This document shows positions 1 to 64,000 of a stretch of 64,000 nucleotides of DNA, piece by piece. Each line of letters starts with the position of its first letter. Position 1 is the stretch's first letter. Origin of the DNA: Rathayibacter sp. VKM Ac-2804. GTDB lineage: Bacteria > Actinomycetota > Actinomycetes > Actinomycetales > Microbacteriaceae. Location of the stretch: the NCBI RefSeq assembly GCF_009866655.1, contig NZ_CP047420.1, forward strand, positions 2,108,001 to 2,172,000, in the 5' to 3' direction. Both the position numbers and the translations under genes were made by a program. The notes below the pieces were generated by a model. That model made no database searches, was not told where the DNA came from, and was given only the letters and a program-made list of their open reading frames with translations.

Positions 1-1236
1 GCCACCGGGTCCGCTCCCGCCGTCCACTCCGTCGCGACCCGCCTTCAGGAGCTGAACCCGGGTCGTCGCGTCACGGCGACGAACTACGCGAAGTCGGGCA
101 GCCGGGTCGCGGGAGTCGCCTCGGCGGTCTCCGCCGCGGCGGCCGCTGGGGCCCGGCCCGGCGTCGTGACGCTGCTCATCGGCGGCAACGATCTCTGCCA
201 CCCCGATCTCCGCGCTGCCGCCGACGGCTACGCGATGACGCCCGCCGACGCGTTCGCCGCGTCCGCGACGAGTGCGCTGCACCGGATCAGGTCCGCCTGG
301 CCGGAGGCGACCGTCCTCGTCGGGTCGGTCCCGGACGTGGCGTCCGAGTGGGCTGCGGTGCAGACCGGCGCGGGTGCGAGGACCTGGCCGTCGGCCAAGC
401 TGTGCCGGACGACGCGAGGAGCCCTCGCCGACGACGTCGTCCAGACCGGTGACGCCTTCACCTCGACGGTGGCGGCCGCGGCCGAGCGCACCCGTCAGTA
501 CGACGACGCCCTCGCCTCGGCGTGTGCCGCCCTGGGTCCGCACTGCGTCTGGGACGGCGGCGCCCTCAGTCGCACGGAGATCCGCCCGGAGATCGTCTCG
601 AGCGTCGACTTCTTCCACCCGAACGTCCAGGGCCAGGCCCTGATCGCGCGGGTGCTCTGGGGTCCGGACGCGATACCCGCCTGGGCGGCGCAGCTCACGT
701 CGAGGGCCTCTGCTCCGACCAGCACCTCTGCTCCGACCAGCACCTCTGCTCCGACCAGCACCTCTGCTCCGACCAGCACCCCTCTTCCGACGAGCTCTCC
801 TGCTCCGACGGCGGCTCCTGCTCCCAGCGGCACTCGCCGAGCGGCGAAGACGGTGACTCCCGCACGACCCGCCACTCCCGCGCCCGCGGCCTCACGCACG
901 CCGGCGCCCCGTCCGGCCCCCGAGTCGTCCGGTCGAGCGCTGGTCGGCGCGAAGGACTCGACCGCCCCGGCGGTGCGGATCACGAGCCCGATCACCGGAA
1001 GCACCGTCACCGGGAACGCCGTGCTGACGGCGGTCTCGGACGCCGACACCGCCTCGCTCGTGTTCTCGAGCGGTGGCCGCCGGATCGGCGCGGCGAAGCA
1101 GGCCTCGAGCGGTGACTGGTCGCTGACGGTCTCGACGAGGGGCTTCCCGAAGGGCGAGCACGACCTCGTGGCCATCGCGACGGACCGCTCGGGCGACACA
1201 GGGACGAGCGCCCCGGTCACCGTCACGATCCGCTGA
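1..1236 (+). CDS. Secreted SGNH/GDSL-type hydrolase, 5' partial (paralogue 1 of 3)
   Basis: The reading frame is open from the first base and aligns with the two complete paralogues downstream, so the start, signal peptide and GDS block lie outside the window. Visible are the IGGNDLCH block (block III Gly-Asn) and the VDFFHPN block carrying the catalytic Asp-x-x-His. A Ser/Pro/Thr linker follows, then a C-terminal domain of about 90 residues ([10 protein letters not shown]... to the end) resembling a bacterial Ig-like domain. The linker holds four near-identical 18-bp repeats around 711-780 (Ala-Pro-Thr-Ser-Thr-Ser). Recurrent cysteines fit a disulfide-stabilised exported enzyme. The substrate is unknown; esterase, lipase or polysaccharide deacetylase activity are all possible for this clan. 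The family call is firm and the specificity is not. Confidence 0.85.
711..780 (+). repeat. 18-bp in-frame minisatellite in SGNH linker
   Basis: The unit tctgctccgaccagcacc occurs about four times head to tail and encodes Ser-Ala-Pro-Thr-Ser-Thr. The copies are almost identical at the DNA level, so they expanded recently. The unit length is a multiple of three, so copy-number change keeps the frame. Confidence 0.85.
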
Positions 1237-1397
1237 ACCGGCCGGACACCTCCGCGCGGGGGAGCGAGGCCTTGCCGCGCGGACGCCGCCGCGCCATGCT
1301 CGTCTCAGCTCCCCTCGTCCCACCCCGCTCAGCGGCGGATCACGCCCGGCTCGCCGTGCCGTGCGACCTCCCCTCGACGCTCCACGAAGGCACCGCC

Positions 1398-3092
1398 ATG
1401 CGCGCGCGTCCGAACCGCCACCCGCTCCGCTTCGCCGTCGCCCTGGCGGCCGCGATGCTCGTGCTCGCGAGCGCGGCCGTCCCGGTCGCCGCGGCCGAGC
1501 GCGCCACGATCTCGGTCCTCGCGCTCGGCGACTCCATCAGCCAGGGGAGAGCCAGCTGCACGACCAAGGCCGACTGCCCGGTCAACTCCTGGTCGACCGG
1601 TTCCGCGCCCGCGGTCCGCTCCATCGCCACCCGGTTGCAGGAGATCGCTCCGGGCAGCGTCGTCAGCACGGCCAACTACGCGAAGTCCGGGAGCAGGATC
1701 CGTGCCGTCGCTGCCATGGTGACCACCGCGGCGGCGGCGGGAGCGTCGCCCGACGTCGTGACCCTGATGATCGGCGGCAACGACCTCTGCCACGGCGACC
1801 TCTACCCGGCGGCCGACGGCTACACGATGACGACGGCGGCGGCGTTCTCGACGTCCGCCTCCAGTCTGCTGCAGCAGATCGGCAGTACCTGGCCCACCGC
1901 GACGATCCTGCTCGGCTCGGTTGCGGACGTGGCCTCGGAGTGGGCGGGACTGCGCGGGGGACCGGCGGAGCCCGTCTGGGTCGCCGGCAAGCTGTGCCGG
2001 ACGACCCGCGGTGTGACCGACACGGGCGTGCCCTTGACCGGCGAGGCGCAGACCGCCTCGGCGGCGGCCGCGGCCCTGCGCACCGAGCAGTACGACCGCG
2101 CGCTGGCCTCGGCCTGCGCCGCGGTCGGTCCGCGCTGCGTGTGGGACGGCGGCGCCTTCACCGCGACGCCGCTCACCCCCGACATCGTGTCGACCGTGGA
2201 CTGGTTCCATCCGAACGCGCGCGGTCAGGCGCTGATCGCCGACGTGCTCTGGGGCCCGGAGCGAGTGCCGGCCTGGGCAGCGCGCTTCGCCGCGCCGCCG
2301 TCCCCGCCGCTTCCGTCCGTGACGCCGGCACCGACTCTCGAGCCGACGGCGACTCCGACTCCGGCTCCTGAGCCGACGGGTACCCCACTGCCGACGGACA
2401 CTCCGGTTCCGGCGGGCGGTCCCCTTCCGACGGTCACGCCCACGGCGACCGCACCGGCGGAGCCCGAGCCCGCCGCCGCCCCGACAGCGCAACCGACCTC
2501 CGCGCCCACCTCGCCCGCGACACCTGCGCCCACTCCGTTCGCGACGCCGACGGCGGACACTCCGGCACCGACTCCGATTCCGACCGCGGCGCCGACGCCG
2601 ACTCCGAGCCCGACCTCGACGCCGACTCCGACGCCTACGCCGTCCGCGACGCCGACGCGCACGCCGACGGCGACCCCGACCCCGACCCCGACGCGCACGC
2701 CGACGGCGACCCCGACCCCGACGCGCACGCCGACGGCGACTCCGACCCCGACGCGCACGCCGACCCCGACCCGCACTCCCTCCGCGACACCGACGCCGAC
2801 TCCGGTCCGCGACACGACCGCCCCCGTCGCGCGCATCACCAGCCCGGCCGCCGGCAGCACGGTCGTCGGAACGGTCACGCTGGTCGCGGTCTCCGACCCC
2901 GACTCCGCCTCGCTCGTCTTCTGGTCCGGCACGACCCGCATCGGAGCCGGGAAGCAGGCCGCTGACGGCAGCTGGGCGCTCACGGTCTCGACGGGCGGAT
3001 TCGCGAAGGGATCGCACCCGGTCACCGCGAAGCCGGTCGATCGCGCGGGCAACACCTCGACGAGCGCGGCCATCACCGTCACCGTCCGCTGA
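1398..3092 (+). CDS. Secreted SGNH/GDSL-type hydrolase with long Pro/Thr linker (paralogue 2)
   Basis: A 564-residue protein. The start at 1398 has a GAAGG 7 nt upstream and gives a good signal peptide (Arg-rich n-region, Ala/Leu core, cleavage near AAA-E about residue 33). The catalytic Ser is in [10 protein letters not shown] (about S46), followed by MIGGNDLCH and the Asp/His block DWFHPN near residue 275. About 180 residues of Pro-Thr-rich linker ([13 protein letters not shown] type) follow, ending in the same Ig-like domain as its neighbours. Conserved Cys pairs ([16 protein letters not shown]) suggest disulfides. It lies 161 bp after paralogue 1 and in the same direction, consistent with tandem duplication. 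Its role is unknown; the linker suggests a wall-spanning or surface-displayed enzyme. No LPXTG motif or C-terminal membrane anchor is visible. Confidence 0.85.
2560..2815 (+). repeat. Pro-Thr codon minisatellite in SGNH linker (paralogue 2)
   Basis: Tandem short units built on 'acgccgacggcgaccccgac' and 'acgcgcacgccgac' encode Thr-Pro-Thr-Ala-Thr-Pro and Arg-Thr-Pro. Repetition is high at the nucleotide level with a period in multiples of 6, so length changes stay in frame. Confidence 0.75.
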
Positions 3093-3361
3093 CCAGGGGC
3101 GGCGCACCGAAGGATTCGACTTGTGCCGCGCCTCACCTATGGGGGGAGCAGTCCGGTCGTGAGGCGGCATCGCGCTGCGGTGGTGTCGGCCAGGCTCGGA
3201 TCAGCCGGCCCCGCCGGAGAGGTCCGGCTCCCGCAGCGGTCCTTCGTCGGGCGGGATCCGGCCGTTCCCCTCCCCGTCCCCCCGGTCGCCCGGTCGACTG
3301 AGCCCGCGCCCCCGCGGTGCTCCCTCGCCGCGGCGCCACGTCGTCCCACGAGAGCAGAGTC

Positions 3362-4951
3362 ATGCCTCCGCGCCCGGCCCGCCGTTCCCCCCTGTCCGTC
3401 CTCCTTCTCCTCCTCGCGCTCCTCGCCGGCGGTGCCGCCGTCCCCGCCGCAGCCGCCGAGTCCGCGTCCACCCTCTCGGTCGTCTCCTTCGGCGACTCCA
3501 TCACCCGCGGCGCCTCGAGCTGCGGCACACGAGCCGACTGCCCGGTCAACTCCTGGTCGACCGGGAGCGCGAGCGCGGTCCGCTCGATCGCCACCCGGCT
3601 CCAGGAGGTGAACCCGGGCAGCGTCGTCACGACGGCGAACTACGCCAAGTCGGGCAGCCGGATCAATACCGTGCCGGCGACCGTGACCGCCGCTGCCTCG
3701 GCCGGCGCGGACCCCGACGTCGTGACCCTCCTCGTGGGCGGCAACGACCTCTGCCACCCCGACCTCACCGCAGCCGCCGACGGGTACGCCATGACTCCCG
3801 CCGCATCCTTCGCCGCGTCGGCGTCGAGCATCCTGCGCCAGATCGGCTCGACCTGGCCCGAGGCGACCGTCCTCGTCGGCTCGATGCCGGACATCGCGTC
3901 CGAGTGGGCCGCCCTGCGCGGAGGCCCCGCTGAGGCGGGCTGGCCGGCGAACCGCCTCTGCCGCACGACCCGCGGCGCGACGGCCGACAACGTCGTCCAG
4001 ACCGGAGACGCCTTCGCGGCGGCGGTCACCGCCGCAGCGCAGCGCACGCAGCAGTTCAACGAGGCGCTCGCCACGGCCTGCGCGGCCGTCGGCCCCCGCT
4101 GCATCTGGGACGGCGGCGCCTTCACCGCCGCCGGAGTCTCGCTCGACATCGTCTCGACCGTCGACTACTTCCACCCCAACGTCCGCGGGCAGGCCTTCCT
4201 CGCCGGCATCCTCTGGGGCCCCGAGGCGGTGCCCGCCTGGGCCGCCCCCGCGGGCACGCCGACGGCCACGCCGACGCCGACGGCGACCGCCACGGCGACC
4301 GCGACGCCCATGGCGACCGCGACGCCGACGCCGACCGCGGCGCCGACGGCGACCGCGACGCCGACGGCGACCGCGACGCCGACGCCGACCGCGACGCCCA
4401 CGGCGACCGCGACGCCGACGCCGACCGCGACGCCCACGCCGACGGCCACGCCCCTCCCGACCGCGACTCCGACTCCGACTGCCACGTCGGCTCCGAGCGC
4501 GACTCCGACAGCGACACCGGAGCCCGCCGACTCGCCCGTGCCGACGGCGACCCCCGCGCCGACCGCCGCTCCGAGTCCCACCGCAACGGCGACTCCGGCG
4601 CCCACGGCGACTCCGACGCCCACGCCCACCCCGGCTCCGACGCGCACGCCGACGCCCACCCCCGCTCGCGACACGACGGCGCCGACCTCGCGGATCACCA
4701 GCCCGACCGCGGGCAGCACTGTCGTCGGCACGACCACCCTCGTCGCGGTCGCGGACGCCGACACCGCGTCGCTGGTCTTCTGGACCGGCAGCACGCGCAT
4801 CGGGACGGCGAAGCAGGCGGCCGACGGCACCTGGAAGCTGACCGTCTCGACCAAGGGCTTCCCCAAGGGCGAGCACCAGGTGGTGGCCAAGGCGACGGAC
4901 GCGGCAGGCAACACCGGGACGAGCGCCCCGGTCGCCGTCACCGTCCAGTGA
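3362..4951 (+). CDS. Secreted SGNH/GDSL-type hydrolase with Thr-Ala-Thr-Pro linker (paralogue 3)
   Basis: A 529-residue protein. The start at 3362 was chosen because it gives a compact signal peptide (Arg-rich start, poly-Leu core, AAA-E cleavage near residue 32); the next in-frame start upstream adds 15 residues unlike a signal. Catalytic blocks: SFGDSITRG (Ser about 46), LVGGNDLCH, VDYFHPN. The linker of about 140 residues is mainly (T-A/P-T-P)n. The C-terminal Ig-like domain is almost identical in layout to those of the two upstream paralogues (KQAADGTW, STKGFPKGEHQVV). It is the third gene of a tandem array; linker length and sequence differ most between copies while the catalytic and Ig-like parts are conserved. 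The substrate is not determinable from sequence. Confidence 0.85.
   Translation: MPPRPARRSPLSVLLLLLALLAGGAAVPAAAAESASTLSVVSFGDSITRGASSCGTRADCPVNSWSTGSASAVRSIATRLQEVNPGSVVTTANYAKSGSRINTVPATVTAAASAGADPDVVTLLVGGNDLCHPDLTAAADGYAMTPAASFAASASSILRQIGSTWPEATVLVGSMPDIASEWAALRGGPAEAGWPANRLCRTTRGATADNVVQTGDAFAAAVTAAAQRTQQFNEALATACAAVGPRCIWDGGAFTAAGVSLDIVSTVDYFHPNVRGQAFLAGILWGPEAVPAWAAPAGTPTATPTPTATATATATPMATATPTPTAAPTATATPTATATPTPTATPTATATPTPTATPTPTATPLPTATPTPTATSAPSATPTATPEPADSPVPTATPAPTAAPSPTATATPAPTATPTPTPTPAPTRTPTPTPARDTTAPTSRITSPTAGSTVVGTTTLVAVADADTASLVFWTGSTRIGTAKQAADGTWKLTVSTKGFPKGEHQVVAKATDAAGNTGTSAPVAVTVQ
4258..4475 (+). repeat. GC-rich Thr-Ala-Thr-Pro minisatellite in SGNH linker (paralogue 3)
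   Basis: Units such as gcgacgccgacgccgacc and gcgacgcccacggcgacc recur with few changes and encode alternating Thr-Ala-Thr-Pro. The DNA identity of neighbouring units indicates slippage or recombination-driven expansion. Confidence 0.75.
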
Positions 4952-4965
4952 CCTCCGGCCCCGCC

Positions 4966-5179
4966 TGCTGATCGAGTAGCCCTCGCAGAGGGCGTATCGA
5001 GGTCCACCCTGCTCGGCACGGCGGGTCTCGATACGCCGCTGCGCGGCTGCTCGACCAGCAGGGGGCAGGCGCGCCGAGTCGCCTGCTGATCGAGTAGCCC
5101 TCGCAGAGGACGTCTCGAGATCCACCCCTGCTGGGTACGGCGGCCTCGATGTGCCGCTCTGCGGCTGGTCGACCGGCAT
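4966..5179. repeat. Two paired inverted intergenic repeats (Microbacteriaceae type)
   Basis: Block 4966-5060 has a forward half (tgctgatcgagtagccctcg) and an inverted half 5021-5060 (ctcgatacgccgctgcgcgg ... ctcgaccagca). Block 5084-5179 is a second, more diverged pair. The halves could pair across 15-30 bp. They fill the gap between the last SGNH gene and tRNA-Gly. I recall similar elements between genes in Microbacteriaceae; no coding potential or transposase is associated. Confidence 0.8.
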
Positions 5180-5198
5180 CGGGGAAAGGAGGAACTGG

Positions 5199-5269
5199 AG
5201 GGGCTGACGAGAATCGAACTCGCATCATCTGTTTGGAAGACAGAGGCTTTACCACTAAGCTACAGCCCC
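5199..5269 (-). tRNA. tRNA-Gly (anticodon TCC)
   Basis: On the minus strand a complete cloverleaf can be read. The acceptor ggggctg pairs with cagcccc. The anticodon stem-loop has loop cttccaa (anticodon TCC). The T-arm is gcgag-ttcgatt-ctcgt with discriminator T. CCA is not encoded. It has 71 nt, usual for tRNA-Gly. Confidence 0.95.
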
Positions 5270-5527
5270 GGAATCGGCGGTGGAGGTGCTCCGCCCCGGG
5301 TCGCCCTCTCGAGCGAGGCCCGTCGTCTCGACCGGGCACCAGGACACTGTAGTACAGGACGGGGAGCGGCGGCGACGCCGTCCCGCCCGCGGGTCCCGCG
5401 AGACTGTTCCGGGCGCAGGAGTGCGGTGCAGTACACTTGCGAAGGCCATTTCGGCGTGTCGCGCCAGTGACCGTGCAGGAAGGGCTCGACGAGAGTCCTC
5501 ATCGGCACGGTGCACAGCCCGCGCAAC
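5270..5527. promoter_or_regulatory. Divergent tRNA promoter region
   Basis: This 258-bp gap lies between divergent tRNA-Gly and tRNA-Pro. A TACACT hexamer at 5432-5437 is a plausible -10 for tRNA-Pro, implying a 5' leader of about 85 nt to be processed by RNase P. On the other strand TACAGT (5345-5350) could serve tRNA-Gly. No -35 box is clear and no gene is seen here. Confidence 0.4.
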
Positions 5528-5605
5528 CGGGGCGTAGCTCAGCTTGGCTAGAGCGCCCGCTTTGGGAGCGGGAGGTCGCAGGTTCGAATCCTGTCGCCCC
5601 GACCA
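5528..5605 (+). tRNA. tRNA-Pro (anticodon TGG)
   Basis: The acceptor cggggcg pairs with cgccccg. The anticodon stem cccgc/gcggg encloses loop tttggga (anticodon TGG). The T-arm is gcagg-ttcgaat-cctgt. Discriminator A is followed by an encoded CCA (5603-5605), unlike tRNA-Gly and tRNA-Ala in this window. Confidence 0.96.
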
Positions 5606-5686
5606 CGAGTACTCATCGTGACGACATCGACCCGTGACGACCGGTCACACGGCGCCGACACCAACCAGCACAGGAGATCCCCTCAC

Positions 5687-7174
5687 GTGAAGACCACGGT
5701 AGAAAAGCTGAGCCCGACCCGCGTCAAGCTCGCGATTTCGGTCACCCCGGACGAGCTCGGCCCCAGCATCACCCACGCGTACGGCCACATCGCCGAGCAG
5801 ATCAACGTCCCCGGCTTCCGCAAGGGCAAGGTCCCGCCGGCGATCGTCGACCAGCGGGTCGGCAAGGCCGCCGTCCTCGAGCACGCGGTCAACGAGGGGC
5901 TCGACGGCTTCTACCGCGAGGCCGTCCGCGAGACCGAGGTGCGCCCCCTGGGCCGCCCGCAGGCCGACATCGTCGCCTGGCCGAGCGACAAGGACTTCAC
6001 CGGCGACCTCGAGCTCGCCATCGAGGTCGACGTCCGCCCCGAGATCACCGTTCCGGACTACGACGGCCTCGCGCTGACGGTCGATGCGGCCGAGGTGACC
6101 GACGCCGATGTCGACGCCGAGCTCGACAAGCTCCGCAGCCGCTTCGGCACGCTCGTCACCGTCGACCGCCCGGCGACGACCGGCGACTTCGCGCAGATCG
6201 ATCTGATCGCGACCATCGACGGCGTCGAGGTCGACACGGCCAACGCCATCTCCTACGAGCTCGGCTCGGGCGAGCTGATCGAGGGCATCGACGAGGCGCT
6301 CGACTCGCTCACCGCGGGGGAGAGCACCACGTTCACCGCTCCGCTGCTCGGCGGCGACCACGCCGGCCAGCAGGCCGAGATCGCCGTGACGCTCACCGCC
6401 GTCAAGGAGCGCGAGCTCCCCGACGCCGACGACGACTTCGCGCAGATCGCCAGCGAGTTCGACACCATCGCCGAGCTGCGCGACTCGCTCAAGGAGCAGG
6501 CCGCTCAGCAGAAGACCTTCGGCCAGGGCGGCCAGGCGCGCGAGAAGCTCGTCGAGGCCCTGCTCGAGCTCGTCGAGGTCCCCGTCCCCGCCGCGCTCGT
6601 CGAGGACGAGGTGCACCGCCACCTCGAGGGCGAGAACCGCCTCGAGGACGCCGAGCACCGCGCCGAGGTCACCGAGGCCAGCGAGAAGACCTTCAAGACC
6701 CAGATCCTCCTCGACCACGTCGTCGAGCAGGAGAAGGTCCAGGTCAGCCAGGACGAGCTCACGCAGTACCTGATCCAGGGTGCGGCTCAGTACGGCATGG
6801 AGCCGAACGAGTTCATCAAGATCCTGTCCGAGAACAACCAGATCGGCCAGATGGTCGGCGAGGTCGCCCGCAACAAGGCGCTCGCCATCGTCCTGGGCAA
6901 GGCGAAGGTCACCGACACTGAGGGCAACGCCGTCGACCTGACCGCTTTCACCGCCGTCCCCGGGGACGACGCGGACGAGACCGCCGCCGACGACGCCGCG
7001 ACCGACGAGGTGGACGCCCCCGCCGCCGAGGCCGTCGAGGAGGCCGTCGTCGAGGAGGCGCCCGCCGCCGAGGCGCCCGCCGCGGAGGAGGAGGCCGCTC
7101 CGGCCCCCAAGAAGAAGCGCGCCCCCGCGAAGAAGAAGGCTCCGGCCGCCGAGGAGACCCCGGCCGCCGAGTAG
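5687..7174 (+). CDS. tig: Trigger factor, ribosome-associated chaperone/PPIase
   Basis: A 495-residue protein that binds nascent chains at the ribosome exit. The GTG start at 5687 has AGGAG at 5672-5676 and gives the canonical N-terminus [15 protein letters not shown]. The ribosome-binding signature is [12 protein letters not shown] (about residues 44-55), an FKBP-like PPIase region follows (about 155-240, e.g. [12 protein letters not shown]), then the helical C-terminal chaperone arms. The last 70 or so residues are an added low-complexity tail, acidic Ala/Glu followed by a Lys-Pro-Ala segment ([13 protein letters not shown]), beyond the usual length of about 430. It lies 81 bp after tRNA-Pro and is followed by a hairpin terminator, so it is probably monocistronic upstream of clpP1P2, an order common in Actinobacteria. 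Confidence 0.97.
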
Positions 7175-7194
7175 TCCTCGCCGCAGAACGTCAG

Positions 7195-7224
7195 GAGCCG
7201 CTCCCGGATCGCCGGGGGCGGCTC
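7195..7224 (+). terminator. tig terminator hairpin
   Basis: A 13-bp stem (gagccgctcccgg / ccgggggcggctc, one G-U) with a 4-nt loop, 20 bp after the tig stop. There is no clear U-tract, as is usual for high-GC actinobacteria. Confidence 0.7.
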
Positions 7225-7265
7225 TCGTCGTCCCGGCCCGGGTCCGGACGCGGGTCCCGCCCGCA

Positions 7266-7282
7266 GTCCGCCCGGGGCGAAC
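7266..7282. promoter_or_regulatory. Candidate ClgR operator, site 1
   Basis: GTCCGC-N5-GCGAAC matches the actinobacterial ClgR dyad GTTCGC-N5-GCGAAC with one mismatch, 59 bp upstream of a candidate clpP1 -10 (TAGATT, 7342-7347). Confidence 0.6.
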
Positions 7283-7296
7283 ACCGGCCGCTCCGG

Positions 7297-7313
7297 CTCC
7301 GCCCCGGGCGAAC
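7297..7313. promoter_or_regulatory. Candidate ClgR operator, site 2
   Basis: CTCCGC-N5-GCGAAC lies exactly 31 bp from site 1 (about three helical turns) and upstream of the TAGATT -10 at 7342-7347. It has two mismatches to the known dyad. The right half-site GCGAAC is identical in both copies. Confidence 0.55.
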
Positions 7314-7381
7314 ACGGCGGAGTCGGCCGGGTGCCGTCCGATAGATTCGCCTCCGAAGCGACAACTGAAACGGAGCGACAC

Positions 7382-7972
7382 ATGGCCGAAATGGCGATGC
7401 CCAACAGTGTTTTCGACCGCCTTCTCAAGGACCGGATCATCTGGCTCGGTTCTGAGGTGCGCGACGACAACGCGAACGAGATCGCAGCGAAGCTCCTGCT
7501 CCTCGCGGCCGAGGACGCCGAGAAGGACATCTTCCTGTACATCAACTCGCCCGGCGGCTCGATCACCGCGGGAATGGCGATCTACGACACGATGCAGTTC
7601 GTCCCGAACGACATCGTGACCGTCGGGATCGGCATGGCGGCGTCCATGGGTCAGCTCCTGCTCACCGCGGGGACCCAGGGCAAGCGCTACATCACGCCGA
7701 ACGCCCGCGTCCTGCTGCACCAGCCGCACGGCGGGTTCGGCGGCACCGCGTCCGACATCCAGACCCAGGCGCAGCTCATCCTCGACATGAAGAAGCGCCT
7801 CGCCGAGATCACCGCGCAGGCGACCGGCAAGACCGTCGAGCAGGTCAACGAGGACGGCGACCGCGACCGCTGGTTCAGCGCCGAGGAGGCTCTGGCCTAC
7901 GGCTTCGTCGACCACATCCGCTCCTCGGCGACCGACGTCGCCGGCGGTGGCGGAACCGCCGCCGACAGCTGA
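7382..7972 (+). CDS. clpP1: ATP-dependent Clp protease proteolytic subunit 1
   Basis: A 196-residue serine peptidase subunit that assembles with ClpP2 into the two-ring Clp core and degrades substrates fed by ClpX/ClpC. The catalytic triad can be placed as Ser88 (GMAASMG), His113 (LLHQPHGG) and Asp162 (GDRDRWF). The start at 7382 is preceded by GGAG (cggagcgacac). It is first in an operon with clpP2 (35-bp gap). Two ClgR-like dyads upstream suggest activation by ClgR, as known for clpP1P2 in Streptomyces and Corynebacterium. The Gly/Ala tail ([11 protein letters not shown]) is unstructured. Length and motifs are normal for the family. Confidence 0.97.
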
Positions 7973-8007
7973 GTCCCCCCGACGCGCCGAGAGATCAGGA
8001 AGAGACA

Positions 8008-8673
8008 ATGAACACACCCACCTTCGGCGGGACGGCCTTCGGCTCCGGAGCCGCGCCCTCCTCCCGCTACATCCTCCCCACGTTCGAGGAGCGCACGGCC
8101 TACGGCTACAAGCGCCAGGACCCCTACGCGAAGCTCTTCGAGGACCGCATCATCTTCCTCGGCGTGCAGGTCGACGACGCGTCCGCGGACGACATCATGG
8201 CCCAGCTCCTCGTGCTCGAGAGCCAGGATCCGGACCGCGACATCGTGATGTACATCAACTCGCCCGGTGGCTCCTTCACCGCGATGACGGCGATCTACGA
8301 CACGATGCAGTACATCCGCCCGCACATCCAGACCGTCGTCCTCGGCCAGGCCGCATCGGCCGCAGCGGTGCTCACCGCGGCGGGCACGCCCGGCAAGCGC
8401 CTGGCGCTGCCGAACGCGCGCATCCTGATCCACCAGCCGGCCGTGCAGCAGGGCGGTGGCCAGGCCTCGGACATCGAGATCCAGGCCGCGGAGATCATGC
8501 GCATGCGCGAGTGGCTCGAGAAGACGCTGTCCTTCCACTCCAACCGCTCTCCGGAGCAGGTCAAGAAGGACATCGACCGCGACAAGATCCTCGGCGCCGA
8601 CGACGCGCTCGAGTACGGACTGATCGACCAGATCCTGACCAGCCGCAAGGGCGTTCCCGCCCTCACGGTCTGA
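8008..8673 (+). CDS. clpP2: ATP-dependent Clp protease proteolytic subunit 2
   Basis: A 221-residue partner of ClpP1. Triad: Ser117 (GQAASAA), His142 (IHQPAVQ), Asp192 (DIDRDKIL). Start at 8008 with AGGAAGAG just upstream. The N-terminal extension (about 20 residues, Gly/Ser/Ala-rich) is typical of actinobacterial ClpP2, which is processed on assembly with ClpP1. It is the second gene of the operon and ends in a very strong terminator, so clpX downstream must have its own promoter. Confidence 0.97.
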   Translation: MNTPTFGGTAFGSGAAPSSRYILPTFEERTAYGYKRQDPYAKLFEDRIIFLGVQVDDASADDIMAQLLVLESQDPDRDIVMYINSPGGSFTAMTAIYDTMQYIRPHIQTVVLGQAASAAAVLTAAGTPGKRLALPNARILIHQPAVQQGGGQASDIEIQAAEIMRMREWLEKTLSFHSNRSPEQVKKDIDRDKILGADDALEYGLIDQILTSRKGVPALTV

Positions 8674-8696
8674 GGTCGGGAGACCGACCGATCGTC

Positions 8697-8736
8697 GAAG
8701 GGCCGGGAGGCGGAGCGATCCGCCTCCCGGCCCTTC
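8697..8736 (+). terminator. clpP1P2 operon terminator
   Basis: A perfect 18-bp stem (gaagggccgggaggcgga and its complement) with loop gcga, 23 bp after the clpP2 stop. It is the strongest hairpin in the window. Confidence 0.9.
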
Positions 8737-8949
8737 CGCGTCCGAGGGCCGATGCGCGCCCTCGAGACTTAGCAAACCGACACGGGCGGGGCAATGGTCC
8801 GCCGATCCGGCCCGCCTGCCGAGCCGCCTCGGCTCAGCGGCTAGGCTCGGACCAGAGTTCGGCGGTTCCGCATGACCGCCCTCTGCGAGACGCCCGGGGG
8901 CACCGCCGCCCGAAGGCACCGACGCACGACAAGGAAGTGGGGCATCCCC

Positions 8950-10227
8950 GTGGCACGTATTGGCGAAAGCGCCGATTTGCTGAAGTGCTCGTTCTGCGGC
9001 AAGAGCCAGAAGCAGGTCCAGCAGCTCATCGCCGGTCCCGGCGTCTACATCTGCGACGAGTGCGTCGAGCTCTGCAACGAGATCATCGAGGAGCGCCTCT
9101 CCGAGTCGAGCGAGGAGACGAGCCACGAGTTCGACCTCCCGAAGCCGAAGGAGATCTACGGCTTCCTCGAGGAGTACGTGATCGGCCAGGAGCAGGCCAA
9201 GCGCGCCCTCGCCGTCGCGGTCTACAACCACTACAAGCGCGTGCGGGTGCGCAACACCATCACCGCCGCGGACGCGATCCACGACGAGATCGAGATCGCG
9301 AAGAGCAACATCCTGCTGATCGGCCCGACCGGCTGCGGCAAGACCTACCTGGCGCAGACCCTCGCCAAGCGGCTGAACGTGCCGTTCGCCGTCGCCGACG
9401 CGACGGCGCTCACCGAGGCGGGCTACGTCGGCGAGGACGTCGAGAACATCCTGCTGAAGCTGATCCAGGCCGCGGACTACGACGTCAAGCGGGCCGAGAC
9501 CGGCATCATCTACATCGACGAGGTCGACAAGATCGCCCGCAAGGCCGAGAACCCGTCGATCACGCGCGACGTCTCGGGCGAGGGCGTGCAGCAGGCGCTG
9601 CTGAAGATCCTCGAGGGCACCGTCGCCTCGGTGCCGCCGCAGGGCGGGCGCAAGCACCCCCACCAGGAGTTCATCCAGATCGACACGACGAACGTGCTGT
9701 TCATCGTGGCCGGCGCCTTCGCCGGGCTGGAGGACATCATCTCGTCGCGCGCGGGCAAGCGCGGCATCGGCTTCGGCGCCCCGCTGCACAACAAGCAGGA
9801 CGAGATCAACATCTTCAGCGAGGTCCTCCCGGAGGACCTGCACAAGTTCGGGCTCATCCCCGAGTTCATCGGCCGCCTCCCGGTCGTCACCACCGTCACC
9901 CAGCTCGACCAGGTCGCCCTGATGCAGATCCTGACCGAGCCGCGCAACGCGCTGGTCAAGCAGTACCAGCGGATGTTCGAGATCGACGGGGTCGAGCTCG
10001 AGTTCGACCGCGGCGCCCTCGAGGCCATCGCCGATCTCGCGGTGCTGCGGCAGACCGGGGCCCGCGGTCTCCGCGCCATCCTCGAGGAGGTGCTCGGCCC
10101 GATCATGTTCGAGGTCCCGTCCTCCGACGAGGTCGCCCGCGTGGTCGTCACCCGGGCCGCCGTGCTCGACAACGCGGCGCCGACCATCGTCCCGCACGCT
10201 CCCCGCCGCCAGGAGAAGAGCGCCTGA
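8950..10227 (+). CDS. clpX: Clp protease ATP-binding subunit ClpX
   Basis: A 425-residue AAA+ unfoldase that delivers substrates to ClpP1P2. The GTG at 8950 gives the canonical start [17 protein letters not shown]; an AAGGA lies upstream at 8931-8935. The N-terminal C4 zinc-binding domain uses Cys13, Cys16, Cys35 and Cys38. Walker A GPTGCGKT is at 125-132 and Walker B (IIYIDEVDK) near 190. A GIGFGA loop near residue 275 matches the IGF-type ClpP-contact loop. It is separated from clpP2 by a terminator and 213 bp, with a TAGGCT hexamer at 8842-8847 as a candidate -10. Length and motifs are as expected. Confidence 0.97.
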
Positions 10228-10370
10228 GTCCCTCTCGCCGGGCCGTCGCGTGACCAGTTCACGCTGATTGGCCCGGCGATCGGCGTCTCGGTGCGGACGC
10301 GGTTCCCTACTCTGGCGGAGCGCATCGCCGATGCGTCCGCCGGCCCCAGCGCCCGGGCGGGTCAGCGACC

Positions 10371-10375
10371 GGAGG
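10371..10375 (+). promoter_or_regulatory. GGAGG ribosome binding site fixing an ATC start for benE
   Basis: A perfect GGAGG sits 7 nt before ATC (10383-10385), the first codon of the conserved N-terminus. No ATG, GTG or TTG exists in frame between the upstream stop (10251-10253) and the internal GTG at 10518. Confidence 0.65.
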
Positions 10376-10382
10376 CACCGCC

Positions 10383-11540
10383 ATCGTCCAGCCGCTCCTC
10401 GCCGGGATCGTCGCCGCTCTCACCGGCTTCTCCAGCTCCTTCGCCATCGTTCTCGCGGGCGTCGTCGCCGTCGGCGCGACCGACGCGCAGGCCGCCTCCG
10501 GTCTTCTCGCGGTCTGCGTGCTGCAGGGTGTGCTCTGCATCGCCCTGAGCGTGCGCTACCGGGTGCCGATGACGTTCGCCTGGAGCACCCCGGGCGCCGC
10601 GCTGCTCGCCGCCACCGCGACCCTGCCCGGCGGCTTCGACCGCGCGGTCGGCGCCTTCCTCGTCGCCTCCGCGCTGATCGTCGTGACCGGGCTCTGGCCG
10701 GCGCTCGGCAGGCTCGTGGCGCGGATCCCGCGGCCCCTCGCGAACGCGATGCTCGCCGGCATCCTCTTCCCGCTCGTCCTGGCGCCCGTGCGGGCCGCGG
10801 TCGAGATCCCGCTGCTCGCGCTGCCCGTCATCGCGCTCTGGCTGATCCTGCTCCGCCTCCTGCCGCGCTGGGCGGTGCCGGCGGCGATCGTGCTCGCGAT
10901 CGTGCTGCTGCTCGTCACCGACGGCGCCGCCCTCGCGGGGGCGCCGCTGCTGCCGGTGCCGGTGCTCGTCGCCCCGGTCTTCGAGATCGGCGCGATGGTC
11001 GGCATCGGCCTGCCGCTCTACGTCGTGACGATGGCGGGGCAGAACATCCCCGGCATCGCGGTGCTGTCGAGCTTCGGGTTCGAGGCGCACTCGCGGCCGG
11101 CGATCGTCTCCAGCGGTCTCGCCTCGGGCGTCTCCGCGGTGTTCGGGGGAGTCCCGGTCAACTATGCGGCACTCAGCGCGGCTCTCACCGCGGGGCCGGA
11201 GGCGTCGCCGCAGCCGGAGCGCCGCTGGATCGCGTCGGTCTCGGCGGGGGCGTCCTACCTGGTGCTCGGCACGGTCGCCGGAGCGGCCGCCGCCCTGGTC
11301 TCCTCGGCCAGTCCGCTGCTGATCGAGGCCGTCGCCGGGCTCGCGCTGCTCGGCGTCTTCGTCTCATCGGTGCAGGCCGCCGTCGAGGACGCGCGACTGC
11401 GCCTCCCCGCGGCGGCGACCCTGCTCGTCACGGCGTCCGGCATCGCGGTCGCGGGGATCGGCTCCGCGTTCTGGGGACTCGTGGTGGGGCTGGTCGTGCT
11501 CACCTGGCTGCAGCCGCGCCGGGACGCCCGCCACTCCTGA
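10383..11540 (+). CDS. benE: BenE-type benzoate/H+ symporter family transporter
   Basis: A 385-residue protein if translation begins at ATC 10383, about the usual BenE length. The N-terminus (VQPLLAGIVAALTGFSSSF) is the conserved first helix of the family. About ten to twelve hydrophobic segments follow, with family-like stretches VPMTFAWSTPGAALL, NAMLAGILFPLVLAP and PLYVVTMAGQNIPGIAVL. It would import benzoate or a related aromatic acid with protons, but no benzoate catabolic gene is nearby, so the substrate is uncertain. The only canonical in-frame start, GTG 10518, would delete the first helix and has no Shine-Dalgarno. The gene therefore either uses a rare ATC start or carries an ATG-to-ATC change. 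Confidence 0.82.
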   Translation: MVQPLLAGIVAALTGFSSSFAIVLAGVVAVGATDAQAASGLLAVCVLQGVLCIALSVRYRVPMTFAWSTPGAALLAATATLPGGFDRAVGAFLVASALIVVTGLWPALGRLVARIPRPLANAMLAGILFPLVLAPVRAAVEIPLLALPVIALWLILLRLLPRWAVPAAIVLAIVLLLVTDGAALAGAPLLPVPVLVAPVFEIGAMVGIGLPLYVVTMAGQNIPGIAVLSSFGFEAHSRPAIVSSGLASGVSAVFGGVPVNYAALSAALTAGPEASPQPERRWIASVSAGASYLVLGTVAGAAAALVSSASPLLIEAVAGLALLGVFVSSVQAAVEDARLRLPAAATLLVTASGIAVAGIGSAFWGLVVGLVVLTWLQPRRDARHS

Positions 11541-11570
11541 CCCGGGGGAGGTGCGGGAGCAGCCGTCGGC

Positions 11571-13634
11571 TCAGGCGAGTCCGCGGCGCCGGAGAAGCGG
11601 TTCGGTGCGCGCATCCCGCCCGCGGAACACGCGGTAGGCGACGAGCGGATCCCGCGAGCCGCCGATCTCGAGGATCTGCCGGCGGAACCGCTCGCCGGCC
11701 GCGCGGTCGAGTCCACCGTTCTCCTCGAACCACTCGACCGTGTCGGCGTCGAGGATCTCGCTCCAGATGTAGGAGTAGTAGCCCGCGGAGTAGCCGCCCG
11801 AGAAGACGTGCTTGAAGAACGTGCTGCGGTAGCGCGGCGGGATCGCGGGGATCAGCAGTCCGGCGGCGTCCAGCGCGTGCGCCTCGAACTCGCCGACGTC
11901 GACCCGCGGGGCCCCCGCCGGCGTCTCGTGCCAGGCGAGGTCGAGCAGCGCGGCGGCGAGGTACTCCGTGGTCCCGAAACCCTCGCCCCAGAGCGCGGCA
12001 GCCTCGAGCTGCTCGACCACCGCAGGCGGCAGGGACTCACCGGTCTCGACGTGCCGGGCGTAGGCGGGCAGCAGCTCCGGGTGCCGGATCCACATCTCGT
12101 TGACCTGGCTGGGGAACTCGACGAAGTCGCGGAACACGCTCGTCCCGCCGAAGCGCGGGTAGCGCGTGGTCGCGAAGAGGCCGTGCAGCGCGTGCCCGAA
12201 CTCGTGGAAGAGGGTCTCGACCTCGTCGAGGCTCAGCAGTGCCGGCTCGCCGTCCCCGGGCGCCGAGATGTTCAGCGTGTTCACGACGACGGCGGAGTCG
12301 CCGAGCAGCGTCGTCCGGGTGCGGAGGGAGTTCATCCAGGCCCCGCCGCGCTTGGAGTCGCGCGTGAACGGGTCGAAGAGGAAGAGGCCGAGCGGCGCGC
12401 CGTCCTCCTCGACGACCTCGAAGACCCGGACGTGCGCGCTGTGCCCGATCAGGTCGGGCCGCTCCGCGAACCGGACGCCGTAGAGCCCGGTGGCGGCGGC
12501 GAAGACGCCCTCGCGCAGGACGCGCTCGAGCTCGAAGTACGGGCGGAGCGCGCTGGAGTCGACGGCGTAGCGGGCAGTGCGGACCCGCTCCTCGTAGTAG
12601 GCGCGGTCCCAGGCCTCGAGCGTGAAGCGCGGCCGACCAGCGGCGTCCTGCTCGGCGTCGGCCTGCTGCTGCATCTGCGCGAGCTCGGCGCGGGCGTTGT
12701 GGGCGGCGGGGATCGCGAGCTCCTCGAGGAGGGCGCGGACGCGCTCCGGAGTGCCGGCCGTCTGGCCCGAGATCACGTACTCCGCGTGCGAGGAGTACCC
12801 CAGGAGTGCGGAGCGCTCGGCGCGCAGGGCGACGATGTCGAGCAGGAGCTCCCGGTTGTCGTGCGGTCCGCCCTCCTCGGCGCGGCCGAGGGAGGCGCGC
12901 AGGATCCGCTCGCGGACGGCGCGCTCGCGCAGGCGCGCGAGCCACGGGTGCCCGGAGTAGAGGGGGAGCGTGACGAGGTAGCCGTCGGCACCGCGATCCG
13001 CGGCGGCGCGGGCGGCGGCGGAGATCTCGGACGCGTCGAGCCCGTCGAGCTCCTCGGCGCGCTCGAGCAGCACGGCCCGGTCGTTGGTGTCCGCGAGGAG
13101 GTTCTTGTCGAATCGCGTGGTGAGGCTCGAGAGCTGCTCGTTGAGCGCGCTGAGGCGCGACTTGCCCGCGTCGTCGAGGAGTGCGCCGGCGCGCTCGAAG
13201 CGCAGGAGGACGCGTTCCAGCAGGTAGGCGGTCTCGTCGTCGAGGTCGAGGTCGGCCGCCCCGTCCGCGAGCGAGCGGACGCGCGCGTACAGGCGCGGAT
13301 CGAGGGTGATCGCATCGTCGTGCGCGGAGAGGAGCGGAGCGAGCTCCTCCTCCACGGCGTCGGTCAGCGGCGTGCGGTCGGAGGCGCCCACGGTGAAGAA
13401 GACCGCGCTGACCCGGCGCAGCTCCCGGCCGGAGCGCTCGAGCGCCACGAGGGTGTTCTCGACCGTCGGCTCGTCCGGTGAGGAGGCGATCGCCTCGATC
13501 TCGGCCCGGTGGCGCCGCAGTGCCTCGTCGAAGGCCGCGCGGTACGCCTCCGGATCGACCGCCGCGAAGTCGGGCAGCCCGTGCGGCAGCCCGCTCGGCT
13601 CGAGGAGGACGGCGACGGCGGCGGGAGTGCTCAT
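11571..13634 (-). CDS. dcp: M3 family metallopeptidase (peptidyl-dipeptidase Dcp type)
   Basis: A 687-residue zinc peptidase of the thimet oligopeptidase family, predicted to cleave cytoplasmic oligopeptides, in Dcp releasing C-terminal dipeptides. The zinc motif HEFGHALHG is near residue 475, with the downstream glutamate region expected about 25 residues later. The upstream signature LEAWDRAYYEERVR and the C-terminal FFKHVFSGGYSAGYYSYIWSE segment are characteristic. No signal peptide. The start at 13634 has TAGGCT exactly 6 nt upstream (13641-13646, minus strand) and no Shine-Dalgarno, indicating leaderless transcription. It converges with benE, 30 bp from its stop. Length and motifs match the family. 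Confidence 0.93.
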   Translation of the reverse strand: MSTPAAVAVLLEPSGLPHGLPDFAAVDPEAYRAAFDEALRRHRAEIEAIASSPDEPTVENTLVALERSGRELRRVSAVFFTVGASDRTPLTDAVEEELAPLLSAHDDAITLDPRLYARVRSLADGAADLDLDDETAYLLERVLLRFERAGALLDDAGKSRLSALNEQLSSLTTRFDKNLLADTNDRAVLLERAEELDGLDASEISAAARAAADRGADGYLVTLPLYSGHPWLARLRERAVRERILRASLGRAEEGGPHDNRELLLDIVALRAERSALLGYSSHAEYVISGQTAGTPERVRALLEELAIPAAHNARAELAQMQQQADAEQDAAGRPRFTLEAWDRAYYEERVRTARYAVDSSALRPYFELERVLREGVFAAATGLYGVRFAERPDLIGHSAHVRVFEVVEEDGAPLGLFLFDPFTRDSKRGGAWMNSLRTRTTLLGDSAVVVNTLNISAPGDGEPALLSLDEVETLFHEFGHALHGLFATTRYPRFGGTSVFRDFVEFPSQVNEMWIRHPELLPAYARHVETGESLPPAVVEQLEAAALWGEGFGTTEYLAAALLDLAWHETPAGAPRVDVGEFEAHALDAAGLLIPAIPPRYRSTFFKHVFSGGYSAGYYSYIWSEILDADTVEWFEENGGLDRAAGERFRRQILEIGGSRDPLVAYRVFRGRDARTEPLLRRRGLA

Positions 13635-13695
13635 CCAGCGAGCCTAGGGGCGCCGACGCTGCGGGCGGGGTCGGCAGTCCGCCCCTGCTGGTGAA

Positions 13696-13833
13696 GGCGG
13701 GCCTCGATGCGCCGCTGCGCGGCTACTCGACCAGCATGAGGGGAGCACGCTGATCGAGTGACCCGCGCAGCGGCCCGCTCATGGTGATCGAGTAGCCCCG
13801 CAGGGGCGTATCGAGATCCACCCGCATCAGGAC
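13696..13833. repeat. Paired intergenic repeats, locus 2
   Basis: An inverted half (gcctcgatgcgccgctgcgc ... ctcgaccagcat) precedes two forward halves (gctgatcgagtgacccgcgc and gatcgagtagccccgcaggg ... tatcgagatccacc). It is the same family as 4966-5179, in a 211-bp gap upstream of the M3 peptidase. No gene is seen here. Confidence 0.75.
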
Positions 13834-13845
13834 CTGCGGAGCGGG

Positions 13846-14115
13846 TCAGCCCCAGTCCTCGTCCTCGCCCTCGACGCGGCCCTGCGGCTGCGTGATGTAG
13901 GCGGCGTCCTCGTCCGGGCGGTAGGTGATGGTGGTGCCGTCGTCGAGCTCGAGCACCGGCTTGCCCTCGAGCCAGGTCAGCGTCCAGCGCCAGGCGGAGC
14001 TGTCCGTGCCGGCGGAGGCGAGCTCGCCCTCCACGTCGCGGACGGCGGTGACGACGATCTCGGGCAGGGTGGACGGCGTGTCTCCGCCGACCGGCCAGCG
14101 CGTTCCGAGCTGCAT
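13846..14115 (-). CDS. Small conserved hypothetical protein (89 aa)
   Basis: An 89-residue acidic soluble protein with no transmembrane segment or cysteine. The sequence pattern (VVTAVRDVE, WRWTLTWLEGKPVLELDDGTTITY, DEDAAYI) looks like a small beta-rich fold. It lies 54 bp downstream of valS on the same strand and is probably cotranscribed. The ATG at 14115 is preceded by a purine-rich gagaggaacaccc stretch. I do not recognise a family; a Microbacteriaceae-restricted protein is likely. Function unknown. Confidence 0.7.
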   Translation of the reverse strand: MQLGTRWPVGGDTPSTLPEIVVTAVRDVEGELASAGTDSSAWRWTLTWLEGKPVLELDDGTTITYRPDEDAAYITQPQGRVEGEDEDWG

Positions 14116-14169
14116 GGGGTGTTCCTCTCGAGAAGAGGGGGAGCGGACCGGAGCCCGCTCCCCGGGTGA

Positions 14170-16731
14170 TCAGGCGGTCGGCTCGGTCTCGAGCTCGATC
14201 TGCACGGACAGCGCATCGCCCTCGGCGAAGTCGAGCGCGGCGATCCGGCCGACGGCCGCGAGGTCGCCCACGGCGAGCCGCAGGGACGCCACCAGCTCGG
14301 CCGGCGCGGTGACGACGGCGGAGCGGGCGGGCGTCTTCTGCGAGGCCTTCGCGTCGGTCTTCGCCCGGCGGATCGCGGTGAGCACGGTGCTGGCGGCGGT
14401 CAGCACGGCCGGGTCACCGCCGAGCGCGGCCTGCTCCGGCCAGGGCTGCAGGTGCACCGAGCCGTCGTGCGACCAGGACCAGGTCTCCTCGACCGCGAAC
14501 GGGATGAACGGCGCGAACAGCCGCTGCAGCACGTCCAGCGCGCGGTGCAGGGCGGCGGCCGCGGAGGCGCCGTCCTCGCCGTAGGCGCGCTCCTTCACCA
14601 GCTCCAGGTAGTCGTCGCAGAACGTCCAGAAGAACGCCTCGGTGGTCTCGAGCGCACGGGCGTGGTCGTAGTTCTCCAGCGCGGTCGTGGCGTCCGCCAC
14701 CACGCCGTCGAGAGCGGCGAGCATGCTCAGGTCGAGCGGGTCGCTCACCGTCGCGCCCTCCGGCAGCGGGAAGCCGTGGATGAACTTCGCCGCGTTGAGC
14801 ACCTTGATCGCCAGACGCCGGCCGATCTTGATCTGCGTCGGGTTCTGCGGGTCGAACGCGGCGTCCGTGCCCAGGCGCGAGGAGGCGGCCCAGTAGCGCA
14901 CCGCGTCCGAGCCGTGCTGCTCGAGCATTCCGGCCGGCGTGACGACGTTGCCCTTCGACTTCGACATCTTCTTGCGGTCGGGGTCGACGATGAAGCCGGA
15001 GACCGTCGCGGTGCTCCACGGCGCGCGGCCGTCCTCGAGCTGCGAGCGCAGCAGGGTCGAGAAGAGCCAGGTGCGGATGATGTCCTGACCCTGGGGGCGG
15101 AGGTCGTAGGGCGCCACGAGCTGCCAGAGCTCGTCGTCGCGCTCCCAGCCGCCGGCGAGCTGCGGCGTCAGCGACGAGGTCGCCCAGGTGTCCATCACGT
15201 CGAGCTCGCCCTGGAAGCCGCCGGCCGTGCCACGCTGGTCCTCCGAGTAGCCGGGGGCGGCGTCCGAGGACGGGTCGACGGGCAGCGACGACTCGTCGGG
15301 CACGATCGGCGCGTCGAAGACCGGGTTGCCGTCGCCGTCGAGCGGGTACCAGACCGGGATCGGCACGCCGAAGAAGCGCTGGCGCGAGATCAGCCAGTCG
15401 CCGGCGAGGCCGTTCACCCAGTTCTCGTAGCGGACGCGCATGAACTCGGGCACGAACCGCACGTCGCGGCCGAGCTCGAGCAGGCGCTCCTTGAGCCCCG
15501 CGTCGCGGGCGCCGTTGACGATGTACCACTGCCGGGTCGAGACGATCTCGAGCGGCTTGTCGCCCTTCTCGAAGAACTTCACCGGGTGCACGATCGGGCG
15601 GGGCTCGCCGACCATCTCGCCCGACTCGGTGAGCAGCGCGACCACGGTCTGCTTCGCGGAGAACACCGTCTTGCCGGCGAGCTGCGCGTACGCGGCCCGG
15701 CCGGCCTCGCTCTCGATGGCGGCGGGCGCCTCGGAGATCAGGCGGCCGTCGAAGCCGATGACCGCGCGATTGGGCAGGTCGAGCTCGCGCCACCAGACGA
15801 CGTCGGTCAGGTCGCCGAAGGTGCAGATCATCGCGATTCCCGAGCCCTTGTCCTTCTGCGCGAGGTGGTGCGCGAGCACCGGCACCTCGACGTCGAAGAG
15901 CGGGGTGCGCACGGTCGTGCCGAAGAGCGCCTGGTAGCGCTCGTCGTCCGGGTGCGCCACGAGGGCGACGCAGGCGGGCAGCAGCTCGGGGCGCGTCGTC
16001 TCGATGAAGACGTCCTCCGCGCCGTCGCGGTGGAAGCCGATGCGGTGGTACGCGCCGGGCTGGTCCTTGTCCTCCAGCTCGGCCTGCGCGACCGCGGTGC
16101 GGAAGGTGATGTCCCAGAGGGTCGGCGCCTGCGCCTGGTAGGCCTCACCGCGGGCGAGGTTGCGCAGGAACGCGCGCTGGGAGGCGGCCTGCGACTCCTC
16201 GCCGATGGTGCGGTAGCTCTGCGTCCAGTCGACCGAGAGGCCGAGGGTGCGCCAGAGGTCCTCGAACTGCTTCTCGTCCTCGACGGTGAGGCGCTCGCAC
16301 AGCTCGATGAAGTTGCGGCGCGAGATCGGCTTCTGGTCGGCCGCCTTGCTGCTCTTGTTGTCGCCGCCCTCGAACGGCGGCACGAAGTCCGGCGTGTAGG
16401 GCAGCGTCGGGTCGCAGCGGACGCCGTAGTAGTTCTGCACCCGGCGCTCGGTGGGCAGGCCGTTGTCGTCCCAGCCCATCGGGTAGAAGACGCTCTTGCC
16501 GCGCATGCGCTGGAAGCGCGCGACGACGTCGGTGTGCGTGTAGGAGAAGACGTGCCCGATGTGCAGCGAGCCGGAGGCGGTCGGCGGCGGGGTGTCGATC
16601 GAGTAGACGTCGGCGCGGGAGAGCCCGGTGCGATCGAACCGGTAGGTGCCGTCCGTCTGCCAGACGAGGCCCCACTTGCTCTCGAGGCCCTCGAGGGCGG
16701 GCTTGGCGGGGAGGCGGTCGGCGACGGTCAT
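14170..16731 (-). CDS. valS: Valine--tRNA ligase
   Basis: An 853-residue class I synthetase charging tRNA-Val. The ATG at 16731 (MTVADRLPAKPALEGLESKWG) was preferred to one 27 bp upstream because family conservation begins here. The HIGH motif is at about 57-60 (SLHIGHV) and KMSKSKGNVV at about 587. The editing domain lies between (IETTRPELLPACVALVAHPDD). The segment GWDDNGLPTERRVQ and the insert with FEGGDNKSSKAADQKP differ from the GTDHAGIATQ-type bacterial enzyme and resemble the archaeal/rickettsial ValS lineage, which some Actinobacteria carry (recalled, not checked). The C-terminal coiled coil of E. coli ValS appears absent, fitting the shorter length. It lies downstream of the TetR gene on the same strand with a 131-bp gap. 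No T-box is seen upstream. Confidence 0.96.
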   Translation of the reverse strand: MTVADRLPAKPALEGLESKWGLVWQTDGTYRFDRTGLSRADVYSIDTPPPTASGSLHIGHVFSYTHTDVVARFQRMRGKSVFYPMGWDDNGLPTERRVQNYYGVRCDPTLPYTPDFVPPFEGGDNKSSKAADQKPISRRNFIELCERLTVEDEKQFEDLWRTLGLSVDWTQSYRTIGEESQAASQRAFLRNLARGEAYQAQAPTLWDITFRTAVAQAELEDKDQPGAYHRIGFHRDGAEDVFIETTRPELLPACVALVAHPDDERYQALFGTTVRTPLFDVEVPVLAHHLAQKDKGSGIAMICTFGDLTDVVWWRELDLPNRAVIGFDGRLISEAPAAIESEAGRAAYAQLAGKTVFSAKQTVVALLTESGEMVGEPRPIVHPVKFFEKGDKPLEIVSTRQWYIVNGARDAGLKERLLELGRDVRFVPEFMRVRYENWVNGLAGDWLISRQRFFGVPIPVWYPLDGDGNPVFDAPIVPDESSLPVDPSSDAAPGYSEDQRGTAGGFQGELDVMDTWATSSLTPQLAGGWERDDELWQLVAPYDLRPQGQDIIRTWLFSTLLRSQLEDGRAPWSTATVSGFIVDPDRKKMSKSKGNVVTPAGMLEQHGSDAVRYWAASSRLGTDAAFDPQNPTQIKIGRRLAIKVLNAAKFIHGFPLPEGATVSDPLDLSMLAALDGVVADATTALENYDHARALETTEAFFWTFCDDYLELVKERAYGEDGASAAAALHRALDVLQRLFAPFIPFAVEETWSWSHDGSVHLQPWPEQAALGGDPAVLTAASTVLTAIRRAKTDAKASQKTPARSAVVTAPAELVASLRLAVGDLAAVGRIAALDFAEGDALSVQIELETEPTA

Positions 16732-16862
16732 GGTTCTCCGGTTCGATATGGGCGGCACCGCGTCGGTGGTGATGATGCCTGGGTGGGGGCTCTCGGAGCG
16801 TGTCGCTCACCGGCCGCGACGATCCTACCGCGGGGCCGGGGAGGCGCGGCGGGCGGGCGCGG

Positions 16863-17474
16863 TCAGCCGACGACGGGCGCGAAACCGCGGCAGACCGGCG
16901 TCAGCGCCTCGTCGAGGTAGGGCACGAGCTCGCCCCGTGTCGGCCCTGCGGCCGCCCAGGCCTGCACCGCGGCGACCGCCGCGCCGACGCTCGCGTAGGC
17001 GATCGCGTGCGCCACATGGGCCGGCAGCGGACGACCGGCGCGGGCGCGCACGAACTCCGCGACGACCGCCGCCTGCCGCGCGAGCCGCGAGAGCGCCGAG
17101 GCCTGCAGCTCGTGCACGCTGCCGATCAGCTCGGTCTGGGTCAGCGCCCAGGGCACGCTGGACGGACCGAAGCCCGCGCCGACCGCGAGCAGCGCGCCGC
17201 GCAGGGCGTCCATCGTCGACGCGTCCCGCGACGCGGCCTCGAGCGCCGCCGGGAGCTCGGCGAGCCGGTCGTCGACGAGCACCCAGAAGACGTCGCTCTT
17301 CGAGGCGAAGTAGTTGAAGAAGGTGTTGCGCGAGACGCCGGCGTGCTGGGCGATCTGCTCGACCGTCGTCCCCGCGTAGCTCTGCTCGACGAAGAGATCG
17401 AGGGCGGCGTCCTCGAGCATCGATCGCGACGACGCGCGCGGCCGCCCGCGACCCGCTCCCGCTGTCCGCGCCAT
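16863..17474 (-). CDS. TetR-family transcriptional regulator
   Basis: A 203-residue one-component regulator. The N-terminal helix-turn-helix is clear at about residues 20-65 (LDLFVEQSYAGTTVEQIAQHAGVSRN, then TFFNYFASKSDVFW). The C-terminal ligand domain is helical and Ala-rich and has no recognisable specificity. The first 15 residues (TAGAGRGRPRASSR) are a basic arm. It is divergent from the T-box/ileS promoter and lies upstream of valS on the same strand. TetR proteins usually control a divergent or adjacent gene, but here both neighbours are aminoacyl-tRNA synthetases, so the target may be itself or elsewhere. Ligand and target unknown. Confidence 0.9.
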   Translation of the reverse strand: MARTAGAGRGRPRASSRSMLEDAALDLFVEQSYAGTTVEQIAQHAGVSRNTFFNYFASKSDVFWVLVDDRLAELPAALEAASRDASTMDALRGALLAVGAGFGPSSVPWALTQTELIGSVHELQASALSRLARQAAVVAEFVRARAGRPLPAHVAHAIAYASVGAAVAAVQAWAAAGPTRGELVPYLDEALTPVCRGFAPVVG

Positions 17475-17511
17475 GACCGCCTCCGCCCCTGCCCGGCGAC
17501 CGCCGACGCGC

Positions 17512-17517
17512 TAGGAT
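17512..17517 (+). promoter_or_regulatory. Candidate -10 box for the ileS T-box leader
   Basis: TAGGAT (17512-17517) lies about 7 nt before the probable 5' end of the T-box leader. No convincing -35 is visible. Confidence 0.5.
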
Positions 17518-17521
17518 AACG

Positions 17522-17765
17522 GGTGGACGACTTCGACCCGGCCATCACCGGTGAGTCTCCGGAAGAACAGCCCGGCTCCGGCCGCGGCCCAGTAGACCCG
17601 GACGGGTACGGCCCGTGACAGCCGATCGAGTGGGAACGACCAGGGACAGTCCGCGAGGGCCGGTCCTGGGCGGTTCAAGCGAGGTGGTACCGCGACCCGG
17701 CCCGGGGTCTGAGATCCGGGCGGGCCGTCCTCGTGCAGACCAGCAGCACTGCCAGGAGACCGCAC
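17522..17765 (+). ncRNA. T-box riboswitch (isoleucine), translational type
   Basis: The leader has a short Stem I with specifier ATC (17544-17546, in ggccATCaccgg), followed by the actinobacterial ggtgagtctccggaagaac segment. A T-box bulge tggtaccgcg lies at about 17685-17694. The T-box UGGU pairs with an ACCA 3' end, as expected for tRNA-Ile with discriminator A. The ileS Shine-Dalgarno AGGAG (17754-17758) lies 60 nt downstream, fitting the class that controls translation initiation by sequestering the ribosome binding site in Actinobacteria. Uncharged tRNA-Ile would free it. Confidence 0.9.
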
Positions 17766-20700
17766 GTGACCTACCCCCTGACCCCGCCCACCCCCCGCGA
17801 CGCCGAGAGCACCGGCGATTCCGAGCGCATCGGAGTCGCCGCGAGCACCGGCTCCGCCTTCGGCCGCGGCGTCCCCGCGTCGCCGCGCTTCCCGGAGATC
17901 GAGGAGAAGGTCCTCGCCTACTGGAAGGCGGACGACACCTTCCAGGAGTCGATCCGCTCCCGCGAGGGCGCCCGGGAGTGGGTGTTCTACGACGGCCCGC
18001 CCTTCGCCAACGGCCTGCCGCACTACGGGCACCTGCTGACCGGCTACGCCAAGGACGTCTTCCCCCGCTTCCAGACGATGCGCGGCAAGCAGGTGCACCG
18101 CCGCTTCGGCTGGGACACGCACGGCCTGCCCGCCGAGCTCGAGGCGGAGCGGCAGCTCGGCATCACCGACAAGTCGCAGATCGAGGAGATGGGCGTCGCC
18201 GCGTTCAACGCCGCCGCCAAGGAGTCGGTGCTCCGCTACACGGGGGAGTGGCAGGACTACGTCACCCGCCAGGCGCGCTGGGTCGACTTCGACGACGACT
18301 ACAAGACCCTCGACCCCACCTTCATGGAGTCCGTGATCTGGGCCTTCAAGCGGCTCTACGACAAGGGCCTCGCCTACGAGGGCCACCGCGTGCTGCCCTA
18401 CTGCTGGCGCGACCAGACGCCGCTCTCGAACCACGAGCTGCGGATGGACGACGACGTCTACAAGACGCGCCAGGACCAGACGGTCACGGTCACCTTCCCC
18501 CTCGTCGGCGAGACCGCCGAGGCGCTGAACCTCACCGCCGTCCGCGCCCTCGCCTGGACGACGACCCCGTGGACCCTGCCCACCAACGCCGCCCTCGCCG
18601 TCGGCCCCGACATCGAGTACGCCGTGCTGGCGGCCGGGCCGAACGGCGCCGCCGACGGCAAGGGCGAGCCCGAGGAGCGCGAGCTCTCGGCCGAGTACCT
18701 GCTCGCCATCGACCAGGTCGGCGCCTACGCCAAGGAACTCGGCTACGAGGACGCGGAGTCGGCGCTGGCCGCCGTCTCGCGCACGCACCGCGGCAGCGAG
18801 CTCGAGGGCATCAGCTACGACCGCCTCTGGGACCACTACGCCGACATCGAGCAGTGGGGCACGCAGAACGCGTGGCGCATCCTCGTCGCGGACTACGTGA
18901 CCACCAGCGAGGGCACCGGCATCGTGCACCAGGCGCCGGCCTACGGCGAGGACGACCAGAAGGTCTGCGAGGCGGCGGGGATCCCCGTCATCATCTCCGT
19001 CGACGACGGCGGCCGCTTCCTGCCGCAGATCAGCGAGGTCGCCGGCCTGCAGGTCTTCGAGGCCAACAAGCCGCTGACGCAGCTGCTCAAGGCGCAGCAC
19101 CGCCTGCTCCGCCAGGCCAGCTACGAGCACAGCTACCCGCACTGCTGGCGCTGCCGCAACCCGCTGATCTACAAGGCCGTCTCCAGCTGGTTCGTCCGCG
19201 TCACCGCGATCCGCGACCGGATGGAGGAGCTCAACCAGGAGATCACCTGGGTCCCCGAGAACGTCAAGGACGGCCAGTTCGGCAAGTGGCTCTCCGGCGC
19301 CCGCGACTGGTCGATCAGCCGCAACCGCTACTTCGGCTCGCCGATCCCGGTGTGGAAGAGCGACGACCCGGACTACCCGCGCATCGACGTCTACGGCTCG
19401 CTCGACGAGCTCGAGCGCGACTTCGGCGTGCGCCCGGAGGACCTGCACCGCCCGTACATCGACGAGCTCACCCGCCCGAATCCCGACGACCCGACCGGCC
19501 GGTCGACGATGCGCCGCATCAGCGACGTGCTCGACGTCTGGTTCGACTCCGGCTCGATGCCGTTCGCACAGGTGCACTACCCGTTCGAGAACTCCGACTG
19601 GTTCGACTCGCACAACCCGGCCGACTTCATCGTCGAGTACATCGGGCAGACCCGCGGCTGGTTCTACACGCTGCACGTGCTCTCGACCGCGCTCTTCGAC
19701 CGGCCGGCCTTCCGCAACGTCGTCAGCCACGGCATCGTGCTCGGCAACGACGGGCAGAAGATGTCCAAGTCGCTGCGCAACTACCCGGACGTCGCCGAGG
19801 TCTTCGATCGCGACGGCTCCGATGCGATGCGCTGGTTCCTGATGTCGAGCCCGGTGCTGCGCGGCGGCAACCTGGTCGTCACCGAGGAGGGCATCCGCGA
19901 GGGCGTGCGCCAGGTGCTGCTGCCGCTCTGGAACACCTGGTACTTCTTCTCGCTCTACGCCAACGCGTCCGTCGACGCCGCGGGCGAGGGCTACAGCGCG
20001 ACCCGCCGCACCGACTCCGGGGACGTGCTCGACCGCTACCTGCTGGCCAAGACGCACGACCTGATCGAGACCGTCACCGGCCACCTCGAGGCGCTTGACT
20101 CGACCCTCGCGGCGGCCGCGCTGCGCGACTTCGCCGACGTGCTGACCAACTGGTACGTCCGCCGCTCGCGCGACCGCTTCTGGCAGGGCGTCGACGCCGA
20201 GGGCCGCGGCACGGAGGCGTTCGACACGCTCTTCACCGTGCTCGAGACGGTCTGCCGGGTCGCCGCGCCGCTGCTCCCGCTGATGACCGAGGAGATCTGG
20301 CAGGGGCTGACCGGCGGGCGCAGCGTGCACCTGGCCGACTGGCCGGACGCGGCCGAGTTCCCGGTAGACGAGTCGCTCGTGCACGCGATGGACGCCGTCC
20401 GCGGCATCTCGTCGACGGCGCTGTCGCTGCGCAAGCAGGCCGGCCTCCGAGTCCGCCTGCCGCTCGCGCGGCTCACCGTGGTCGTCGAGGACGCCGCCGA
20501 GCTGGCGCCGTTCGAGGCGATCCTGCGCGACGAGCTGAACGTCAAGGAGGTGTCGCTGGTCCCGCTGGTCGAGTCCAGCGCGGCCGACTACGGCGTCACC
20601 TCGCGCCTCTCCGTCAACGCGCGGGCCGCCGGTCCGCGCCTCGGCAAGGGCGTGCAGACCGTCATCAGGGCCGCGAAGGCCGGCGACTGGAGCGAGACCG

Positions 20701-21137
20701 ACGGCGTCGTCACCGCCGGCGGCGTCGAGCTCGTCGAGGGCGAGTACGAGCTGACCCTCGAGGTCGGCGGCTCCGGTGCCGACGACCGCGCGATCGCGCT
20801 GCTGCCCCGCGGCGGCTTCGTGCTGCTCGACACCGCGACCACGCCGGAGCTGGAGGCCGAGGGCCTGGCCCGCGACCTGATCCGCGCCGTGCAGGACGCC
20901 CGCAAGGCCGCCGGACTCGAGGTCAGCGACCGCATCGAGCTCGAGATCGTCCTGGACGAGATGAGCATGGCGGCCCTCGAGCCGCACGCGCTCTGGATCG
21001 CCGAGGAGACCCTCGCGACCGGCTTCGCCTTCGCCGCGCTCACGACGGCGCTGGAGGGCGGCGAGGGTGCGATCGCCTTCGGGCCCGCCGGCACCGCCAT
21101 CATCCGCGTCGAGAAGGTGGAGGCCTCCGATGTCTGA
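17766..21137 (+). CDS. ileS: Isoleucine--tRNA ligase
   Basis: A 1123-residue class I synthetase. The GTG at 17766 has AGGAG 7 nt upstream; the first 35 residues are a low-complexity extension before the conserved [15 protein letters not shown]. The HIGH-type motif is HYGH (about 86-89) and the KMSKS loop is [11 protein letters not shown] (about 665). The segment [15 protein letters not shown] marks the eukaryote-like (IleS2) branch, which in other bacteria is associated with low mupirocin sensitivity; no resistance claim is made here. It is first in an operon with folC (8-bp overlap), DUF4233 and ndk, and is controlled by the upstream isoleucine T-box. Confidence 0.97.
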
Positions 21138-22515
21138 CAAGGACCGCTACTCCGAGGAGGACGCCCGGCTCGCGCGTGAGGCGGCCGACGCCGTCTACGC
21201 GAGCCTGCTGAAGCGGCTCGGCGAGGCGAACCCCCGCCCGCGGCTCGCACCGACGCGGCGGGCCGTCGACTACATGGGCGACCCGCAGCAGGCCTACCCC
21301 GTCATCCAGGTCGCCGGCACCAACGGCAAGACGTCGACCAGCCGGATGATCGAGAGCCTGCTCCGCGCCCACGGGCTGCGGGTCGGCCTCTTCACCAGTC
21401 CGCACCTCGAGCGCTTCAACGAGCGCATCGTCATCGACGGCGAGCCGATCTCGGACCTGAGCCTCGCCACGAACTGGATCGACGTCGAGCCCTACCTCAC
21501 CATGACCGACGCCGAGCTCGTCGGCCGGGGCGAGAGCACGCTCTCGTTCTTCGAGGCGCTCACCGTGCTGGCCTACGCGGCCTTCGCGGACGCCCCGGTC
21601 GACGTCGCGGTGATCGAGGTCGGCATGGGCGGCGAGTGGGACTCCACGAACGTCGCGGACGCGCAGGTCGCCGTCTTCACGCCGATCGCGCTCGACCACA
21701 CCCGGCAGCTCGGCGCGACGATCGAGGAGATCGCCCGCACCAAGTCCGGCATCGTGAAGCCCGCCGCCGCCGTGGTGTCGGCGAAGCAGACCAGCGAGGC
21801 GGAGGCGGTGCTGCGGCAGGCGGCCGAGCTGACCGAGTCGACGATCGTGTTCGAGGGCGCCGACTTCGACGTCGAGTCGACCACGGTCGCCGTGGGCGGC
21901 CAGCTCGTCTCCGTCCGCGGTCTCGTCACCCGCTACGAGCAGCTGCTCCTGCCGTTCTTCGGCGATCACCAGGCCGAGAACGCGGCGGTCGCGATCGCCG
22001 CGGTCGAGACGTTCCTCGGCGGCGGCACGCAGGAGCTGACCGGGAACGTCCTCGACGAGGGCTTCGCCGCCGCGACCTCGCCCGGCCGCCTCCAGATCGT
22101 CGGCCAGTCGCCCCGCACCGTCGTCGACGCCGCGCACAACCCGCACGGCGCCGCCTCCCTCGCCGCCGCGATCGAGCGCTACTTCGACTTCGACCGGGTC
22201 ACCGCGGTCATCGGCGTCCTCGCCGAGAAGGACGCGGAGGGCATCCTGCGCGCTCTGCTGCCGGTGGTCGACGAGCTGATCGTCACCACGGCGCCGAGCG
22301 ACCGCGCGGTCCCGGCCGAGGAGCTCGCCGAGCTCGCTCGCACCGTCTTCCCTGCAGAGTCCGTCCGCGTCGCGGCGGACGCCGACGGCGCCCTCACGGC
22401 CGGCCGGCTGCTCGCCGCCCGCACCGACAAGGGCGCCCTGCTCGTCACGGGCTCGATCACCCTCGTCGGCCGGACGATCACCGTCGCCCGCGACGAGAAC
22501 TGGCTCGGCGCGTGA
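21130..22515 (+). CDS. folC: Folylpolyglutamate/dihydrofolate synthase
   Basis: A 461-residue Mur-ligase-fold enzyme that adds glutamate to (dihydro)pteroate or folate. The P-loop [11 protein letters not shown] is near residue 60, followed by the family motif [14 protein letters not shown]. The Mg/ATP glutamate region ([12 protein letters not shown]) and the C-terminal [14 protein letters not shown] motif are intact. The ATG at 21130 overlaps the ileS stop by 8 bp, so translational coupling is likely. The ileS-folC-DUF4233-ndk order is common in Actinobacteria. Length is normal. Confidence 0.96.
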
Positions 22516-22898
22516 GGGCCGGCCGGCCGCGCCGCACCCGGACCGTCCGCGAGAGCCTCGGCTCGATCGTCCTCGGCTTCGAGTCCGTCATCGTCTTCCT
22601 CGCGACGCTCGTCGCCTTCGGGCTGAAGGCCGCCGATCCGGTCGTCGTGCTCGTCGGGGGAGCGGTGGTCTGCCTCGCCCTCGTCGCGACGCTCGGCCTG
22701 CTGAACCGGCCGGCCGGCTTCCGGCTCGGCTGGATCCTCCAGTTCGTTATCGTGGCCACCGGTGTCCTGGTCCCGATCATGTTCGTCATCGGTGCGGCGT
22801 TCGTCGCCCTGTGGACGTACTGCATGGTCACCGGCACCAAGCTCGACACCCAGGACCGCCGCGCGGCGGACGGGCCCACCGACCCCACCCCCACCTAA
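22512..22898 (+). CDS. DUF4233 family membrane protein
   Basis: A 128-residue integral membrane protein with about four hydrophobic segments (LGSIVLGFESVIVFLATLVAFGL; VVVLVGGAVVCLALVATLGLL; ILQFVIVATGVLVPIMFVIGAAFVALWTY). The N-terminus is basic ([14 protein letters not shown]). The GTG start overlaps the folC stop (GTGA), and the gene ends 15 bp before ndk. DUF4233 proteins occupy this folC-ndk slot in many Actinobacteria; their function is unknown. The C-terminal tail DRRAADGPTDPTPT is polar and probably cytoplasmic. Confidence 0.85.
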   Translation: MRAGRPRRTRTVRESLGSIVLGFESVIVFLATLVAFGLKAADPVVVLVGGAVVCLALVATLGLLNRPAGFRLGWILQFVIVATGVLVPIMFVIGAAFVALWTYCMVTGTKLDTQDRRAADGPTDPTPT

Positions 22899-22913
22899 GG
22901 AGACCGCTGAACC

Positions 22914-23330
22914 ATGGCCATCCAGGAGACCCTCGTCCTCGTCAAGCCCGACGGCGTCGCCCGCAACCTCACCGGCGAGATCCTCCGCCGCATCGAGGCG
23001 AAGGGCTACTCGCTCGTCGACATCAAGCTCGTCGAGGCCGACCGCGAGCTGCTCGCCACCCACTACGCCGAGCACGAGGGCAAGCCGTTCTACGAGCCCC
23101 TCGTCGAGTTCATGGAGAGCGGCCCCATCGTCGCCCTCCGCATCGCCGGCGACCGCGTCATCGAGGGCTTCCGCTCCCTCGCGGGCACGACCGACCCCAC
23201 CACCGCCGCCCCCGGCACCATCCGCGGCGACCTCGGCCGCGACTGGGGCCTCAAGGTCCAGCAGAACCTCGTCCACGGCAGCGACTCCGCTGAATCCGCG
23301 GAGCGCGAGCTCTCGCTCTGGTTCGCCTGA
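22914..23330 (+). CDS. ndk: Nucleoside diphosphate kinase
   Basis: A 138-residue NTP:NDP phosphotransferase that balances nucleotide pools. The N-terminus ETLVLVKPDGVARNLTGEIL and the active-site segment NLVHGSDSAESAERE with phosphohistidine His121 are canonical. The start at 22914 has AAGGAG (aaggagaccgctgaacc) upstream. It is the last gene of the ileS operon. The final 35 bp of the gene form one arm of a 20-bp inverted repeat that continues past the stop codon. Length matches the family. Confidence 0.97.
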   Translation: MAIQETLVLVKPDGVARNLTGEILRRIEAKGYSLVDIKLVEADRELLATHYAEHEGKPFYEPLVEFMESGPIVALRIAGDRVIEGFRSLAGTTDPTTAAPGTIRGDLGRDWGLKVQQNLVHGSDSAESAERELSLWFA

Positions 23331-23392
23331 AAGGCCAACCTCCGCGAGAGCTCGCGCTCCGCGGTGTTTCGCGGTAATCCGCGAAACCGCGG
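23296..23392 (+). terminator. Overlapping hairpins at the ndk 3' end
   Basis: A 20-bp perfect inverted repeat (23296-23315 within ndk, with 23345-23364) brackets the stop codon. A second hairpin (23359-23392, ccgcgg-t-gtttcgcgg-taat and complement) reuses the bases 23359-23364. The two stems cannot form together. It could act as a terminator or an mRNA 3' stability element. Confidence 0.6.
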
Positions 23393-23401
23393 TCGGCTCT
23401 A

Positions 23402-23480
23402 GGAGGCGGGCGCGTTCCGCAGAGCGTCCTGCGCTCGGCGACGGGAAAGCGCTGACACGCGCTTTCCCGGATGCGCCTCC
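23402..23480 (+). repeat. Hairpin-bearing intergenic element, copy A
   Basis: Core gcgttccgcagagcg at 23412-23426, then a perfect 10-bp hairpin, gggaaagcgc (23443-23452), loop tgacac, gcgctttccc (23459-23468). An outer ggaggcg/cgcctcc pair (23402-23408 with 23474-23480) closes it. Related to copies at 37501, 37616 and 37874. Confidence 0.8.
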
Positions 23481-23562
23481 GAGGCGGTCGCCCGCGTGCT
23501 CAGGTCCTTCGGCGAGAGCTGCCCGAGCGGGCTGGTCCTCTCAGGTGGGGACGGGAGCGCAC

Positions 23563-23822
23563 ATGCTGATCGAGTAGCCCGCGCAGCGGGCGTATCGAGA
23601 TCCACCGGGGTCAGCAGGCGGGTCTGCAGGCTCCCGTCCTGACGACGGTGGGTCTCGATACGCCGCTGCGCGGCTACTCGACCAGCATGGAAGGGCGCGC
23701 CCCGCGGCCTGGCCCCCAAGCATGCTGTCGGCAGCGCGATGGCCCCCGCGCATGCTGAAGGCAGTGCGCCGGCCGGCGACCATGCTGATCGAGTAGCCCG
23801 CGGAGCGGGCGTATCGAGATCC
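23563..23822. repeat. Paired intergenic repeats, locus 3
   Basis: Forward half at 23565-23606 (tgatcgagtagcccgcgcag), inverted half 23648-23690 (gggtctcgatacgccgctgc ... ctcgaccagcat), and a second forward half at 23783-23822. Same family as loci 1, 2 and 4. Confidence 0.8.
23711..23790 (+). repeat. 30-bp imperfect tandem repeat
   Basis: Units begin at 23711, 23741 and (partly) 23771: ggcccccaagcatgctgtcg, ggcccccgcgcatgctgaag, ggccggcgaccatgctgatc. The last unit merges into the forward half of a paired repeat, so the catgctg portion is shared by both. Confidence 0.7.
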
Positions 23823-23863
23823 TCCGCCCCCCGGGGGCGGCGTCGGCTGTCAGCCCGGCAGCG

Positions 23864-24481
23864 TCAGAGGTAGGACAGCACGTCCAGGCGGATCTGTGCC
23901 ATCACGGCGATCGCCAGGTAGCAGACCAGCGTGATGAACGGCACCCAGCCGTACGCGGCGCCGGCGAAGCGCCGGACGGCGGCGGGGACCGGGAACACGC
24001 CCTCGCGGAGGTTGCGGAGCGTCACCAGCCAGAAGGCGGGGATGACGACGGCCCAGGTGAGCATGCACCAGGGGCAGAGCGTCCCCAGCGCGAAGATGCT
24101 CGTCGCGACGAGCCAGCCGACGAAGCCGAGCGCGAAGACGAAGCCGAGGTTGAACAGCGCCCAGAACCAGCGGTCGAAGCGCGCCCCCGCGAGCAGCCCG
24201 GCGCCGACGACGATCGGGGCGATCCACGCGGCGACGCCGATCAGCGGGTTCGGGAAGCCGAAGATCGCGCCCTGCGCCGACTTCAGGTTCGCGCTGCACT
24301 GCACGAGCAGGCTGAAGTCGCAGCCGAGGGCCTCGGACGACCCGCTCAGCGAGGTGAACTTGTCGAGCGTCAGCGTGAACGCGGCGATCCACCCGATCAC
24401 GCCGAGCACGATCAGGAGCACCGCGAAGAGGACCGGACGCTGCTGGCGGGGGGCGCTCGGCACCTCGGGATCGCTGGACAC
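23864..24481 (-). CDS. Vitamin K epoxide reductase (VKOR) family membrane protein
   Basis: A 205-residue membrane oxidoreductase with about five transmembrane helices. The redox CxxC is CPWC (Cys136, Cys139) and the periplasmic-loop pair is Cys54 and Cys62 (GCDFSLLVQC), the four cysteines bacterial VKORs use to reoxidise DsbA-like proteins with quinone. The GTG at 24481 was chosen because the helical core starts soon after; longer forms add a basic, non-conserved stretch. CATAAT lies 6 nt upstream on the minus strand (24488-24493), so the transcript may be leaderless. It sits between ndk and the RNase E/G gene, a usual actinobacterial location. The thiol partner is not in the window. Confidence 0.92.
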   Translation of the reverse strand: MSSDPEVPSAPRQQRPVLFAVLLIVLGVIGWIAAFTLTLDKFTSLSGSSEALGCDFSLLVQCSANLKSAQGAIFGFPNPLIGVAAWIAPIVVGAGLLAGARFDRWFWALFNLGFVFALGFVGWLVATSIFALGTLCPWCMLTWAVVIPAFWLVTLRNLREGVFPVPAAVRRFAGAAYGWVPFITLVCYLAIAVMAQIRLDVLSYL

Positions 24482-24811
24482 CGGGGGATTATGGCACGCG
24501 GCGAATCGGCGCCTCTGGGAATGCGTGCGATAATCGGAGCCGTCGGCCCGGAAGATCCCGCGCCGGCGCGAAGAAGGTTTACCGGGCGAGCACCGGGCCA
24601 CAGGAGATCGACAGCGTTCCGCGAATGAGCGCGATGGATCCCCACGTGTCGGATAGTCAGTTCCGAGGAGAAGCTGCAACCGGAGTCCTGCGCCACGTGA
24701 GCGACGGGACCGGGGGAGCGGAAGGATTCGCGGCGGGCCGAGGCCCGTCGCTCGAGAACAGCATCCGGGTCGACGGCGCGGCGCACGACCCGGCCGAGGA
24801 GTGCACCAGGA
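24482..24811. promoter_or_regulatory. Divergent promoter region, VKOR / RNase E
   Basis: A 330-bp region with no gene. CATAAT (24488-24493, minus) is adjacent to the VKOR start. GATAAT (24529-24534, plus) is a candidate -10 for the RNase E gene and would leave a 5' leader of about 270 nt. Long leaders on RNase E mRNAs mediate autoregulation in other bacteria; here that is only a possibility. Confidence 0.45.
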
Positions 24812-27517
24812 ATGGTGGAAGACAACAACACAGGCGGATCCGAACCGGACCGCGACGAGCCCCGCAGCGGGGCCAGGAAGATCAGTCGCCTCTTCGGTGG
24901 CCGTCGGACGAATCGACGGGCCGGATCGAGCGCATCAGCGACAGGGGAAACGATCATCGACACGAACGAGACCGAGCAGAACGGGTCGGACACGACCGCC
25001 GCCGACACCACCGCGGAGGTCGCAGAGACCGAGGAGTCGGTCCCGACCGGCGCCGTCGACACCCGGACGGAGACGCCGGCGGACGCCGAGCCGGCCGCGC
25101 CGCAGGAGTCGGCTCCCCGCCGTCCGCCGCTGCCGAGCACGTCGCTCCTGTTCCAGGCGCCGATCCTGCCGGACTACGTCCAGCTCACGCCGCTCCCGCC
25201 CCGGGGCGCCCCGCTCGGCGTCCGCGACGAGCGCGACGAGCCGGAGGAGGAGCAGGGCTCCGTCCGCCGCCGGTCGCGCCGCCGCAGCGGCGAGAGCGAC
25301 CGCACCGGCTCCGACGACCCCGAGAACACCGTCGTCCGGGTCCGCCAGCCGCGCGAGCAGCGCGAACCCCGTGAGGCCCGCGAGCCGGAGCTGATCACCG
25401 AGCCGCAGCGCATCAAGGGCTCGACCCGCCTCGAGGCGAAAAAGCAGCGCCGCCGGGACGGGCGCGACGCCGGCCGCCGCCGCACGGTCGTCACCGAGTC
25501 GGAGTTCCTCGCCCGCCGGGAGGCCGTGGATCGCGTCATGGTCGTCCGCTCGAAGGAGGACAGCATCCGCATCGGCGTGCTCGAGGACGGCGTCCTCGCC
25601 GAGCACTACGTCGCCCGCTCGCAGGAGGCGTCGCTGATCGGCAACGTCTACCTCGGCCGCGTGCAGAACGTCCTGCCCAGCATGGAGGCGGCCTTCGTCG
25701 ACATCGGACGCGGCCGCAACGCCGTGCTCTACTCCGGCGAGGTCGACTGGGACGCGGCGAACAACGCCGGCGGCCCGCGCCGCATCGAGCTGGCGCTCAA
25801 GCCCGGCGACCGCGTGCTCGTCCAGGTCACCAAGGACCCGGTCGGTCACAAGGGCGCCCGCCTCACCAGCCAGATCTCGCTGCCGGGCCGCTACCTCGTC
25901 TACGTGCCCAACGGCTCGATGAACGGCATCTCCCGCAAGCTCCCGGACACCGAGCGCGCGCGTCTGAAGAAGATCCTCAAGGAGGTCCTGCCGGAGAACG
26001 TGGGCGTCATCGTCCGCACCGCCGCGGAGGGCGCCACGGAGGCGCAGCTGACCGTCGATGTCGAGCGCCTCACCGCGCAGTGGACCGCGCTCAGCACCAA
26101 GGCCGCGACCGGCCAGGCGCCGGCGCTGCTGCACAGCGAGCCGGACCTGCTGATCAAGATCGTCCGCGACGTCTTCAACGAGGACTTCGAGAAGATGGTC
26201 ATCGCCGGCGACGACGCCCGCGAGACCATCGAGCTCTACCTCAGCCAGGTCGCCCCCGACCTGCTCGAGCGCGTCGAGGTCTACGGCGGCGAGCAGGACG
26301 CGTTCGACGAGTTCCGGATCACCGAGCAGATCGAGAAGGCGCTCGAGCGCAAGGTCTGGCTGCCCAGCGGCGGCTCGCTCGTGATCGACCGCACCGAGGC
26401 CATGACGGTCGTCGACGTGAACACCGGCAAGTTCGTCGGCTCCGGCGGCAACCTCGAGGAGACGGTCACCAAGAACAACCTCGAGGCCGCGGAGGAGATC
26501 GTCCGCCAGCTCCGCCTGCGCGACATCGGCGGCATCATCGTCGTCGACTTCATCGACATGGTCCTCGAGTCCAACCGCGACCTCGTGCTCCGCCGCCTCG
26601 TCGAGTGCCTGAGCCGCGACCGGACGAAGCACCAGGTCGCCGAGGTCACCTCGCTCGGCCTCGTGCAGATGACCCGCAAGAAGCTCGGACTGGGCCTCCT
26701 CGAGACCTTCAGCGAGAACTGCGAGGTCTGCGCGGGCCGCGGCGTGATCGTCCAGCACGACCCCGTCGTCAAGCACCGCTCGACCGCCGCCCCGCAGCAG
26801 GAGCGCCGCCGCGGCGGCAAGCCGGTGAACGAGCAGCCCTCGAACGGCCGCAACGGCTCGGCCGGGCAGAACGGCTCCCCCGCCCAGAACGGCACGGGCG
26901 GGCAGAGCGGCTCCAAGCCGGTCAGCACCCACGCCATCACCGACGACGCCAAGAACGCGCTGGCCCAGATCGCCGCCAGCACGATCCATCCGGCCGCCGT
27001 CCGCCATGCCGCGGAGGAGGCCGTCGCCCTCGTCGACGAGGCCACGACCACCGCGGCGGAGTCGGAGCCGATCGAGCAGCCGGCCGACCAGTCCGCGGAG
27101 CGTCAGGGCGACTCGTCCGGCCGCCGCGAGCGTCCCGCCCGGGGCGAGCGCCGTCGCCGCGGTCGCGACCGCGAGCCGCGCCAGGAGACGCCCGAGTCCG
27201 GCGAGCAGCAGGAGTCCGCTCCCGCCGCCCGCGACACGACCCAGGAGGCCGCACAGGCGCCCGCGGCCCGGGCCGAGGCTCCCGTGGCTCAGGCCCCGGT
27301 CGTCCCGATCCTCGACATCCCGATCCCGCCCGCTCCGGTCGTCGCCGAGCGCCGGGTCCCCACCGCGGTCGCCGAGCACCTGCTCGACTCCGTCCTCGAC
27401 GCGCTGCCCGCGCCCAAGCAGCCCGGCCAGGGCCGCGCCAAGAGCCGTCGCGTGACCACGGCGGCGCTCACCGGGATCGCGGTCGTGCCCGAGCAGACGC
27501 CGCGCCGCGCGCAGTAG
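24812..27517 (+). CDS. rne: Ribonuclease E/G
   Basis: A 901-residue endoribonuclease for mRNA decay and rRNA/tRNA processing. The architecture is actinobacterial: a disordered N-terminal extension of about 240 residues (acidic then Arg-rich), the catalytic core with an S1 domain (GNVYLGRVQNVLPSMEAAFVDIG, about 275-300), Mg-binding aspartates in VVDVNTGKFVG (about 535) and IIVVDFIDM (about 579), the Zn-link CEVC (about 636-639), then a disordered C-terminal region rich in Gln/Asn/Gly, Arg and Pro/Ala that may scaffold partners. The ATG at 24812 follows ccagga. The gene order ndk-VKOR-rne-rplU-rpmA-obg is conserved in Actinobacteria. Length is typical for the group. Confidence 0.96.
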   Translation: MVEDNNTGGSEPDRDEPRSGARKISRLFGGRRTNRRAGSSASATGETIIDTNETEQNGSDTTAADTTAEVAETEESVPTGAVDTRTETPADAEPAAPQESAPRRPPLPSTSLLFQAPILPDYVQLTPLPPRGAPLGVRDERDEPEEEQGSVRRRSRRRSGESDRTGSDDPENTVVRVRQPREQREPREAREPELITEPQRIKGSTRLEAKKQRRRDGRDAGRRRTVVTESEFLARREAVDRVMVVRSKEDSIRIGVLEDGVLAEHYVARSQEASLIGNVYLGRVQNVLPSMEAAFVDIGRGRNAVLYSGEVDWDAANNAGGPRRIELALKPGDRVLVQVTKDPVGHKGARLTSQISLPGRYLVYVPNGSMNGISRKLPDTERARLKKILKEVLPENVGVIVRTAAEGATEAQLTVDVERLTAQWTALSTKAATGQAPALLHSEPDLLIKIVRDVFNEDFEKMVIAGDDARETIELYLSQVAPDLLERVEVYGGEQDAFDEFRITEQIEKALERKVWLPSGGSLVIDRTEAMTVVDVNTGKFVGSGGNLEETVTKNNLEAAEEIVRQLRLRDIGGIIVVDFIDMVLESNRDLVLRRLVECLSRDRTKHQVAEVTSLGLVQMTRKKLGLGLLETFSENCEVCAGRGVIVQHDPVVKHRSTAAPQQERRRGGKPVNEQPSNGRNGSAGQNGSPAQNGTGGQSGSKPVSTHAITDDAKNALAQIAASTIHPAAVRHAAEEAVALVDEATTTAAESEPIEQPADQSAERQGDSSGRRERPARGERRRRGRDREPRQETPESGEQQESAPAARDTTQEAAQAPAARAEAPVAQAPVVPILDIPIPPAPVVAERRVPTAVAEHLLDSVLDALPAPKQPGQGRAKSRRVTTAALTGIAVVPEQTPRRAQ

Positions 27518-27533
27518 CGGTCGCTCGCGAGAG

Positions 27534-27845
27534 TCAGTGGGGCCCGGTGCCCGGCGCGAGCCGGCGCCGGGCCCTCTCCGCGTCCCGGTCGCGGCCCTTG
27601 ACCCGCAGTCCGCTGTCCCGGAGCCGCTCGACGAGCTCGCGGCTGCCTACCGGCAGCGCACCGGCCGCGAGCAGCTCCTCGCGGCGCGCCGCGGGCACGT
27701 CGTAGTGATCGAGGTCGAAGCCGCGCTCCGGCAGCCCGACCCGGCGGGCGAAGGCGTGCAGCTCCTCCAGGGAGGAGTCGCTGACGAGGTGGGCCCAGAG
27801 GGTGTCGTGGGCGGGCCAGCGCGCCGCGTCGAGGAGGATCGCCAT
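27534..27845 (-). CDS. DUF4031 domain protein
   Basis: A 103-residue soluble protein starting [23 protein letters not shown], with [26 protein letters not shown] in the middle, the signature of DUF4031. Function unknown. It converges with the RNase E gene (16-bp gap). TACGAT lies exactly 6 nt upstream of the ATG (27852-27857, minus) with no Shine-Dalgarno, so it is probably leaderless. The last 40 bp contain a GC-rich dyad that may also terminate the RNase E transcript. Confidence 0.88.
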
Positions 27846-27946
27846 CCGTCGATCGTAGGCGGCGCGCCTGCCCGATCCGCGGTGCGGCCTGCACTATCGT
27901 GACGGGGTCGTCGGTCGGACGGCGCCCCCTCCGGGGCGGTGCCCGT

Positions 27947-27975
27947 TTGACCGGGGAGCACGGATCCCGTACTCT
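27947..27975 (+). promoter_or_regulatory. rplU promoter (TTGACC-N17-TACTCT)
   Basis: -35 TTGACC (27947-27952) and -10 TACTCT (27970-27975) with 17-bp spacing, the clearest two-box housekeeping promoter in the window. It starts transcription near 27982. Confidence 0.75.
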
Positions 27976-27981
27976 TGACCG

Positions 27982-28174
27982 TTGGTGTGGCGCGATCCAT
28001 GTGCTCACGCAGATTTCCGTTGCCGCTCGGCCCCTCCCGGGGTGCGAGCCGCGGTGCCGGTCCCCTCGTCTCGTACGAGAGGCGGGTACGACCGGGAAGA
28101 CCGGGGTCCGACCCCGTCCTTACAAGCCCCGGACAGCGCTCACGCGCCGTCCAGATGAGAAACAGGTACGAGAA
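27982..28174 (+). promoter_or_regulatory. Long 5' leader of rplU-rpmA
   Basis: About 190 nt separate the predicted start site from the rplU GTG. The segment is full of short dyads (ggtacgaccgg/ccggggt, cgtctcgtacgagagg) and has no reading frame. Ribosomal protein leaders that bind their own product exist for other operons; a similar role here is inference. Confidence 0.4.
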
Positions 28175-28483
28175 GTGGTTTACGCAGTTGTGCGCGCCGG
28201 TGGCCGGCAGGAGAAGGTCGAGGTCGGCACCATCGTGACGATGGACCGCATCAAGGCCGACGAGAACGGCACCGTGCAGCTGGCTGCCGTGCTGCTCGTC
28301 GACGGGGACTCCATCACCTCGGACGCCGCGGCGCTCGAGAAGGTGTCGGTCACGGCCGAGGTGCTCGAGGAGCTCCGCGGTCCGAAGATCATCATCCAGA
28401 AGTTCAAAAACAAGACCGGGTACAAGAAGCGCCAGGGGCACCGTCAGGACCTCACGCGCGTCAAGGTCACGGGCATCAAGTAA
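28175..28483 (+). CDS. rplU: 50S ribosomal protein L21
   Basis: A 102-residue large-subunit protein beginning [18 protein letters not shown], with the C-terminal [16 protein letters not shown] motif that contacts 23S rRNA. The GTG at 28175 gives the exact family length. It is first gene of rplU-rpmA, 89 bp before rpmA, and is driven by the TTGACC/TACTCT promoter after a long leader. Confidence 0.97.
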
Positions 28484-28572
28484 CACCCACACTTCGCTGA
28501 TCTGCGGCGGGAGCCATCGCTCCGCAGAGCATCAGCACGGGGCTGCGGCCCCCGGTCTCGAGGAGATGAGAA

Positions 28573-28830
28573 ATGGCACACAAGAAGGGCGCAAGCTCCA
28601 CCCGCAACGGTCGCGACTCGAACGCGCAGCGCCTCGGCGTGAAGCGCTTCGGCGGTCAGGTCGTCAGCGCGGGCGAGATCATCGTCCGCCAGCGCGGAAC
28701 CCACTTCCACCCCGGCGTCAACGTCGGACGCGGTGGCGACGACACCCTGTTCGCCCTCTCGGCCGGCGCGGTCGAGTTCGGCCAGAAGGGCGGCCGCAAG
28801 GTCGTCAACATCGTGGTGGCCGCCGCTTAG
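28573..28830 (+). CDS. rpmA: 50S ribosomal protein L27
   Basis: An 85-residue protein near the peptidyl-transferase centre. [24 protein letters not shown] and [24 protein letters not shown] are canonical. There is no N-terminal cleavage extension of the Firmicutes type. AGGAGATGAGAA precedes the ATG. It follows rplU and precedes obg. Confidence 0.98.
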
Positions 28831-28860
28831 GCAGCTCTCCTCGGCCGAGCAGGCACAGGA

Positions 28861-28892
28861 CGCAAGGGGCGGGCTTCGGCTCGCCCCTTGCG
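28861..28892 (+). terminator. Hairpin after rpmA
   Basis: An 11-bp stem cgcaaggggcg / cgccccttgcg around an ggcttcggct loop, 30 bp past the rpmA stop. It is probably a terminator or attenuator that sets obg expression below the ribosomal proteins. Confidence 0.65.
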
Positions 28893-29001
28893 CGTTGCAG
28901 CGGCACCCGCTCTTCGGGCGCGCCGCTCCCCGCACCTCGCCCTCCGCCATCCGGCGTCGGACACTCCGGCGCCTCCATCTCCACATCGGACGGAACACAC
29001 C

Positions 29002-30537
29002 ATGGTCACCTTCGTCGACAACGTCACGCTGCATCTGCGCGCCGGGCACGGCGGGAACGGCTGCGTCTCCGTCCGCCGCGAGAAGTTCAAGCCGCTCGCC
29101 GGCCCCGACGGCGGCAACGGCGGTCACGGCGGCGACATCGTGCTCGTCGCCGATGCGCAGACCACCACGCTGCTCGCCTTCCACCGCCACCCGCACCGCT
29201 CCTCCGCCAACGGCGGCCCCGGCATGGGCGACCACCGCGCCGGCGGCAACGGCGACCTCCTCGAGCTGCTGGTCCCGGTGGGCACCGTCGTCAAGTCGCC
29301 CACGGGCGAGGAGCTGCTCGACATGGACGAGCCCGGCCTGCGCTTCGTCATCGCCCCCGGCGGCCAGGGCGGCCTCGGCAACGCCTCGCTCGCGACCACC
29401 AAGCGCAAGGCCCCCGGCTTCGCCCTGCTCGGCACCCCGGGCTGGGAGGGCGACGTCGTCCTCGAGCTGAAGACCGTCGCCGACGTCGCGCTCGTGGGCT
29501 TCCCCTCGGCCGGCAAGTCCAGCCTGGTCGCGGCGATCTCGGCGGCGAAGCCCAAGATCGCGGACTACCCCTTCACCACGCTCGCCCCGAACCTCGGCGT
29601 CGTCCAGGCGGGGGAGTCTCGCTACACGGTCGCCGACGTCCCCGGCCTGATCGAGGGCGCGAGCGAGGGCAAGGGCCTCGGCCTCGAGTTCCTCCGCCAC
29701 GTCGAGCGCTGCACCGCCCTCGTCCACGTGCTCGACTGCGCCACGCTCGAGCCCGGCCGCGACCCGCTGACCGACCTCGACATCATCCTCGGCGAGCTGG
29801 CCGCGTACCCGGTCGGCGACGGCCAGGTGCCGCTGCTCGAGCGCCCGCAGCTGATCGCCCTCAACAAGGTCGACGTGCCGGAGGCGCAGGAGCTCGCCGA
29901 CTTCGTCCGCGCCGACCTCGAGGCCCGCGGCTACCGCGTCTTCGAGATCTCGACGGTGAGCCACTCGGGACTGCGCCAGCTGACCTTCGCGCTCGGCGAG
30001 ATCGTCGAGCAGCACCGCCTCGCCCTCGCCGCCGAGCCCAAGCCCGAGCGCATCACCATCCGCCCGCGCGCCGTCGACGAGAAGGACTACGAGATCCGCG
30101 TCGAGGGCGGCTCGTACGGCAACGTCTACCGCGTGCTCGGCACCAAGCCGCAGCGCTGGGTCGCGCAGACCGACTTCACCAACGACGAGGCCGTCGGCTT
30201 CCTCGCCGACCGGCTCGCGAAGCTCGGCGTCGAGAACGGGCTCTTCTCGGCCGGGGCCGTCGCCGGTTCCACCGTCGTCATCGGCCCGGGCGACGGGGTC
30301 GTCTTCGACTGGGAGCCCACGCTCACCTCGACCGCTGAGCTGATCACCGCCCCGCGCGGCACCGACCTCCGCCTCGAGGAGAACAACCGCAAGACGCGCA
30401 GCGAGCGCCGCGACAACTACCTCGAGCGGATGGACGCGAAGGCGGCCGCCCGCGCCGAGCTCGACCGCGAGCGCCAGGGCGGCGTCTGGCGCGTCTCGGA
30501 CGAGGACGACCTGGTGGGCGACGCCGAGGAGGTCTGA
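29002..30537 (+). CDS. obg: GTPase Obg (50S assembly, stress)
   Basis: A 511-residue GTPase. The Obg fold with Gly-rich turns is at 1-158 ([31 protein letters not shown] is typical), the G domain starts with GFPSAGKSS (about 165-173), and the switch region contains [18 protein letters not shown] (about 291) is the guanine-specificity motif. The C-terminal OCT domain and an acidic tail follow. It binds late 50S particles and couples growth to GTP levels. The ATG at 29002 has a weak upstream region (cggaacacacc). It follows rplU-rpmA as in nearly all bacteria; the usual next gene proB is missing here. Confidence 0.96.
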
Positions 30538-30587
30538 CTCCTCGGCACCTCCCTCGGCGAGGCGCCGTCTGCGAATACACTGGCCGG

Positions 30588-31856
30588 ATGCCGCAGACGA
30601 CCCTCGACAGCTCCGTCCTGACCGAGCGGTTCGCCGCCTCCCGCACGGCCTCCCGGACGCTGCGCAGCGCCACGACCGACCTCAAGAACCGCGCCCTCCT
30701 CGCGATCGCCGACGCCGTCCGCGGGGCCGTCGAGCGGATCGTCCCGGCCAACGAGCTCGACCTCGCGAACGGCCGCGAGAACGGCATGAGCGCCGGCCTG
30801 CAGGACCGCCTCCGCCTCGACGAGGCGCGTCTCGGCTCGCTCGCGGATGCCGTGGTCGCGGTCGCCGGTCTCGTCGACCCGGTCGGGCAGACGGTCCGGG
30901 GCTCGAACCTGCCCAACGGCGCCTCGCTCACCCAGGTCCGGGTGCCCTTCGGCGTCGTCGGCGCCATCTACGAGGCGCGGCCCAACGTCACGATCGACAT
31001 CGCCGCCCTCGCGCTGAAGAGCGGCAACGCGGTGATCCTCCGCGGCGGGAGTGCGGCCGAGAACACCAATCGCGTCCTCGTCGAGCTGCTGCAGGAGGCG
31101 GTCGCCTCGGTCGGGCTGCCCGCCGAGCTGGTCCAGACGGTCGACGACTTCGGCCGCGAGGGCGCCAAGGCCCTGATGCGCGCCCGCGGCTACGTCGACG
31201 TCCTCGTGCCCCGCGGCAGCGCCGGCCTGATCGAGTCGGTCGTGACCGAGTCGACCGTGCCGGTCATCGAGACGGGCGCCGGAGTGGTGCACGTGTTCCT
31301 CGACGCGAGCGCGGACGAGCAGTGGGCCGTCGACATCGTGCACAACGCCAAGACCCAGCGCCCGAGCACCTGCAACGCCCTCGAGACGCTGCTCGTGCAC
31401 CGCGACGCCGCCGAGCGCCTCCTGCCGCCGGTCCTCGGCCGCCTCGCCGCCGCCGGAGTCACCGTGCACGGCGACGAGCGGGTCCGCGCGATCGTCGCGG
31501 ACGCCGTCCCGGCGACCGAGGAGGACTGGACGGCCGAGTACTACTCGCTCGACATCGCGGTCGCCGTCGTGGACGACCTGGACGCGGCGATGGACCACAT
31601 CGCCCGCTACTCCACCCACCACACCGAGTCGATCGTCACGAACGACCTGCGCAGCGCCGAGCGCTTCCTCGCCGAGGTCGACTCCGCGGTGGTGATGGTG
31701 AACGCGTCCACCCGCTTCACCGACGGCGGCGAGTTCGGCTTCGGCGCGGAGGTCGGCATCTCCACGCAGAAGCTGCACGCCCGCGGCCCGATGGGACTCC
31801 CCGAGCTGACGAGCACCAAGTGGCTGCTGCGCGGGTCGGGTCAGGTCCGCTCATAG
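30588..31856 (+). CDS. proA: Glutamate-5-semialdehyde dehydrogenase (gamma-glutamyl phosphate reductase)
   Basis: A 422-residue NADPH enzyme of proline synthesis that reduces gamma-glutamyl phosphate. The catalytic Cys262 is in RPSTCNALETLL, with family stretches GVVGAIYEARPNVTIDIAALALKSGNA and NASTRFTDGGEFGFGAEVGIS. TACACT (30576-30581) is 6 nt before the ATG and there is no Shine-Dalgarno, so it has its own leaderless promoter. It lies 50 bp after obg; glutamate 5-kinase proB, which in many Actinobacteria sits between them, is not here. Length and motifs are normal. Confidence 0.96.
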   Translation: MPQTTLDSSVLTERFAASRTASRTLRSATTDLKNRALLAIADAVRGAVERIVPANELDLANGRENGMSAGLQDRLRLDEARLGSLADAVVAVAGLVDPVGQTVRGSNLPNGASLTQVRVPFGVVGAIYEARPNVTIDIAALALKSGNAVILRGGSAAENTNRVLVELLQEAVASVGLPAELVQTVDDFGREGAKALMRARGYVDVLVPRGSAGLIESVVTESTVPVIETGAGVVHVFLDASADEQWAVDIVHNAKTQRPSTCNALETLLVHRDAAERLLPPVLGRLAAAGVTVHGDERVRAIVADAVPATEEDWTAEYYSLDIAVAVVDDLDAAMDHIARYSTHHTESIVTNDLRSAERFLAEVDSAVVMVNASTRFTDGGEFGFGAEVGISTQKLHARGPMGLPELTSTKWLLRGSGQVRS

Positions 31857-31936
31857 CGCCGCACCCGGCCCGCGGCGGTGTCCGGGTAGACTCGACGACG
31901 CCCTGAGTGGGCGATCCCGATTCCAAGGAGCACCGC

Positions 31937-32131
31937 ATGTCCCTCGTGACGACCGTCCTCGCTGAAGCAGCGCACACCGAGCTGCCGATGCCGACCATCG
32001 TCTACGGGCTGATCGCCGTCGTCGCCTTCACCGCGCTCGGCTTCGTCACGTGGAGCTACCGCGACGTCGCCAACCGCCACTCGCACAAGACCGGTGCCGG
32101 CTCGCACGACTCCCACGGCCACGGCCACTAG
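31937..32131 (+). CDS. Small His-tailed membrane protein (64 aa)
   Basis: A 64-residue protein with one transmembrane helix (about residues 20-40, TIVYGLIAVVAFTALGFVTW), then a short cytoplasmic or external tail rich in His (SHKTGAGSHDSHGHGH, six His in 17 residues). AAGGAG at 31925-31930 precedes the ATG at 31937 by 6 nt, a strong ribosome site. It lies between proA and nadD, where small membrane proteins recur in Actinobacteria. The tail could bind Ni, Zn or Cu ions. Function unknown. Confidence 0.8.
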   Translation: MSLVTTVLAEAAHTELPMPTIVYGLIAVVAFTALGFVTWSYRDVANRHSHKTGAGSHDSHGHGH

Positions 32132-32149
32132 TCCGGCGGCCCTGCGATC

Positions 32150-32761
32150 GTGACGTCCGCCGCGAGCGGAGACCCGCGGCGTCCGCGCATCGGCGTGATG
32201 GGCGGCACCTTCGACCCCATCCACCACGGACACCTCGTCGCCGCCTCCGAGGTGGCGCAGTCGTTCGACCTCGACGAGGTCGTCTTCGTGCCCACCGGCC
32301 GGCCGTGGCACAAGAAGACGGTCACGCCCCCGGAGCACCGCTATCTGATGACGGTCATCGCGACCGCCTCCAACCCGCGCTTCACGGTCAGCCGTGTCGA
32401 CATCGACCGCGTCGGCACGACGTACACGATCGACACGCTCCGCGACATCCACCTCGCGCACCCCGACGCCGAGCTGTTCTTCATCACGGGAGCCGACGCC
32501 GTCGAGCAGATCCTGAGCTGGAAGGACTACGACGAGCTCTGGGAGCTGGCGCACTTCGTCGCCGTCAGCCGACCGGGTCACGCCCTGTCCGTTTCGGGAT
32601 TGCCGGCTCAGGACGTATCCTTGTTGGAAATTCCGGCGCTAGCGATTTCCTCGACGGACTGTCGGAGCCGCGTGAACCGGGGTGATCCGGTCTGGTATCT
32701 GGTTCCCGACGGTGTCGTCCAGTACATCTCGAAGCACCACCTGTATCGGAGCACGCCATGA
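32150..32761 (+). CDS. nadD: Nicotinate-nucleotide adenylyltransferase
   Basis: A 203-residue enzyme of NAD synthesis. The nucleotidyltransferase motif [12 protein letters not shown] (about residues 18-29) and the C-terminal [10 protein letters not shown] are diagnostic. The GTG at 32150 gives a short basic lead-in; an in-frame ATG 45 bp later would start right at the motif. The stop overlaps the next gene's ATG (ATGA at 32758), suggesting coupling. The nadD-unknown-rsfS order is conserved in Microbacteriaceae as far as I recall. Confidence 0.95.
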
Positions 32762-33846
32762 CAGTTCAGCACGAGGGCGCGCCGCTCACCCGGCGCGAGA
32801 TCCGTGAGCGCGAGCGAGCCGCGGCCGGCGCCGCGCCCGCCGCCGCACCGACGACCTCCCGCCGCGCCGCGACCGCGTCCGTCACCGCCGCGGGCGAGAT
32901 GCCCGTCCTCACCGCGACCCAGGCCCTGCGCGTCCCCGTCGTCGCGCCGACCCCCGCCGCCGAGCCCGAGCTGAGCACCTCCGCGATCGAGGTCGTGCTG
33001 CCCGAGGGCGTCGACCGCAGCACGCTCACCCGCCGCGAGCTCCGCGCGCTGCTCGCCCAGCAGCAGGCGGAGCAGGTCGCCGCGACCCCCGAGGCCGCGC
33101 CCGCCGATGCCGCGCAGGATCCGGCGAAGGCCGAGCCCGACGCCGCTGAGGAGTCCGCTCCCGAGGAGTCCCCTCCCGAAGAGGCCGCTGCCGAGGAGTC
33201 CGCTCCCGAGGCTTCCGCCGTCGAGCAGCCGGCCGACGAGCTCGAGCAGTCGGACGACGAGCCCGAGCAGCCCAAGCTCAACACCGCCCTCTTCGCCACG
33301 GTGGGCACGCTCGACATCGCGGACGAGAAGGCCACCGAGATCACCGGCAGCTTCCACCCGCCGATCGAGCACCTCGCCATCACCGACGAGCTCGACAGCA
33401 AGTCCAAGGAGGAGGTCGACGCCTCCTTCGACTCCCTCATCGCGAGCGGAGTCGCCGCGACCGGCGCCGTCACCACGACGAACGCCCTCATCCTGCCGAC
33501 CGCGGGCGACGCGTCGCCCGTCCGCACGGACACGGGGGAGGTGCTCGTCACGGGCTCCTTCGACCTGCCGCGGAGCCTCGGCTCCACCGGTCAGCACCCG
33601 AACCTCTACGACTCGCCCGATGTCGACCGCTACGTCGACCGCATCGACCGCGAGCAGCCCGCCTCCGACTCGGAGCCCGTCCGGGCGTCGAGCGCCGTCT
33701 CCACCCACGCCGCGGGCACCGCGATGATCGCCCCGCAGAAGCGCCGCGCCGTCAGCGTCCCCGTCGTGCTGGCCATCACCGCCGCCGTCCTGCTGGTCGC
33801 CTCGATCGCGCTGTTCATCGGCGGCTTCGTCCTCAACATCTTCTGA
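32758..33846 (+). CDS. Uncharacterised single-pass membrane protein with LTRRE repeats
   Basis: A 362-residue protein. About 330 residues are low-complexity and acidic (Ala/Glu/Pro runs such as [17 protein letters not shown]), ending in one transmembrane helix ([26 protein letters not shown]) near the C-terminus. A short motif occurs twice, [14 protein letters not shown] (about residue 9) and [15 protein letters not shown] (about 82). It may tether something to the membrane via disordered arms. It is cotranslated with nadD (ATGA overlap) and followed 24 bp later by rsfS. No family recognised and function unknown. The reading is secure because both overlaps and codon bias support it. Confidence 0.8.
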
Positions 33847-33870
33847 TCCACCACCGACACTGAAGGCTTC

Positions 33871-34266
33871 ATGACTGCGACCGCTTCCGCCCGCGCCCTG
33901 CTCGACCTCGCGGCCACCGCCGCCGACTCCAAGGGCGGGGAGGACCTCGTCGCGCTGGACGTCTCGGGACCGCTGCCGCTCGTCGACATCTTCTTCCTGG
34001 TGACCGGGCGCTCCGAGCGCAACGTCGTCGCCATCGCCAACGAGGTGGAGGACCGCCTCAACGAGTCCGGCGCCAAGCTCCTGCGCCGCGAGGGCCGCGC
34101 CGAGGGCCGCTGGATCCTGCTCGACTTCGGCGACCTCGTCGTCCACGTCTTCCACGAGGAGGACCGGATGTACTACTCGCTGGAGCGCCTCTGGAAGGAC
34201 TGCCCGGTCGTCCCGATCACGGTGGCGAACGCCGTTCCCGCCGACTCCGCAGCCTCCTCGAACTGA
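33871..34266 (+). CDS. rsfS: Ribosome silencing factor RsfS
   Basis: A 131-residue RsfS/Iojap family protein that binds L14 and blocks subunit joining in starvation. Diagnostic: KGGEDLVALDVSGPLPLVDIFFLVTG, and EGRAEGRWILLDFGDLVVHVFHEEDRMYYSLERLWKDCP. The start at 33871 follows a short 24-bp gap with ctgaaggcttc. It is the last gene of the nadD operon and lies 127 bp before tRNA-Ala. Length normal. Confidence 0.95.
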   Translation: MTATASARALLDLAATAADSKGGEDLVALDVSGPLPLVDIFFLVTGRSERNVVAIANEVEDRLNESGAKLLRREGRAEGRWILLDFGDLVVHVFHEEDRMYYSLERLWKDCPVVPITVANAVPADSAASSN

Positions 34267-34393
34267 GGAACACGCCCGGCGTCGCTGCTCGATTTCGCTC
34301 CACGCGCTTCGTGTTGTAGTTTATTCGAGTTGCTTCCGCCGGGCGGAGGAGCGGGTCGCAAGGCCGGCACCTCCAGTTCGAGAAGCGCACCAA

Positions 34394-34466
34394 GGGTCCG
34401 TGGCGCAGCTGGTAGCGCACCTGCATGGCATGCAGGGGGTCAGGGGTTCGAATCCCCTCGGATCCA
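34394..34466 (+). tRNA. tRNA-Ala (anticodon GGC)
   Basis: The acceptor gggtccg pairs with cggatcc (one G-U). The anticodon stem cctgc/gcagg encloses loop atggcat (anticodon GGC). The T-arm is agggg-ttcgaat-cccct with discriminator A. CCA is not encoded (ACCG follows). Confidence 0.95.
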
Positions 34467-34582
34467 CCGCAGGCAGAGAGCCCCGCACTTCTCCGGAAGC
34501 GCGGGGCTTCTCTCGTCTCCGGACGGCGCGCGAGCGGTACCGGCTGGCGCTGGAGAGCTGAGTGCTCCGCCAGAATGGCGGG

Positions 34583-35326
34583 ATGCCGACTCCGACCGCG
34601 CCGCGCGGCCTCATCACCCAGTTCTCCATCGTCGACGCGCTGCTGGCCGGTCTGTTCGACGGCGTCGTCACCCGTGCCGAGGCCGACGAGGCCGGCGACT
34701 TCGGGCTGGGCTGCGGCGACCACATGGAGGGCGAGCTCGTCGTGCTCGACGGCGTGCACCGGCTGTTCCGCGGCGACGGCTCGGTCGTCGTCCTCGAGCC
34801 GGAGGACACGATCGCCTTCGCCGAGCTGGCCCGGTTCGCTCCGGACAGCACGGAGACGGTCGAGGCGGTGCCGTCGCTCGACGCCCTGCTGACGGCGGTG
34901 CGGCGGACCGTGCGGAGCCCGAACGTGTTCGTCGGCGTCCGTCTCCGCGGCCGCGTCGAGCACCTGACGCTGCGGCAGCCGATCGCCCAGGTGAAGCCGT
35001 ACCTCCGTCTCGCCGACGCGATGCGCGACCAGCGCGAGGTGCACCTGCGCGACGTCGAGGGCACGATCGTCGGCTTCTACGGCCCGAAGCCGTTCCAGGG
35101 GATCAGCGTCGCCGGGCTGCACACCCACTTCGTCGACACGAGCGGCACCGTCGGCGGCCACGTCCTCGCGGCGTCCGGGCTGAGCGGCGAGCTGGCGGTC
35201 GAGCAGTACGCCGGGCTCACCGTGCGCCTCCCGGAGTCGGAGGACTTCCTCGCCGCGGACCTCGACGACGAGGTCGGCAGCTCCGACGCCGCCATCCGCG
35301 CCGTCGAGACCGACCACGCGCACTGA
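34583..35326 (+). CDS. budA: Alpha-acetolactate decarboxylase
   Basis: A 247-residue zinc enzyme that converts acetolactate to acetoin, an overflow route that limits acidification. The Zn ligands can be placed as His180, His182 and His193 (GLHTHFVDTSGTVGGH), with the spacing of the characterised Bacillus enzyme. FYGPKPFQGISVAG is family-typical. CAGAAT (34571-34576) is 6 nt before the ATG at 34583 and there is no Shine-Dalgarno, so it is probably leaderless. The acetolactate synthase needed to feed it is not in the window. No signal peptide. Confidence 0.93.
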   Translation: MPTPTAPRGLITQFSIVDALLAGLFDGVVTRAEADEAGDFGLGCGDHMEGELVVLDGVHRLFRGDGSVVVLEPEDTIAFAELARFAPDSTETVEAVPSLDALLTAVRRTVRSPNVFVGVRLRGRVEHLTLRQPIAQVKPYLRLADAMRDQREVHLRDVEGTIVGFYGPKPFQGISVAGLHTHFVDTSGTVGGHVLAASGLSGELAVEQYAGLTVRLPESEDFLAADLDDEVGSSDAAIRAVETDHAH

Positions 35327-35367
35327 GGCGCACTCCTACGGGGGAGCGGCGGCCCTACCCTGGACGC

Positions 35368-36183
35368 ATGCCCACGCTGCGCGACGTCCACGCCGTCATC
35401 GACCGACTCTGGCCCGAGGGGGCCGCGGAGGACTGGGACGCTCCCGGCCTCGTCACCGGTGACCCGGTCGCGCAGGTCGAGCGGATCCTCCTCACGGTCG
35501 ACGTCGTCGCCGACACCGTCTCCGAGGCCGTCGACGGCGGCTACCAGCTGCTCCTGGCCCACCACCCGCTCCTGCTCCGCGGGGTCACCTCGATCGCGGA
35601 GGACGGCTACAAGGGCCGCCTGCTCGCCGAGCTGATCCGACACGGCTGCGCCCTCGTCTCCGCTCACACCAACGCCGACATCGTCGCGGACGGCGTCTCC
35701 GACGTGATCGCGACCAGGCTCGGACTCACCGGCACGACGCCGCTCGTCCCGGGGCAGGACCCGTCGGTCGGCCTCGGCCGCGTCGGCGACCTCGCCGAGG
35801 AGGTCACGCTCGGCCGCCTGGCCCGCGCCGTGGCCGAGCTGCTGCCCGCCACCGCCGGGGGAGTGCGCGCTGCCGGCGACTACGAGGCGCCCGTCCGCCG
35901 GGTCTCGCTCTGCGGCGGGGCGGGGGACTCCCTCCTCGACAGCCCTGCGGTCCGCACGAGCGACGTCTACATCACGGCCGACCTCCGGCACCACCCGGCG
36001 TCGGAGGCGCGCGAGAAGGCCCGCCACGGCACCGGGCCGGCGCTGCTCGACGTCTCGCACTGGGCGAGCGAGTGGCTCTGGCTCGACGTCGCCGCGGCGG
36101 CGCTGCGCACCGCGCTTCCGGGGGTCGTCGTCGACGTCAGCGAGACCCGCACCGACCCCTGGGATTTCGCCATCGTCCACTGA
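35368..36183 (+). CDS. Nif3-like dinuclear metal centre protein
   Basis: A 271-residue protein of the Nif3/YbgI family (often annotated GTP cyclohydrolase I type 2; true substrate unclear). Metal-binding histidines lie in LLLAHHPLLL (about 72-73), SAHTNAD (about 104) and DVSHWASE near the C-terminus. The metal centre motif GGAGDSLLDSPAVRTSDVYITADLRHH is canonical. TACCCT (35356-35361) is 6 nt before the ATG, suggesting a leaderless transcript. It lies 67 bp before the zinc-ribbon gene, a pairing found across Actinobacteria (Rv2230c-Rv2229c in M. tuberculosis). Confidence 0.93.
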   Translation: MPTLRDVHAVIDRLWPEGAAEDWDAPGLVTGDPVAQVERILLTVDVVADTVSEAVDGGYQLLLAHHPLLLRGVTSIAEDGYKGRLLAELIRHGCALVSAHTNADIVADGVSDVIATRLGLTGTTPLVPGQDPSVGLGRVGDLAEEVTLGRLARAVAELLPATAGGVRAAGDYEAPVRRVSLCGGAGDSLLDSPAVRTSDVYITADLRHHPASEAREKARHGTGPALLDVSHWASEWLWLDVAAAALRTALPGVVVDVSETRTDPWDFAIVH

Positions 36184-36250
36184 CGCTGCGTGAGCGCGCG
36201 AGAATGGAGCCGGCACGCCCACCCTCCGTGCCGGGAACGAGGACCGCGAC

Positions 36251-36988
36251 GTGATTGCCAGCCCCGCCGACCAGCGAGAGCTCCTGACTCTGCAGAGTCT
36301 CGACACGAGGGGCAACCAGCTCCGTCACGCCGTCGCCACCCTGCCGCAGATCGCGGCGATCAAGGCGATGCAGACCCGCGACAACGAGACCCGCCGCGCC
36401 CTCGCGGAGCGCAACGGCCGGCTGGAGGACGCCCGCACCGAGCTCGGCCGCATCGAGTCCGACGTCGAGGTCGTCGACAAGCGCCTCGCCCGCGACCGCG
36501 ACCGCCTGCAGACCGCGTCGTCCGCGAAGGACATCGCCGCGCTCGAGGGCGAGATCACCTCGCTGGTGAAGCGCCGCGGCGACCTCGAGGACATCGAGCT
36601 GACGCTGATGGAGCGGATCGAGGGCATCGAGGCCGAGGTCGCCGCCGCCCAGGCCGAGCGCGACGAGGTCGTCGCCGGCATCGCGACCCTCGCCGAGGAG
36701 CGCGACGCCCAGGCCGAGAAGCTGGCCGGCAAGCAGGAGGCGCTCGCCCGCGACCGGGCCTCCCTCGTCGAGAAGATCCCCGCGGACCTGGTCGAGCTCT
36801 ACGAGAAGCAGCGCGCCCGCTACGGCGTCGGCGCTGCCCTCCTGCGCGGCAAGGTGTCGGAGGGGAGCGGCGTCGCCCTCACCGAGTCCGACCTCGCCTG
36901 GATCCGCACCACCGCGCCCGACGAGGTCGTGCTCTGCCCGGACAGCGGCTGCATCCTCGTCCGCGGCGACGAGTCGACGCTCGCCTGA
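36251..36988 (+). CDS. Coiled-coil protein of the C4 zinc-ribbon family, metal ligands degenerate
   Basis: A 245-residue protein with a long N-terminal coiled coil (about 30-190, Glu/Arg/Leu heptads) and a small C-terminal domain that in the family (zf-RING_7) is a C4 zinc ribbon. Only two cysteines remain, in CPDSGC with CX4C spacing, and the first CX2C pair of the family is absent (GKVSEGSGVALTESDL). It probably no longer binds zinc. The GTG at 36251 is 67 bp after the Nif3 gene. The function of the family is unknown; the pairing with Nif3 and rnpB is conserved. Confidence 0.85.
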   Translation: MIASPADQRELLTLQSLDTRGNQLRHAVATLPQIAAIKAMQTRDNETRRALAERNGRLEDARTELGRIESDVEVVDKRLARDRDRLQTASSAKDIAALEGEITSLVKRRGDLEDIELTLMERIEGIEAEVAAAQAERDEVVAGIATLAEERDAQAEKLAGKQEALARDRASLVEKIPADLVELYEKQRARYGVGAALLRGKVSEGSGVALTESDLAWIRTTAPDEVVLCPDSGCILVRGDESTLA

Positions 36989-36997
36989 CCCGCGCCG

Positions 36998-37003
36998 TAC
37001 ACT
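36998..37003 (+). promoter_or_regulatory. rnpB -10 box TACACT
   Basis: TACACT lies 7 nt upstream of the predicted 5' end of RNase P RNA (37011), the same spacing as the leaderless -10 boxes elsewhere in the window. It immediately follows the zinc-ribbon gene. Confidence 0.65.
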
Positions 37004-37010
37004 GGTCCCG

Positions 37011-37393
37011 CGAACGGGCCGGCAAGACGGTCGCGTCGCCGGGGTGAGAGCTCCGGCGCCGAGGAACGTCCGGGCTCCGCAGAGCAGGGCGGTGGGTAAC
37101 ACCCACCCGGGGCGACCCGCGAGACAGTGCCACAGAGAACAGACCGCCACGGGCCCCGGCCCGCGGTAAGGGTGAAACGGTGGTGTAAGAGACCACCAGG
37201 GGCCGGAGTGATCCGGTCCGCTCGGTAAACCTCGCCCGGAGCAAGGTCAGACAGAGGACGATGCGGCTGCTCGTCGGGTCCTCGGGTAGACCGCTGGAGG
37301 GTCACGGCGACGTGCCCCCGAGAGAGATGGCCGTCCAGCGCCCGCCGAGAGGCGCGGCGTGAACAGAACCCGGCGTATCAGCCTGCCCCTTCG
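37011..37393 (+). ncRNA. rnpB: RNase P RNA (type A)
   Basis: About 383 nt. Universal blocks are present: gaggaacgtccgggctcc (37060s; the usual gaggaaAgtcc has a C here), gggtaa, acagagaacagaccgcc (37130s), ggtaagggtgaaacggtggtgtaagagacca (37167-37198), and the 3' agaacccggc. P1 can be drawn between cgaacgggccggc (37011-37023) and gcctgccccttcg (37381-37393) with two mismatches. A TACACT -10 lies 7 nt before the 5' end and a hairpin terminator follows directly. Confidence 0.93.
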
Positions 37394-37394
37394 C

Positions 37395-37427
37395 CACGAA
37401 AGGCCCCGCTGCGCGGGGCCTTTCGTG
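37395..37427 (+). terminator. rnpB terminator
   Basis: A 14-bp perfect stem cacgaaaggccccg / cggggcctttcgtg, loop ctgcg, starting 2 nt after the RNase P RNA 3' end. Confidence 0.85.
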
Positions 37428-37447
37428 TCTCGTGGCCGGCTGTGCCT

Positions 37448-37674
37448 TCTTGCGCGGCGGTCCCCGCCCGCCGCGCAGTGGTCGGCCCGAGCGGAGGGAC
37501 GCGTTCCCCAGAGCGTCTCGCGTCCGGCTCCGGAGAATCGCCGGCACGCGTCGCGGGATCTGTTCTGCGCCGCGGTCCCTGCCCGCCGCGCCGCGGTCGG
37601 CCCGAGCGGAGGGTCGCGTTCCGCAGAGCGCCCTGCGTCCGGCTCCGGAGAAACGCTGGCACGCGTTTCTCCGG
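37448..37674 (+). repeat. 115-bp tandem duplication carrying hairpin element copies B and C
   Basis: Two units share gcggtccc[ct]gcccgccgcg, ggtcggcccgagcggaggg and gcgttcc[cg]cagagcg (37501-37515 and 37616-37630). Copy C ends in a perfect 12-bp hairpin, ccggagaaacgc (37645-37656), loop tggcac, gcgtttctccgg (37663-37674). Copy B's hairpin is degenerate. Confidence 0.8.
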
Positions 37675-37689
37675 CTCGCCTCGTGTTCG

Positions 37690-37810
37690 TGCTGATCGAG
37701 TAGCCCTCGGAGAGGGCGTATCGAGATCCGGCCCTGCTGGACGCGTGCTCGAGACCGCCGTTCGATGGCGTGGGTCTCGATACGCCGCTGCGCGGTTACT
37801 CGACCAGCAT
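37690..37810. repeat. Paired intergenic repeats, locus 4
   Basis: Forward half at 37690-37728 (tgctgatcgagtagccctcg ... gtatcgagatcc) and inverted half at 37771-37810 (gggtctcgatacgccgctgc ... ctcgaccagcat), in the gap between rnpB and ppgK. Confidence 0.8.
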
Positions 37811-37873
37811 GGAGGGAGCGGGCGTCAGGGACGCGGGCCCTGCCGGCCGCTCTCGCGCAGCGAGACTCACCGG

Positions 37874-37981
37874 CGAGACGCGTGCCAGCGTTTCGTCGTC
37901 GCCGAAGGCGAGACGCTCTGCGGAACGCGGCCACCTGTCGAGGCCGACAGCGCCGCGGCGGGCAGGGACCACCGCGGAGGA
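37874..37981 (-). repeat. Hairpin-bearing intergenic element, copy D (inverted)
   Basis: Exact complement of gcgttccgcagagcg at 37914-37928. An 8-bp hairpin cgagacgc (37874-37881), loop gtgcca, gcgtttcg (37888-37895) contains one G-U. The flank 37957-37981 matches the gcggtccctgcccgccgcg part of the tandem copies in reverse. Confidence 0.75.
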
Positions 37982-37991
37982 GGGCGCCGCC

Positions 37992-38756
37992 TCAGCGGCG
38001 CGCGCCGCCGCCCGCGAGGGCCGCGGCGCCGAGGATGCCGGCGTTGTTGCGCAGCGCCGCCGGCACGATCGGGGTGCGCAGGTCGAGCAGGGGCAGGAAC
38101 TCCTCGTGGTGCTTGGAGATGCCGCCGCCGACGATGATGAGGTCCGGCCAGAGGAGCGCCTCGAGGTGGGAGTAGTAGCGCTGCAGGCGCTTGGCCCAGT
38201 GCTTGTAGTCGAGGTCGTCCCGCTCCTTCGCAGCGAAGGACGCCTTCTTCTCGTAGTCGCCGCCATGGATCTCGAGATGGCCGAGCTCGGCGTTGGGGAT
38301 GAGGACGCCGTCGTAGATCTGCGCGGTTCCGATGCCGGTGCCGAGCGTCGTCATCAGGACCAGGCCTTTCTTGTCCTTCGCGGCGCCGAAGCGCGACTCG
38401 GCGTAGCCCGCGGCGTCCGCGTCGTTCACGAAGAAGATGTCGCGGCCGATGGCGTCCTCGAACAGCTTTTCGGCCTCGAGGCCGATCCACTCGTCCGAGA
38501 CGTTCGCTGCGGACATGGTGCGCCCGTGCACGACGGCGGCCGGGAAGCAGATCCCCACGGGGGTGTCGGCCGGTGCGTCCGGGAGCATGCCCAGGATCTG
38601 CTGCACGGTGGCGACGATGTCCTTCGGGCCTCCGCCCTCGGGGGTGGCGACCTTCATCCGGTCGCTGAGGAGGGCGCCCTCGCCGAGGTCGACGTACGCC
38701 CCCTTGATGCCGGTCCCTCCGATGTCGATTCCGATCGCGGTCGCAGCAGCAGTCAT
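37992..38756 (-). CDS. ppgK: Polyphosphate glucokinase
   Basis: A 254-residue ROK-family kinase that phosphorylates glucose with polyphosphate (and often ATP), typical of Actinobacteria. The phosphate-binding motif AIGIDIGGTGIKGAYVDL is at the N-terminus, and the LMTTLGTGIGTAQIYDGVLIPNAELGHLEI region carries the catalytic acid and ROK signature. The ATG at 38756 is preferred to 38765 because TAGCAT (38764-38769, minus) lies 7 nt upstream, matching the leaderless pattern; the upstream ATG would overlap the -10. No other sugar gene is adjacent. Confidence 0.93.
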   Translation of the reverse strand: MTAAATAIGIDIGGTGIKGAYVDLGEGALLSDRMKVATPEGGGPKDIVATVQQILGMLPDAPADTPVGICFPAAVVHGRTMSAANVSDEWIGLEAEKLFEDAIGRDIFFVNDADAAGYAESRFGAAKDKKGLVLMTTLGTGIGTAQIYDGVLIPNAELGHLEIHGGDYEKKASFAAKERDDLDYKHWAKRLQRYYSHLEALLWPDLIIVGGGISKHHEEFLPLLDLRTPIVPAALRNNAGILGAAALAGGGARR

Positions 38757-38821
38757 ACCGGCCATGCTAGCGAGACGCGAGGGGCAGCGGCCGGTGACCG
38801 GCCCCGGCGTAGGATCGCCGC

Positions 38822-39007
38822 ATGTCTGACGGTGATGCGAACTCCTGGTGGTACAACCTCAAGTCCGGCGCGGTGGAGCAGGGCTTCCAGTCCCCGTCCG
38901 TCGACCGCGCGGGCCCCTACTCGTCGCGCGAGGAGGCCTCCCACGCCCTCGAGAAGATGCGCGAGAACACCCGCCGCTGGGACGAGGAGGACGCCGAGGA
39001 CCGCTGA
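38822..39007 (+). CDS. Small conserved actinobacterial protein (61 aa)
   Basis: A 61-residue acidic protein (SWWYNLKSGAVEQGFQSPSVDRAGPYSSREEASHALEKMRENTRRWDEEDAEDR). The WWYN...VEQG pattern and helix with GPY resemble the small SPOR-like proteins found in Actinobacteria; this is from memory. The ATG at 38822 has TAGGAT exactly 6 nt upstream (38810-38815) and no Shine-Dalgarno. It is divergent from ppgK and convergent with panB. Function unknown. Confidence 0.8.
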   Translation: MSDGDANSWWYNLKSGAVEQGFQSPSVDRAGPYSSREEASHALEKMRENTRRWDEEDAEDR

Positions 39008-39033
39008 TCCCCGCTGACCCGGGTCGCGCCCCG

Positions 39034-39846
39034 CTACTCGTAGCTGTGCTCGACTCCGGGGTACGCGCCGGCCTCGACGTCCTCGCGGAACGCGGTGACC
39101 GCTCCGGTGAGGACGCCCCGCAGGTCGGCGTACTGCTTCACGAAGCGCGGCACCCGGCCGGTGGTGAGCCCGGCGAAGTCGGTCCAGACGAGCAGCTGAC
39201 CGTCCACGTGCGGACCGGCGCCGACGCCGATCGTCGGGATGCGGAGCTCCTCGGTGACCTGACGGGCGGCCTCGCTGGGCACCATCTCCAGGACGACGGC
39301 GAAGGCGCCGGCCTCCTGGACGGCGCGCGCGTCGGCGAGCAGCTGCTCGATCCCCTCGCCGCGGCCCTGGATCATGTGCCCGCCGAGGCCGTGCTCGCTC
39401 TGCGGGGTGAAGCCGATGTGCGCCATCACGGGGATGCCGGCCTCGACGATCCGCCGGATCTGCTCGGCGGAGCGGACGCCGCCCTCGAGCTTCACGGCGT
39501 GGGCGTGCGTCTCCTTCATGAAGCGGAACGCGGTGTGCAGCGCATCGTCCGCACCGGACTCGTAGGAGCCGAAGGGCAGGTCGGCGACGACGAACGCGCG
39601 CTCGACGGCGCCCGCGACGGCCCGGGCCAGCGGGATCAGCTCGTCCACGGTGACGGGCAGGGTCGTGTCGTAGCCGAGCACCGTGTTGCCGGCCGAGTCG
39701 CCGACGAGCAGGAAGTCGATGCCCGCCTGGTCGAAGATGCGGGCGGTGAGCACGTCGTAGCTGGTGAGCCCGGTGATCCGCACCCCCGAGTCCTTCGCGG
39801 TCTGGAAGTGGCGGGTTCTCACGCGTTTCACGGGCTGCGCTGACAT
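39034..39846 (-). CDS. panB: 3-methyl-2-oxobutanoate hydroxymethyltransferase
   Basis: A 270-residue enzyme of the pantothenate/CoA pathway that adds a hydroxymethyl group from methylenetetrahydrofolate to ketoisovalerate. Canonical segments: [21 protein letters not shown] start, [21 protein letters not shown] (Mg/substrate loop), [14 protein letters not shown], and [21 protein letters not shown] (39854-39859, minus) lies 7 nt before the ATG, indicating leaderless transcription. It is divergent from glnA2, the same neighbourhood as in M. tuberculosis (panB near glnA2-glnE-glnA1). Confidence 0.96.
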
Positions 39847-39953
39847 GCGTTCGAGTCTATCCGCGCCCTGTCCCGCCTCTGCGGGGGACGGCAGGGCGCC
39901 CAGCGCGCACGGGGCGGAGCCACTAGCCTGGAGGCGAAACAGGAAGGGCCTTG

Positions 39954-41291
39954 ATGGACAAGCAACGGGACTTCGTTCTTCGCACCATTGAAGAGCGAGG
40001 GATCAAATTCGTTCGCCTCTGGTTCACGGACGTCGTCGGCACGCTCAAGTCGGTCGCGATCGCGCCGGCCGAGGTCGAGGGGGCGTTCGCCGAGGGTCTC
40101 GGCTTCGACGGCTCCGCGATCGAGGGGCTGACCCGCTCCTACGAGGCCGACGTCCTGGCCCACCCGGACCCGTCGACCTTCCAGATCCTGCCGTGGCGCG
40201 GCGAGATCGACCCGACGGCGCGGATGTTCTGCGACATCACCACGCCCGACGGCCAGCCCGCCGTCGCGGACCCGCGGAACGTGCTCAAGCGCACGCTGGC
40301 GAAGGCGGCCGAGCGCGGGTTCACCTTCTACACGCACCCCGAGATCGAGTTCTACCTGCTGAAGTCGTCGACGTTCGGTGCCGAGGGCCCCGAGCCCGTG
40401 GACTCCGCCGGCTACTTCGACAACGTCCCCGGTGGCACGGCGCACGACTTCCGCCGCCGCTCGGTCCGCATGCTCGAGGACCTCGGCATCTCGGTCGAGT
40501 TCAGCCACCACGAGGCGGGCCCCGGTCAGAACGAGATCGACCTCCGCTACGCGGACGCGCTGACCACGGCCGACAACATCATGACCTTCCGCACGGTCAT
40601 CAAGGAGGTGGCGATCGAGCAGGGCGTCTACGCGACCTTCATGCCGAAGCCGCTCTCCGGCCACCCCGGTTCGGGCATGCACACCCACCTCTCGCTCTTC
40701 GAGGGCGACATGAACGTGTTCTACGAGCAGGGCGCGCAGTACCAGCTGTCCAAGCTCGGTCGTCAGTTCATCGCCGGGCTGCTCAAGCACGCCCCCGAGA
40801 TCACCGCGGTGACGAACCAGTTCGTGAACTCGTACAAGCGGCTCTGGGGCGGCGACGAGGCTCCCAGCTACGTGTCCTGGGGCCACAACAACCGCTCCGC
40901 GCTCGTGCGCGTGCCGCTGTACAAGCCCAACAAGGGCCAGTCCTCGCGCATCGAGTACCGGGCGCTCGATTCGGCCGCGAACCCGTACCTCGCGTACTCC
41001 CTCCTGCTGGCCGCCGGGCTCAAGGGGATCGAGGAGGGCTACGAGCTCCCCGCCGAGGCGGAGGACAACGTCTGGACGCTGTCGGACGCCGAGCGCCGCG
41101 CCCTGGGCTACAGCCCGCTGCCGGCGAGCCTCGACCGCGCGATCTCGCTGATGGAGGAGTCGGAGCTCGTCGCCGAGACCCTCGGCGAGCAGGTGTTCAA
41201 CTTCGTGCTGCTCAACAAGCGGAAGGACTGGGCCGAATACCGCGCCCAGGTCACCCCGTACGAGCTGCGCAGCAACCTCGAGATGCTCTGA
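39954..41291 (+). CDS. glnA2: Glutamine synthetase type I, GlnA2 paralogue
   Basis: A 445-residue glutamine synthetase. Type I motifs: FDGSAIEG (beta-grasp/active site), [29 protein letters not shown] and the ATP loop around [18 protein letters not shown]. The regulatory adenylylation segment (DLYELPPEE in GlnA1) is absent; the equivalent stretch reads [14 protein letters not shown] with no tyrosine. It is therefore probably not a GlnE target. In other actinobacteria GlnA2 can act on polyamines or isoglutamine; its substrate here is open. ATG at 39954 with AGGAAGG upstream (a TTG 3 bp earlier is possible). glnE follows after 11 bp. Confidence 0.93.
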
Positions 41292-41302
41292 CCCCTCGCG
41301 CC

Positions 41303-44300
41303 ATGCCCCGCGAACGCACGCTGAGCGAGGTCGCGCGCCTCGGTTTCGCCGCCCTCGGCGAGACCGGGGCGCGGCTCGCCGAGGCGGAGGAGCTCGCGGG
41401 CCGATCGCTCGAGTCGGTGGTGCCGGCCTTCGCGACGGTGGCCGATCCGGACGCGGCGCTCGGCGCGCTGCTCGATCTGCTGCGCAGTCGCCGCGACCGG
41501 ATGGACGCGGTCCTCGCGGACGACGCCGCGATCACGCGCCTGCTGCTCGTCCTGGGGGCGTCCTCCGGTCTCGCGGACTTCCTGCAGCGCCGGCCGGACG
41601 AGCTCGTCGGCTTCCTCGACCCCGTCCGGGTCCTTCCGGGTCGCGGTGAGCTCAAGCAGGAGCTGCTCGACTCGGTCGGCGCCGTCGACGGCGTCGCGGC
41701 GCTGCACGAGGAGGACGGCTGGACGGCCCTGCGAGTCCGCTACCGCCGGCTGCTCACCCGCGTCGTCGTGCACGACCTCGGCCAGGCGGATCCGGTCGCG
41801 GCGATCGATCGGGTGGCGCGCACCCTCGCCGATCTGGCCGGAGCGGCGCTGGAGGCGTCCCTCGCGGTGGCCCGCGCCGACCTGATCGCGGGGTCCGGCC
41901 CCGGCCGATTCGACCGCGAGGAGGTGGAGGCGACGCGCTTCGCCGTCATCGGCATGGGCAAGGCCGGCGCCTCCGAGCTCAACTACGTCAGCGACGTCGA
42001 CGTGATCTTCGTGGCCGAGGGCGACCCCGAGCGCGGTCTCTCGAACGCCCGCGCGATCGACATCGCGACGCGGCTCGCCGTCCTCCTGATGCGCGGCACC
42101 TCGGCGCTCGCCCTCGAGCCGGACCTGTGGGAGGTCGATCCGAACCTCCGCCCGGAGGGCAAGCAGGGCGCGCTGGTGCGGACCCTGGAGTCGCACATCA
42201 CCTACTACGACCGCTGGGCGAAGAGCTGGGAGTTCCAGGCCCTGCTGAAGGCGCGCCCGCTCGCGGGAGACCTCGAGCTCGGCCGCGCCTACGTGGAGGC
42301 CGTCGCGCCGAAGGTCTGGTCGAGCGCGTCCCGGGAGAACTTCGTCGAGTCGGTGCAGCGGATGCGGGAGCGCGTCACCGAGAACATCCCGCAGAACGAC
42401 GTCCACTACCAGATCAAGCTCGGCCCGGGCGGGCTGCGCGACATCGAGTTCACGGTCCAGCTGCTCCAGCTCGTGCACGGCCAGACCGACGACGAGATCC
42501 ACATGCCCGGCACGCTGCTGGCCCTGGGCGCTCTCGCCGATCGCGGCTACATCGGCCGCGCGGCGGCGGAGGAGTTCGCGCAGGACTACCGCGCACTCCG
42601 CCTGCTCGAGCACCGGCTCCAGCTGCGGAAGCTCCGGCGCACCCACCTGATGCCGCGGGACGAGCACGAGCTGCGCACCCTGGCCCGGGCGAGCGGTCTC
42701 GCCCGCAGCGCCGAGGAGCTCCTCGTCGTCTGGAACTCCATCAAGCACCGGGTGCGCGGGCTGCACGAGCGGCTGTTCTACCGCCCGCTGCTCTCCGCGG
42801 TGGCGGCGCTGCCCGACGGCGGGATCGAGCTGTCGACCGGGCAGGCGGAGGCGCGCCTCGCCGCCATCGGCTTCGCGGACGCCCGCGGCGCCCTCGGCCA
42901 CATCGCCGCGATGACCTCGGGCGTCTCGCGGCGCGCGAGCATCCAGCGCCACCTCGTCCCCGTCATGCTGCAGTGGTTCGCCGACGGCGCGGACCCCGAC
43001 TACGGGCTCCTCGCCTTCCGGCGTCTCAGCGACACGCTCGGCGGCACGCCCTGGTTCCTCCGGATGCTGCGCGACTCCTCCGGGGCCGCGAAGCGCCTGA
43101 CGACGGTCCTCTCCGGCTCGCGCTTCGTCGGCGAGCTGCTCGACCGCATCCCCGAGTCGGCGGCCTGGCTCGAGGACGACGAGGCCCTCCGACCGCGCAG
43201 CGCCGACCGGCTGGCCGAGGAGGTGCGCGCCGTGCTGGCGCGGCACGAGACTCCGGAGGCCGTCGCGACGGCGCTGCGGGGGATGCGCCGCCGGGAGGTG
43301 CTCCGCACCGCGATGGGCGGCGTCCTCGGGCTGAGCACGATCGAGGAGATCGCGACCAGCCTCTCCGACATCATCTCCGCGCTGCTCGGCGGCGTGCTCG
43401 CCGCCGTCCGGCGCTCGAGCACGGGACGCCGCGGGTCCGCCGCGGAGTTCGCCGTGATCGGCATGGGGCGCTACGGGGGAGCGGAGCTGGGCTTCGGCTC
43501 CGACGCCGACGTGATGTACGTGCAGCGACCGGGCGGAGAGGATCCGCACGAGGCGCAGCTCTACGCGCAGTTCCTGGTCGCCGAGCTCGTCCGTCTGACC
43601 GAGGACTCGCGCCTTCCGCTCGACCTCGACGCCGATCTGCGCCCGGAGGGCAAGAACGGCCCGCTCGTGCGCTCGCTCGACTCCTACCGGGCCTACTACG
43701 CGCGCTGGTCGCTGACCTGGGAGGCGCAGGCGCTGCTGCGCGCCCGCGGCGTGGCCGGCGACGCGGCGCTGATCGCCGACTTCGAGGAGCTGGCCGACGG
43801 CGTCCGCTACCCGGCGGCCATCTCGGACCGCGACATCCGAGAGGTCAAGCGGATCAAGGCCCGCGTCGAGAGCGAGCGGCTGCCGCAGGGCGCCGACCCC
43901 AAGCGCCACCTCAAGCTCGGCCGCGGCTCGCTGAGCGATGTCGAGTGGCTGGTGCAGCTGCTGCAGCTGCAGCACGCGCGCACCATCCCCGCGCTGCGGA
44001 CGACCTCGACGCTGACCGCGCTGAGCGTGGCGGAGGAGGCGCAGCTCGTCTCCCCGCCCGACGCGGAGCGCCTGCGCGCGGCCTGGATCCTCGCGTCGCG
44101 GGTGCGCTCGGCGATGACGCTGTTCCTCGACCGCACCGCCGACGTGCTGCCCGCCGACCGCCGCCAGCTGGACGGGGTGGCGCGACTGCTCGAGTACCCC
44201 GCCGACTCGGCGACGCAGCTCGAGGACGACTACCTCGGCGTCACCCGCCGGGCCCGCGCCGTCTTCGAGCGCCGCTTCTACGGCCCGGTCGAGGTCGACG

Positions 44301-44317
44301 CGCCGACCTACCGCTGA
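41303..44317 (+). CDS. glnE: Bifunctional glutamine synthetase adenylyltransferase/deadenylase
   Basis: A 1004-residue enzyme that adenylylates and deadenylylates GlnA1. It has two nucleotidyltransferase domains with mirrored signatures, GMGKAGASELNYVSDVDVIFV (about residues 217-237) and GMGRYGGAELGFGSDADVMYV (about 720-740), the duplicated GxGxxGxxELxxxSDxD pattern, each followed by a helical bundle. The start at 41303 lies 11 bp after glnA2 and no better site is visible. It lies between glnA2 and its likely target glnA1 (convergent). Length is typical of Actinobacteria. Confidence 0.95.
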   Translation: MPRERTLSEVARLGFAALGETGARLAEAEELAGRSLESVVPAFATVADPDAALGALLDLLRSRRDRMDAVLADDAAITRLLLVLGASSGLADFLQRRPDELVGFLDPVRVLPGRGELKQELLDSVGAVDGVAALHEEDGWTALRVRYRRLLTRVVVHDLGQADPVAAIDRVARTLADLAGAALEASLAVARADLIAGSGPGRFDREEVEATRFAVIGMGKAGASELNYVSDVDVIFVAEGDPERGLSNARAIDIATRLAVLLMRGTSALALEPDLWEVDPNLRPEGKQGALVRTLESHITYYDRWAKSWEFQALLKARPLAGDLELGRAYVEAVAPKVWSSASRENFVESVQRMRERVTENIPQNDVHYQIKLGPGGLRDIEFTVQLLQLVHGQTDDEIHMPGTLLALGALADRGYIGRAAAEEFAQDYRALRLLEHRLQLRKLRRTHLMPRDEHELRTLARASGLARSAEELLVVWNSIKHRVRGLHERLFYRPLLSAVAALPDGGIELSTGQAEARLAAIGFADARGALGHIAAMTSGVSRRASIQRHLVPVMLQWFADGADPDYGLLAFRRLSDTLGGTPWFLRMLRDSSGAAKRLTTVLSGSRFVGELLDRIPESAAWLEDDEALRPRSADRLAEEVRAVLARHETPEAVATALRGMRRREVLRTAMGGVLGLSTIEEIATSLSDIISALLGGVLAAVRRSSTGRRGSAAEFAVIGMGRYGGAELGFGSDADVMYVQRPGGEDPHEAQLYAQFLVAELVRLTEDSRLPLDLDADLRPEGKNGPLVRSLDSYRAYYARWSLTWEAQALLRARGVAGDAALIADFEELADGVRYPAAISDRDIREVKRIKARVESERLPQGADPKRHLKLGRGSLSDVEWLVQLLQLQHARTIPALRTTSTLTALSVAEEAQLVSPPDAERLRAAWILASRVRSAMTLFLDRTADVLPADRRQLDGVARLLEYPADSATQLEDDYLGVTRRARAVFERRFYGPVEVDAPTYR

Positions 44318-44343
44318 CGCCCGCGGACCGAGCCGGGAACGCG

Positions 44344-44377
44344 GAAGGGCCGCTCCTCCGGAGAGGAACGGCCCTTC
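44344..44377. terminator. Bidirectional terminator, glnE / glnA1
   Basis: A 9-bp stem gaagggccg (44344-44352) / cggcccttc (44369-44377) with an inner ctccggag dyad, between the convergent ends of glnE and glnA1. It can work on both transcripts. Confidence 0.75.
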
Positions 44378-44408
44378 GTGCAGGGCGCGAGCGCTGCGGT
44401 GCGTCGGA

Positions 44409-45833
44409 TCAGACGCCGTAGTACAGCTCGAACTCGAAGGGGTGCGGGCGCTGCGCGAGGGGCTTGATCTCCTTCTCGCGCTTGTAGTCGATCCAGGTCT
44501 CGATGAGCTCCTGGGTGAACACGCCGCCCTGGAGCAGGAAGTCGTGGTCGGCCTCGAGGGCGGCGAGGGCCTCCTCGAGCGAGGCGGGGACCTGCGGGAT
44601 GAGCTTGGCCTCCTCCGGGGGCAGCTCGTACAGGTCCTTGTCGACCGGCTCGTGCGGCTCGATGCGGTTCTTGATGCCGTCGAGGCCCGCCATCAGCTGG
44701 GCGGCGAACGCGAGGTACGGGTTGCCGGAGGCGTCGGGCGCACGGAACTCGATGCGCTTGGCCTTGGGGTTCGTACCCGTGATCGGGATGCGGATGGACG
44801 CGGAGCGGTTGCCGGCCGAGTAGACCAGGTTGACCGGCGCCTCGAAGCCCGGGATCAGGCGGTGGTACGAGTTGACCGTCGGGTTCGTGAACGCGAGGAC
44901 GGCGGGGGCGTGCTTGAGCAGGCCGCCGATGTACCAGCGGGCGACGTCGGAGAGTCCGCCGTAGCCGTTCTCGTCGTAGAACAGGGGCTTGCCGTCGTTC
45001 CACAGCGACTGGTGGGTGTGCATGCCCGAGCCGTTGTCGCCGAAGAGCGGCTTCGGCATGAACGTGGCGGTCTTGCCCCACTGCTCGGCCGTGTTCTTGA
45101 CGATGTACTTGAACTTCAGGATGTCGTCCGCGGAGTGGACCATCGTGTCGAAGCGGTAGTTGATCTCGGCCTGGCCGCCGGTGCCCACCTCGTGGTGCGA
45201 GCGCTCGAGGATGAGGCCGGCGTCGATCAGCTTGAGGCAGATGTCGTCGCGGAGGTCGGCCTGCTTGTCGACCGGGCTGACCGGGAAGTAGCCGCCCTTG
45301 TAGGGGGTCTTGTTGCCGAGGTTGCCGCCCTCTTCGACGCGGCCCGAGTTCCAGGCGCCCTCGACGGAGTCGACGGAGTGGAACGCGGAGTTCTGAGTGA
45401 CCTCGTAGCGCACGTCGTCGAAGATGTAGAACTCGGCCTCGGGGGCGAAGAACGCGGTGTCGGCGATGCCGGTCGAGGCGAGGTACTTCTCGGCCTTCTT
45501 GGCGACCTGGCGCGGGTCCTTCGAGTAGATCTCCCCGTTGCGCGGGTTGTAGATGTCGAAGACGATGATCAGCGTGCGCTCGACGCGGAACGGGTCCACG
45601 TAGGCGGTGGTCACGTCAGGGATCAGCTGCATGTCCGATTCGTGGATGTTCGCGAATCCGCGGATCGAGGACCCGTCGAAGAGCTGGCCGACGGAGAAGA
45701 ACTCCTCGTCGACCGTCGAGGCGGGGATGTTGAAGTGCTGCTGGACACCGGGGAGATCGGTGAACCGGATGTCGAGGAACTTGACGTCCGTGTCCTTGAT
45801 GAACGTGAGCACCTCGGAAGAATCTTTAAACAT
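44409..45833 (-). CDS. glnA: Glutamine synthetase type I, GlnA1
   Basis: A 474-residue main glutamine synthetase. The ATG at 45833 gives the canonical [29 protein letters not shown] (tctcct, 45840-45845) is upstream. Motifs: [33 protein letters not shown] region, [16 protein letters not shown]. Adenylylation site Tyr402 in [10 protein letters not shown] is present, matching control by the convergent glnE. The two glutamine synthetases, GlnE and a conserved RDD/DUF4191 pair form the well-known actinobacterial nitrogen module. Length is normal. Confidence 0.97.
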
Positions 45834-46013
45834 GCAAAGGTCTCCTATGGCGTAACGGGTTGCTGCAGAGCGCAGCCGTTCCAGGGTAGTCATGGGGGGT
45901 TTCCCCACCGTGTCCCGTTTGTTTCGAGCGTGTTACGCGAAGCTCTGTCGAGCGCGTCGTGGCGGGGAACGGGTTCCCGGCGGGCGCCGGGGTGGCGCGG
46001 GTAGCATCGGAGG

Positions 46014-46436
46014 ATGCCAGCACCGGAACGCAGGACCTTCGCCGACGTCGCCCCGAGCACGCGGCCGGGGGAGCGGCTCGGCCTCCCTGAGACAGGCCGC
46101 ATGTCGATCGCCCGGCCCGGCCGCCGCTTCGCCGCGCTCGCCGTCGACTTCGCGATCGTCGCTCTGCTGTCCTTCGTCTTCTTCGGCTACGACCGCTGGG
46201 CGAGCATCATCCTCTTCGTCGTGCTGCAGGCGGTCTTCATCCCCACGATCGGCGGCAGCATCGGCCACCGGCTGCTGGGGCTGCGAGTCGTCCGCCTCGG
46301 TGGCGGCTGGGTCGGCGTCTGGCGGCCGCTGGTGCGCTCGGTGCTCCTGGCCGTCCTGGTGCCTGCTCTCGTCTGGGACTCGGACCAGCGCGGCTTCCAC
46401 GACAAGGTGGCGGGAACGGTGCTCGTCCGATACTGA
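46014..46436 (+). CDS. RDD family membrane protein
   Basis: A 140-residue membrane protein. The N-terminal 40 residues are cytoplasmic, with two or three helices (FAALAVDFAIVALLSFVFFGY; SIILFVVLQAVFIPTI; LVRSVLLAVLVPALVW). The RDD signature (RRFAALAVDF and DQRGFHDKVAGTVL) is present. The transport or channel role is unknown; RDD genes sit between DUF4191 and glnA in many Actinobacteria. TAGCAT (46002-46007) lies 6 nt before the ATG, with a GGAGG overlapping the spacer, so both initiation modes are possible. Confidence 0.9.
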   Translation: MPAPERRTFADVAPSTRPGERLGLPETGRMSIARPGRRFAALAVDFAIVALLSFVFFGYDRWASIILFVVLQAVFIPTIGGSIGHRLLGLRVVRLGGGWVGVWRPLVRSVLLAVLVPALVWDSDQRGFHDKVAGTVLVRY

Positions 46437-46460
46437 TCGGGTAGACGTTCCGGAGACGAC

Positions 46461-46497
46461 GAACGGGCCGGCGGGAGTGATCCCGACCGGCCCGTTC
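46461..46497. terminator. Bidirectional terminator, RDD / DUF4191
   Basis: An 11-bp stem gaacgggccgg (46461-46471) / ccggcccgttc (46487-46497) with an inner cggga/tcccg dyad, between the convergent RDD and DUF4191 genes. Confidence 0.8.
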
Positions 46498-46518
46498 CTC
46501 CGTCCACCGAGGCGGGGA

Positions 46519-47229
46519 TCAGCGCGAGCGCTGCGGGCGCACCTTGAACGGGTCGACGCCCTTGGGGATCGGCAGCGAGGTGTTGAGCGAGGCGAGGCGG
46601 TTCTTCACGGCCAGGACCTCGGCCTTGGTGAGGACCTTCTTGGTCTTCGCGAGCGTGCGGGGGACCTTGTGCAGCGGCACGGCACCCTCATCGGGACCGA
46701 CGTTGACGAAGGTGACCGGGACATTGGGGAGGATGCGGCTCACCTTGCGGCGCTCGTCCTCGAGCATGCGCTTGGTGCGGCCGGTCGGTCCCTCGGCGAT
46801 CAGCACGACGCCGCCACGGCCGACCGCGCGGTAGACCGCGTCCTGGGTCTTGCCGTTGACGGCCACCGGCATCTCGCCTCCGGTCCAGGTGCCGCGGAGA
46901 CCGCTGCGAAGGACGGCGCCGACGGCGCCCGGCTGCCCGGCGATCTGACCGTAGGCGGCGCGCTCGGCCCGGCGGGAGAGGACCGCGAGACCTGCGACCA
47001 GCCCGGCCATCACGCCGACGACGATCCACAGCGCGATGACGAAGCCGTTGCCGTCGCTGAGGAGGACTCCGAGGAGAACACCGATCAGGATCGGGACGGC
47101 GAGGGCGAGGAGGATGATCCAGACCGCGCTGCTGTCGTAGCGGCGGGTCATCTGGAACACCTGCCACATCTGCTTGAGACGTCCGGGTTCCTTGACCGCC
47201 TTCGTCGACGGTTCCGTGCTGCGTGCCAT
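46519..47229 (-). CDS. DUF4191 family membrane protein
   Basis: A 236-residue protein. Two transmembrane helices near the N-terminus (SAVWIILLALAVPILIGVLLGVLL; FVIALWIVVGVMAGLVAGLAVL) precede a basic cytoplasmic domain (RRAERAAYGQIAGQPGAVGAVL, GRTKRMLEDERRKVSRILP, KTKKVLTKAEVLAVKNRL). It is a DUF4191 protein (Rv2219 in M. tuberculosis), function unknown. TATCCT (47236-47241, minus) is 6 nt before the ATG, with GGAGG in the spacer. In many Actinobacteria lipA precedes this gene; here the upstream gene is an unrelated divergent membrane protein. Confidence 0.9.
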   Translation of the reverse strand: MARSTEPSTKAVKEPGRLKQMWQVFQMTRRYDSSAVWIILLALAVPILIGVLLGVLLSDGNGFVIALWIVVGVMAGLVAGLAVLSRRAERAAYGQIAGQPGAVGAVLRSGLRGTWTGGEMPVAVNGKTQDAVYRAVGRGGVVLIAEGPTGRTKRMLEDERRKVSRILPNVPVTFVNVGPDEGAVPLHKVPRTLAKTKKVLTKAEVLAVKNRLASLNTSLPIPKGVDPFKVRPQRSR

Positions 47230-47380
47230 TCCTCCAGGATACCGAGCGGACCCGGCGGGGGAGACCGATCCGAGCGGATCCGCCGGGTCGCCGCTCCTCC
47301 CCAACGGCATTGAGTCCGATCACTCCACGGATGCGGCGGTCGGCCCCACGGCCGGTGGACCCGGCAGGCACTCTCGGAGC

Positions 47381-48685
47381 ATGGCAGCGAGCGGCGAGCG
47401 GAACGGGAGCGGAGAGCGGTCCACGGAGCGGATCGCCGGCTTCGCCGTGGCGGGGGCGGGAGCTCTGGGCGCGCTCGTCCACGACGGTGATGGGCGGCGC
47501 CTGAACGCCGCTCTCCTCTCGCGGGAGCGGGCGGAGGCCGCGCTGCGCTCGGGGCTCGACCGGCTCGAACGGCACGACCACCGCCAGCGGCTCGTGGACG
47601 TCGGTGTGCATCGCGACGGTCTCGTCCTGCTGACCGAGCCACCGGTCGTCACGACCCTCGAGGAGGTCCTCGAGTCCGATGTCGCGCTGCCACCGGGCGT
47701 CGTCGTGACCCTTCTCGCTCCGATCATCGGCGCTCTTCGGGACTGCATGGCAGCGGGCGTGCTCCCGGCGCCCGGTGCGGAGGCGATCGGGCTGACCGAG
47801 GAAGGGCGCCCGGTGCTGCTGCTGAGCGAGGCGGCCGTGGCGGCGTCGGAGTACGAGGTCCGTGCGGCGGTCCGCGGTCTCCTCGCCCGGTGCCGGCAGC
47901 GCTGCCCGGAGTGGCACGGGAGTCCCGGGGAGGACGACGACCTCGAGGCGGTCGAAGCGCTGCTGTACCGCACTGCGGTCCCGCTGCCGCTCGGGGCGTC
48001 CCCGCGCGTGGCGCGAGCGGCGGAGGGGCTGAAGCGAGCGCGCGAGGTCTCGCCGGGTCGTCACCGTCGGACCCATCCGCTGGACGGCTGGCGGGACCGC
48101 GCGATCGCCGTCGTCGTCCGTCGGCGCGGACCCCTCGCCGCGGCTCTGGTCATCCTCGTCGGCGCACTGGCGATGACGGCGTGGGGACCGGAGCGGGTCT
48201 CGGGCGCGCAGTCCGCGGCCCAGGAGCGTCCCCCGGTCGCCACGCCCCTGACCCCGGCGCCGCTCACTCCGTCACCGACCGCGACACCTTCACCGGCGCC
48301 GGCGCCGACACCGTCCCCGGCGGCCGCATCACCACGGACGCCGTCCCCTGAATCCGCGCCCGCGGTGCAGCCGCCGCCCGCGGACCTGGGTGCGGAGGCG
48401 GCGGCGGTCGCCCTGCTCGCCGCCGTCCGCGACTGCCGTGCGGCGAGCCGGGCTTGCGCGTCAGCGCTGACCACGACCGACTCCCCGCTCCGGTCGGAGT
48501 GGGCCGCCGTCGCCGTGTCTCTCCGGCACGAGACCGCCGTCACCGCCGTCCACGCGGACGTGAACGGTGCCTCCGCGGTCGTCGCGATCGGGCCGGACCC
48601 GGGAACGACGACGGCCTCCGTCCTGATGATCAGGACGGAGGCCGTCTGGCTGCTGCGCGACGTCTTCACCGACGGGGGCCGCTAG
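47381..48685 (+). CDS. Membrane-anchored pseudokinase-like protein
   Basis: A 434-residue protein. The N-terminal 200 residues follow the layout of a degenerate Ser/Thr-kinase N-lobe and hinge (LVDVGVHRDGLVLLTEPPVVTTLEEVLES, then GVVVTLLAPIIGALRDCMAAGV, then LTEEGRPVLLL) but no catalytic HRD or DFG is present. One transmembrane helix (about 250-270, GPLAAALVILVGALAMTAW) is followed by a Pro/Thr/Ser-rich stalk and a small extracellular domain with three cysteines (VRDCRAASRACASALT). It may be a signal or wall-sensing pseudokinase. Function unknown. The start at 47381 is weak; a longer start is possible. It occupies the slot that in many Actinobacteria holds lipB/lipA. Confidence 0.65.
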   Translation: MAASGERNGSGERSTERIAGFAVAGAGALGALVHDGDGRRLNAALLSRERAEAALRSGLDRLERHDHRQRLVDVGVHRDGLVLLTEPPVVTTLEEVLESDVALPPGVVVTLLAPIIGALRDCMAAGVLPAPGAEAIGLTEEGRPVLLLSEAAVAASEYEVRAAVRGLLARCRQRCPEWHGSPGEDDDLEAVEALLYRTAVPLPLGASPRVARAAEGLKRAREVSPGRHRRTHPLDGWRDRAIAVVVRRRGPLAAALVILVGALAMTAWGPERVSGAQSAAQERPPVATPLTPAPLTPSPTATPSPAPAPTPSPAAASPRTPSPESAPAVQPPPADLGAEAAAVALLAAVRDCRAASRACASALTTTDSPLRSEWAAVAVSLRHETAVTAVHADVNGASAVVAIGPDPGTTTASVLMIRTEAVWLLRDVFTDGGR

Positions 48686-48708
48686 TGCGGCGCGTCAGCG
48701 ATGGGGCG

Positions 48709-50166
48709 TCAGATGCCGAGGTCGTTCTCGAACGAGCCCTCCTCGAGGCGCTCCTTGATGGCCACCAGGAAGCGGGCCGCGTCGGCGCCGTCGACCGTGC
48801 GGTGGTCGTACGAGAGGGCGAGGAACACGGTCGAGCGGATCGCGATCGCGTCGCTGCCGTCGACCTGCACCACGGCCGGCTTCTTCGTGACGATGCCGGT
48901 GCCGAGGATCGCGGTCTGCGGCAGGAACACGACGGGCGTGTCGAACAGCGCACCGCGCGAGCCGGTGTTGGTCAGGGTGAAGGTGCCGCCGGCGAGCTCG
49001 TCGGGCTTGAGCTTGTTGTTGCGGGTGCGCTCCGCGAGGTCGCCGATGGTGCTGGCGATCTGCGCGAGGGTGAGCTCCGACGCGTTCTTCAGGACCGGGG
49101 TCAGCAGGCCGCGCTCGGTGTCGACCGCGATGCTGATGTTCTCGTGGTCCGGGTAGACGATCGAGTCGCCGTCGAGCGTCGAGTTGATCACCGGGTAGGC
49201 CTTGAGGGCCTCGGCGGCCGCGAGGGCGAAGAACGGCAGGAAGGACAGCTTGGCGCCGGTCTTCTCGTTGAAGGTCTTCTTGACCGAGTCGCGGAAGCGG
49301 GCGACGGCGGTGACGTCGACCTCGACGACCGAGGTGAGCTGGGCGGTCGACTGCATCGACTCGACGGCGCGCTGCGCGAGCACCTTGCGCAGGCGGGTCA
49401 TCGGCTGGGTCGTGCCGCGCAGGGGCGAGGTCTCGAGCGGCGTGCGGGCGGCCTTCGCCGCGGCCGCGGCGGGAGCCGAGACCGGGGCGGGAGCGGACTT
49501 GGCGGCCTCGACGGCGTCGAGCACGTCCTGCTTGCGGATGCGGCCGCCGACACCGGTGCCGGTGAGGGTCGAGAGGTCGATGCCGTTCTCGCCCGCCAGC
49601 TTGCGCACCAGCGGGGTGACGTAGCCGGGGTTCGAGTCGGTGGGCTCGGGGGTCGCAGCCGGCGCCGGGGCGGCGGCGGCAGAAGCCGGAGCAGCGGCGG
49701 CGGGGGCCGGGACCGACGGAGCGGGCGCGGATGCCTCGGGAGCGGCGGGCTTCTCGGCGGCGGGGGCCGGCTCGGGCTCGGCGGGGGCCGGAGCCTCCTC
49801 CTCGGTCTCCGCGTCGACGGAGGGGGTGGCCTCGTCGGTCGGCTCGGTCTCGGCGGCCTCGGCCTCGGGCGACTCCTCGGCGGCCGGGGCCTCCTCGGCG
49901 GGGGCCTCGGGCGCGGACGCGGCTCCGGAGCCGTCGCCGATGCGCACCAGCTCGGCGCCGACCTCGACGGTCTCGTCCTCCTGGACGAGGATCTCCTCGA
50001 TGACACCGGCGACGGGCGACGGGATCTCGGTGTCCACCTTGTCGGTCGAGACCTCGAGCAGCGGCTCGTCGACCTCGACGCGGTCGCCGACGTTCTTCAG
50101 CCAGCGGGTGACCGTTCCTTCCGTGACACTCTCTCCGAGTGCCGGGAGGCTGACGGATTCGCTCAT
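48709..50166 (-). CDS. sucB: 2-oxoglutarate dehydrogenase E2 (dihydrolipoamide succinyltransferase)
   Basis: A 485-residue E2 component. It has a single lipoyl domain with Lys43 (STDKVDTE), then a long Ala/Pro/Glu-rich linker, a peripheral-subunit-binding domain (YVTPLVRKLAGENGIDLSTLTGTGVGGRIRKQDVLDA), and the catalytic domain with HRTVDGAD near residue 455. One lipoyl domain is fewer than in some actinobacterial E2 proteins that carry two or three. AAGGAG precedes the ATG (AAGGAGACAGGCTC). It is downstream of lpdA on the same strand (82-bp gap). E1 is not in the window. Confidence 0.94.
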   Translation of the reverse strand: MSESVSLPALGESVTEGTVTRWLKNVGDRVEVDEPLLEVSTDKVDTEIPSPVAGVIEEILVQEDETVEVGAELVRIGDGSGAASAPEAPAEEAPAAEESPEAEAAETEPTDEATPSVDAETEEEAPAPAEPEPAPAAEKPAAPEASAPAPSVPAPAAAAPASAAAAPAPAATPEPTDSNPGYVTPLVRKLAGENGIDLSTLTGTGVGGRIRKQDVLDAVEAAKSAPAPVSAPAAAAAKAARTPLETSPLRGTTQPMTRLRKVLAQRAVESMQSTAQLTSVVEVDVTAVARFRDSVKKTFNEKTGAKLSFLPFFALAAAEALKAYPVINSTLDGDSIVYPDHENISIAVDTERGLLTPVLKNASELTLAQIASTIGDLAERTRNNKLKPDELAGGTFTLTNTGSRGALFDTPVVFLPQTAILGTGIVTKKPAVVQVDGSDAIAIRSTVFLALSYDHRTVDGADAARFLVAIKERLEEGSFENDLGI

Positions 50167-50247
50167 GAGCCTGTCTCCTTAAGACGCTTGTGTTCGTTGC
50201 TTCAGTTTAGTGAGGCGGGAGCGGCCGGTCGCCGCCCCGCGATGGTT

Positions 50248-51621
50248 CTAGAGGGCGTGCAGCGGCTTGCCCGCGAGAGCGAGGTGCGCCTCGCCGAGCG
50301 CCTCGTTCTGCGTGGGGTGCGCGTGCACGAAGGGCGCCACGTCCTCGGGGTGCGCCTCCCAGTTCACGATGAGCTGGGCCTCGCCGATCAGCTCGCCGAC
50401 GCGGGCGCCGATCATGTGCACGCCGACGACGGGACCGTCGACGACGCGCACGACCTTGACCGAGCCGGCGGTGCCGATGATCGTGCTCTTCGCGTTGCCG
50501 CCGAGACCGTAGTCGTAGCTCGCGACGCGGTCGGCGCCGTACTCGGCGACGGCCCGCGCCTCGGTCAGACCGACGGACGCCACCTCGGGGTCGCTGTAGG
50601 TGACCTTCGGGATGTTCAGGTCGGCCACCGTCTGCGGCTTCAGGCCGGCGAGCTCCTCGGCGACGAAGATCCCCTGCTGGAAGCTGCGGTGCGCGAGCTG
50701 CAGGCCGGGCACGATGTCGCCGACGGCGTAGACGCCGGGGACCGAGGTCCGCAGGCGCTCGTCGGTGATCACGTAGCCGCGGTCGAGCGTCACGCCGATC
50801 TCCTCGAGGCCGAGCCCCGCGGTGACCGGGCCGCGGCCGACCGCGACGAGGAGGAGGTCGCCCTCGACGCTCGCCCCGCTCTCGAGCGAGACCGAGACGC
50901 CGTCGTCGGTCTGGACGACGCCGGTGACGCGCGAGCCGAGGGTGAAGGAGATCCCGCGCTTGCGGAAGGCGCGCTCGAACTGCTTGCTGACGCTCTCGTC
51001 CTCGTTCGGCACGAGGTGGGGGAGCGCCTCGACGATCGACACCTCGGCACCGAAGGAGCGCCAGACGCTGGCGAACTCGACGCCGATGACACCGCCGCCT
51101 AGCACGACGACCCGCTCCGGCACGTGGTCCAGCTCGAGGGCCTGGTCGCTGGTGATCACGCGGCCGCCGATCTCGATGCCCGGGAGGGTGCGCGAGGCGG
51201 AGCCGGTCGCGACGACGATCGAGCCGCCGTGCAGCACGTGCTCGCCGACCGTGACGGTCGTCGGCCCGGTCAGCCGGCCCTCGCCGGAGACGACGGTGAT
51301 GCCGCGGGCGGAGACGAGGCTCTGCAGGCCCTTGTACTTGCCGGCGACGACGCCCTCGCGGTAGCGCGTGACGCCGGGGACGTCGATGCCCTGGAAGCCG
51401 GCGAGGACGCCGTACTTCTGCGCGTCGCGGGCGCCGTCGGCGAGCTCGGCGGCGTGCAGGAGGGCCTTGGTCGGGACGCAGCCGCGGTGCAGGCAGGTGC
51501 CGCCGAGCTTGTCGCGCTCGACGATCGCCACGCTCATCCCGAGCTGGGTCGCGCGCAGAGCCGCCGCGTACCCGCCGCTGCCACCTCCGAGCACGACCAG
51601 GTCGTAGCGCTCTTCCGACAC
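50248..51621 (-). CDS. lpdA: Dihydrolipoyl dehydrogenase (E3)
   Basis: A 457-residue flavoprotein that reoxidises dihydrolipoamide with NAD+. The FAD-binding motif is VVLGGGSGGYAAA. The redox disulfide is Cys43-Cys48 (GGTCLHRGCVPTKALL). The NAD motif is VVVLGGGVIGVEFASVW, and the C-terminal HAHPTQNEALGEA carries the catalytic His-Glu pair. The GTG start at 51621 has GGAG-type purines upstream. It forms a likely operon with sucB. Length and motifs are normal. Confidence 0.97.
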   Translation of the reverse strand: MSEERYDLVVLGGGSGGYAAALRATQLGMSVAIVERDKLGGTCLHRGCVPTKALLHAAELADGARDAQKYGVLAGFQGIDVPGVTRYREGVVAGKYKGLQSLVSARGITVVSGEGRLTGPTTVTVGEHVLHGGSIVVATGSASRTLPGIEIGGRVITSDQALELDHVPERVVVLGGGVIGVEFASVWRSFGAEVSIVEALPHLVPNEDESVSKQFERAFRKRGISFTLGSRVTGVVQTDDGVSVSLESGASVEGDLLLVAVGRGPVTAGLGLEEIGVTLDRGYVITDERLRTSVPGVYAVGDIVPGLQLAHRSFQQGIFVAEELAGLKPQTVADLNIPKVTYSDPEVASVGLTEARAVAEYGADRVASYDYGLGGNAKSTIIGTAGSVKVVRVVDGPVVGVHMIGARVGELIGEAQLIVNWEAHPEDVAPFVHAHPTQNEALGEAHLALAGKPLHAL

Positions 51622-51732
51622 CCAGTGACTCCCTTGCGACGTGCGGTTCCCCTCGCCTCCGCGGATCCCCGCGCCTGTGCGCGGGCCGGTCGGAGGGGGG
51701 ACGAGGCGGGAGATCCCGCCCCGTCGACCCTA

Positions 51733-53259
51733 CTACGCGCTCGCCAGGCCCTCGGCCAGGGCGAGGAGGGCGCGGACCGAGACCCCGGTGGGGCCGGTGC
51801 CGGTGAAGCCGTACCCGCCGCCGCCGTTGTTCGCCGGGCCGGCGATGTCGAGGTGCACCCACGGGATGCGCGCCGCGTCCGGGCCCTCGCCGCGGGTTCC
51901 GACGAACTCCTGGAGGAAGTGCGCGGCGATCAGCATCCCGCCGGCGGTGTTGCCCGGCTTGATGTTGGCGATGTCGGCGATCTCGGAGTTGAGCAGCGGG
52001 CGCAGCTCGGCGGGGAGCGGCATGTGCCAGAAGAGCTCGCCGGTGCTGCGGGCCGAGTCGAGCACCGAGGCGACCAGCTCGTCGTCGCCGAACGCGCCGG
52101 CGTAGCGGTTGCCGAGCGCGACCACGGCGGCGCCGGTCAGCGTCGCGACGTCGACGATCGCATCCGGCTGCTCCTCGCTCGCCGCGACGAGGCCGTCGGC
52201 CAGCACGAGCCGGCCCTCGGCGTCGGTGTTGAGCACCTCGACGGTCTTGCCACCGCGGATCGTGAGGACGTCGTTCGGGCGGATGGCGGTGCCGGACGGC
52301 ATGTTCTCGGCGATGCAGAGCCAGGCCGTGACCCGTACGGGCAGACGCAGCTCGGCGACCGCGCGCACGACGGCGTAGACCGTGGCCGCACCGGTCATGT
52401 CGTCCTTCATGCCGATCATCGAGGCCGGCGGCTTGAGCGAGAGTCCGCCGCTGTCGAAGGTGATGCCCTTGCCGACCAGCGCGAGGTGCTTCGGCGCCGC
52501 CGACTCCACTGTGCCGTCGGGGGAGTGAGCGCCTTCGGGGGAGTAGGCGATCTTGACGAGGCGGGGCGGGCGCGAGGAGCCGCTGCCGACGCCGAGGATT
52601 CCGCCGAAGCCGTCCCGCTCCAGCGCCGTCTCGTCCCAGACCGTGACCTCGAGAGGCAGTCCCTCGACGCCCTCCAGCACGGCCTCGGCCAGCGTCTGCG
52701 GGTAGAGGTGCGACGGCGGGGCGTTGACCAGGTCCTTCACCGCGGAGACGGCGCGGCCGACGACCAGGGCGCGCTCGAGGACGGCCTCGTCGGCGGAGTC
52801 GTCGGTGGTGACGAGGAGCACGCTCTCGACGGGAGCCTTCGCCGACTCGAGGGTGCTGTGACGGAAAGCGGTGTAGCTGTAGGAGCCGAGCGCGGCTCCC
52901 TCGGCGACGGCCGCGAGCGCGCCCTCGCCGCCGGTGGGCAGCGCGAGGGCGACCGTGGCGGTGCCGGCGAGGCTGCGGACGGCGAGGCCCGCGGCGGTCC
53001 GCAGGACCGTGGCACTCGGCTCCGCCGATCCCAGGCCGACGAGCGCGAGGACGCCCGCGCGGACCGAGGAGGGGACGCGCGTCAGCGATTCCGCGGCGCC
53101 GGTGACCCCGAGTGCCGGGAGGGCGGCGACCAGGTCGTCGAAGCCGTCGACGCCGACGAGACGCGGGCCGTCCGGCCCGGGCGCGACGCCGAGGACGAGG
53201 GCGCCGGTGTCGAGGTCGGAGACGGGAGCGGTCGTGTACTCGAGAGAGGAGAGGGGCAT
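51733..53259 (-). CDS. pepA: Leucyl aminopeptidase (M17)
   Basis: A 508-residue dizinc aminopeptidase. The metal-binding motif NTDAEGRLVLADGL (about 341-354) is exact, and the upstream GKGITFDSGGLSLKPPASM and KDDMTGAATVY supply the remaining metal ligands. The N-terminal third is a substrate/regulatory domain. TAGCAT (53267-53272, minus) lies 7 nt before the ATG; leaderless. It is upstream of lpdA on the same strand (111-bp gap), as in Mycobacterium (pepB-sucB cluster). Confidence 0.96.
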   Translation of the reverse strand: MPLSSLEYTTAPVSDLDTGALVLGVAPGPDGPRLVGVDGFDDLVAALPALGVTGAAESLTRVPSSVRAGVLALVGLGSAEPSATVLRTAAGLAVRSLAGTATVALALPTGGEGALAAVAEGAALGSYSYTAFRHSTLESAKAPVESVLLVTTDDSADEAVLERALVVGRAVSAVKDLVNAPPSHLYPQTLAEAVLEGVEGLPLEVTVWDETALERDGFGGILGVGSGSSRPPRLVKIAYSPEGAHSPDGTVESAAPKHLALVGKGITFDSGGLSLKPPASMIGMKDDMTGAATVYAVVRAVAELRLPVRVTAWLCIAENMPSGTAIRPNDVLTIRGGKTVEVLNTDAEGRLVLADGLVAASEEQPDAIVDVATLTGAAVVALGNRYAGAFGDDELVASVLDSARSTGELFWHMPLPAELRPLLNSEIADIANIKPGNTAGGMLIAAHFLQEFVGTRGEGPDAARIPWVHLDIAGPANNGGGGYGFTGTGPTGVSVRALLALAEGLASA

Positions 53260-53372
53260 GAGCGCAATGCTAGGCGCGGCTGCGACGCGGCTCCGTCGCC
53301 CCGGCTCGGCTGTTCGCTCAGGGCTCAGCGCCGCCGGGGAGGCGCCGCCGTGGGCCGTCTAGGGTTGATCGC

Positions 53373-54296
53373 ATGCCGGATCCTGCAGACCTGTTCGCGA
53401 TCGAGGGCGACCTCGCCGACGTCCCGCGGGGCCTCCACCTCGTGGCCGGCCTCACCGGGTTCGCCGACGCGGGCGGCGCCGTCGGGCAGCTCGCCGAGCA
53501 CCTGCACGGGACGCTCGAGCACCGGACCGTCGTCGAGTTCGACCCGGACCAGCTGCTCGACTACCGTGCGCGCCGGCCGATCATCACCTTCGATCAGGAC
53601 CACCTCGCCGACTACACGCCGGCGACCCTCCGCCTGTCGCTCGCGCACGACGAGCTGCACCAGCCGTTCCTCCTGCTCACCGGCTTCGAGCCGGACTATC
53701 AGTGGGAGCGCTTCACCCGGGCCGTGCTCGAGCTCATCGATCGGCTCGAGGTCGCGAGCACCACCTGGGTGCACGCGATCCCGATGCCCGTCCCGCACAC
53801 CCGACCGGTCGGCGTGACGGTCAGCGGCAACCGCGAGGACCTCATCGAGGCCATGTCGGTCTGGAAGCCGGTCACCCAGGTGCCCGCGAACGTCCTGCAC
53901 CTGCTCGAGCTGCGGCTCTACGACCGCGGGCTCCCGGCTGTCGGCTTCGCCCTGCTCATCCCGCACTACCTCTCCGACACCGCCTACCCGCAGGCGGCCG
54001 TCGCGGCGCTCGAGAGCATCTCGGCGTCGACCGGGCTGATCTTCCCGACCGACAGCCTGCGGGAGAGCGGTCGCGAGTTCCTCGCGAAGGTTGACGAGCA
54101 GGTCGGCGCGAACGAGGAGCTGCAGAAGCTGGTCTCGGCCCTCGAGTCGCGGCACGACACCTACATGGAGGGGACGAGCCTGCGCTCGCCGCTCACCGAC
54201 GAGGACGGCTTCGTCCCGAGCGCGGACGCGCTCGCGGCCGAGCTGGAGAAGTTCCTGGCGATCAAGCGCCCGGGCGAGGAGCCCACCGCGTCGTAG
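53373..54296 (+). CDS. PAC2 family protein (proteasome-assembly-chaperone-like)
   Basis: A 307-residue soluble protein beginning DLFAIEGDLADVPRGLHLVAGLTGFADAGGAVGQLAEHL, the PAC2 signature. The middle resembles the ATP-grasp/PAC2 alpha-beta core (HPLFLLTGFEPDYQWERF-like and VPHTRPVGVTVSGN). The family is common in Actinobacteria and archaea; here it is unlinked to proteasome genes and its role is unknown. TAGGGT (53360-53365) lies 7 nt before the ATG, so it is leaderless and divergent from pepA. MFS follows 55 bp later. Confidence 0.9.
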   Translation: MPDPADLFAIEGDLADVPRGLHLVAGLTGFADAGGAVGQLAEHLHGTLEHRTVVEFDPDQLLDYRARRPIITFDQDHLADYTPATLRLSLAHDELHQPFLLLTGFEPDYQWERFTRAVLELIDRLEVASTTWVHAIPMPVPHTRPVGVTVSGNREDLIEAMSVWKPVTQVPANVLHLLELRLYDRGLPAVGFALLIPHYLSDTAYPQAAVAALESISASTGLIFPTDSLRESGREFLAKVDEQVGANEELQKLVSALESRHDTYMEGTSLRSPLTDEDGFVPSADALAAELEKFLAIKRPGEEPTAS

Positions 54297-54351
54297 TCGC
54301 GGCGCCCACGGGCGGCGGAGCAGTCGCGACCTGCTTGGTAGTCTCTGCCGA

Positions 54352-55680
54352 GTGCGATCTCGTCGAGCCTGGTTCGTCTTCAGTGCCGGTGCCTTCGCGT
54401 ACCTCGTCGCGGTCCTCGACCGGACGACGCTCGGAGTAGCGGGCGTCGACGCGGCGGAGCGCTTCGGCATCTCGGCCGCGATGCTCTCCTCGCTCGCGGT
54501 GGTGCAGCTCATCGTCTACGCCGGGATGCAGATCCCGGTCGGCATCCTGATCGACCGCTTCGGCCCCAAGACGCTGATCCTCAGCGGCACCGCGCTGATG
54601 ATGGTCGGGCAGATCGTCCTGGCCTTCGCGCCGTCCCTCGGCGTCGCGATCGTGGGCCGCATCCTGGTCGGCGCGGGCGACGCCGCGATCTTCACCTCGG
54701 TGATCCGCCTGACGGTGACCTGGTTCAGCGGCCCGATCGTGCCGCAGCTGTCGCAGTGGATCGGGAACATCGGCCAGGTCGGCCAGATCCTCTCCGCGCT
54801 GCCCTTCGCCGCGATCCTGCACGCCGCGGGCTGGACGCCCGCCTTCCTCTCGGTCGCCGGCATCGGGGCCGTCGCGTTCCTCGGCGTCCTCCTGCTGATC
54901 ACCGACGTCCCGCCCCGGACCGAGCCGATCGTCCTGGTGCCCCCGACGCTCCGCGCGACCGTCGCGCAGCTGGGCGTGAGCCTGCGCCGGCCGGGGACGC
55001 AGCTCGGCTTCTGGTCGCACTTCGTGACGCAGTCCTCCGGCACCGTCTTCACGCTGCTCTGGGGCTACCCCTTCCTCGTCTACGCGATCGGACTCGAGCC
55101 GGGGGTCGCCGCTCCGACGCTCACGATCGTCGTGGTCGCCGGCATCGTCGTCGGTCCGATCCTCGGCGTGCTCACCGCCCGCCACCCGATGCGGCGGAGC
55201 AACCTCGTGCTCGGCATCGTCTCGGCGATGGCGGTGGCGTGGACCGTCGTCCTGCTCTGGCCGGGCGTCCCGCCGTACTGGCTGGTCGTCCTGCTGCTGA
55301 TCGTGATCGGCGCCGGCGGCCCGGGATCGATGATCGGCTTCGACTTCGCGCGCACCTTCAACCCCTCGCGGAGCCTTGGGGCCGCCAACGGCGTCGTCAA
55401 TGTCGGCGGCTTCCTCGCGAGCTTCACGATGATGTTCCTGATGGGCCTGCTGCTCGACTCGCTCGCCGGGCCGGGAGCGGACTCCGCCCAGCTCTACTCG
55501 ATGGACCACTTCCGGCTCGCCTGGTGCATCCAGTACGTCGTCGTCGGCGCGGGAGTGATCGGGCTGATCACCGCGCGCCGCAGGACCCGGCGCCGGCTCG
55601 CCGAGGACGAGGGAATAACGGTGGCCCCTCTGTGGGTTGCATTGAACGACCGTCTCCGTCGTGGCCGCGCAGGACGCTGA
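54352..55680 (+). CDS. Major facilitator superfamily transporter
   Basis: A 442-residue membrane protein with 12 hydrophobic helices. The motif A-like loop after helix 2 (GILIDRFGPKTLILSG) and the central cytoplasmic loop (TDVPPRTEPIVLVPPTLR) are characteristic. The GTG at 54352 has TAGTCT exactly 7 nt upstream (54339-54344), so leaderless. The tail is basic (ARRRTRRRLAEDEG, then RLRRGRAGR). The substrate cannot be assigned; no catabolic or resistance gene is adjacent. Confidence 0.88.
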   Translation: MRSRRAWFVFSAGAFAYLVAVLDRTTLGVAGVDAAERFGISAAMLSSLAVVQLIVYAGMQIPVGILIDRFGPKTLILSGTALMMVGQIVLAFAPSLGVAIVGRILVGAGDAAIFTSVIRLTVTWFSGPIVPQLSQWIGNIGQVGQILSALPFAAILHAAGWTPAFLSVAGIGAVAFLGVLLLITDVPPRTEPIVLVPPTLRATVAQLGVSLRRPGTQLGFWSHFVTQSSGTVFTLLWGYPFLVYAIGLEPGVAAPTLTIVVVAGIVVGPILGVLTARHPMRRSNLVLGIVSAMAVAWTVVLLWPGVPPYWLVVLLLIVIGAGGPGSMIGFDFARTFNPSRSLGAANGVVNVGGFLASFTMMFLMGLLLDSLAGPGADSAQLYSMDHFRLAWCIQYVVVGAGVIGLITARRRTRRRLAEDEGITVAPLWVALNDRLRRGRAGR

Positions 55681-55948
55681 CCGTCACCACCGCCCTTCCC
55701 GGTCCTCCCGCGATGCCCCGCCTGGTCTCGCGTCGGACTCCGCTCGGAGTACCGAACCCCTGAGCGCACGGCCGCACTACTCAGGCGTGCAATAATTGTC
55801 AATAGGACCCGTTCGGGTCGAGGAGCACGGCGCCCACGTCGGGCGTGCGATCCCCTCGACTTGACATGGGTCCTCGTAATGCCCACCGACGGACGACGCC
55901 TCCCGGCCTCGCCCGCAGCCGGGACGCAACGGATGGAGAGGTGCCGCC
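55681..55948 (+). promoter_or_regulatory. Upstream region of sigA
   Basis: 268 bp without a gene. A TTGACA (55861-55866) and an aataattg stretch (55790-55797) are the only promoter-like elements; they do not make a well-spaced pair. The final part carries ggagaggtgccgcc as the sigA ribosome binding site. Confidence 0.35.
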
Positions 55949-57223
<1,275 letters not shown>

Positions 57224-57227
57224 ACCG

Positions 57228-58493
57228 GTGATCCGCTACGCACCGGCGGTCCTCCTCGGGAGGGCCGCCCGGTTCGCAGCGCGCGTCCGCAAGCCCGGCG
57301 GAGGCTCCGCCGTGCCCGGACTCGTCGTGAACCGCCTCGCGCCGGGCTTCCTCCCGGCCGTGCTCGACGGCTTCACCGACGGCCTCGTCGTCGTCACCGG
57401 CTCGGCCGGGAAGTCGACGACGACCAAGATGCTGGTCGCCGTCCTGCGCGCCCACGGGCTGCGCGTCTTCACCAACCCCTCGACCGCGAACATCGCGCAG
57501 GGGCTCACCTCGGCGCTGCTCGAGCGCGCCGACCTCCGCGGGCGGATCGACGCGGACATCGCCGTCCTCGAGATGGACGAGGGCCACGGAGCTCGCCTGG
57601 CGCCCCGGATGAGCCCGCGCGTCGTACTGCTCACCAACGTCGTCGTCGACCAGATCGACCGCTTCTTCGACCCGGCCATGGTCGCGCGGATGCTGGCCAC
57701 CATCGCGAGCCGCGCCACGGGCCCGGTGGTCCTCAACGCCGACGACCGCCACGTCGCCGACGTCGCCGTCTCCCTCCCGGTGGACCGGGTCCGCTGGTAC
57801 GGCGTCTCCCCGTCCGTGCGCGAGGCCGCCGTCGGCGGACTCGGCTACGCGGCCGACGCCGAGGGCCCGGACGGGCGCGCCACCACCGTCGTCGAGACGA
57901 CCAGCGGAGCCGCTGCGACGATCAGCAGCGACGGCGACGTCCTCGACGTCCGCCTCCCCGCGCGCGGCGTGCACTACGCGGTCGACGCCGCCTCGGCGGT
58001 CTCCGCCGCCCGCGCCGTGCTCGGCACCCGCTTCGACGCGCACACGACCGCCTCCGCGCTCTCCTCGATCGACCCTGTCTTCGGGCGCGGCGAGATCGTG
58101 ACGGTCCGCGGCCAGGAGGTCGAGTTCGTCCTGGTGCAGAACCCGGCGAGCTACCGCCTGAACATCGCGGAGATCCCCGAGGGCACGGAGCAGATCATGC
58201 TCGCCATCGGCTCGGACGTCCGCGATCCGTCCTACTTCTGGCCGGTCGACACCGCCCGCCTCGGGCGGGTCCGCGTCGTCTCCGGCTCGAAGGCGCACGA
58301 GGCCGCGCTGCAGCTGCGCTACGACGGAGTCGCGATCGACGCCGTCGACGACGACCTCGGCCGGGCGCTCGACACCTTCCTCGCGCTGCCGGCTCCGAGC
58401 CACGGGCGGAAGACGATCGTCTTCTCCGCCGACTCGATGCGGCGCACCCGCGCCCACCTCCAGCTCGCCTCCAACCGCGAGGAGACCGCGTGA
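57228..58493 (+). CDS. murT: MurT-like Mur ligase (lipid II isoglutaminyl synthase subunit), cysteine-free
   Basis: A 421-residue Mur ligase. P-loop GSAGKSTTTK, then NPSTANIAQGLTSALL, the LEMDEGHG acid region, TNVVVDQIDRF, and the C-terminal DUF1727 domain (QNPASYRLNIAEIPEGTEQIMLAIGSDV). In MurT/GatD this enzyme uses ATP to activate the D-Glu alpha-carboxyl of lipid II and amidates it with ammonia from GatD. Oddity: the protein contains no cysteine, so the family's four-cysteine zinc ribbon is absent, and the WD motif that contacts GatD (DVSWxWD) reads DPSYFWPVD. The GTG at 57228 sits 4 bp after sigA, and gatD overlaps its stop (GTGA). The fold call is firm; the reaction is uncertain. Confidence 0.88.
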   Translation: MIRYAPAVLLGRAARFAARVRKPGGGSAVPGLVVNRLAPGFLPAVLDGFTDGLVVVTGSAGKSTTTKMLVAVLRAHGLRVFTNPSTANIAQGLTSALLERADLRGRIDADIAVLEMDEGHGARLAPRMSPRVVLLTNVVVDQIDRFFDPAMVARMLATIASRATGPVVLNADDRHVADVAVSLPVDRVRWYGVSPSVREAAVGGLGYAADAEGPDGRATTVVETTSGAAATISSDGDVLDVRLPARGVHYAVDAASAVSAARAVLGTRFDAHTTASALSSIDPVFGRGEIVTVRGQEVEFVLVQNPASYRLNIAEIPEGTEQIMLAIGSDVRDPSYFWPVDTARLGRVRVVSGSKAHEAALQLRYDGVAIDAVDDDLGRALDTFLALPAPSHGRKTIVFSADSMRRTRAHLQLASNREETA

Positions 58494-59212
58494 CCACCCT
58501 GCTGATCGGCGTGCTCGCCCCCGACGTCCTGGACAGCAACGGCGACGCGGCCAACGCGCGCGTCCTCGCCGCGCGCGCCGGGTGGGCGGGCCTGGACGTC
58601 CGTGTGGTCCCGCTCATCGGGCAGGACGACTTCTCCGACCGCCCGGACGTGCTGGTGGCCGGCACGGGAGCGGACGAGGATCTGCCCGCCGTGCTCGAGC
58701 TCCTGCGCTCCGTGCGCGAGACGATCCACCGCTGGGTGGCGGAGGGTACCGAGGTCGTCGCGGTCGGAGCGGGGTGGGAGCTGCTCGCCGAGTCGTTCGC
58801 GACGCCGAGCGCCGTCGTCGAGGGCATCGGGGTCTTCCCGGGCCGCGCGGTGGCGACCGAGCGCACCACGGACGATCTGGTCGTCGAGTCGAGCGCAGGT
58901 GTCCTCGTCGGCTTCGAGAACCATGCGCGGCGCTTCGAGGGCATCGATCGCTCGCGCGTCCTCGGGCTCGTGCTGCACGGGTCGGGCGACGGCGGGGGAG
59001 CGGAGGGCTACTCGCACGGCTCTCTGCTCGGCACCCACCTGCACGGTCCGGTGCTGGCGAAGAACCCCGCCCTCGCGGACGCGATCCTGAGCCGGGTGGC
59101 CGGGCGGCACGGCCTGGTCTACTCGACGCGGGACGAGCGGATCCGACTGGCGGACGAGACAGCTCGAGCCGCCCGCGAAGTGATCGCGAAGCGGCTCGGA
59201 GTCGGCCGGTAG
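58490..59212 (+). CDS. gatD: GatD-like class I amidotransferase, catalytic cysteine lost
   Basis: A 240-residue protein of the GatD/CobQ-like amidotransferase family, partner of MurT. The usual nucleophile motif (ICGGYQxLG) reads VGAGWELLA, so Cys is replaced by Gly; the nearby GGGxDREQ is GTGADEDL. The protein has no cysteine at all. The His of the old triad remains (GTHLHGPVLAKNP), as do GFENH and the overall fold. It therefore should not hydrolyse glutamine. The GTG start overlaps the murT stop, so the two are translationally coupled. Not truncated (family length about 240). It may be a structural subunit of a redirected ligase; see the finding. Confidence 0.9.
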   Translation: MTTLLIGVLAPDVLDSNGDAANARVLAARAGWAGLDVRVVPLIGQDDFSDRPDVLVAGTGADEDLPAVLELLRSVRETIHRWVAEGTEVVAVGAGWELLAESFATPSAVVEGIGVFPGRAVATERTTDDLVVESSAGVLVGFENHARRFEGIDRSRVLGLVLHGSGDGGGAEGYSHGSLLGTHLHGPVLAKNPALADAILSRVAGRHGLVYSTRDERIRLADETARAAREVIAKRLGVGR

Positions 59213-59249
59213 GGAGTCCCGCTCCCCACCGACGAGGTGGGCGGGCTGA

Positions 59250-59483
59250 CTAGGGGCGCTGCTCCTCGAAGAGGCGCGCCGACTCGTCGTGCCAGCTCTG
59301 GGCGATGCTGGAGAGCTTCTCCTGGTACTTCTTGCCGTGGTGCGCGCAGAACAGAAGCTCTCCGCTGTTCACGACGACACGGATGTAGGCCTGGGCTCCG
59401 CAGCTGTCGCAGCGGTCTGCCGCGGAGAGCTGCTGCGATCCAGCGAGCTCGTCCACGCCGTTCTGGGTTGCTGTGGTCGACAT
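59250..59483 (-). CDS. DUF7455-type small zinc protein
   Basis: A 77-residue protein. CDSCGAQAYIRV and CAHHGKKYQEKL supply a CxxC plus CxxH zinc site typical of the actinobacterial DUF7455 family. The ATG at 59483 (MSTTATQNGVDELAG) was chosen because family conservation begins near it; an ATG 81 bp upstream would add a basic, unrelated stretch. It is divergent from parE. Function unknown, but the gene often lies next to topoisomerase genes in Actinobacteria. Confidence 0.85.
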   Translation of the reverse strand: MSTTATQNGVDELAGSQQLSAADRCDSCGAQAYIRVVVNSGELLFCAHHGKKYQEKLSSIAQSWHDESARLFEEQRP

Positions 59484-59712
59484 GACGTGGCCTCCTGCGC
59501 TCGGGTCTTCGACTTCGGTGGACTCGGCCTCTCGGCTCCGTCCTTCCCTTGGTCCAACCATCAAAGCACGCGGATGTTTCCCGGCAGAGTCGATCCCGTG
59601 GCATTTCGCTCTGCGCGTAGGTCCTCGGGATCACTTCCCAGGCGGATCCGGGTGCGGCAGCGGTCCGGGGCGCCTCGGCGGGGGTGTCGGCCCTCGAACC
59701 TAGACTGAACGG

Positions 59713-61794
59713 ATGGCCTCCACCGACTACTCCGCACGGCACCTCTCCGTCCTCGAGGGCCTCGAGGCGGTGCGCAAGCGCCCCGGCATGTACATCGGCT
59801 CCACGGACTCCCGCGGCCTGATGCACTGCCTCTGGGAGGTCATCGACAACTCGGTCGACGAGGCCCTCGCCGGGCACGGCACCGAGATCAGCGTGGTGCT
59901 GCACAAGGACGACAGCGTGGAGGTCCGCGACCGCGCCCGCGGCATCCCGGTCGACATCGAGCCCAAGACGGGGCTCACCGGCGTCGAGGTCGTCTTCACC
60001 AAGCTGCACGCCGGCGGCAAGTTCGGCTCCGGCTCGTACGCCGCCTCCGGGGGACTGCACGGCGTGGGCGCGTCCGTGGTGAACGCGCTGTCCGAGCGGC
60101 TCGACGTCGAGGTCGACCGCGACGGCCGCACCTACCGGATGTCCTTCCACCGCGGCGAGCCCGGCCGCTTCGCGGACTCGGGCGAGCCGACCCCGGACGC
60201 CCCGTTCTCGCCGTTCGAGAACGGCTCCGAGCTGGAGATCGTCGGCAAGGTGAAGAAGGGCGTCACCGGGACGCGGGTCCGCTACTGGGCCGACCGGCAG
60301 ATCTTCACGAAGGGCGCCGCCTTCCAGACCGACGACCTCGTCACCCGCGCCCGGCAGACCGCCTTCCTGGTGCCGGGGCTCACGATCGACATCGTCGACG
60401 ACCGCGAGGAGGAGCGCCGCGCCGAGATGTTCCGCTACGACGGCGGCATCTCGGAGTTCGTCGAGTTCCTCGCTCCGGACGCGGCGGTCACCGACGTGCT
60501 GCGGCTCTCCGGCAGCGGCACCTTCACCGAGACCGTGCCGGTGCTCACCCCCGGCGGCGCGATGGTGCCGACCGAGGTCGAGCGGACCTGCGAGGTCGAC
60601 ATCGCGCTGCGCTGGGGCACCGGCTACGAGACCGTGCTGCGCAGCTTCGTCAACATCATCTCGACACCCAAGGGCGGCACGCACCAGACCGGCTTCGAGC
60701 AGGGCCTCCTGAAGCTCCTCCGCGCCCAGGTCGAGGCGAACGCCCGGAAGCTCAAGGCGGGCTCCGACAAGCTGGAGAAGGACGACGCTCTCGCGGGGCT
60801 CACCGCGGTGCTGACCGTGCGCCTGCCCGAGCCGCAGTTCGAGGGACAGACGAAGGAGATCCTCGGCACGCCGGCCGTCCGCGCGATCGTCGCGCAGACG
60901 ATCACCTCGACCCTCGGCGCCGTGTTCGCCTCGACGAAGCGCGAGGACAAGGCGCAGATGTCGCAGCTGCTCGAGAAGCTCGTCGCCGAGATGAAGTCCC
61001 GGATCTCGGCCCGCGCGCACAAGGAGACGCAGCGGCGGAAGAACGCGCTCGAGTCCTCGTCCCTGCCGGCCAAGCTCGTCGACTGCCGCAGCAACGACGT
61101 CGAGAACAGCGAGCTCTTCATCGTCGAGGGCGACTCGGCGCTGGGCACCGCGAAGCTGGCCCGCAACAGCGAGTACCAGGCGCTGCTGCCGATCCGCGGC
61201 AAGATCCTCAACGTGCAGAAGGCGAGCATCGCCGACATGCTCTCGAACACCGAGTGCGCCTCGATGATCCAGGTGATCGGGGCGGGGTCGGGCCGCTCCT
61301 TCGAGCTGCCCGCCGCGCGCTACGGGAAGATCATCCTGATGAGCGACGCCGACGTCGACGGCGCGCACATCCGCACGCTGCTGCTCACCCTGTTCTTCCG
61401 CTACATGCGGCCGCTGGTCGAGGCCGGCCGGGTGTTCGCCGCAGTCCCGCCGCTGCACCGGGTCGTGGTGATGAACTCGGGCAGGAAGCCGAACGAGACG
61501 ATCTACACCTACTCCGAGAAGGAGCTGCAGGGCGTCCTCGCCGGGCTGTCGAAGGCGAACCGGCGCTACCAGGACCCGATCCAGCGCTACAAGGGCCTCG
61601 GCGAGATGGACGCCGACCAGCTCGCGCTGACCACGATGGACCGCTCGCGGCGGACGCTGCGCCGGGTGAAGGTCTCGGACGCCGAGAACGCGGGCCGGGT
61701 CTTCGAGCTGCTGATGGGCAACGAGGTGGCGCCGCGCAAGGAGTTCATCGTCCGCGGCTCCGAGACGCTCTCGCGCGACCGCATCGACGTCTGA
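59713..61794 (+). CDS. parE: DNA topoisomerase IV / gyrase-type subunit B
   Basis: A 693-residue type IIA topoisomerase ATPase subunit. GHKL ATPase motifs: EVIDNSVDEALAG (Mg-binding Asn) and GGLHGVGASVVNALS. The Toprim domain includes EGDSALGTAKLARN and MSDADVDGAHI. The C-terminal end SDAENAGRVFELLMGNEVAPRKEFI is canonical. It lacks the insert and length of GyrB, so ParE is preferred. TAGACT (59701-59706) is 6 nt before the ATG; leaderless. It pairs tail to tail with parC. The true gyrase genes are not in this window and presumably lie near oriC. Confidence 0.92.
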   Translation: MASTDYSARHLSVLEGLEAVRKRPGMYIGSTDSRGLMHCLWEVIDNSVDEALAGHGTEISVVLHKDDSVEVRDRARGIPVDIEPKTGLTGVEVVFTKLHAGGKFGSGSYAASGGLHGVGASVVNALSERLDVEVDRDGRTYRMSFHRGEPGRFADSGEPTPDAPFSPFENGSELEIVGKVKKGVTGTRVRYWADRQIFTKGAAFQTDDLVTRARQTAFLVPGLTIDIVDDREEERRAEMFRYDGGISEFVEFLAPDAAVTDVLRLSGSGTFTETVPVLTPGGAMVPTEVERTCEVDIALRWGTGYETVLRSFVNIISTPKGGTHQTGFEQGLLKLLRAQVEANARKLKAGSDKLEKDDALAGLTAVLTVRLPEPQFEGQTKEILGTPAVRAIVAQTITSTLGAVFASTKREDKAQMSQLLEKLVAEMKSRISARAHKETQRRKNALESSSLPAKLVDCRSNDVENSELFIVEGDSALGTAKLARNSEYQALLPIRGKILNVQKASIADMLSNTECASMIQVIGAGSGRSFELPAARYGKIILMSDADVDGAHIRTLLLTLFFRYMRPLVEAGRVFAAVPPLHRVVVMNSGRKPNETIYTYSEKELQGVLAGLSKANRRYQDPIQRYKGLGEMDADQLALTTMDRSRRTLRRVKVSDAENAGRVFELLMGNEVAPRKEFIVRGSETLSRDRIDV

Positions 61795-61796
61795 GG

Positions 61797-61827
61797 GTCG
61801 TCCCGCGCCGCGGTGGCGCGGGACGAC
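61797..61827. terminator. Bidirectional terminator between parE and parC
   Basis: A perfect 13-bp stem gtcgtcccgcgcc (61797-61809) / ggcgcgggacgac (61815-61827) with loop gcggt between convergent stop codons 36 bp apart. Confidence 0.88.
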
Positions 61828-61830
61828 GGC

Positions 61831-64000
61831 CTAGAACTGCTCGGGAGCCGCGCCGATGCTCGCGACCGGAGCGGCGAGGGCGACGCCGGAGCCGTCGCGC
61901 TTCATCCCGGAGTCGGGGAGCGCCGCGACGCTGCCGTCGGCCTCGAGCGCGTGCGCCGGGCCGGGGCCGACCCAGGCGACGCCGAGGGCGGTCTCGCCCT
62001 TGAGGAAGCGCTGCGCGCGGACGCCGCCGGTCGCGCGGCCCTTGGGCGGGAACTCCGAGAACGCCGACACCTTGGCGCTGCCGGTGTCGGTCCCGGTGAG
62101 GGCCCAGCTGTCGACGGCGACGGTCGCGACGACCGTCTCGTCGCGCTCGGACTCGGGCACGACCGCGAACGAGACGACCTCGTCGGTCTCGCTGATCTTG
62201 ACGCCGGCCATGCCCGCCGCGGTCCGGCCCTGCGGTCGGACGGCCGACGCGGAGAAGCGCAGCAGCTGGGCCTCGCCGGTGACGAAGACGAGCTCGTCCT
62301 CGTCGGCCGACGGCGCGGCGCCGACGACCGCGTCCTTCGGCCGCAGCGCGATCAGCTCGATGTCCGGCCGGTTCGGCAGGTCGCCGGGGGCGACGCGCTT
62401 GACCGTGCCCTGCAGGGTTCCCAGGGCGATCGGGCGGGGGTCGTCGAGGGCGACCAGGGCGAGGACGCGCTCGTCCTTCGCGAGGTGGCTGAGGTAGTCG
62501 CTCATCCGGACACCCGCGCCGAGCTGCACGGAGGAGGACGGGACGGCGGGCACGTCGACGGGGGAGAAGCGCAGCAGGCGGCCGGCGGTCGTCACCGCGC
62601 CGATCTCGGCGCGCGTGGTGGTGTCGATGGTGCTGAGGACCGCGTCGTGCTTGCTGCGCCGGGTCGCGCGCTCGGGGTGCGGCGCCGCGTCCGGGTCGCG
62701 GTCGATGCGGACCATCCGACCGGTGGTGCTCAGCAGCACCCGGCAGGGCAGGTCGGCGATCTCGAGCACGGCGGCGGCCTTCCGGCCGGTCGTGGCGACG
62801 GAGGGGCGCGCCTCGGTGAGCAGGGTGCGCCGTGGCGTGCCGAGGCGCTGCGCGACCTCGTCGAGCTCGTCGGAGACCAGCGCCTCCAGGCGGCTGCGAC
62901 TGGCCAGCAGCTCCTCGAGCTCGGCGATCTCGGCGAGCAGCGTGTCGCGCTCGGTCTCGAGCTCGATGCGGGAGAACCTCGTCAGGCGGCGCAGCTGCAG
63001 CTCGAGGATGTACTCGGCCTGGATCGTGCTGAGGTCGAAGACCTCGATCAGCCGGGCCCGGGCGGCCGCGGTGTCGTCGCTCGCGCGGATCAGCTGGATG
63101 ACCTCGTCGATGTCGAGGATCGCGATCAGCAGGCCCTCGACCAGGTGCAGCCGCTCCTGGCGCTTCCGGAGGCGGTAGCGGGAGCGGCGGGTCACCACGG
63201 TCAGGCGGTGGCCGACGTAGACCTGCAGCAGCTCCTTGAGGCCGAGCGTGCGGGGCTGGCCGTCGACCAGCGCGACGTTGTTGATCGAGAAGGCGTCCTC
63301 GAGCGGCGTGTAGCGGTACAGCTGCTCGAGCACCGCCTCGGGGCTGAAGCCGGTCTTGATCCCGATCACGAGGCGCAGGCCGTTGTCGCGGTCGGTGAGA
63401 TCGGTGACGTCGGCGATCCCGCTGAGCTTCTTGTTCTGGACGCCGTCCTTGATCTTGTCGATGACCTTCTCGGCGCCGACGAGATAGGGCAGCTCGGTGA
63501 CGACGAGGCCGGACTTGCGAGCGGTGATGCTCTCGACCGACACGCGCGCGCGGGTCTTGAAGCTGCCGCGGCCGGTCGCGTAGGCGTCGCGGACGCCGGC
63601 GAGCCCGACGATCGTGCCGCCGCTCGGGAAGTCGGGGCCGGGGACGAAGGACATCAGGTCGTCCAGGGAGGCGTCGGGGTGCGCGATCAGGTGCCGCGCC
63701 GCTCCGATGACCTCGATCAGGTTGTGCGGGGCCATGTTGGTGGCCATGCCGACCGCGATGCCGCTCGCGCCGTTGACGAGGAGGTTCGGGAACGCCGCCG
63801 GGAGCACCTCGGGCTGGTCGTGCGAGTTGTCGTAGTTGGGGACGAAGTCGACGACGTCCTCGTCGAGGTGCTCCGTCATCGCCGTCGCGGCGGCGGCGAG
63901 GCGGGCCTCGGTGTAGCGGGCGGCGGCGGGGCCGTCGTCGAGCGAGCCGAAGTTGCCGTGGCCGTCGACGAGCGGGACCCGGAGCGTGAACGGCTGCGCG
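61831..64000 (-). CDS. parC: DNA topoisomerase IV / gyrase-type subunit A, 5' partial
   Basis: At least 723 residues. The frame is open to the window edge and the N-terminus with the catalytic tyrosine and quinolone-resistance region lies beyond it. The visible start (FTLRVPLVDGHGNFGSLDDGPAAARYTEARLAAAA) is the conserved segment following the tyrosine region, then FVPNYDNSHDQPEVLPAAFPNLLVNGASGIAVGMATNMAPHN. The C-terminal part is a beta-pinwheel-like domain (QRRxxG-like box weak: RPQGRTAAG). It is paired with parE, so topo IV subunit A is preferred to GyrA. It converges on parE with a strong terminator between. Confidence 0.93.
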   Translation of the reverse strand, partial: AQPFTLRVPLVDGHGNFGSLDDGPAAARYTEARLAAAATAMTEHLDEDVVDFVPNYDNSHDQPEVLPAAFPNLLVNGASGIAVGMATNMAPHNLIEVIGAARHLIAHPDASLDDLMSFVPGPDFPSGGTIVGLAGVRDAYATGRGSFKTRARVSVESITARKSGLVVTELPYLVGAEKVIDKIKDGVQNKKLSGIADVTDLTDRDNGLRLVIGIKTGFSPEAVLEQLYRYTPLEDAFSINNVALVDGQPRTLGLKELLQVYVGHRLTVVTRRSRYRLRKRQERLHLVEGLLIAILDIDEVIQLIRASDDTAAARARLIEVFDLSTIQAEYILELQLRRLTRFSRIELETERDTLLAEIAELEELLASRSRLEALVSDELDEVAQRLGTPRRTLLTEARPSVATTGRKAAAVLEIADLPCRVLLSTTGRMVRIDRDPDAAPHPERATRRSKHDAVLSTIDTTTRAEIGAVTTAGRLLRFSPVDVPAVPSSSVQLGAGVRMSDYLSHLAKDERVLALVALDDPRPIALGTLQGTVKRVAPGDLPNRPDIELIALRPKDAVVGAAPSADEDELVFVTGEAQLLRFSASAVRPQGRTAAGMAGVKISETDEVVSFAVVPESERDETVVATVAVDSWALTGTDTGSAKVSAFSEFPPKGRATGGVRAQRFLKGETALGVAWVGPGPAHALEADGSVAALPDSGMKRDGSGVALAAPVASIGAAPEQF

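Follow-up and report, generated by a model that had tools for sequence, protein, structure and literature searches.

The window analysed here, a stretch of 64,000 nucleotides from Rathayibacter sp. VKM Ac-2804 (contig NZ_CP047420.1, positions 2,108,001 to 2,172,000), carries between sigA and a parE-like gene two genes related to the MurT/GatD lipid II isoglutaminyl synthase. Pairs of this kind, in which GatD has lost its nucleophilic Cys, are written MurT* and GatD* below, and the interval between sigA and parE is referred to as the slot. The features are the following, in window coordinates.

55949..57223, forward strand: sigA, principal sigma factor gene and left border of the slot (open reading frame; the motif at its C-terminus adjoins Cys-less pairs family-wide)
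57228..58493, forward strand: MurT* ligase subunit, 421 aa, GTG start, 0 Cys (open reading frame, Pfam)
57396..57419, forward strand: P-loop TGSAGKST of MurT* (motif counts, conserved alignment columns)
58215..58250, forward strand: triad-Asp loop DVRDPSYFWPVD of MurT*, 3 residues shorter than in the partners of Cys-bearing GatD (aligned segment length)
58490..59212, forward strand: GatD* subunit, 240 aa, GTG start, 0 Cys, nucleophile lost (open reading frame, Pfam, alignment)
58763..58786, forward strand: VGAGWELL, with G93 where the catalytic Cys is expected (alignment with S. aureus GatD, column count)
59030..59050, forward strand: GTHLHGP, catalytic His retained in GatD* (alignment column count)
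59250..59564, reverse strand: small open reading frame with a Cys-x-x-Cys, between GatD* and parE (open reading frame)
59713..61794, forward strand: parE-like gene for a topoisomerase subunit, bordering the slot on the right (open reading frame, motif)

The MurT* and GatD* reading frames overlap via GTGA. In Pfam, MurT* matches Mur_ligase_M (47.3 bits) and, marginally, MurT_C (24.3 bits for a cut-off of 25, and 27.5 bits in a scan of the whole genome), and GatD* matches GATase_3 (52.9 bits). Both proteins stay below the NCBIfam equivalog cut-offs, MurT* with 86.6 against 800 bits and GatD* with 87 against 450 bits, and MurT* is not of the MurE type either (18.7 against 257.3 bits for TIGR01085). 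The genome, a single contig of 4.09 Mb, contains one MurT_C, eight Mur_ligase_M and three GATase_3 matches, and the remaining two GATase_3 matches look by eye like PdxT and HisH. It has a single MurT and a single GatD. A second, Cys-bearing pair, which the sequence-only reading of this locus had raised as an argument against a repurposed ligase, was looked for in the MurT_C, Mur_ligase_M and GATase_3 scans of this genome and was not found. At the DNA level, the locus is 92-94% identical over 5.6-6.2 kb to two other Rathayibacter loci (L180, L181).

By sequence, the lipid II isoglutaminyl synthases of known structure (6GS2, 6H5E, 7Q8E, 6FQB, 9SQ9) share with the window pair the middle domain of Mur ligases, the MurT domain at the C-terminus and the GatD family. 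The GatD profile scored 180.8 bits against 6GS2 from S. aureus and the MurT profile 157.1 bits against 6FQB, and the closest solved relatives of MurT* by sequence are the MurT proteins of S. pneumoniae and S. aureus; we take 6FQB to be the S. pneumoniae complex and 6GS2, 6H5E and 7Q8E to be from S. aureus. Unlike these enzymes, the window pair has neither the nucleophilic Cys nor the zinc ribbon and lies at a different locus, the stem-binding/triad loop of MurT* is 3 residues shorter, and the GatD* of its relatives has sometimes lost the catalytic His.

At the nucleophile position, AVGAGWELL of the window GatD* aligns with ICGGYQFLG of S. aureus GatD, which bears out the earlier claim that both subunits are free of Cys and that Gly replaces the nucleophile. 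Among 223 aligned GatD rows, 46 have this Cys and 177 do not (167 distinct Cys-less sequences); these 177 come from Microbacteriaceae genomes and motif-scan loci, plus one row of another family (L149). The replacing residue is G in 140 of them, followed by A (22), H (6), S (5), N (2), T (1) and R (1). The catalytic His is found in 46/46 Cys-bearing rows versus 108/177 Cys-less rows, being replaced in the other 69.

A search across 120 Microbacteriaceae genomes gave GatD matches in 92. Leaving the motif-scan loci apart, the drawn genomes of the family provide 14 GatD rows with the Cys and 83 without. As far as searched, a Cys-bearing pair alone is present in 12 genomes, and two (G054 and G066) contain both a Cys-bearing and a Cys-less pair. 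Outside the family, 33 of 90 matching genomes were aligned and the Cys is kept in 32, the exception being L149, which lies near genes resembling those of polysaccharide synthesis. In parallel, a MurT* profile searched against 394 genomes of the class at E <= 1e-110 returned 19 matches, 12 in Microbacteriaceae with at least 546 bits and 7 outside with at most 391 bits. A motif scan of named genomes, designed around the MurT* motif, covered at least 120 stretches, and among the matches listed all 90 usable GatDs are without the Cys; since the scan was built on that motif, this count is uninformative on the frequency of Cys-bearing GatDs. The genera among the matches listed include Rathayibacter, Agromyces, Curtobacterium, Clavibacter, Leifsonia, Herbiconiux, Frigoribacterium, Subtercola, Plantibacter, Cryobacterium, Mycetocola and others. 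The loss of Cys in GatD is thus widespread in Microbacteriaceae, and is neither due to chance nor private to the window.

MurT* is altered as well. The loop holding DNAAD and the triad Asp has a 3-residue deletion in 169/171 MurT partners of Cys-less GatD and in 0/46 partners of Cys-bearing GatD, the aligned segment measuring 16 residues in the former and 19 in 46/46 of the latter; in the two exceptions among the 171, the loop is longer. With this deletion, the window MurT* has no DNAAD-type stem-binding motif. The DNAAD motif of S. aureus MurT was suggested, in an excerpt of its structural description, to touch the stem-peptide lysine (PMC6113224). P-loop and DE motif are retained in the partners of Cys-less GatD. 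In an alignment of 27 MurT* including that of the window, the P-loop residues G58, S59, G61, K62 and T64 are invariant, as are E115/D117/E118 and D333/S335 of DVRDPSYFWPVD. The window protein keeps its ATP site in TGSAGKST and LEMDEG (the Glu108 region), and the triad is represented by the GatD* His in GTHLHGP and D333 of MurT*. The Cys4 zinc ribbon, a feature of a subset of MurT/GatD synthases whose absence had been put forward as a sign of repurposing, is indeed missing from the window MurT*. Nevertheless, the simple pattern is also missing from 43/46 MurTs paired with a Cys-bearing GatD, so that its absence is uninformative.

Both subunits are under purifying selection and the pair is maintained. 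Median within-genus dN/dS was 0.08-0.22 for MurT* and 0.14-0.28 for GatD* in seven genera, for comparison with 0.04-0.19 for parE in six genera, and constraint was weaker on GatD* than on MurT* in 7/7 genera. The statement that the pair is not decaying, made among other things from the conserved P-loop, the GatD His and the GTGA overlap, is supported, all three being kept.

The location of the pair is also conserved. In 81/83 rows of drawn Microbacteriaceae genomes the Cys-less pair is flanked by sigA and parE; 76 of these show the border within the fetched stretch and five were placed otherwise (L013, L070 and L107 by coordinates, L067 via its twin L166, L042 via a longer stretch, L344); L018 and L113 are Cys-less pairs without this border. 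Among the motif-scan matches listed, the border was present in 89/90. None of the 14 Cys-bearing pairs of the family has the sigA/parE border in view, and in the 12 genomes with a Cys-bearing pair only, the gap between the sigA and parE motifs measures 63-762 bases and contains no MurT/GatD pair.

What occupies the slot elsewhere was followed in the 28/120 genomes without a GatD match, 27 of which were inspected at sigA. In 14/27, the slot holds a CofE-like ligase, mostly together with an ATP-grasp protein and sometimes with an additional alanine-racemase-like gene or EctB, and the other slots are empty or are taken up by an ABC transporter or by MurT-type genes that have diverged. Among the cassette proteins tested in Pfam, the CofE-like ligase scored 50.2 bits for PF01996 (cut-off 25), the ATP-grasp protein 152.9 bits for PF14397 and the alanine-racemase-like protein 172.3 bits for PF01168. 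CofE, the F420-0:gamma-glutamyl ligase, thus shares a Pfam family with the ligase of this alternative cassette, not with the gene of the window. The cassette protein differs from the F420 enzyme in scoring below the equivalog model (34.9 against 180.65 bits) and in lying after sigA, and solved structures were not found for its profile at E <= 0.01.

The two ligase types were then counted in 299 Microbacteriaceae genomes of at least 90% completeness. A strong CofE-like match (E < 1e-100) is present in 46, a MurT-family match (E <= 1e-20, canonical and class III both counted) in 243, both in 0 and neither in 10; the search scored the best first-look candidates only, so these counts may include misses. 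Three weak CofE-like matches do co-occur with MurT-family genes. Among the 34 CofE genomes viewed, sigA was in view in 33 and the ATP-grasp gene in 30. Species with a MurT-family gene also exist in 13/18 of the CofE genera, and in the seven of these 13 that were viewed (g7, g9, g48, g76, g79, g80, g85) the MurT gene lies in the slot. Where viewed, MurT-type and CofE-like genes alternate at the same slot. The ATP-grasp gene is not confined to CofE cassettes, as it was found beside MurT* in G018 and beside class III pairs in L287, L119 and L120.

The interval could be a mere integration hotspot with unrelated accessory cassettes, some of them envelope-linked, and both the amino-acid ABC transporter in the slot of genus g49 (L295, L311) and the slots that are empty fit this explanation. 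It is nevertheless quite unlikely, given the 0/46 co-occurrence of strong CofE-like and MurT-family genes (hypergeometric 1e-44, phylogeny ignored), the alternation within 13 genera and the purifying selection acting on MurT* and GatD*.

Genes for diaminobutyrate (DAB) synthesis and racemase-like genes accompany the ligases in some slots. In L344 (G360, genus g85) the order is sigA-EctB-MurT*-GatD*-racemase-like-parE, in its congener G702 sigA-EctB-CofE-ATP-grasp, and in G057 (g57) sigA-CofE-racemase-like-EctB-ATP-grasp. EctB, the diaminobutyrate--2-oxoglutarate transaminase, was found as a cassette gene in six genomes (G020, G559 and G584 of g21, G057 of g57, G360 and G702 of g85). Both cassette copies tested pass TIGR02407 (cut-off 552.2), with 556.4 bits and, for that of L344, 594.7 bits. 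They differ from other EctBs by their position beside ligase genes after sigA; cassette copies are 67-76% identical to the EctB of G020, against 49-57% for other EctB-like copies of genus g85. In that genus an EctB-like match (E <= 1e-100) was obtained in 16/198 genomes, after sigA in two of the 16. EctB directly adjoins MurT* in one viewed genome (G360), whose MurT* groups in a DAB subclade of the tree, apart from the two other g85 sequences included there. Among others, Leifsonia aquatica, L. virtsii and L. shinshuensis also have a racemase-like gene sharing the slot with MurT*.

Genome-wide EctB was also considered as a predictor of DAB walls and abandoned. At E <= 1e-60, it is present in 23/120 Microbacteriaceae genomes and was not found in the window genome or in two further Rathayibacter genomes.

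Group B peptidoglycan has long served taxonomists as a marker, over several decades, and its cross-link runs through the alpha-carboxyl of D-Glu, which carries the bridge. MurT*/GatD* is a candidate ATP-dependent amino-acid ligase for this carboxyl, with GatD* as a structural subunit, a reading to which we give a probability of about 0.6. The reaction and its stereochemistry, the donor and the acceptor, either lipid II or a UDP precursor, are inferred from the sequences. As the motifs retained in MurT* suggest, it would, like MurT, convert the alpha-carboxyl of D-Glu into an acyl phosphate, in a stem peptide that is lipid- or UDP-linked. A free amino acid, and not ammonia from GatD, would then attack the acyl phosphate, and GatD*, having lost its glutaminase, would act as a scaffold for MurT*. 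At the sequence level, this reading is supported by the loss of the glutaminase, the remodelled loop, purifying selection, the fixed locus and the exclusion of the CofE-like gene. That DAB-synthesis and racemase-like genes are co-located in some genomes, and that other amide ligases can take the place of the pair, speaks for an amino acid as donor; the diamino acid found in the cross-bridge of group B walls is the most likely one. For Rathayibacter and for subclades I and IIb of the MurT* tree this would be D-DAB, for the third subclade D-Orn or D-Lys. The context thus favours the repurposed ligase of the sequence-only reading through the selected Cys-less pair, the loop, the cassette replacement and the EctB and racemase neighbours, although two of its supports, the zinc ribbon and a one-to-one link to group B walls, were not borne out.

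The second of these, a one-to-one association of Cys loss with group B peptidoglycan, is not supported, in view of the 12 genomes with, as far as searched, a Cys-bearing pair only, the two with both pairs, the 10/299 with neither gene type and L149 outside the family.

Several observations count against the ligase reading. They are the 14 Cys-bearing GatDs within Microbacteriaceae together with the genomes lacking both gene types, the Cys-less GatD of L149 in another family, the ABC transporter hosted by the same slot and the window genome without EctB. If the genomes with Cys-bearing pairs only or with neither type have group B walls, another enzyme would act there and the scheme would be incomplete.

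Free NH3 could in principle replace the amino acid, MurT* then being an ammonia-dependent amidase that makes D-isoglutamine with a structural GatD*. The retained ATP site and GatD scaffold residues would suit such an enzyme. However, the alpha-carboxyl holds the bridge in group B walls, and an amidase would leave the EctB and racemase-like genes of the slot and the exclusion of the CofE-like gene unaccounted for. Experiments on S. aureus GatD bear on both readings. In an excerpt of that study, C94G abolished the use of glutamine, and MurT kept an NH3-dependent activity for which GatD was still needed; amidation with NH3 was obtained at pH 8.5, but at neutral pH the enzyme made no use of NH3 (PMC3266927). 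An ammonia-dependent amidase is therefore unlikely here. C94G is the same substitution as G93 of the window GatD*. From the behaviour of this mutant, as far as the excerpt describes it, one would expect MurT* to be capable of acyl phosphate formation and of accepting an external amine with GatD* as scaffold. By this analogy, the structural role of GatD* that had been suggested from the sequence is plausible.

Wall chemistry was compared with the phylogeny of the ligase. DAB walls are known in Agromyces, Leifsonia, Herbiconiux and Plantibacter, D-Orn in Curtobacterium and Lys in Mycetocola. Excerpts of published descriptions give DAB for Glaciihabitans, Cryobacterium and Compostimonas, D-Lys for Frigoribacterium, Orn for Frondihabitans and both Lys and Orn for Salinibacterium (PMC7033078), DAB of type B2gamma for Subtercola and D-Orn for Frondihabitans (PMC5945732), DAB for Clavibacter (PMC9190974), Orn and DAB for Humibacter (PMC6346192), D-Orn, L-Lys or DAB for Microbacterium (PMC10757982) and a B-type wall with Gly, Thr, DAB and GABA for Leucobacter (PMC4511665). 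For Rathayibacter, the DAB label comes from the title of a reference, which names DAB isomers of its wall (PMC7143919). With such labels, the literature ones drawn from PMC7033078, PMC5945732 and PMC9190974, and excluding Humibacter for its two diamino acids, labelled DAB genera fall in subclades I and IIb of the MurT* tree and labelled Lys/Orn genera in the third. The diamino acid changes once on this tree, with 33 tips as with 91 tips when further genera are labelled, and on the parE tree once (17 shared tips, literature labels) or twice (33 tips with the further labels). Since parE requires one or two changes against one, the correlation is supportive but weak, and the idea that wall chemistry tracks MurT* rather than the organism was set aside. 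Likewise, a division of clade I and clade II into DAB and Gly was abandoned, as both contain DAB genera. The residues by which the DAB subclades differ from the one with Orn/Lys may be lineage marks.

The addition of Gly to the alpha-carboxyl of D-Glu is described in Micrococcus wall synthesis. In the same way, the pair might attach Gly, with a separate enzyme adding the diamino acid; the chemistry would be identical, and the bridge of some group B walls does contain Gly. This is rather improbable, since MurT* is present in genera with single-diamino-acid bridges, its subclades sort by diamino acid (weakly, relative to phylogeny) and EctB adjoins it in one genome.

The bridge ligase could also be a MurE paralogue, leaving MurT*/GatD* with another envelope role. 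In favour of this, two additional MurE-like genes are present in the window genome (368 and 338 bits, cut-off 257.3). In the 120 Microbacteriaceae genomes searched, 119 have a MurE match, and three copies are confined to Rathayibacter (3/3), the others having two rows in 4 genomes and one in 112. This explanation is very unlikely, and a MurE paralogue as general bridge ligase was ruled out by that distribution.

Returning to MurT*/GatD* as the ligase, the sigA-parE interval as a whole may be a swappable wall-bridge island, whose interchangeable modules would each couple bridge amino acids to D-Glu at its alpha-carboxyl. We put forward this broader proposal tentatively, at a little under even odds. 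The modules would be MurT*/GatD* without glutaminase, a class III MurT/GatD, or the CofE-like ligase with its ATP-grasp protein. The racemase-like gene and EctB would travel with some of them and supply D- and L-diaminobutyrate.

In a full-text search of open-licence papers, no gene assignment for the group B bridge was found among the matches listed. A Mur ligase whose glutaminase partner has lost its nucleophile is a concrete gene candidate for it. If the proposed function is true, it would show a route from an amidotransferase to an amino-acid ligase, and with unrelated ligase modules exchanged at a single site, wall chemistry could be predicted from the genome. If the island proposal holds too, module exchange would explain the patchy distribution of diamino-acid wall types in the taxonomy of Microbacteriaceae.

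The slot behind sigA, typically occupied by the cysteine-free MurT*/GatD* pair in the Microbacteriaceae, also harbours other contents. After sigA in loci L285, L291, L297 and L348 as well as in other loci, the pair is replaced by genes for a CofE-like ligase, an ATP-grasp protein, a racemase-like protein and the diaminobutyrate transaminase EctB. Judged by its equivalog score, the CofE-like protein of this cassette does not correspond to the F420 enzyme. Two racemase-like genes lie between sigA and parE in genome G053 (L284). In genus g49 (L295 and L311), apparent genes of an amino-acid ABC transporter fill the sigA-parE interval, which lacks any of the ligase types that were looked for.

A further type of pair, the class III MurT/GatD, was observed next to sigA in six loci (L116 to L120 and L287). 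The nucleophile site of its GatD reads THNALEVLG, except in L116 (THNAAEVLG) and L117 (THNALEVFG). In L287, the MurT has a CPVC...C motif that resembles a zinc ribbon. The pair is followed by an ATP-grasp gene in L287, L119 and L120.

Diverged or displaced pairs were found as well. A very diverged Cys-less pair adjoins sigA in the 0.9-Mb genome G015 (L103, on a contig of 927303 bases), which, to go by the length of that contig, is probably Tropheryma whipplei. Genome G113, 77% complete with 6% contamination, has an additional MurT*/GatD* pair without cysteine that is not located at sigA (L343, contig C246) but beside a gene that by eye is ClpC-like. Another divergent cluster was located in G053, not at sigA:

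L342:7607-10402, minus strand, divergent MurT-, GatD- and CofE-like genes

Outside the family, G406, from another family of the same order, has a GatD without cysteine and with Arg at the nucleophile (L149, L381). The neighbouring MurT has zinc-ribbon-like cysteines, and the pair adjoins genes that look like polysaccharide synthesis genes.

In the Rathayibacter window itself, a small ORF lies between GatD* and parE, on the strand opposite to them:

59250-59564, minus strand, small ORF with a Cys-x-x-Cys motif

The same genome encodes two extra MurE-like ligases that match TIGR01085 with 368 and 338 bits (cut-off 257.3 bits):

L132:8856-10400, minus strand, extra MurE-like ligase
L133:9378-10892, plus strand, extra MurE-like ligase

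Three MurE copies are present in all three Rathayibacter genomes; among the 120 genomes of the family that the search covered, 112 have a single copy.
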